From: Candidatus Bathyarchaeota archaeon
Lineage (GTDB): Archaea > Thermoproteota > Bathyarchaeia > 40CM-2-53-6
Assembly: GCA_005888755.1 (NCBI GenBank)
Contig: VBBQ01000024.1
Coordinates: 785-15,088 of the forward strand
Direction of reading: 5' to 3'
DNA length: 14,304 nucleotides
Below, piece by piece: positions 1 to 14,304 of this stretch. The notes beneath the pieces were generated by a model. The model was not told the origin of the DNA. It saw only the letters and a list, made by a program, of their open reading frames with translations, and searched no databases. Made by a program: the position numbers and the translations under genes. How positions within the stretch are numbered: position 1 is the stretch's first letter; each line of letters starts with the position of its first letter.

Positions 1-258
1 CTTGATTCGATTGGGAGACAGGCAGGGGCAATAATGTTGAGGGAAATTCATCCAGGCTACATAATGCCCGTTGGGGTTTGGAATGTTAGAGAGAGTCTGA
101 GAGCGCTACTGAAGACGCCGTTCGAAACTTTCGACTCCATTGACAACGCCATGAATCATGTCAGCAGCATATTTGAGATACCGAAGCGTGGCTGGATGGA
201 AACCTCGGCCCTTCTCCAGAACGCCTACTTCCAGCGGAAGATTAGCCAATTCAACTAG
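1..258 (+). CDS. Nre-family DNA repair protein, C-terminal fragment
   Basis: The reading frame is open from the first base of the window, so this is the last 85 residues of a gene that starts outside it. The segment around PGYIMPVGVWNVRESLR resembles the C-terminal domain of archaeal Nre (NreA) proteins, where a similar P-x-GVW-x-VRE stretch is followed by a helical region. The protein ends in QRKISQFN, which fits the PCNA-interacting (PIP) pattern Q-x-x-hydrophobic-x-x-aromatic. In the family such a terminal PIP box links the protein to the sliding clamp in DNA damage repair. The family assignment is from memory of conserved segments, not from an alignment. The downstream tldD has its own promoter-like element, so the two are probably separate transcripts. 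Confidence 0.65.
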   Translation, partial: LDSIGRQAGAIMLREIHPGYIMPVGVWNVRESLRALLKTPFETFDSIDNAMNHVSSIFEIPKRGWMETSALLQNAYFQRKISQFN

Positions 259-335
259 GCATGATAGCGGTCTTGCCCGTCTTTGTGTAAAATCTCGTGA
301 TGGCGATCTCCATTAATCGATCCCTTGTGGTAAAT

Positions 336-343
336 GCTTAAAC
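336..343 (+). promoter_or_regulatory. TATA-like element for tldD
   Basis: The AT-rich octamer gcttaaac is centred about 27 bases before the GTG start of tldD, the expected distance for an archaeal promoter giving a leaderless transcript. No Shine-Dalgarno sequence precedes the GTG, which agrees with leaderless translation. Confidence 0.5.
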
Positions 344-366
344 AAGACGGTTTCTAACTTGATTCC

Positions 367-1815
367 GTGATTTCTACCAAAGACCTAGGCGAAGAACTGG
401 CGAAGATATCCCTTGACCTTGCAAAACGAGACAATGCGACTTATGCCGAGCTAAGACTCGTCAACACTCGATCTGAAGCCGTTACCGTCGTCAACGAGAA
501 CCCGGCCAGCGAAGAAACGGGCACGATTGGCGTTGGGATACGCGTACTTTACAATAATCTGGGCTGGGGGTTCGCTGACACCGATGAACTGGAACATGAG
601 AGCATAAGAGAGACAACCAAGAAGGCACTCTCCCTCGCTAAGGGCGCGTCCAAACTCGGGATAAGAGTCACTCGAGCTTCTGAGCCCGTTCATGTCGACA
701 AGTGGGAAACACCTGTCAAGAAAGACCCGTTCCGCGTCCCCACCGAGACCAAATACGAATATCTTCAAGATACTACCAAGAGAATGAAGGAAAACGACGT
801 TGTCGCCCGGAGGGGCCAGATGACGTTTGATTATATCGAGAAGTATTTCGCGAACTCGGAAGGATCCAAAATCTTCCAAACTCTCTCTTACGCGGGCGTA
901 TCCGCGATCGTTGCCGCAAAAGGACCCACCGGAGTCCAGAGACGATCGATTCAGCAGAACGCTGGGGGTGGTTACGAACTCGTGGATGAGATGGACCTTC
1001 CGGGTCAAGCCTTGGAAATTACAAAAGACGTTCTAGCACTCACTCGCGCGCCAACGATCAATGAAGGAAAATCGGACATTATCTTGAGTGGGGATCAAGT
1101 TGCGTTGCAGGTGCACGAGTCCTGCGGGCATCCAATAGAGCTCGACAGGGTTCTAGGGTATGAGGCGAACTTCGCAGGCCGAAGCTTTCTCCAACCAGAT
1201 CAGCTCGGAAAACTCCAGTACGGATCAGAACACGTGAACATTGTAATGGATGCAACCCTCGACCATGGAAACGGGCTTGGGACCTTCGGCTACGATGACG
1301 AAGGAGTCAAAGCTCAGCGAAAATACGCAGTCAAGAATGGAAAATTCGTAGGATATCTCATGTCCCGCGAAACCGCTCCTCGAGTAGGAGAGACCCGAAG
1401 CAACGGGTGCATGCGAGCCGAATACTACAAGCTCCCAATAATCAGAATGACAAACGTCAGTCTCGAACCCGGCACCTGGGACTATGACGAGATGATCGAG
1501 GATACACGCGATGGTTACCTTATGGTCACAAATTATGGCTGGAGCATTGACCAGAAGAGGTACAACTTCCAGTTCAACACTGAAAAGGGATACAGGATAA
1601 AGAACGGAAGCATAGGCGAAATGGTCAGAGGACCGACGTACGCCGGCATAACACCGGAATTCTGGAACTCTTGCGATGCAATCGCCAACAAGAAGAGCTG
1701 GGTGTTATGGGGTACACCGAATTGCGGAAAGGGCCAGCCCGGCCAGACTATGATAACGGGACATGGAGCCTCACCTAGCAGGTTCAGAAACATCCGCGTA
1801 TTCGGAGCATCATAA
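367..1815 (+). CDS. tldD: TldD family zinc metallopeptidase
   Basis: This 482-residue protein is the catalytic partner of the TldD/TldE pair. Known TldD/E complexes cleave unfolded peptides and, in bacteria, process microcin B17 and CcdA. The active-site motif HExxxH is present as HESCGH (His250, Glu251, His255). The C-terminal third metal-ligand region is present as NCGKGQ, with Cys453, in the position of the conserved cysteine of the family. The segment YYKLPIIRMTNVSLEPG is also typical of TldD. All three metal ligands are intact, so the enzyme should be active. The GTG start fits the TATA-like element 27 bases upstream. tldE begins 2 bases after the stop, so the two subunits are almost certainly co-transcribed and translated together. 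The protein should be cytoplasmic; no signal peptide is visible. Confidence 0.93.
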   Translation: MISTKDLGEELAKISLDLAKRDNATYAELRLVNTRSEAVTVVNENPASEETGTIGVGIRVLYNNLGWGFADTDELEHESIRETTKKALSLAKGASKLGIRVTRASEPVHVDKWETPVKKDPFRVPTETKYEYLQDTTKRMKENDVVARRGQMTFDYIEKYFANSEGSKIFQTLSYAGVSAIVAAKGPTGVQRRSIQQNAGGGYELVDEMDLPGQALEITKDVLALTRAPTINEGKSDIILSGDQVALQVHESCGHPIELDRVLGYEANFAGRSFLQPDQLGKLQYGSEHVNIVMDATLDHGNGLGTFGYDDEGVKAQRKYAVKNGKFVGYLMSRETAPRVGETRSNGCMRAEYYKLPIIRMTNVSLEPGTWDYDEMIEDTRDGYLMVTNYGWSIDQKRYNFQFNTEKGYRIKNGSIGEMVRGPTYAGITPEFWNSCDAIANKKSWVLWGTPNCGKGQPGQTMITGHGASPSRFRNIRVFGAS

Positions 1816-1817
1816 CC

Positions 1818-3218
1818 ATGTCACAAAAGATGGAACACCAACCCGTTTCTCTCCGAGAGAGAGCTCACCAGATCTTCACTACTGCGAAAAGTGTGGCAGG
1901 AAAAGCTGAGGCCGAGATAATACTGGTGTCCCGAGTTGACGAGTACCTTCGATTCGGGAATAACGAGCTCGCCCAGTCACAATACAGCACGAGCAGAAAC
2001 CTGTCCGTAAGGGTCGCGTCCGAAAAGAAACAGGGAAGAGTCACGACAGGCACCCTGGACAAGGCGTCGATCGAGAAAACCGTGGAGAAGGCGATCAGCC
2101 AGGCCCACAATTCACCTGAGGACCCGGATTATCTGCCGATGCCCGGACCCCAGAAATACCATACAGTCGATCGGTATAGTGAAAAGACTGTTGAAGCTCC
2201 GGCCGAATTGAAAGCAGGCTACATTGGGTCTGCTATCGATCTGGCCAAGAAAAACCGTCTTCTTGCGTCAGGGGTTCTCGGGACCAGCGTCGAGCATGTG
2301 ATGATGCTGAACACTTCAGGGCTGGAGGCATCCTATCGAGGATCAGGCGGATATTTCTCGTTGACAATGGACGCTGATAACGGCAACCAGACCGGATACG
2401 CTCTGTCAACCTTTGGCGACATCGGCGAACTGGACCCGAACAAGGTCTCCCAGACAGCCCTTGAAAGAGCTAAGTTGAACAAGAGCCAAGCGGAAATAGC
2501 TCCTGGAAAGTTCGACGTCGTTGTCGACCCATATGCGTGGAGCGAAATGTTGCTCTTCTTCGCTGTATCCGCATCCACGGGTTACAGTCCTGATCTTGGA
2601 ATGCGACAGTACAAGGAAGGAAGAAGCTACTTGTCAGGTAGGCTCGGGGAGAAAATCCTCGGCGATAATATCAGCATCGATGATGACGTTTATCATCCAA
2701 GCCAGGCGGGCCCGCCCTTCGACGGCGAAGGCTGCCAGAAGAGCAAAGTGTCGCTTATCGAGAACGGCGTCTTTCGAAACCTCGCCTCCTCCCGAATATC
2801 CCAGCACCGTTACGGCGCAGTAGCGACAGGCCACGAGCTACCTTTGCCAAATCCTCTTGGTGAACTACCGACTAACCTAGTAATTCGCGGCAGAGGAGCC
2901 ACCAAGACCTCGGAAGAGCTAATTGGAGAACTGGACAAGGGGCTTTTGATCACCCGATTCTGGTACGTCCGGGAGGTGGAGCCGCAGACCAAGACCGTGA
3001 CGGGCATGACAAGGGATGGAACGTTCCTAGTTGAGAATGGTGAGATCAAGAGACCAGTGAAGAACTTGCGGTTCAACCAGAGCCTCCTAGAATTGTTCAG
3101 TAAAGTCGATGCGGTGTCGGAGCCAGTGAGAAACTTCTCTGAGTTTCAGCAGTTCCGGATCCTCCAGCCCGGTATCCTGGCGAGGGACTTTAACTTCACA
3201 AGCGTCTCTCCCTTCTAG
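1818..3218 (+). CDS. tldE: TldE/PmbA family protein, partner of TldD
   Basis: This 466-residue protein is the non-catalytic partner of TldD. It shares the overall PmbA/TldD fold: an N-terminal domain with the SARNLSVRVA-like strand region (here TSRNLSVRVASEKK) and a C-terminal domain with GEGCQKSKVSLIENGVFRN and the RGRGATKTSEEL region. It has no HExxxH motif, as expected for TldE. In the known heterodimer TldE helps form the narrow substrate channel. The ATG lies 2 bases after the tldD stop, so expression is coupled. The C-terminal extension (about residues 425-466, ending in FNFTSVSPF) is not something I can assign. Length is normal for the family. Confidence 0.9.
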   Translation: MSQKMEHQPVSLRERAHQIFTTAKSVAGKAEAEIILVSRVDEYLRFGNNELAQSQYSTSRNLSVRVASEKKQGRVTTGTLDKASIEKTVEKAISQAHNSPEDPDYLPMPGPQKYHTVDRYSEKTVEAPAELKAGYIGSAIDLAKKNRLLASGVLGTSVEHVMMLNTSGLEASYRGSGGYFSLTMDADNGNQTGYALSTFGDIGELDPNKVSQTALERAKLNKSQAEIAPGKFDVVVDPYAWSEMLLFFAVSASTGYSPDLGMRQYKEGRSYLSGRLGEKILGDNISIDDDVYHPSQAGPPFDGEGCQKSKVSLIENGVFRNLASSRISQHRYGAVATGHELPLPNPLGELPTNLVIRGRGATKTSEELIGELDKGLLITRFWYVREVEPQTKTVTGMTRDGTFLVENGEIKRPVKNLRFNQSLLELFSKVDAVSEPVRNFSEFQQFRILQPGILARDFNFTSVSPF

Positions 3219-3316
3219 CAACACTCCACCTTAGCCTCGAGGGACTTCCCAGGGACGCCGCCTGTTGGTTCTAGAAAACTGATACTTCGCCCTTAGAAGC
3301 CATTCCACGTGGATTC

Positions 3317-4114
3317 TTGACCTACCGTAAGGAGTACGTTCTCGGCATTCTTTCCTTGATGCCTCTTCTCGCCGCGGGCACCTACAAGGGACTAGGCTGG
3401 CTCATCACAATAATCGCCGTATACGTTGGTATCCCGGTTCTCATCTGGAGCCTAGTTGTTGATCGTCTCGTGTTCCTGGTTATCGGGATTATTCGATATT
3501 TCCGCGAGTCGTCTGGTCACATGTACTATTTTGAGAGACCGGTGGGACCCCCAGGTTTTTCGCGCCGGATTATGAGGGATTTCCGGGTTCTTCTTTTCGT
3601 ATTCGTCCTGTCTGCTACGATTGTTCCGCAGATAACCTCGGTTAGTCCGGCGAACGTCGCGATTGTCAGCAACGAGTTCGTCTACGTTGCCATCTTCATA
3701 CTTGCGGTCCCGTCCTCCGTCCATGTTCTCTTCTGGGTTCTCGAAGACTCCGGGTTGAGGTGTCATAATCCGAAGAGGGTCACTGTCACGGCTCCTGGGG
3801 CATGGATGTCGAACTGGTTGGCGTCGGTTGGAAGTCTGGGTGCGTTTCTGACCTTCGCCATATCTCTGGGGGGAAGCCTTGACAGGGCAATCTCGCTCAC
3901 CACCACCCTGCTCGCTTCCCTGCTGCCGTCCTGCATCCTCGCGCCAACCCTGTTCTATCGACGAGTAGAACCCGGTATTCTGGCTAAGGTTAGAGAGAGC
4001 AAGACTGCTATGGCGATGAATCGTATGTTCGCCCCTCCTGCCCCTCCTGCGGTACCGCCATCATTTCCTCCCAGCATGCCAGCTCCGCCCAGACAGACCC
4101 CGACCGCCACCTAG
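3317..4114 (+). CDS. multi-pass membrane protein with proline-rich C-terminal tail
   Basis: I do not recognise the family. The 265-residue product has about six hydrophobic segments, roughly residues 6-22, 27-42, 43-58, 88-106, 118-140 and 160-212 (the last probably two helices). A soluble loop between residues 60 and 85 contains FERPVGPPGFSRR. The last 28 residues are rich in proline and alanine (PPAPPAVPPSFPPSMP), which suggests an unstructured cytoplasmic or surface tail. The start is a TTG; no ATG or GTG is available nearby in frame at the N-terminus, so the exact start is uncertain. It follows tldE by 98 bases on the same strand, with only a weak AT-rich element (ccttagaag, near 3291-3299) upstream, so it could have its own promoter or be read from the tld transcript. 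No function is proposed. Confidence 0.7.
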   Translation: MTYRKEYVLGILSLMPLLAAGTYKGLGWLITIIAVYVGIPVLIWSLVVDRLVFLVIGIIRYFRESSGHMYYFERPVGPPGFSRRIMRDFRVLLFVFVLSATIVPQITSVSPANVAIVSNEFVYVAIFILAVPSSVHVLFWVLEDSGLRCHNPKRVTVTAPGAWMSNWLASVGSLGAFLTFAISLGGSLDRAISLTTTLLASLLPSCILAPTLFYRRVEPGILAKVRESKTAMAMNRMFAPPAPPAVPPSFPPSMPAPPRQTPTAT

Positions 4115-4658
4115 CATCGTCAGCTGATCGGCGATAAGACTCCCGCGATCCTTCGGAGAATCACAAAAGTCGCCCAGAATCAGCCCTGACTCCGAATCCA
4201 AGCCCACGATCTCCAGAACTTAATTTCCCACGCTGATTGCAAGGGGAATACACGGGGTTCGAGAACGGCCGGACAGGCTGATAACGTGTCGGTCTCAAGG
4301 AAACAAGCCCATAATCCCGCCCAGACAGAAAAAAGGTTGCGAAAAAAAAGTCATCCAGACTGCGATAATCGCCCGGCGACACAAGACCGGTGTGGTGGAA
4401 CAACGCACGATAGGAAATCGCCTATTATCAGCCCTGATTGCGAGAACGGGAAGGGGGTCCTAGACTTCACTCGAAACGTTCGGGAGAGGGCTAACAAAAC
4501 CCCTCTTCTTGCCATCCGACCCCAGCCCAGATCACGCCCTGGATCAGCCTGTCTACCCCAGTATCAATGCCGGACAGGAAATTGTCTCAACAAAGGAAGG
4601 GGGGTATGTTTCAAGCGTCTCGCGACGCGAGAGTGGTTTGTCCGAGAAAGAAGTCGCT
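4115..4658. other. gene-poor convergent intergenic region
   Basis: This stretch of about 540 bases lies between the 3' ends of two converging genes. Open frames exist on both strands (for example 4286-4672 plus and 4161-4403 minus), but their translations are compositionally unlike the neighbouring proteins, rich in Arg, Pro and Cys, and I find no promoter or family similarity. It contains runs of A (4328-4334, 4342-4349) and short imperfect repeats such as agccctga (near 4191 and 4430). I see no tRNA, no RNase P or SRP RNA signature and no CRISPR repeat. It may be decayed gene sequence or hold an unrecognised RNA. Confidence 0.5.
4618..4632 (-). terminator. short hairpin downstream of the exported-protein gene
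   Basis: The 15 bases tctcgcgacgcgaga form a perfect inverted repeat that can fold as a 6-base-pair stem with a GAC loop. It lies about 27 bases beyond the stop codon of the minus-strand gene at 4659-5180. There is no T-run after it on that strand, so a terminator or 3'-end stabiliser role is only a guess. Confidence 0.25.
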
Positions 4659-5180
4659 CTATGATACTGTGAAGGTAGTAGTTGTGACAACAGGTGTTAT
4701 GCCTACCTCCAAGATTCCTCCAATGGTCACGCTTGCGATGATGTCGATGCTGAGCGTGTAAGAGCCTGAGACCCGGACACCCTGATCAATCGACAAGTAG
4801 ATTGTGTGAGTCCGCGTTCCTATTCCACCACTAACATTCGTGTTTCCTAAGTCAACTGTCGCCCCTGAAGGATTAGTGAGTTTCAGATCTACCTTGATGG
4901 TCGTGTTGCCGTTCGAGTTCACATTTGTATCACTCGTTCTGAACATTCCTCCCGACCTGACCGAAAAATAGTACTCGTATGCTGTAATCAGCGACACGTT
5001 CGCAGTCGCCTGCGTTGCCGACAGCGACCCTGTAGTCTCCTTGAACACTACCTTGGAAACCGGAACCATCAAGCCGCCCGCCAACGCTGGAGGAATCACC
5101 AGGACAATAGCAGCAATTACGATCACAACGAGTGCCACAAGTCCCTTCCTACTCTTCTTCTTTGCTGGCGGAGCTGACAT
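4659..5180 (-). CDS. membrane-anchored exported protein, unknown function
   Basis: The 173-residue product starts MSAPPAKKKSRKG, a short basic cytoplasmic end, followed by one strong hydrophobic helix at about residues 14-36 (LVALVVIVIAAIVLVIPPAL). The rest is polar and rich in Ser, Thr, Val and Asn, with alternating beta-strand patterns and a long valine/threonine-rich end, suggesting an extracellular beta-sandwich. There is no clear class III (pilin-type) cleavage site and no cysteine. The arrangement fits an N-terminally anchored surface protein. The ATG is supported by a TATA-like element about 35 bases upstream. It lies downstream of carS on the same strand but has its own promoter candidate. 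I do not recognise the family. Confidence 0.75.
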   Translation of the reverse strand: MSAPPAKKKSRKGLVALVVIVIAAIVLVIPPALAGGLMVPVSKVVFKETTGSLSATQATANVSLITAYEYYFSVRSGGMFRTSDTNVNSNGNTTIKVDLKLTNPSGATVDLGNTNVSGGIGTRTHTIYLSIDQGVRVSGSYTLSIDIIASVTIGGILEVGITPVVTTTTFTVS

Positions 5181-5211
5181 TTCTAGGAAGCGACTTCGCT
5201 ACAAGCTGAGG

Positions 5212-5219
5212 ATTTTAGA
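5212..5219 (-). promoter_or_regulatory. TATA-like element for the exported-protein gene
   Basis: On the minus strand the sequence reads tctaaaat, centred about 35 bases before the ATG at 5180. This would give a leader of roughly 10 bases. It lies in the short gap after carS, so the exported-protein gene can be transcribed independently of carS. Confidence 0.45.
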
Positions 5220-5236
5220 CTTGTGCAGAGACGAGA

Positions 5237-5254
5237 ACGCGCCTACCAGCGCGT
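5237..5254 (-). repeat. inverted repeat spanning the carS stop codon
   Basis: The arms acgcgc (5237-5242) and gcgcgt (5249-5254) are perfect complements with a 6-base loop that contains the carS stop codon (5243-5245). In RNA this would be a 6-base-pair GC-rich hairpin at the end of the carS message. No T-run follows, so its role (3'-end stabiliser, terminator or chance) is open. Confidence 0.3.
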
Positions 5255-5728
5255 CCTCTTGATTCCCAGCAAATACGCTCCATAATTCGTTCCCAGATGA
5301 ATCGGCGGAGTCACCAAGACCACAACCAACACCGACCACCAACTCAACGGAAAGACGAGTTGTCCGAGGATTAGGCCTCCGAACACGAAATCCAGCTGGT
5401 CCACAACCGGCAGCGGATTCCCTGGCTCGATCCCGACACGCCTCTTGAAAAACGCGCCCAGCAGATCCCCGAGAACCGTTCCCAACGCGATCAAAAAGCC
5501 CCCGAGCAAGAGATGACTGTCGACTGGTGATTCTGCAAGTCCAATCGCGGAACCCGCGATGATCCCAGCAAACAATCCGCGGACTGTCTTGTGTGCACCA
5601 AAGATCCTCTGACCATCCAGAAAGTTCCTTCCCGCATCCAGCGGAGCCCCACCACCGAAGAGAAGAGGCGCAGCGTTCGCCACGTAGGAGGGCCCAATGA
5701 AAAGTAACGCGGATAGAACAATTCCCAG
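5243..5728 (-). CDS. carS: CDP-archaeol synthase CarS
   Basis: CarS is a membrane enzyme that activates digeranylgeranylglyceryl phosphate with CTP to give CDP-archaeol, the precursor of archaeal phospholipid head groups. Family hallmarks are clear: YVANAAPLLFGGGAPLDAG near the N-terminus, GAHKTVRG, and the signature GTVLGDLLGAFFKRR followed by VDQLDFVFGG. The short C-terminal end, GIKRTRW, also fits. The first canonical in-frame start is a GTG at 5683, which would begin at VANAAP and cut off the first membrane helix. In-frame sequence upstream encodes GIVLSALLFIGPSY, as expected for the family N-terminus, and is limited by a stop at 5747-5749. The coordinate given uses the CTG at 5726-5728 as a possible start; ATT at 5720-5722 is another. 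The true start is therefore unproven. The gene follows the RadB-like gene on the same strand after about 60 bases and is probably co-transcribed with it. Confidence 0.88.
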   Translation of the reverse strand: MGIVLSALLFIGPSYVANAAPLLFGGGAPLDAGRNFLDGQRIFGAHKTVRGLFAGIIAGSAIGLAESPVDSHLLLGGFLIALGTVLGDLLGAFFKRRVGIEPGNPLPVVDQLDFVFGGLILGQLVFPLSWWSVLVVVLVTPPIHLGTNYGAYLLGIKRTRW

Positions 5729-5787
5729 ACTGGATCGCCCTAGATCTCAGCCCGCTCCGTCAACCAGGCACCGTAATGAACCAAACG

Positions 5788-6468
5788 CTACACATCCTCC
5801 AAACCGGTCTCGCCAATCCTGAACAACGCCCGAGAACTCCTTGCGTCTCTCCCATCTATCTTCTCTAGAAGGCATTCTCTCACATCACGTCTAGGAGTCG
5901 GACGCAATCTCAAGATCAGATACGACCAGTGTCTCAGCGTCCTCGTCGCGACAGGCGCAATTAGCCAGCTCCCACCGCTCGGCCGGCTATGTACCTGCCC
6001 AGTCAACAAGATAGTAAGCTCAAATCTCGAGGCAAGATCAGAGAGATAAGCCAGCTGCCTGTTCAGCTCACGATTCTGGACAAAAACCGTCCCAGGCTTC
6101 TCGATATCAGCACGATAGAGACCTGTCACGGAATCAACAATCAACAACGCCGGTGTCTTAGACAGCATCACCTCCATGCTCTCCGTGATCCGGCTCTGCT
6201 CCCGAAAATTCTCAGGCTGAAACACGACAATGTTCTCAGCAAACTCCCCGCCCCGATCCAAGGATTCGAGCCTTTGAACCGAGAAGGAGAGATCGGCGTC
6301 AACAAAGAAAACCTTGAAGCCCCTCGCCGAGGCCACCAGCGCGGATTGCATCGCCAAAATCGTCTTCCCAGTCGACGCCTCCCCATAGACCAGGTTGATC
6401 CGTCTCAGAGCAAAACCCCCCTTCAACAACCGGTCCAGACCACTCGTCCCAGTGCCCAGCTTTTCCAT
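5788..6468 (-). CDS. radB: RadB-like recombinase (RecA/RadA-family ATPase)
   Basis: The 226-residue product is a RecA-fold ATPase without the N-terminal DNA-binding domain of RadA, matching the size and layout of archaeal RadB. It starts with EKLGTGTSGLDRLLKGGF, typical of the RadA/RadB/KaiC group. Walker A is GEASTGKT (residues 29-36). Walker B is ALLIVDS with Asp112, followed by VTGLYR, a strand-helix pattern characteristic of RadA/RadB. The later segments ELNRQLAYLSDLASRFELTI and TRTLRHWSYLILRL also match RadB. RadB proteins are thought to help RadA in homologous recombination and repair. The ATG at 6466-6468 is chosen because the frame upstream of it overlaps the coding N-terminus of the divergent kinase and has no family similarity. 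carS lies downstream on the same strand. Confidence 0.83.
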   Translation of the reverse strand: MEKLGTGTSGLDRLLKGGFALRRINLVYGEASTGKTILAMQSALVASARGFKVFFVDADLSFSVQRLESLDRGGEFAENIVVFQPENFREQSRITESMEVMLSKTPALLIVDSVTGLYRADIEKPGTVFVQNRELNRQLAYLSDLASRFELTILLTGQVHSRPSGGSWLIAPVATRTLRHWSYLILRLRPTPRRDVRECLLEKIDGRDARSSRALFRIGETGLEDV

Positions 6469-6520
6469 AACCAAGAACCAACTAGTCTGGAGAGACCCGA
6501 CAATTGCCCAGATTGAATAA

Positions 6521-7621
6521 CTCTGCCTAGGAGGAAGATACTTCCCCGAAGTCAGGCTCTCGAAGGAGAGGACCCTTCTCATTGACGGTCCGGCATCCAT
6601 AGTTCTCGAGGAAGGAACAGCAGCGTCTCTTGCCGCCCCAATTCGCACTGGCGATTCACTGGTCGTTTCAAAACATCGCAGAATCCCCATAGAGACAGAT
6701 GCTGATGCCATTTTTCAAATCAGAATAGGAGAGCCCGGCTCTTACAGACAAGTCAACGGCTCCACCATTCCGTGGAGCTGGCGAGACGCAGCTGAGGCGC
6801 TTAGACATTCGCGAGGATTAGCTGTTATTCTGGGAGATGTCGACTCTGGAAAATCCACACTCTGCACGTACCTCGCCAACACCTGCCTAGGCCATGGAGG
6901 TCAGACCAGTATCATCGATGGTGATGTTGGGCAGGCAGACATCGGCCCACCAACGACCACCAGCTCCTCAACTGTAACCAAGCACATCATCAATCTCCAA
7001 GAGCTGAGCCCTGAAAGATCCTATTTCATCGGAGACACCAGCCCCTCCTCAATCCCAGACAAGCTCGTACAATCTATTACACATCTCCGAGACAAAATCT
7101 CAACCGGAAGCGAGATCACCATCTTGAACACCGATGGCTGGGTGAAAGAAGATGAGGCGGTCGAGCACAAGCGCCAGCTCCTAGACAGCTTACGACCAGA
7201 CCTTGTCCTTGCTCTAAGCCTCGATCACGAACTCGATCATATTCTCGAATTACAAAATCGTCCAACCCTGCGGCTCGAAGCCTCAAGCTTTGCCCTGACA
7301 AGAACAAGAGAAGAAAGGAAGAAGGCAAGGGAAGAAGGATACAGGCGATTTCTCAAGAACCCCAAACATCTGGATCTAAGACTTAACACGATCAAGCTCA
7401 GAATGTTCAACGCCCCCCAACAGCAACGACTCGACCAACCCACAACACACAGAGGAACAATTACCGGACTACTCGACGAGAACGGAGAATTATTGTCGAT
7501 CGGAAGGATCGAGCGAATCGGAAACGGCATCGTCCGTATCACAACAAGCACCGAGGAGACGCCGAGGACTGTTGAGCTAGGAGCGGTCGTTCTCTCTACA
7601 AGATTCGATGAGATCGGATAG
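6521..7621 (+). CDS. Clp1/Grc3-type polynucleotide 5'-hydroxyl kinase (start codon unclear)
   Basis: This family phosphorylates the 5'-hydroxyl ends of RNA and DNA with ATP and acts in tRNA and rRNA processing in eukaryotes; an archaeal member has the same activity. An N-terminal beta domain (RTLLIDGPASIVLEEG ... VNGSTIPWSW) precedes the P-loop GDVDSGKST (residues 105-113 counted from 6521) and the Walker-B-like DGDVGQADIGPP (residues 133-144), a strong signature of the family. A C-terminal beta domain (about 300-366) follows. The frame is open from 6521, just after a TAA at 6518-6520, but contains no ATG, GTG or TTG before 7124, which is well inside the ATPase domain. The real start is therefore non-canonical or hidden by an indel. 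A Gly-Gly-Arg codon run at 6529-6538 looks like a Shine-Dalgarno (aggaggaag), but no start codon follows in frame. It is divergent from the RadB-like gene. Confidence 0.85.
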   Translation, partial: LCLGGRYFPEVRLSKERTLLIDGPASIVLEEGTAASLAAPIRTGDSLVVSKHRRIPIETDADAIFQIRIGEPGSYRQVNGSTIPWSWRDAAEALRHSRGLAVILGDVDSGKSTLCTYLANTCLGHGGQTSIIDGDVGQADIGPPTTTSSSTVTKHIINLQELSPERSYFIGDTSPSSIPDKLVQSITHLRDKISTGSEITILNTDGWVKEDEAVEHKRQLLDSLRPDLVLALSLDHELDHILELQNRPTLRLEASSFALTRTREERKKAREEGYRRFLKNPKHLDLRLNTIKLRMFNAPQQQRLDQPTTHRGTITGLLDENGELLSIGRIERIGNGIVRITTSTEETPRTVELGAVVLSTRFDEIG

Positions 7622-7626
7622 GAGCC

Positions 7627-8097
7627 CTAGATCGAGTAAGCGTCAGGAATCGAGTACACATAAATCGTGTGCTCGTTATAGTTCTCCTTCCTCGAAGGCT
7701 TCCAGCCATTGATCATAAAATCATGGCTAACAATCCTCGAGCCAGGCCGCGCCTCGGATCTCAGCTTAGGCTTTAGCCGTTCGTTAGCGTACGTGGTAAG
7801 ATACAGTGTGATCAGGGTCGCGTCCTTTAGGTCGGCCTGAAACAGGTCCTTGTTGAAAATGTGCACCTTCTCCATTAACTTCAGTTTCTCAACCTCCCCG
7901 GATGCCTGCTTGAACAAGTCCTCTCTAATCTCATAACCGACAGCAGACTTGATCCCAAAATCTTTCACAGCCGTGGTCAAAATGCGACCGTCGCCACACC
8001 CCAGGTCGCAGAGAACGTCGTCCTTGCTCGCTCTTGCAACCTCGAGCATCTTTTTGACAACATCGTGCGGAGACGATACAAATGGTGCACAACTCAT
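7627..8097 (-). CDS. protein lysine methyltransferase, aKMT-like
   Basis: The 156-residue product is a class I S-adenosylmethionine-dependent methyltransferase. Motif I is DLGCGDG (residues 31-37). The N-terminal PFVSSPHDVVKKMLEVA, the middle ATLITLYLTTYANERLKPKL and the C-terminal SRIVSHDFMINGW follow closely the layout of the crenarchaeal broad-specificity lysine methyltransferase aKMT, which methylates many surface lysines including those of chromatin proteins such as Cren7. The ATG at 8095-8097 is chosen: it matches the family start (MS-x-x-P-x-V) and lies downstream of the likely transcription start, whereas a TTG at 8130 would lie upstream of it. The gene converges on the kinase gene, with 5 bases between the two stops. 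The exact substrate cannot be read from the sequence. Confidence 0.85.
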   Translation of the reverse strand: MSCAPFVSSPHDVVKKMLEVARASKDDVLCDLGCGDGRILTTAVKDFGIKSAVGYEIREDLFKQASGEVEKLKLMEKVHIFNKDLFQADLKDATLITLYLTTYANERLKPKLRSEARPGSRIVSHDFMINGWKPSRKENYNEHTIYVYSIPDAYSI

Positions 8098-8143
8098 GAA
8101 AGCCACACTCTCGTTTGAAGCAAAGTCCAAGCACGATTCAAGC

Positions 8144-8151
8144 TATTTTAA
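8144..8151 (-). promoter_or_regulatory. TATA-like element for the methyltransferase gene
   Basis: On the minus strand the sequence reads ttaaaata. A transcript starting about 26 bases downstream would begin near 8121, giving a leader of about 24 bases before the ATG at 8097 and excluding the TTG at 8130 as a start. Confidence 0.5.
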
Positions 8152-8313
8152 CTCTCCCTCTCCAGAATGTTATCATCGAACCCATCGAGGAATTGTAAAC
8201 CTCCTTCTCTCTACTCTGCCAGGGTTTCGAAACATTCCGCTAACAACCAGTGTTTCAGATACAGTACACTCATTACGTTTGATAACCGTGAAGGAGGCCG
8301 AGATGAGTTAGGC

Positions 8314-8562
8314 GTGCCGCGAAGGAAAGAAAAACTCACGATCAAGTCTCCGAGAGACGAGTTTGAAACAACCGACGTTCAGACCCGGCAAGGGCACGAC
8401 CCACAAGAACTCAAAATATACATCAAACAACTATCAAAAGCTCTGAAATTCCTACCATTGGGAAGCCGAGCTTACTATGCTGTCACCGGAGAACTTCTTC
8501 GAGCAAGTACCCAGCTGAAGGCTGTGGTCCCAACAGGATCTGCGATGAAGGGCGAACACTAG
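8314..8562 (+). CDS. small hypothetical protein
   Basis: I do not recognise this 82-residue product. Starting at the GTG, it has a basic, charged N-terminal region (PRRKEKLTIKSPRDEFETTD) and a helical C-terminal half (ELKIYIKQLSKALKFLPLG followed by SRAYYAVTGELLRASTQLKAV) that looks like a real folded domain rather than a shadow frame. The frame is open further up to 8167, but the sequence there is Ser/Asn-rich and not protein-like. A TATA-like stretch gtttgata (8277-8284) lies about 33 bases before the GTG. There is also an aaggagg at 8290-8296, which is far from the GTG. It is soluble by composition. The gene is followed, after 119 bases and a separate promoter candidate, by the PAC2-family gene. 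Confidence 0.5.
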   Translation: MPRRKEKLTIKSPRDEFETTDVQTRQGHDPQELKIYIKQLSKALKFLPLGSRAYYAVTGELLRASTQLKAVVPTGSAMKGEH

Positions 8563-8634
8563 CCTACTGTTTTTTCCTCGAAGAAATGATCGAAGGTACG
8601 AGGCTCGAATCGCCCCATTGGGCGAGCTTTACGA

Positions 8635-8646
8635 AATAACTATAAG
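8635..8646 (+). promoter_or_regulatory. TATA-like element for the PAC2-family gene
   Basis: The AT-rich stretch aaataactataag lies about 40 bases before the ATG of the PAC2-family gene, giving an expected leader of about 15 bases. Confidence 0.4.
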
Positions 8647-8681
8647 CCACAGAGCCCGCGAGACCCCGAAAGCGTTCCGTC

Positions 8682-9470
8682 ATGGCTTCTCAGACGCTCG
8701 GGGACACCAGGATACACGAGCTAACACAGATCCAACTAAAAGAACCCGTCCTGATTCAGGGCCTGCCCGGACTCGGCTATGTAGGAAAGGTTGCAGTCGA
8801 CTATTTTATCGAGAAATTAAAGCCCAAGAAAATGGGCGAGCTATACTCCAGCTACCTCCTCTTCCCGGACGGCAACCTAGGCATCAACATCTCAGAAGAC
8901 GGAACATACTCTCTACCACGATACGAATTCTACGGCTATGGCGAGCAAGATCCCAACGTCATCCTCCTCACCGGAGACGCCCAGCCAAGCGTAACTGGAC
9001 AGTACGAAGTCGCAAGCATTGTCCTCGACTTTGCCCAACGATTCGGATGTAAGGCCGTCTACACAATGGGTGGATATGGCACCCGCTCCGGAAACGACGT
9101 AGGAGCCGTCTATGCTGTCGTCGGAGAAGCCGCGCTCGGAGAACGTTTGAGAAAAATGGGAGCAAAACTTGCAAAAGGAGGCGCAGTCACAGGAGCTGCG
9201 GGAGTAATACTTGGCATCGGCCGACAACGCGGCATGCAGTGCGCAGGCCTACTAGGTGCAACGACCGGAGCCTACCCGGACTTGGAAGCAGCAAGGGCCG
9301 TAATCCAGATGTTGACTGGACTGGTCAGTATTCCAGTTGATCTGAAAGAGCTTGATTCGGAAATTGAGGACCTGCGCAAGAAGATGGAACGCTTCAGACA
9401 CGCAGAAGTTGAAGAGTCCAAGGAAGGCGAGGAAAAGCCCGAAGAAGGCAAGGACCGCTACATTACCTAG
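8682..9470 (+). CDS. PAC2-family protein (archaeal proteasome assembly chaperone type)
   Basis: The 262-residue product belongs to the PAC2 family, whose archaeal members (PbaA/PbaB) bind the 20S proteasome as assembly factors or activators. Family features are the N-terminal LIQGLPGLGYVGKVAVDYFI (residues 24-43), GELYSSYLLFPDGN, LLTGDAQPS, the glycine-rich YTMGGYGTR and the later GAVTGAAGVILGIG with LLGATTGAYPDLEAA. The C-terminal 45 residues form a charged, probably coiled-coil segment (DLKELDSEIEDLRKKMERF) followed by a Glu/Lys-rich tail. The protein ends in RYIT. This is close to the HbYX motif used to dock on the proteasome alpha ring, but the Tyr is third from the end rather than second. 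The ATG start is clear. The following gene encodes a PAC3/PAC4-like protein. Confidence 0.87.
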   Translation: MASQTLGDTRIHELTQIQLKEPVLIQGLPGLGYVGKVAVDYFIEKLKPKKMGELYSSYLLFPDGNLGINISEDGTYSLPRYEFYGYGEQDPNVILLTGDAQPSVTGQYEVASIVLDFAQRFGCKAVYTMGGYGTRSGNDVGAVYAVVGEAALGERLRKMGAKLAKGGAVTGAAGVILGIGRQRGMQCAGLLGATTGAYPDLEAARAVIQMLTGLVSIPVDLKELDSEIEDLRKKMERFRHAEVEESKEGEEKPEEGKDRYIT

Positions 9471-9535
9471 CCGAGAAGGCCTTCCTCCCTTCCCACTCTC
9501 CGGATCAGGCTGAGGGACCCTCGGGGTTTCTTTCC

Positions 9536-9543
9536 ATTTATAG
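9536..9543 (+). promoter_or_regulatory. TATA-like element for the PAC3/PAC4-like gene
   Basis: The sequence atttatag lies about 36 bases before the TTG start. A transcript from here would have a leader of about 13 bases that includes the Shine-Dalgarno-like aaggaga at 9568-9574, close to the TTG at 9576. It suggests the gene can be expressed separately from the PAC2 gene upstream. Confidence 0.5.
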
Positions 9544-9575
9544 CAGGAGAATACAAGAAGTGAGTTGAAGGAGAT

Positions 9576-9929
9576 TTGCTGGAAGCAAGTCTGGAAAGGG
9601 ATGGCGCAATCCACAAGGTGAGCCTTCTTCCCGTAGAAAACGCGGTTTTAGCGTTCTTTTATGACGATATATTCAAGATCGGCACTTTGGCAGTCTCGAC
9701 TCCAGGCTTGCGCGAGGGAGGACCAGCAACCTCATCTGTTCTTCTCGGCGGGAAATACCTGATCGCAGCGAGGGCCCTCTCGGAGAGAGTGGCTGCAATC
9801 TACAACAAGATGAGCATAGTGTCGATAAACACGAAGCTCTCAGAAGGCGAGGCGCTCCGCCTCTACGCGAGCCTTCTTGACAAGGCTAGGTCTGGCACAA
9901 GTGCTGACTCAGCTTCCTCTAAAGGTTGA
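9576..9929 (+). CDS. small protein resembling PAC3/PAC4 proteasome assembly chaperones
   Basis: The 117-residue product shows a pattern known from the small eukaryotic chaperones PAC3 and PAC4: a first beta hairpin (HKVSLLPVENAVLAFFYDD), a strand with IGTLAVSTP (residues 35-43), then SSVLLGG (residues 53-59), a helix with ALSERVAA, a strand IVSINTK (81-87) and a final amphipathic helix (EALRLYASLLDKA). The order and spacing match the PAC3/PAC4 fold by eye, and the gene sits directly after a PAC2-family gene. Eukaryotic PAC1-PAC2 and PAC3-PAC4 act together in 20S alpha-ring assembly. The TTG start is supported by aaggaga 2-8 bases upstream. The C-terminal tail is Ser-rich and probably disordered. 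The assignment is by pattern recognition only and needs profile comparison. Confidence 0.55.
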   Translation: MLEASLERDGAIHKVSLLPVENAVLAFFYDDIFKIGTLAVSTPGLREGGPATSSVLLGGKYLIAARALSERVAAIYNKMSIVSINTKLSEGEALRLYASLLDKARSGTSADSASSKG

Positions 9930-10011
9930 AGAGGAAACCCACTGCGATTGTGATCACTGTGACAGTGAAGGTAATCGCTGCCACAGCGTCATCCAATCTC
10001 TCAACACTCAT
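9919..10011 (-). CDS. 30-residue single-helix membrane microprotein
   Basis: A short frame starting at an ATG (10009-10011) encodes MSVERLDDAVAAITFTVTVI and a further ten residues, ending in GFLFNL before a TAG. The N-terminus is charged and the remaining 20 or so residues form one hydrophobic helix rich in Val, Ile, Thr and Ala. A TATA-like element on the same strand is centred 25 bases before the ATG, exactly as expected for a leaderless archaeal gene. Its 3' end overlaps the 3' end of the PAC3/PAC4-like gene by 11 bases, tail to tail. It is too short for ordinary gene finders. No family is recognised; small single-span proteins of this kind often regulate or stabilise larger membrane complexes. 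Confidence 0.5.
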   Translation of the reverse strand: MSVERLDDAVAAITFTVTVITIAVGFLFNL

Positions 10012-10030
10012 CGGAACGTCATCCTACGAG

Positions 10031-10040
10031 CAATTATTGA
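10031..10040 (-). promoter_or_regulatory. TATA-like element for the membrane microprotein
   Basis: On the minus strand the sequence reads tcaataattg, centred 25 bases upstream of the ATG at 10011. The spacing predicts transcription starting at or within a few bases of the ATG. Confidence 0.45.
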
Positions 10041-10254
10041 GAGAATGTTCTGAACAGTAGTCGAGTATGTTGGCTTGTTATTCGACATCTTACTCACTCC
10101 AGAAAAGCAGAGGCTAGGCCGACGTTATCCTCTATGTAACAACGCGACCTCCTAGTTGTCTTCCGCGATTCTTTAATAGGAAAGAAGAGATTTTGGCGTG
10201 TTGTCTGTCGCGTGCGGTCTCGCCTAGAGCCTTGGCTCTAGAATAGATGGAAAA
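10041..10254. other. intergenic region with a TATA-like element and a hairpin
   Basis: No credible coding frame is seen here. On the plus strand ctttaatagg (10171-10180) resembles a TATA element, and about 50 bases further on lies a perfect inverted repeat (10224-10241). Only a nine-codon frame (GTG at 10198 to TAG) lies between, so any transcript would be a small non-coding RNA or the start of an antisense RNA to the gene at 10255-10590. Confidence 0.35.
10224..10241. repeat. perfect 8-base inverted repeat
   Basis: The arms ctagagcc and ggctctag flank a central tt. In RNA they form a stem of about 7 base pairs with a small loop. It lies 14 bases beyond the stop of the minus-strand gene at 10255, so it may mark its 3' end. 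No T-run follows on either strand. An alternative is a protein-binding palindrome. Confidence 0.4.
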
Positions 10255-10590
10255 CTAGCGCCAATTGTTGAGCTTGTTTGAGCCGGAATCCTTGCCCTCG
10301 ACGCCGTTGAGTCCATTGATCCACTCGGGTACTATAACCGCCCGGATCAGTTCTTGGATGGTTATTCCCCTTCGTTTCGCAATCTTTTCCAGTTCGCGGT
10401 AAATCATGTCGTCAAGCGTTTGCATGAACTTAGGCAGTATGGACACCACGGTTTCTCGGGATATCAATGTCAGTTCAGGGGTTGAAATAAAGTGCTGATG
10501 TAACTTGTAGAATTCCAAGGAAGTGACAGGATTGAGGCGTTGGAGGATTAGAATCAGTTGGTTATTTTTCCGACGTAGAGACTTCTCCAA
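10255..10590 (-). CDS. small protein with possible ribbon-helix-helix segment
   Basis: The 111-residue product is not assigned to a family. Residues 52-82 or so (KFMQTLDDMIYRELEKIAKRRG followed by ITIQELIRAVIVPEWI) have the strand-helix-helix rhythm of ribbon-helix-helix DNA-binding proteins: a helix with basic residues, RRGIT, then a second helix. The N-terminal part (RRKNNQLILILQRLNPVTSLEFY and onward) may be a second small domain. The C-terminal tail is polar. The TTG start used here overlaps the end of the HD-phosphohydrolase gene by 29 bases, which implies co-transcription and possibly translational coupling. Shorter starts at an internal TTG before EFYK or at the ATG before QTLDD are possible. 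It could be a regulator of the HD gene. Confidence 0.6.
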   Translation of the reverse strand: MEKSLRRKNNQLILILQRLNPVTSLEFYKLHQHFISTPELTLISRETVVSILPKFMQTLDDMIYRELEKIAKRRGITIQELIRAVIVPEWINGLNGVEGKDSGSNKLNNWR

Positions 10591-11827
10591 GGATCTGGCG
10601 GGCTGCAGATTCGACTCTAGAACGGTATGATTCCTTCGTGTAGACTCTCACGAGGTTCATGAATGTCTGGAGAACGCCCGCTATCCTGGAAATCTCCAAT
10701 AAAGGGACTCTCTCTTTTCTTCCACTAGGAGAATGACTAAAGACGGGTATGTCCACGGATGGCAAGGTGCCAGTGTCGTGGTACGGAACTGAGGGTAAGG
10801 TGGGTACGTCGATGACGACGTCTTCCCACGCAGTCTTCGCTTTCCTAGCTATCTGTTTTTCGATGTCCCCGCGAACGCGTTCGTCTGAAATGATGTTGGA
10901 CCTCAGCTCTTCACCGGAAAAAAGGGTGCGTTCATATGCGCATTTTAGAAGCCTTCTATGTTCCAGATCCTGCATTATCTTCTCGGACTTCCTGCACTCC
11001 TTCAGCCCTGTCCATACTTTGTAATCATCAAGCTTGAGATAATCCTCAGGCCCATCAAAGTCCAACAAATGGAGCTCATCTCTTGCCACTTCCAAGGCCC
11101 TCACCATCATAATCTGAACTGCCCGAGAGGCCTTGTGGAAATATATCGTTCGAAACGATTCAAAACGTGCAAGCAGGAAGCTCTCAAGCGTCGCGACCGC
11201 TGAATCGTCGATGGACAAGCTATCATCAATAACATCCATCGCGTACAGGAGGCGATGAACATCGAAGGAGCCGTATCCTGCCCCTGTGTGAAAGGAGTCT
11301 CTAACGACATAATCCAATTTGTCGACGTCAACGCTGCCGCTAATTATCTGGTCTAGGTACGGCCGTTCTCTACTCGCCAATTTTCCGACTGCCAATAGGC
11401 ACAAAATACTGGCATCGAAGCCCGCCTCCTCGAGCCTTTCAGCTATGTCCGTCTCCTTTACGAGCCATGGAACAAAGTCCTCGTGACGCTTACCCAGATA
11501 TTTCGCCAAGAGGGGCTCAAAGACATGCGAAAAGGGGCCGTGCCCAATGTCATGAAGTAACGCGGCCAAACGCAATTGCTCTCGTTGATGTCGAGGGAGG
11601 TCTATTGGAAGGGCCTCAGCCAGGGTGCCTGATAAGTGCATGGCACCGATGACATGCTCGAATCTCGTGTGATTCGCGGCGGGGTAGACAAATTCTGAGC
11701 CAGCCAGTTGGCGGATGCGCTTGAGTCTTTGAACAGGCTCAGTATCGATAACTGATCTTTCAGTCTGGCTGATTCTGACATAGCCATGAATAGGGTCTTT
11801 GATGAACCCGCCAGATTTTTCCGCCAA
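10562..11827 (-). CDS. HD-domain phosphohydrolase, SAMHD1-like
   Basis: The 421-residue product is an HD-superfamily metal-dependent phosphohydrolase of the group that includes SAMHD1 and bacterial and archaeal dNTP triphosphohydrolases. The N-terminus, FIKDPIHGYVRIS, is the family hallmark. The metal site is intact: HTRFEH (His58), LLHDIGHGPFSH (His92, Asp93) and the aspartate region VDVDKLDYVVRDS (166-178), followed by GAGYGSFD, which matches the family's substrate-side loop. The likely role is hydrolysis of dNTPs or related nucleotides. The C-terminal third (from about residue 290) is less conserved. The start is a TTG; an ATG 13 bases earlier is out of frame. It overlaps the next gene downstream and is divergent from a zinc-finger gene, with an inverted repeat between them. 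Confidence 0.88.
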   Translation of the reverse strand: MAEKSGGFIKDPIHGYVRISQTERSVIDTEPVQRLKRIRQLAGSEFVYPAANHTRFEHVIGAMHLSGTLAEALPIDLPRHQREQLRLAALLHDIGHGPFSHVFEPLLAKYLGKRHEDFVPWLVKETDIAERLEEAGFDASILCLLAVGKLASRERPYLDQIISGSVDVDKLDYVVRDSFHTGAGYGSFDVHRLLYAMDVIDDSLSIDDSAVATLESFLLARFESFRTIYFHKASRAVQIMMVRALEVARDELHLLDFDGPEDYLKLDDYKVWTGLKECRKSEKIMQDLEHRRLLKCAYERTLFSGEELRSNIISDERVRGDIEKQIARKAKTAWEDVVIDVPTLPSVPYHDTGTLPSVDIPVFSHSPSGRKERVPLLEISRIAGVLQTFMNLVRVYTKESYRSRVESAARQILGEVSTSEK

Positions 11828-11864
11828 CTTTCTCTACCATGCCGAAGAAGGTACTATGTAGTTA

Positions 11865-11889
11865 ACTTCTCATTCAAATATTGAGAAGT
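11865..11889. promoter_or_regulatory. operator-like inverted repeat between divergent genes
   Basis: The perfect 8-base arms acttctca (11865-11872) and tgagaagt (11882-11889) are separated by 9 AT-rich bases. The element sits between the HD gene (start 11827, minus) and the zinc-finger gene (start 11923, plus), directly next to the TATA-like element of the latter. The centre-to-centre spacing of the arms is 17 bases, so it could bind a dimeric regulator that controls both genes. A role is inferred from position only. Confidence 0.45.
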
Positions 11890-11892
11890 CTC

Positions 11893-11900
11893 TTTTTATC
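11893..11900 (+). promoter_or_regulatory. TATA-like element for the zinc-finger gene
   Basis: The sequence tttttatc is centred 26 bases before the ATG at 11923, which predicts a leaderless mRNA and argues against the upstream in-frame TTG at 11881, which would lie outside the transcript. Confidence 0.55.
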
Positions 11901-11922
11901 CAAGCTATTACGATTCTCTAAA

Positions 11923-12120
11923 ATGGCGGGGTATCCAGAATTGGTTCAGGATAAGATCCTCTGCTTCGTCTGTTCAGTGAAAGGTATCGAGACCACATTC
12001 CCAACGTATTACGAGTTGCAAGATCATCTTTACAAGGATCATGATATGACGAAGGATCCAGCAATGGAAATTTTCACCAAGCAAAAGTCGTTGGCATCGA
12101 AGGCGTCTCCTACGAAGTAA
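11923..12120 (+). CDS. small C2H2-type zinc-finger protein
   Basis: The 65-residue product has one zinc-finger-like site, Cys14-x2-Cys17 and His35-x4-His40 (LCFVCSV ... LQDHLYKDHD). The gap between the second Cys and the first His is 17 residues, longer than the 12 of the classic C2H2 finger, but the tail helix with H-x4-H is typical. Similar short one-finger proteins are common in archaea and are thought to bind nucleic acid or act as regulators. The ATG at 11923 is preferred because the TATA-like element is 26 bases upstream and because residues before it look non-native. The C-terminus is basic (KQKSLASKASPTK). It could be the regulator acting on the adjacent inverted repeat, but this is inference. 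Confidence 0.75.
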   Translation: MAGYPELVQDKILCFVCSVKGIETTFPTYYELQDHLYKDHDMTKDPAMEIFTKQKSLASKASPTK

Positions 12121-12230
12121 TCACGCTGATGCCTAGTCCCTCACCTCTTTCCAAGCATAAGCGCATTTGGCTATCCTAATCTCTCTCGCGAAGGCTAGAG
12201 AGCCGAGTTGAAGATAGCTGCGACTGCTTG

Positions 12231-12791
12231 CTAGCTGAACGGGAGTATTGATACGATAGGAACTAGGAGTAGGACGCATATGATGAAGGTCAACATGCTC
12301 TGTTGAGTGCTGAGTCCCGCAGCGTGCTTAACCGCGAACACGCTAGCTATTCCTATCCAAGCGGCGCCAACGGCCCGGATGATCTCAAAGAGAATTGTTA
12401 TTTGACTGGACATCAAGATGAAAAGAAGTCCTGGAGCCCACGAGAAGAAAAATGGGCGGGATAGGCCCCAATAACCGATTGTTCTCCGGAAGAGTCTTGT
12501 AACGATCAGGAAGGTAGTGCCTGACCAGACAAACGCGATGACGAGGGCCGAGAACAAACCTATCATTGTAATTGTGAGAACGTCAAGTAGAGATGTTCCA
12601 GCGAGGAAAAAACCAAAGCCGGCACCGTAACATAGCCCGATTATTGCCACAACGAGAACGGACTGGGCAGTGGCGCTTGGATCATCTCTGAGTTCTCTGA
12701 AGGTCTCTCCGTCAAACCTTGCCGCTCTCAGCATCCGGGATCCCATTTTCTTGAGATTGAAGTCTTGTGTAGTATTGAATGGCCCGGTCAT
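12231..12791 (-). CDS. Yip1-domain-like membrane protein, paralogue A
   Basis: The 186-residue product has a short cytoplasmic N-terminus with MGSRMLRAARFDGETFREL, then five hydrophobic segments, about residues 44-66, 68-92, 115-131, 133-156 and 165-184, in a layout like Yip1-domain proteins. It is clearly paralogous to the next gene upstream: shared blocks are ARFD-x-E, REL-x-x-D-x-x-AT-x-Q, VWS-x-T-x-FL, GYW-x-L-x-RP-x-FFS-x-APG-x-LF and a TQ-x-x-x-LT near the end. The ATG at 12789-12791 is chosen because it gives an N-terminus of the same length as the paralogue; an in-frame TTG at 12893 would add 34 residues with no counterpart. Function is not known; archaeal Yip1-like proteins are membrane proteins without an assigned role. 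Confidence 0.75.
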   Translation of the reverse strand: MTGPFNTTQDFNLKKMGSRMLRAARFDGETFRELRDDPSATAQSVLVVAIIGLCYGAGFGFFLAGTSLLDVLTITMIGLFSALVIAFVWSGTTFLIVTRLFRRTIGYWGLSRPFFFSWAPGLLFILMSSQITILFEIIRAVGAAWIGIASVFAVKHAAGLSTQQSMLTFIICVLLLVPIVSILPFS

Positions 12792-12828
12792 TTTGTTGGT
12801 CTCGCTTTCCAGTTTCCCACTGTCGGCA

Positions 12829-12836
12829 CTTATCAA
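12829..12836 (-). promoter_or_regulatory. TATA-like element for paralogue A
   Basis: On the minus strand the sequence reads ttgataag, about 42 bases before the ATG at 12791. The same octamer precedes the paralogous gene at 13519, which suggests that the promoter was duplicated together with the gene. Confidence 0.35.
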
Positions 12837-12952
12837 GTCACGGGAAATTATCCCTGTCGCCCTCGTGTTATATTGAGAGAAGGTATTCTGCAAGATTAGC
12901 TGATACCTTGTCAGAACTGATTGAAACAGGCTCTAACAAAAATGTCGCGCAT

Positions 12953-13519
12953 CTAGATTGTCATCTGGATGAAAGCGAGGATTAGCAACCCTACAACCGA
13001 CGTCAGCAGCGCACGTTGAGTGTTGAAACCCATCGCACTTTTCAAGGCAACGAACTCTGCGGAGATGATCCATGAAGAGGCAATTACGGCTATGGCTACT
13101 ATGACAGGGGAGAAGGGTATCGCGATCAAGAGGAATAGGATGCCTGGTGCTGTGGAGAAGAATAAAGGTCGGGCGAGTTGCCAATAGCCTGTTTTGCCTT
13201 GGAACAATTTTGTTCCAACCAGGAAGACGGTTGCTGACCATACGAAAATGGCGAAGTCTGTTACGATCATGTTGGCTAAAGTCTGTGAGATGACAAAGTT
13301 TGGTGATAGAGTAGATTTCTGAAACCCGTTAAAGATGCTGAATCCAAATCCGTAGGATATGCCAACCAAAAGGAGGACGGCGACCGCCTGCCCAGTTGCG
13401 TTCTTGTCCTCTTTGAGTTCGCGTAACATCTCCCGGTCGAACCTTGCGACGTGATTGATTCGTGATCCGAGCTGTCGGATCTTACGTCCCGTGATAGGGC
13501 GTTCACCTCGCTGCGACAT
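12953..13519 (-). CDS. Yip1-domain-like membrane protein, paralogue B
   Basis: This 188-residue product is the tandem paralogue of the gene at 12231-12791. The N-terminal GSRINHVARFDREMLREL is followed by KEDKNATGQAVAV and then five hydrophobic segments at about residues 45-64, 82-103, 121-137, 139-157 and 167-187. The blocks FVWSATVFLVGTKLF, GYWQLARPLFFSTAPGILF and FNTQRALLTS match the paralogue. There is no catalytic motif. The ATG at 13517-13519 is supported by a TATA-like element 31 bases upstream. A 161-base gap separates it from paralogue A and each copy has its own promoter candidate, so they may be regulated separately. No function is proposed. Confidence 0.78.
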   Translation of the reverse strand: MSQRGERPITGRKIRQLGSRINHVARFDREMLRELKEDKNATGQAVAVLLLVGISYGFGFSIFNGFQKSTLSPNFVISQTLANMIVTDFAIFVWSATVFLVGTKLFQGKTGYWQLARPLFFSTAPGILFLLIAIPFSPVIVAIAVIASSWIISAEFVALKSAMGFNTQRALLTSVVGLLILAFIQMTI

Positions 13520-13546
13520 CTTCCCTGTCCTATTCCGGGCCCAGCC

Positions 13547-13554
13547 TTATCAAC
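13547..13554 (-). promoter_or_regulatory. TATA-like element for paralogue B
   Basis: On the minus strand the sequence reads gttgataa, centred 31 bases before the ATG at 13519, which predicts a very short leader. Confidence 0.45.
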
Positions 13555-13646
13555 TAATAGTAGGAAAATGCCGTCTGCTCGGTGGCTGATAGCTGTCTCG
13601 GCTCACGTTTGCGCTGAAAGAGAAGCACGTCGCAAAACCGGGGTTC

Positions 13647-14304
13647 ATGGTTGTTGCGATGCCGGACTTCTTTCTGGACTATGTTCTCGCTTTTCCAGGC
13701 GAGCTTGACCAGATAGCTAGGGCTATGGTTGATGTGGCGGAGAGAGGCGGCGGGAATCTCCTTGGCTGGAAGCACCTGGTTGGTAGAGGCGGAAACGCCT
13801 CCAACTTTTCGGCCCAGCTCTCAAAACTAGGCGTCAACGTTGTTCCTGTGATCGAGACTGACGAGTTTGGGAAGATGGCTCTCGCTCAATTTCTGAAGGA
13901 CGTGGATCTGTCTCATGTTACGAGTACAGGATCGCTTTCGAGGACCCTCGCTTTCGAGGCTGAGCACTCGGGGAGACGGGTCAATATTATGGCAAGTGAT
14001 CCCGGGTCTCTCTCGAGTTTCGGCCCTCAGAAACTGGCAGAAAAAGATAGGGAACTGATCCGGCAGGCTGATTTTGTCTGTGTTTTCAACTGGAACCAGA
14101 ACCTGAAAGGAACCGAACTTGCTGAGGAGGTCTTTCAGATCGCTAGGAATGAGGGGAGAGGGGTGACTTTCTTTGACCCTGGAGATCCTACGTCGAGGGC
14201 GAGCGAGATTCCGAGGCTCAACGATCGGGTTCTCTCAAAGGGGCTCGTTGACGTTCTTAGTGTCAACGAGAACGAGCTCACCCAACTTGCCTCCGCGGTT
14301 GGCG
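13647..14304 (+). CDS. PfkB-family carbohydrate/nucleoside kinase, N-terminal part
   Basis: The frame runs off the window after 219 residues. The protein begins MVVAMPDFFLDYVLAFPGEL and has the PfkB (ribokinase-like) substrate-side motif GRGGNASNFSAQLSKLGVNV (about residues 46-65), then the domain core with FVCVFNWNQN, a strand FFDPGDPTSR (around residue 182) and SVNENE (residues 206-210), all typical of the family. The C-terminal part with the catalytic GAGD-like motif lies outside the window. These kinases phosphorylate sugars or nucleosides; the substrate cannot be told from this part. The ATG at 13647 is preferred over 13659 because the first beta strand starts there; an in-frame stop lies about 60 bases upstream. 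No convincing TATA or Shine-Dalgarno sequence is visible before it. Confidence 0.82.
   Translation, partial: MVVAMPDFFLDYVLAFPGELDQIARAMVDVAERGGGNLLGWKHLVGRGGNASNFSAQLSKLGVNVVPVIETDEFGKMALAQFLKDVDLSHVTSTGSLSRTLAFEAEHSGRRVNIMASDPGSLSSFGPQKLAEKDRELIRQADFVCVFNWNQNLKGTELAEEVFQIARNEGRGVTFFDPGDPTSRASEIPRLNDRVLSKGLVDVLSVNENELTQLASAVG

Follow-up and report, generated by a model that had tools for sequence, protein, structure and literature searches.

The stretch of DNA analysed here, 14,304 nucleotides of a Candidatus Bathyarchaeota genome that we refer to as the window, carries a PAC2-family gene and, on the same strand and about 105 bases further on, a small open reading frame, as the original prediction had read them (Table 1). 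We call the 117-residue product of this second gene, and the family to which it belongs, PAC4L. Its nearest named relatives are found in soil "Candidatus Bathyarchaeota" assemblies, with 95% identity in PAC4L.

Table 1. Genes and other features of the window, with positions counted from its first nucleotide
Feature	Position	Strand	Length and start	Basis
PAC2-family proteasome assembly chaperone gene	8682..9470	+	262 aa, ATG start	PF09754
Intergenic spacer between the PAC2 gene and PAC4L	9471..9575	+	105 bases	
PAC4L (PAC3/PAC4-like gene)	9576..9929	+	117 aa, TTG start	profile, fold, single copy
TldD/PmbA metallopeptidase genes in tandem	367..3218	+		
CLP1-type polynucleotide kinase frame	6521..7618	+		PF16575, E 4.1e-35
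Yip1-domain membrane proteins, two adjacent in tandem	12231..13519	-		

The upstream gene is a firm member of the PAC2 family (PF09754, E 1.2e-38, 133.6 bits against a cut-off of 25.8); it scores 156.5 bits against TIGR00162, under the cut-off of 200 for that model. In its genome, three PAC2 genes and one PAC4L accompany a single proteasome alpha gene, located at G000:C16:28576-29130, and two beta genes. The C-terminal HbYX proteasome-binding motif of its product is not canonical, the protein ending in DRYIT with the tyrosine third from the end. A second PAC2 protein of the genome (L125) has its tyrosine at the same place (EYIG), and only the remaining one (L127) has a canonical HbYX end (RLYA). 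The motif is not carried by all PAC2 proteins, so that its lack does not exclude the upstream gene from the family.

The PAC4L frame is closed on its upstream side by a TGA at 9561-9563, which makes the TTG at 9576 the earliest possible start, and most relatives in the same family have TTG or ATG at the corresponding position. Being short and starting with TTG, the frame could have been spurious, an explanation ruled out by its conservation and by its dN/dS. In fact, PAC4L is detected in 56 of 61 related genomes, and the median pairwise dN/dS computed here is 0.14 and 0.09 in two subclades of the window's genus, as expected of purifying selection. The motifs that had been picked out by eye in the product are real and conserved, with N22, G36, S53 and G58 invariant across 35 relatives.

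Elsewhere in the window, none of the first 201 codons of the CLP1-type kinase frame is ATG, GTG or TTG, and several relatives of this frame have an ATG at or near codon 1. Either the start of this gene is unusual, or its 5' part is damaged or mis-assembled.

Sequence relationship and predicted fold of PAC4L

Taken alone, PAC4L gives a single weak match in Pfam, to PAC4 (PF16093, E 0.015, 15.7 bits against a cut-off of 31), and no match in NCBIfam. A phmmer search of the lone sequence against the PDB returned nothing real, and the Pfam PAC4 model has no match in the window's own genome at E 0.001. The family, however, matches PAC4 significantly. A profile of 35 relatives, run against all PDB chain sequences, retrieves human PAC4 chains only (E 9e-9 and 1.1e-8), and PAC4 again comes first (8.8e-9) with the profile of a wider alignment that includes other families of the phylum (A4, as distinct from A1, the alignment of relatives). 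When the human sequences, which are identical to the PDB chains, are scored directly with A4, PAC4 reaches 36.3 bits and PAC3 12.0 bits, and 4,000 shuffled controls reach at most 8.3; the score of PAC3 lies above every shuffle, yet it is marginal, corresponding to E 1.2 on the scale of the PDB. By hhalign, PAC4 is aligned over about 78 columns. In the reverse direction, 31 of the 35 relatives match Pfam PAC4, and the best of them, from a genome (G038) in which the gene stands beside UbiD, obtains 38.0 bits and passes the curated cut-off of 31, so that at least part of the family would receive the PAC4 label from Pfam today.

Some relatives also match the Pfam family PAC_bac weakly (PF21758, best 8.6e-4); the family is nearer to PAC4 (36-38 bits) than to PAC_bac (20-26 bits). 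LpdD, the UbiD chaperone of Lactiplantibacillus plantarum, is not matched in PDB sequence searches with the family profiles. A strong PAC_bac protein is encoded in a Bathyarchaeia genome, G059 (L132:1375-1836), directly after a sugar-kinase-like open reading frame of 389 aa that looks, by eye, like an ADP-dependent glucokinase. It could not be shown that PAC_bac is the LpdD family, this PAC_bac protein having no LpdD match in the PDB.

The AlphaFold2 model of PAC4L, built on an alignment of 23 sequences (pLDDT 87, pTM 0.80), has the order E-E-E-E-E-H-E-H, that is, a six-stranded sheet with two helices as in the PAC4 and PAC3 chaperones. Among solved structures its best match is human PAC4 (8qyj_M, Z 12.5), followed by human PAC3 (8tm3_i, Z 12.0; 2z5e, Z 11.3) and yeast Pba3-Pba4 (2z5b and 2z5c, Z 11.8); 8tm3_i is taken as PAC3 from its matching PAC3 residue range, the title of the entry naming an assembly intermediate only. 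LpdD follows closely (8p4w, 8po5, 8pzh and 8pzo, Z 9.9-11.3, with 8p4w at 11.3), and unrelated structures come next at Z 5.3 or less. The comparison was also run with Foldseek. Because LpdD, a UbiD cofactor chaperone, shares this fold, the fold alone is no proof of a proteasome role. Judged from the sequence profiles and the predicted fold together, the likeness of the small product to PAC3 and PAC4 that had been seen by eye holds up, and PAC4L is almost certainly homologous to these chaperones. Neither outcome that would have spoken against this likeness, a lack of significant profile matches or a different predicted fold, was observed.

Distribution and neighbourhoods of PAC4L

Nearly all Bathyarchaeia have PAC4L, as one copy, and so do several other families of Thermoproteota. 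The window's genome has one copy even at E 10. In a sample of 397 genomes of the phylum with a completeness of 85% or more, 162 carry PAC4L and 374 carry UbiD, and each of the 162 has one PAC4L, a count in which a very divergent partner could escape detection. The proposal that the locus mirrors the eukaryotic PAC1-PAC2 plus PAC3-PAC4 system is not supported at this point: one PAC4L was detected per genome, and no PAC3/PAC4 pair.

The gene is next to PAC2 in 18 of 18 genomes of the window's genus and in one more genus of its family. When genera g2 and g4 are counted with the window's genus, PAC4L follows PAC2 at a distance of about 5-110 bases, which varies with the start codon chosen, in 19 of 20 genomes, and an extra open reading frame separates the two in the twentieth (a gap of 1.3 kb). 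Most members of a sister subclade have a spacer of 20-27 bases; elsewhere in the genus it measures 98-110. This adjacency is confined to the window's own family and is unseen in other families or orders; in one of these, family f5, PAC2 is found about 2 kb from PAC4L. Within the window's family, genus g3 (a single genome, 67% complete) has kept UbiD and has no adjacent PAC2. The predicted two-part locus, a PAC2 gene with a PAC3/PAC4-type partner, is conserved in the window's genus and one further genus, and as a pair it is absent from other families and orders. There, a UbiD gene comes directly after PAC4L in most of the lineages read with longer flanks, and unrelated genes are its neighbours in others. 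The adjacency may have arisen once only, and the genes around the pair are likewise conserved in the window's family, so adjacency alone is weak evidence.

Outside this family, UbiD is the next gene after PAC4L, and as a rule the two open frames overlap, at 10 of 20 Bathyarchaeia loci taken with longer flanks (L031-L050); two more of these loci have AcnX genes between PAC4L and UbiD. Families f27, f57 and f70 show the same direct order at each of their 15 loci. Other neighbours across the lineages include an HD-domain gene, a metallophosphoesterase, a thymidylate kinase and the CLP1 kinase. At most f27 loci, two open reading frames without a Pfam family are located just upstream of PAC4L (L102:6082-6753 and L102:5354-5851, both on the minus strand), and relatives of the former also occur at four Bathyarchaeia loci.

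The two genes can nevertheless be separated. The window's genome lacks UbiD, as do all 18 genomes of its genus and those of g2 and g4 (20 draft genomes in all), and no UbiX reaching the family cut-off was found in these 20 genomes; the only candidates, mostly open reading frames of about 425 aa scoring under 30 bits, were taken for a CoaBC paralogue. PAC4L is present in all 20. In the phylum sample at least seven of the 397 genomes carry PAC4L and lack UbiD: three belong to the window's genus, and the remaining ones are G024 (98% complete), G271, G275 (95% complete) and G410 (a single contig). Conversely, about 219 genomes have UbiD without PAC4L. Since each occurs without the other, UbiD and PAC4L are separable both ways, and UbiD does not need PAC4L. 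Several nearly complete Bathyarchaeia genomes, G042, G047, G052 and G057 among them, have UbiD beside PAC4L and no recognisable UbiX.

Proteasome assembly as the probable role, and the alternatives

What best explains these results is that the eukaryotic PAC3-PAC4 (Pba3-Pba4) pair has its archaeal counterpart in the single gene PAC4L. PAC4L is probably a homodimeric PAC3/PAC4-type chaperone of the proteasome alpha ring, and we lean towards proteasome assembly as its function in the window's genus. PAC3 crystallises as a homodimer. As there is one gene only, a homodimer is also the most likely state of PAC4L, and it would form through the face of the beta-sheet, as in PAC3 and LpdD. We infer that this dimer would bind the alpha subunit while the alpha ring grows, on the side of the ring that faces the beta subunits, where it would favour correct ring closure or delay the early entry of beta subunits. 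PAC1-PAC2 binds the face of the alpha ring opposite to Pba3-Pba4; by analogy, the product of the neighbouring PAC2-type gene would work on the outer face of the archaeal ring and PAC4L on its inner face. The eukaryotic Pba3-Pba4 pair binds alpha5 and that side of the alpha ring which faces the beta subunits, and it departs as these enter (PMC13022661, PMC10452565).

Several observations speak for such a role: PAC4L is kept in 20 of 20 genomes without UbiD, it is adjacent to PAC2 in 19 of these, it is under purifying selection, and a second family (f5) has PAC2 in its vicinity. Others count against it. About 235 of 397 genomes of the phylum, which as archaea would be expected to have proteasomes, show no PAC4L that could be detected. 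Outside the window's family, the strongest linkage is with UbiD, often together with AcnX, and not with proteasome genes. An archaeal alpha ring built from a single kind of alpha subunit reportedly forms without help (PMC13022661), which makes the need for a PAC3/PAC4-type helper uncertain.

Because PAC4L precedes UbiD in many lineages and has the fold of LpdD, a role as a UbiD accessory is a serious rival. PAC4L would then be an LpdD-like protein that loads or carries reduced prenylated flavin, probably for the archaeal mevalonate decarboxylase, and its resemblance to PAC4 would reflect shared ancestry only. AMPD is a decarboxylase of the UbiD family. The genes for AMPD and AcnX are together the key ones in the archaea-type mevalonate pathway (PMC11052028). 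LpdD, the only other solved structure to match the fold, acts as a homodimer, binding reduced prenylated FMN (prFMNH2) and helping to load UbiD decarboxylases, and the study that described it already pointed out the Pba3-Pba4 fold (PMC10865409). The UbiD-adjacent loci and the weak PAC_bac matches of some relatives lean the same way. Yet we consider the accessory role unlikely. The window's genome and genus keep PAC4L without UbiD or UbiX, so that a UbiD role is not available to PAC4L in this lineage, and at least four further genomes outside the genus also have PAC4L and no UbiD; over half of the phylum sample has UbiD without PAC4L, and in sequence the family is nearest to PAC4, with LpdD unmatched. 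Nor are there conserved histidines at the likely metal site: for the LpdD ligands His35, His61 and Asp63, the likely PAC4L columns 34 and 59, matched by position only, hold histidine in 0 and 1 of 36 relatives, respectively. For the window's genome, the missing UbiD and UbiX also led us to reject PAC4L as a simple LpdD orthologue.

An intermediate scenario, which we hold to be improbable, would have PAC4L begin as a UbiD/prFMN chaperone in Thermoproteota and be re-used for proteasome assembly, or take on both jobs, in the window's family after the loss of a UbiD-dependent mevalonate branch, the adjacency to PAC2 marking the switch. The loss of UbiD, the loss of UbiX and the adjacency to PAC2 do coincide in genera g1 and g4 (in g2 a frame has been inserted), g3 of the same family retains UbiD without that adjacency, and some Bathyarchaeia reportedly have a mevalonate route independent of the UbiD-type enzyme (PMC11052028). 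However, g3 is represented by one incomplete genome, and similarity to PAC4 is a property of the whole PAC4L family, the highest score against Pfam PAC4 belonging to the UbiD-adjacent gene of G038. It is less probable still that PAC4L serves a third role as a small dimeric adaptor, both neighbours being incidental. Its neighbours differ between lineages (HD-domain gene, thymidylate kinase, CLP1 kinase), and the proteasome and UbiD roles are both inferred, but the characterised relatives of the fold found here are proteasome or UbiD chaperones only, with PAC4 the closest by sequence.

Proteasome assembly by a PAC4L homodimer is thus the reading we prefer. The kinship of PAC4L with PAC4 and PAC3, right behind a gene of the PAC2 type, suggests that both halves of the eukaryotic proteasome-helper system have archaeal counterparts. 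More tentatively, PAC4L could be a single-copy, homodimeric archaeal precursor of both PAC3 and PAC4, assisting alpha-ring assembly in a homo-heptameric proteasome, with the same dimer serving, or having served, as a flavin-cofactor chaperone of UbiD, in which case the eukaryotic proteasome chaperones and the UbiD chaperones would have one origin. PAC2-type chaperones have already been described in archaea, whose proteasomes are described as self-assembling; we found no report of archaeal PAC3/PAC4 (Pba3/Pba4, PF16093) homologues or of Asgard assembly chaperones in the searchable literature, outside of which most subscription papers lie. With a conserved, single-copy relative of PAC4 in Bathyarchaeia and in further Thermoproteota, the origin of the PAC3-PAC4 pair can be put to the test: was an archaeal homodimer duplicated when alpha subunits diversified? 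The link with UbiD brings a second testable idea, a common ancestor of proteasome-assembly and flavin-loading chaperones. The window's genus, in which PAC4L is kept and both UbiD and UbiX are missing, is a natural place to tell the two roles apart.

PAC4L compared with known chaperones

Compared with known systems, PAC4L has in common with LpdD the fold (Z up to 11.3) and, in lineages other than the window's, gene linkage to UbiD; it differs in having no PDB sequence match to LpdD and in belonging, in the window's genus, to genomes devoid of UbiD and UbiX. PAC_bac is weakly similar in sequence to some PAC4L members, and at least one Bathyarchaeia genome, G059, has PAC_bac and PAC4L as two distinct genes. 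The archaeal chaperones PbaA and PbaB belong to the same PAC2 family as the upstream gene of the window and are of the PAC1/PAC2 type, unlike PAC4L; no archaeal partner of the PAC3/PAC4 type for PbaA and PbaB was found in the study consulted (PMC3605417). PAC3 (PSMG3, Pba3; PF10178) has the fold (Z 11-12) and the GTL and LLG motifs in common with PAC4L and, unlike PAC4, is just marginally similar to it in sequence (12 bits). From PAC4 (PSMG4, Pba4; PF16093), PAC4L differs in being a single gene for which no PAC3 partner gene was found, in also having the GTL motif of PAC3, and in having a host with one alpha subunit. PAC4 shares with PAC4L its length, its strand-helix order and the sequence from the LAV strand through LLG to LA.RLA..NK..VS, and it is both the nearest PDB sequence (E about 1e-8) and the nearest fold (Z 12.5).
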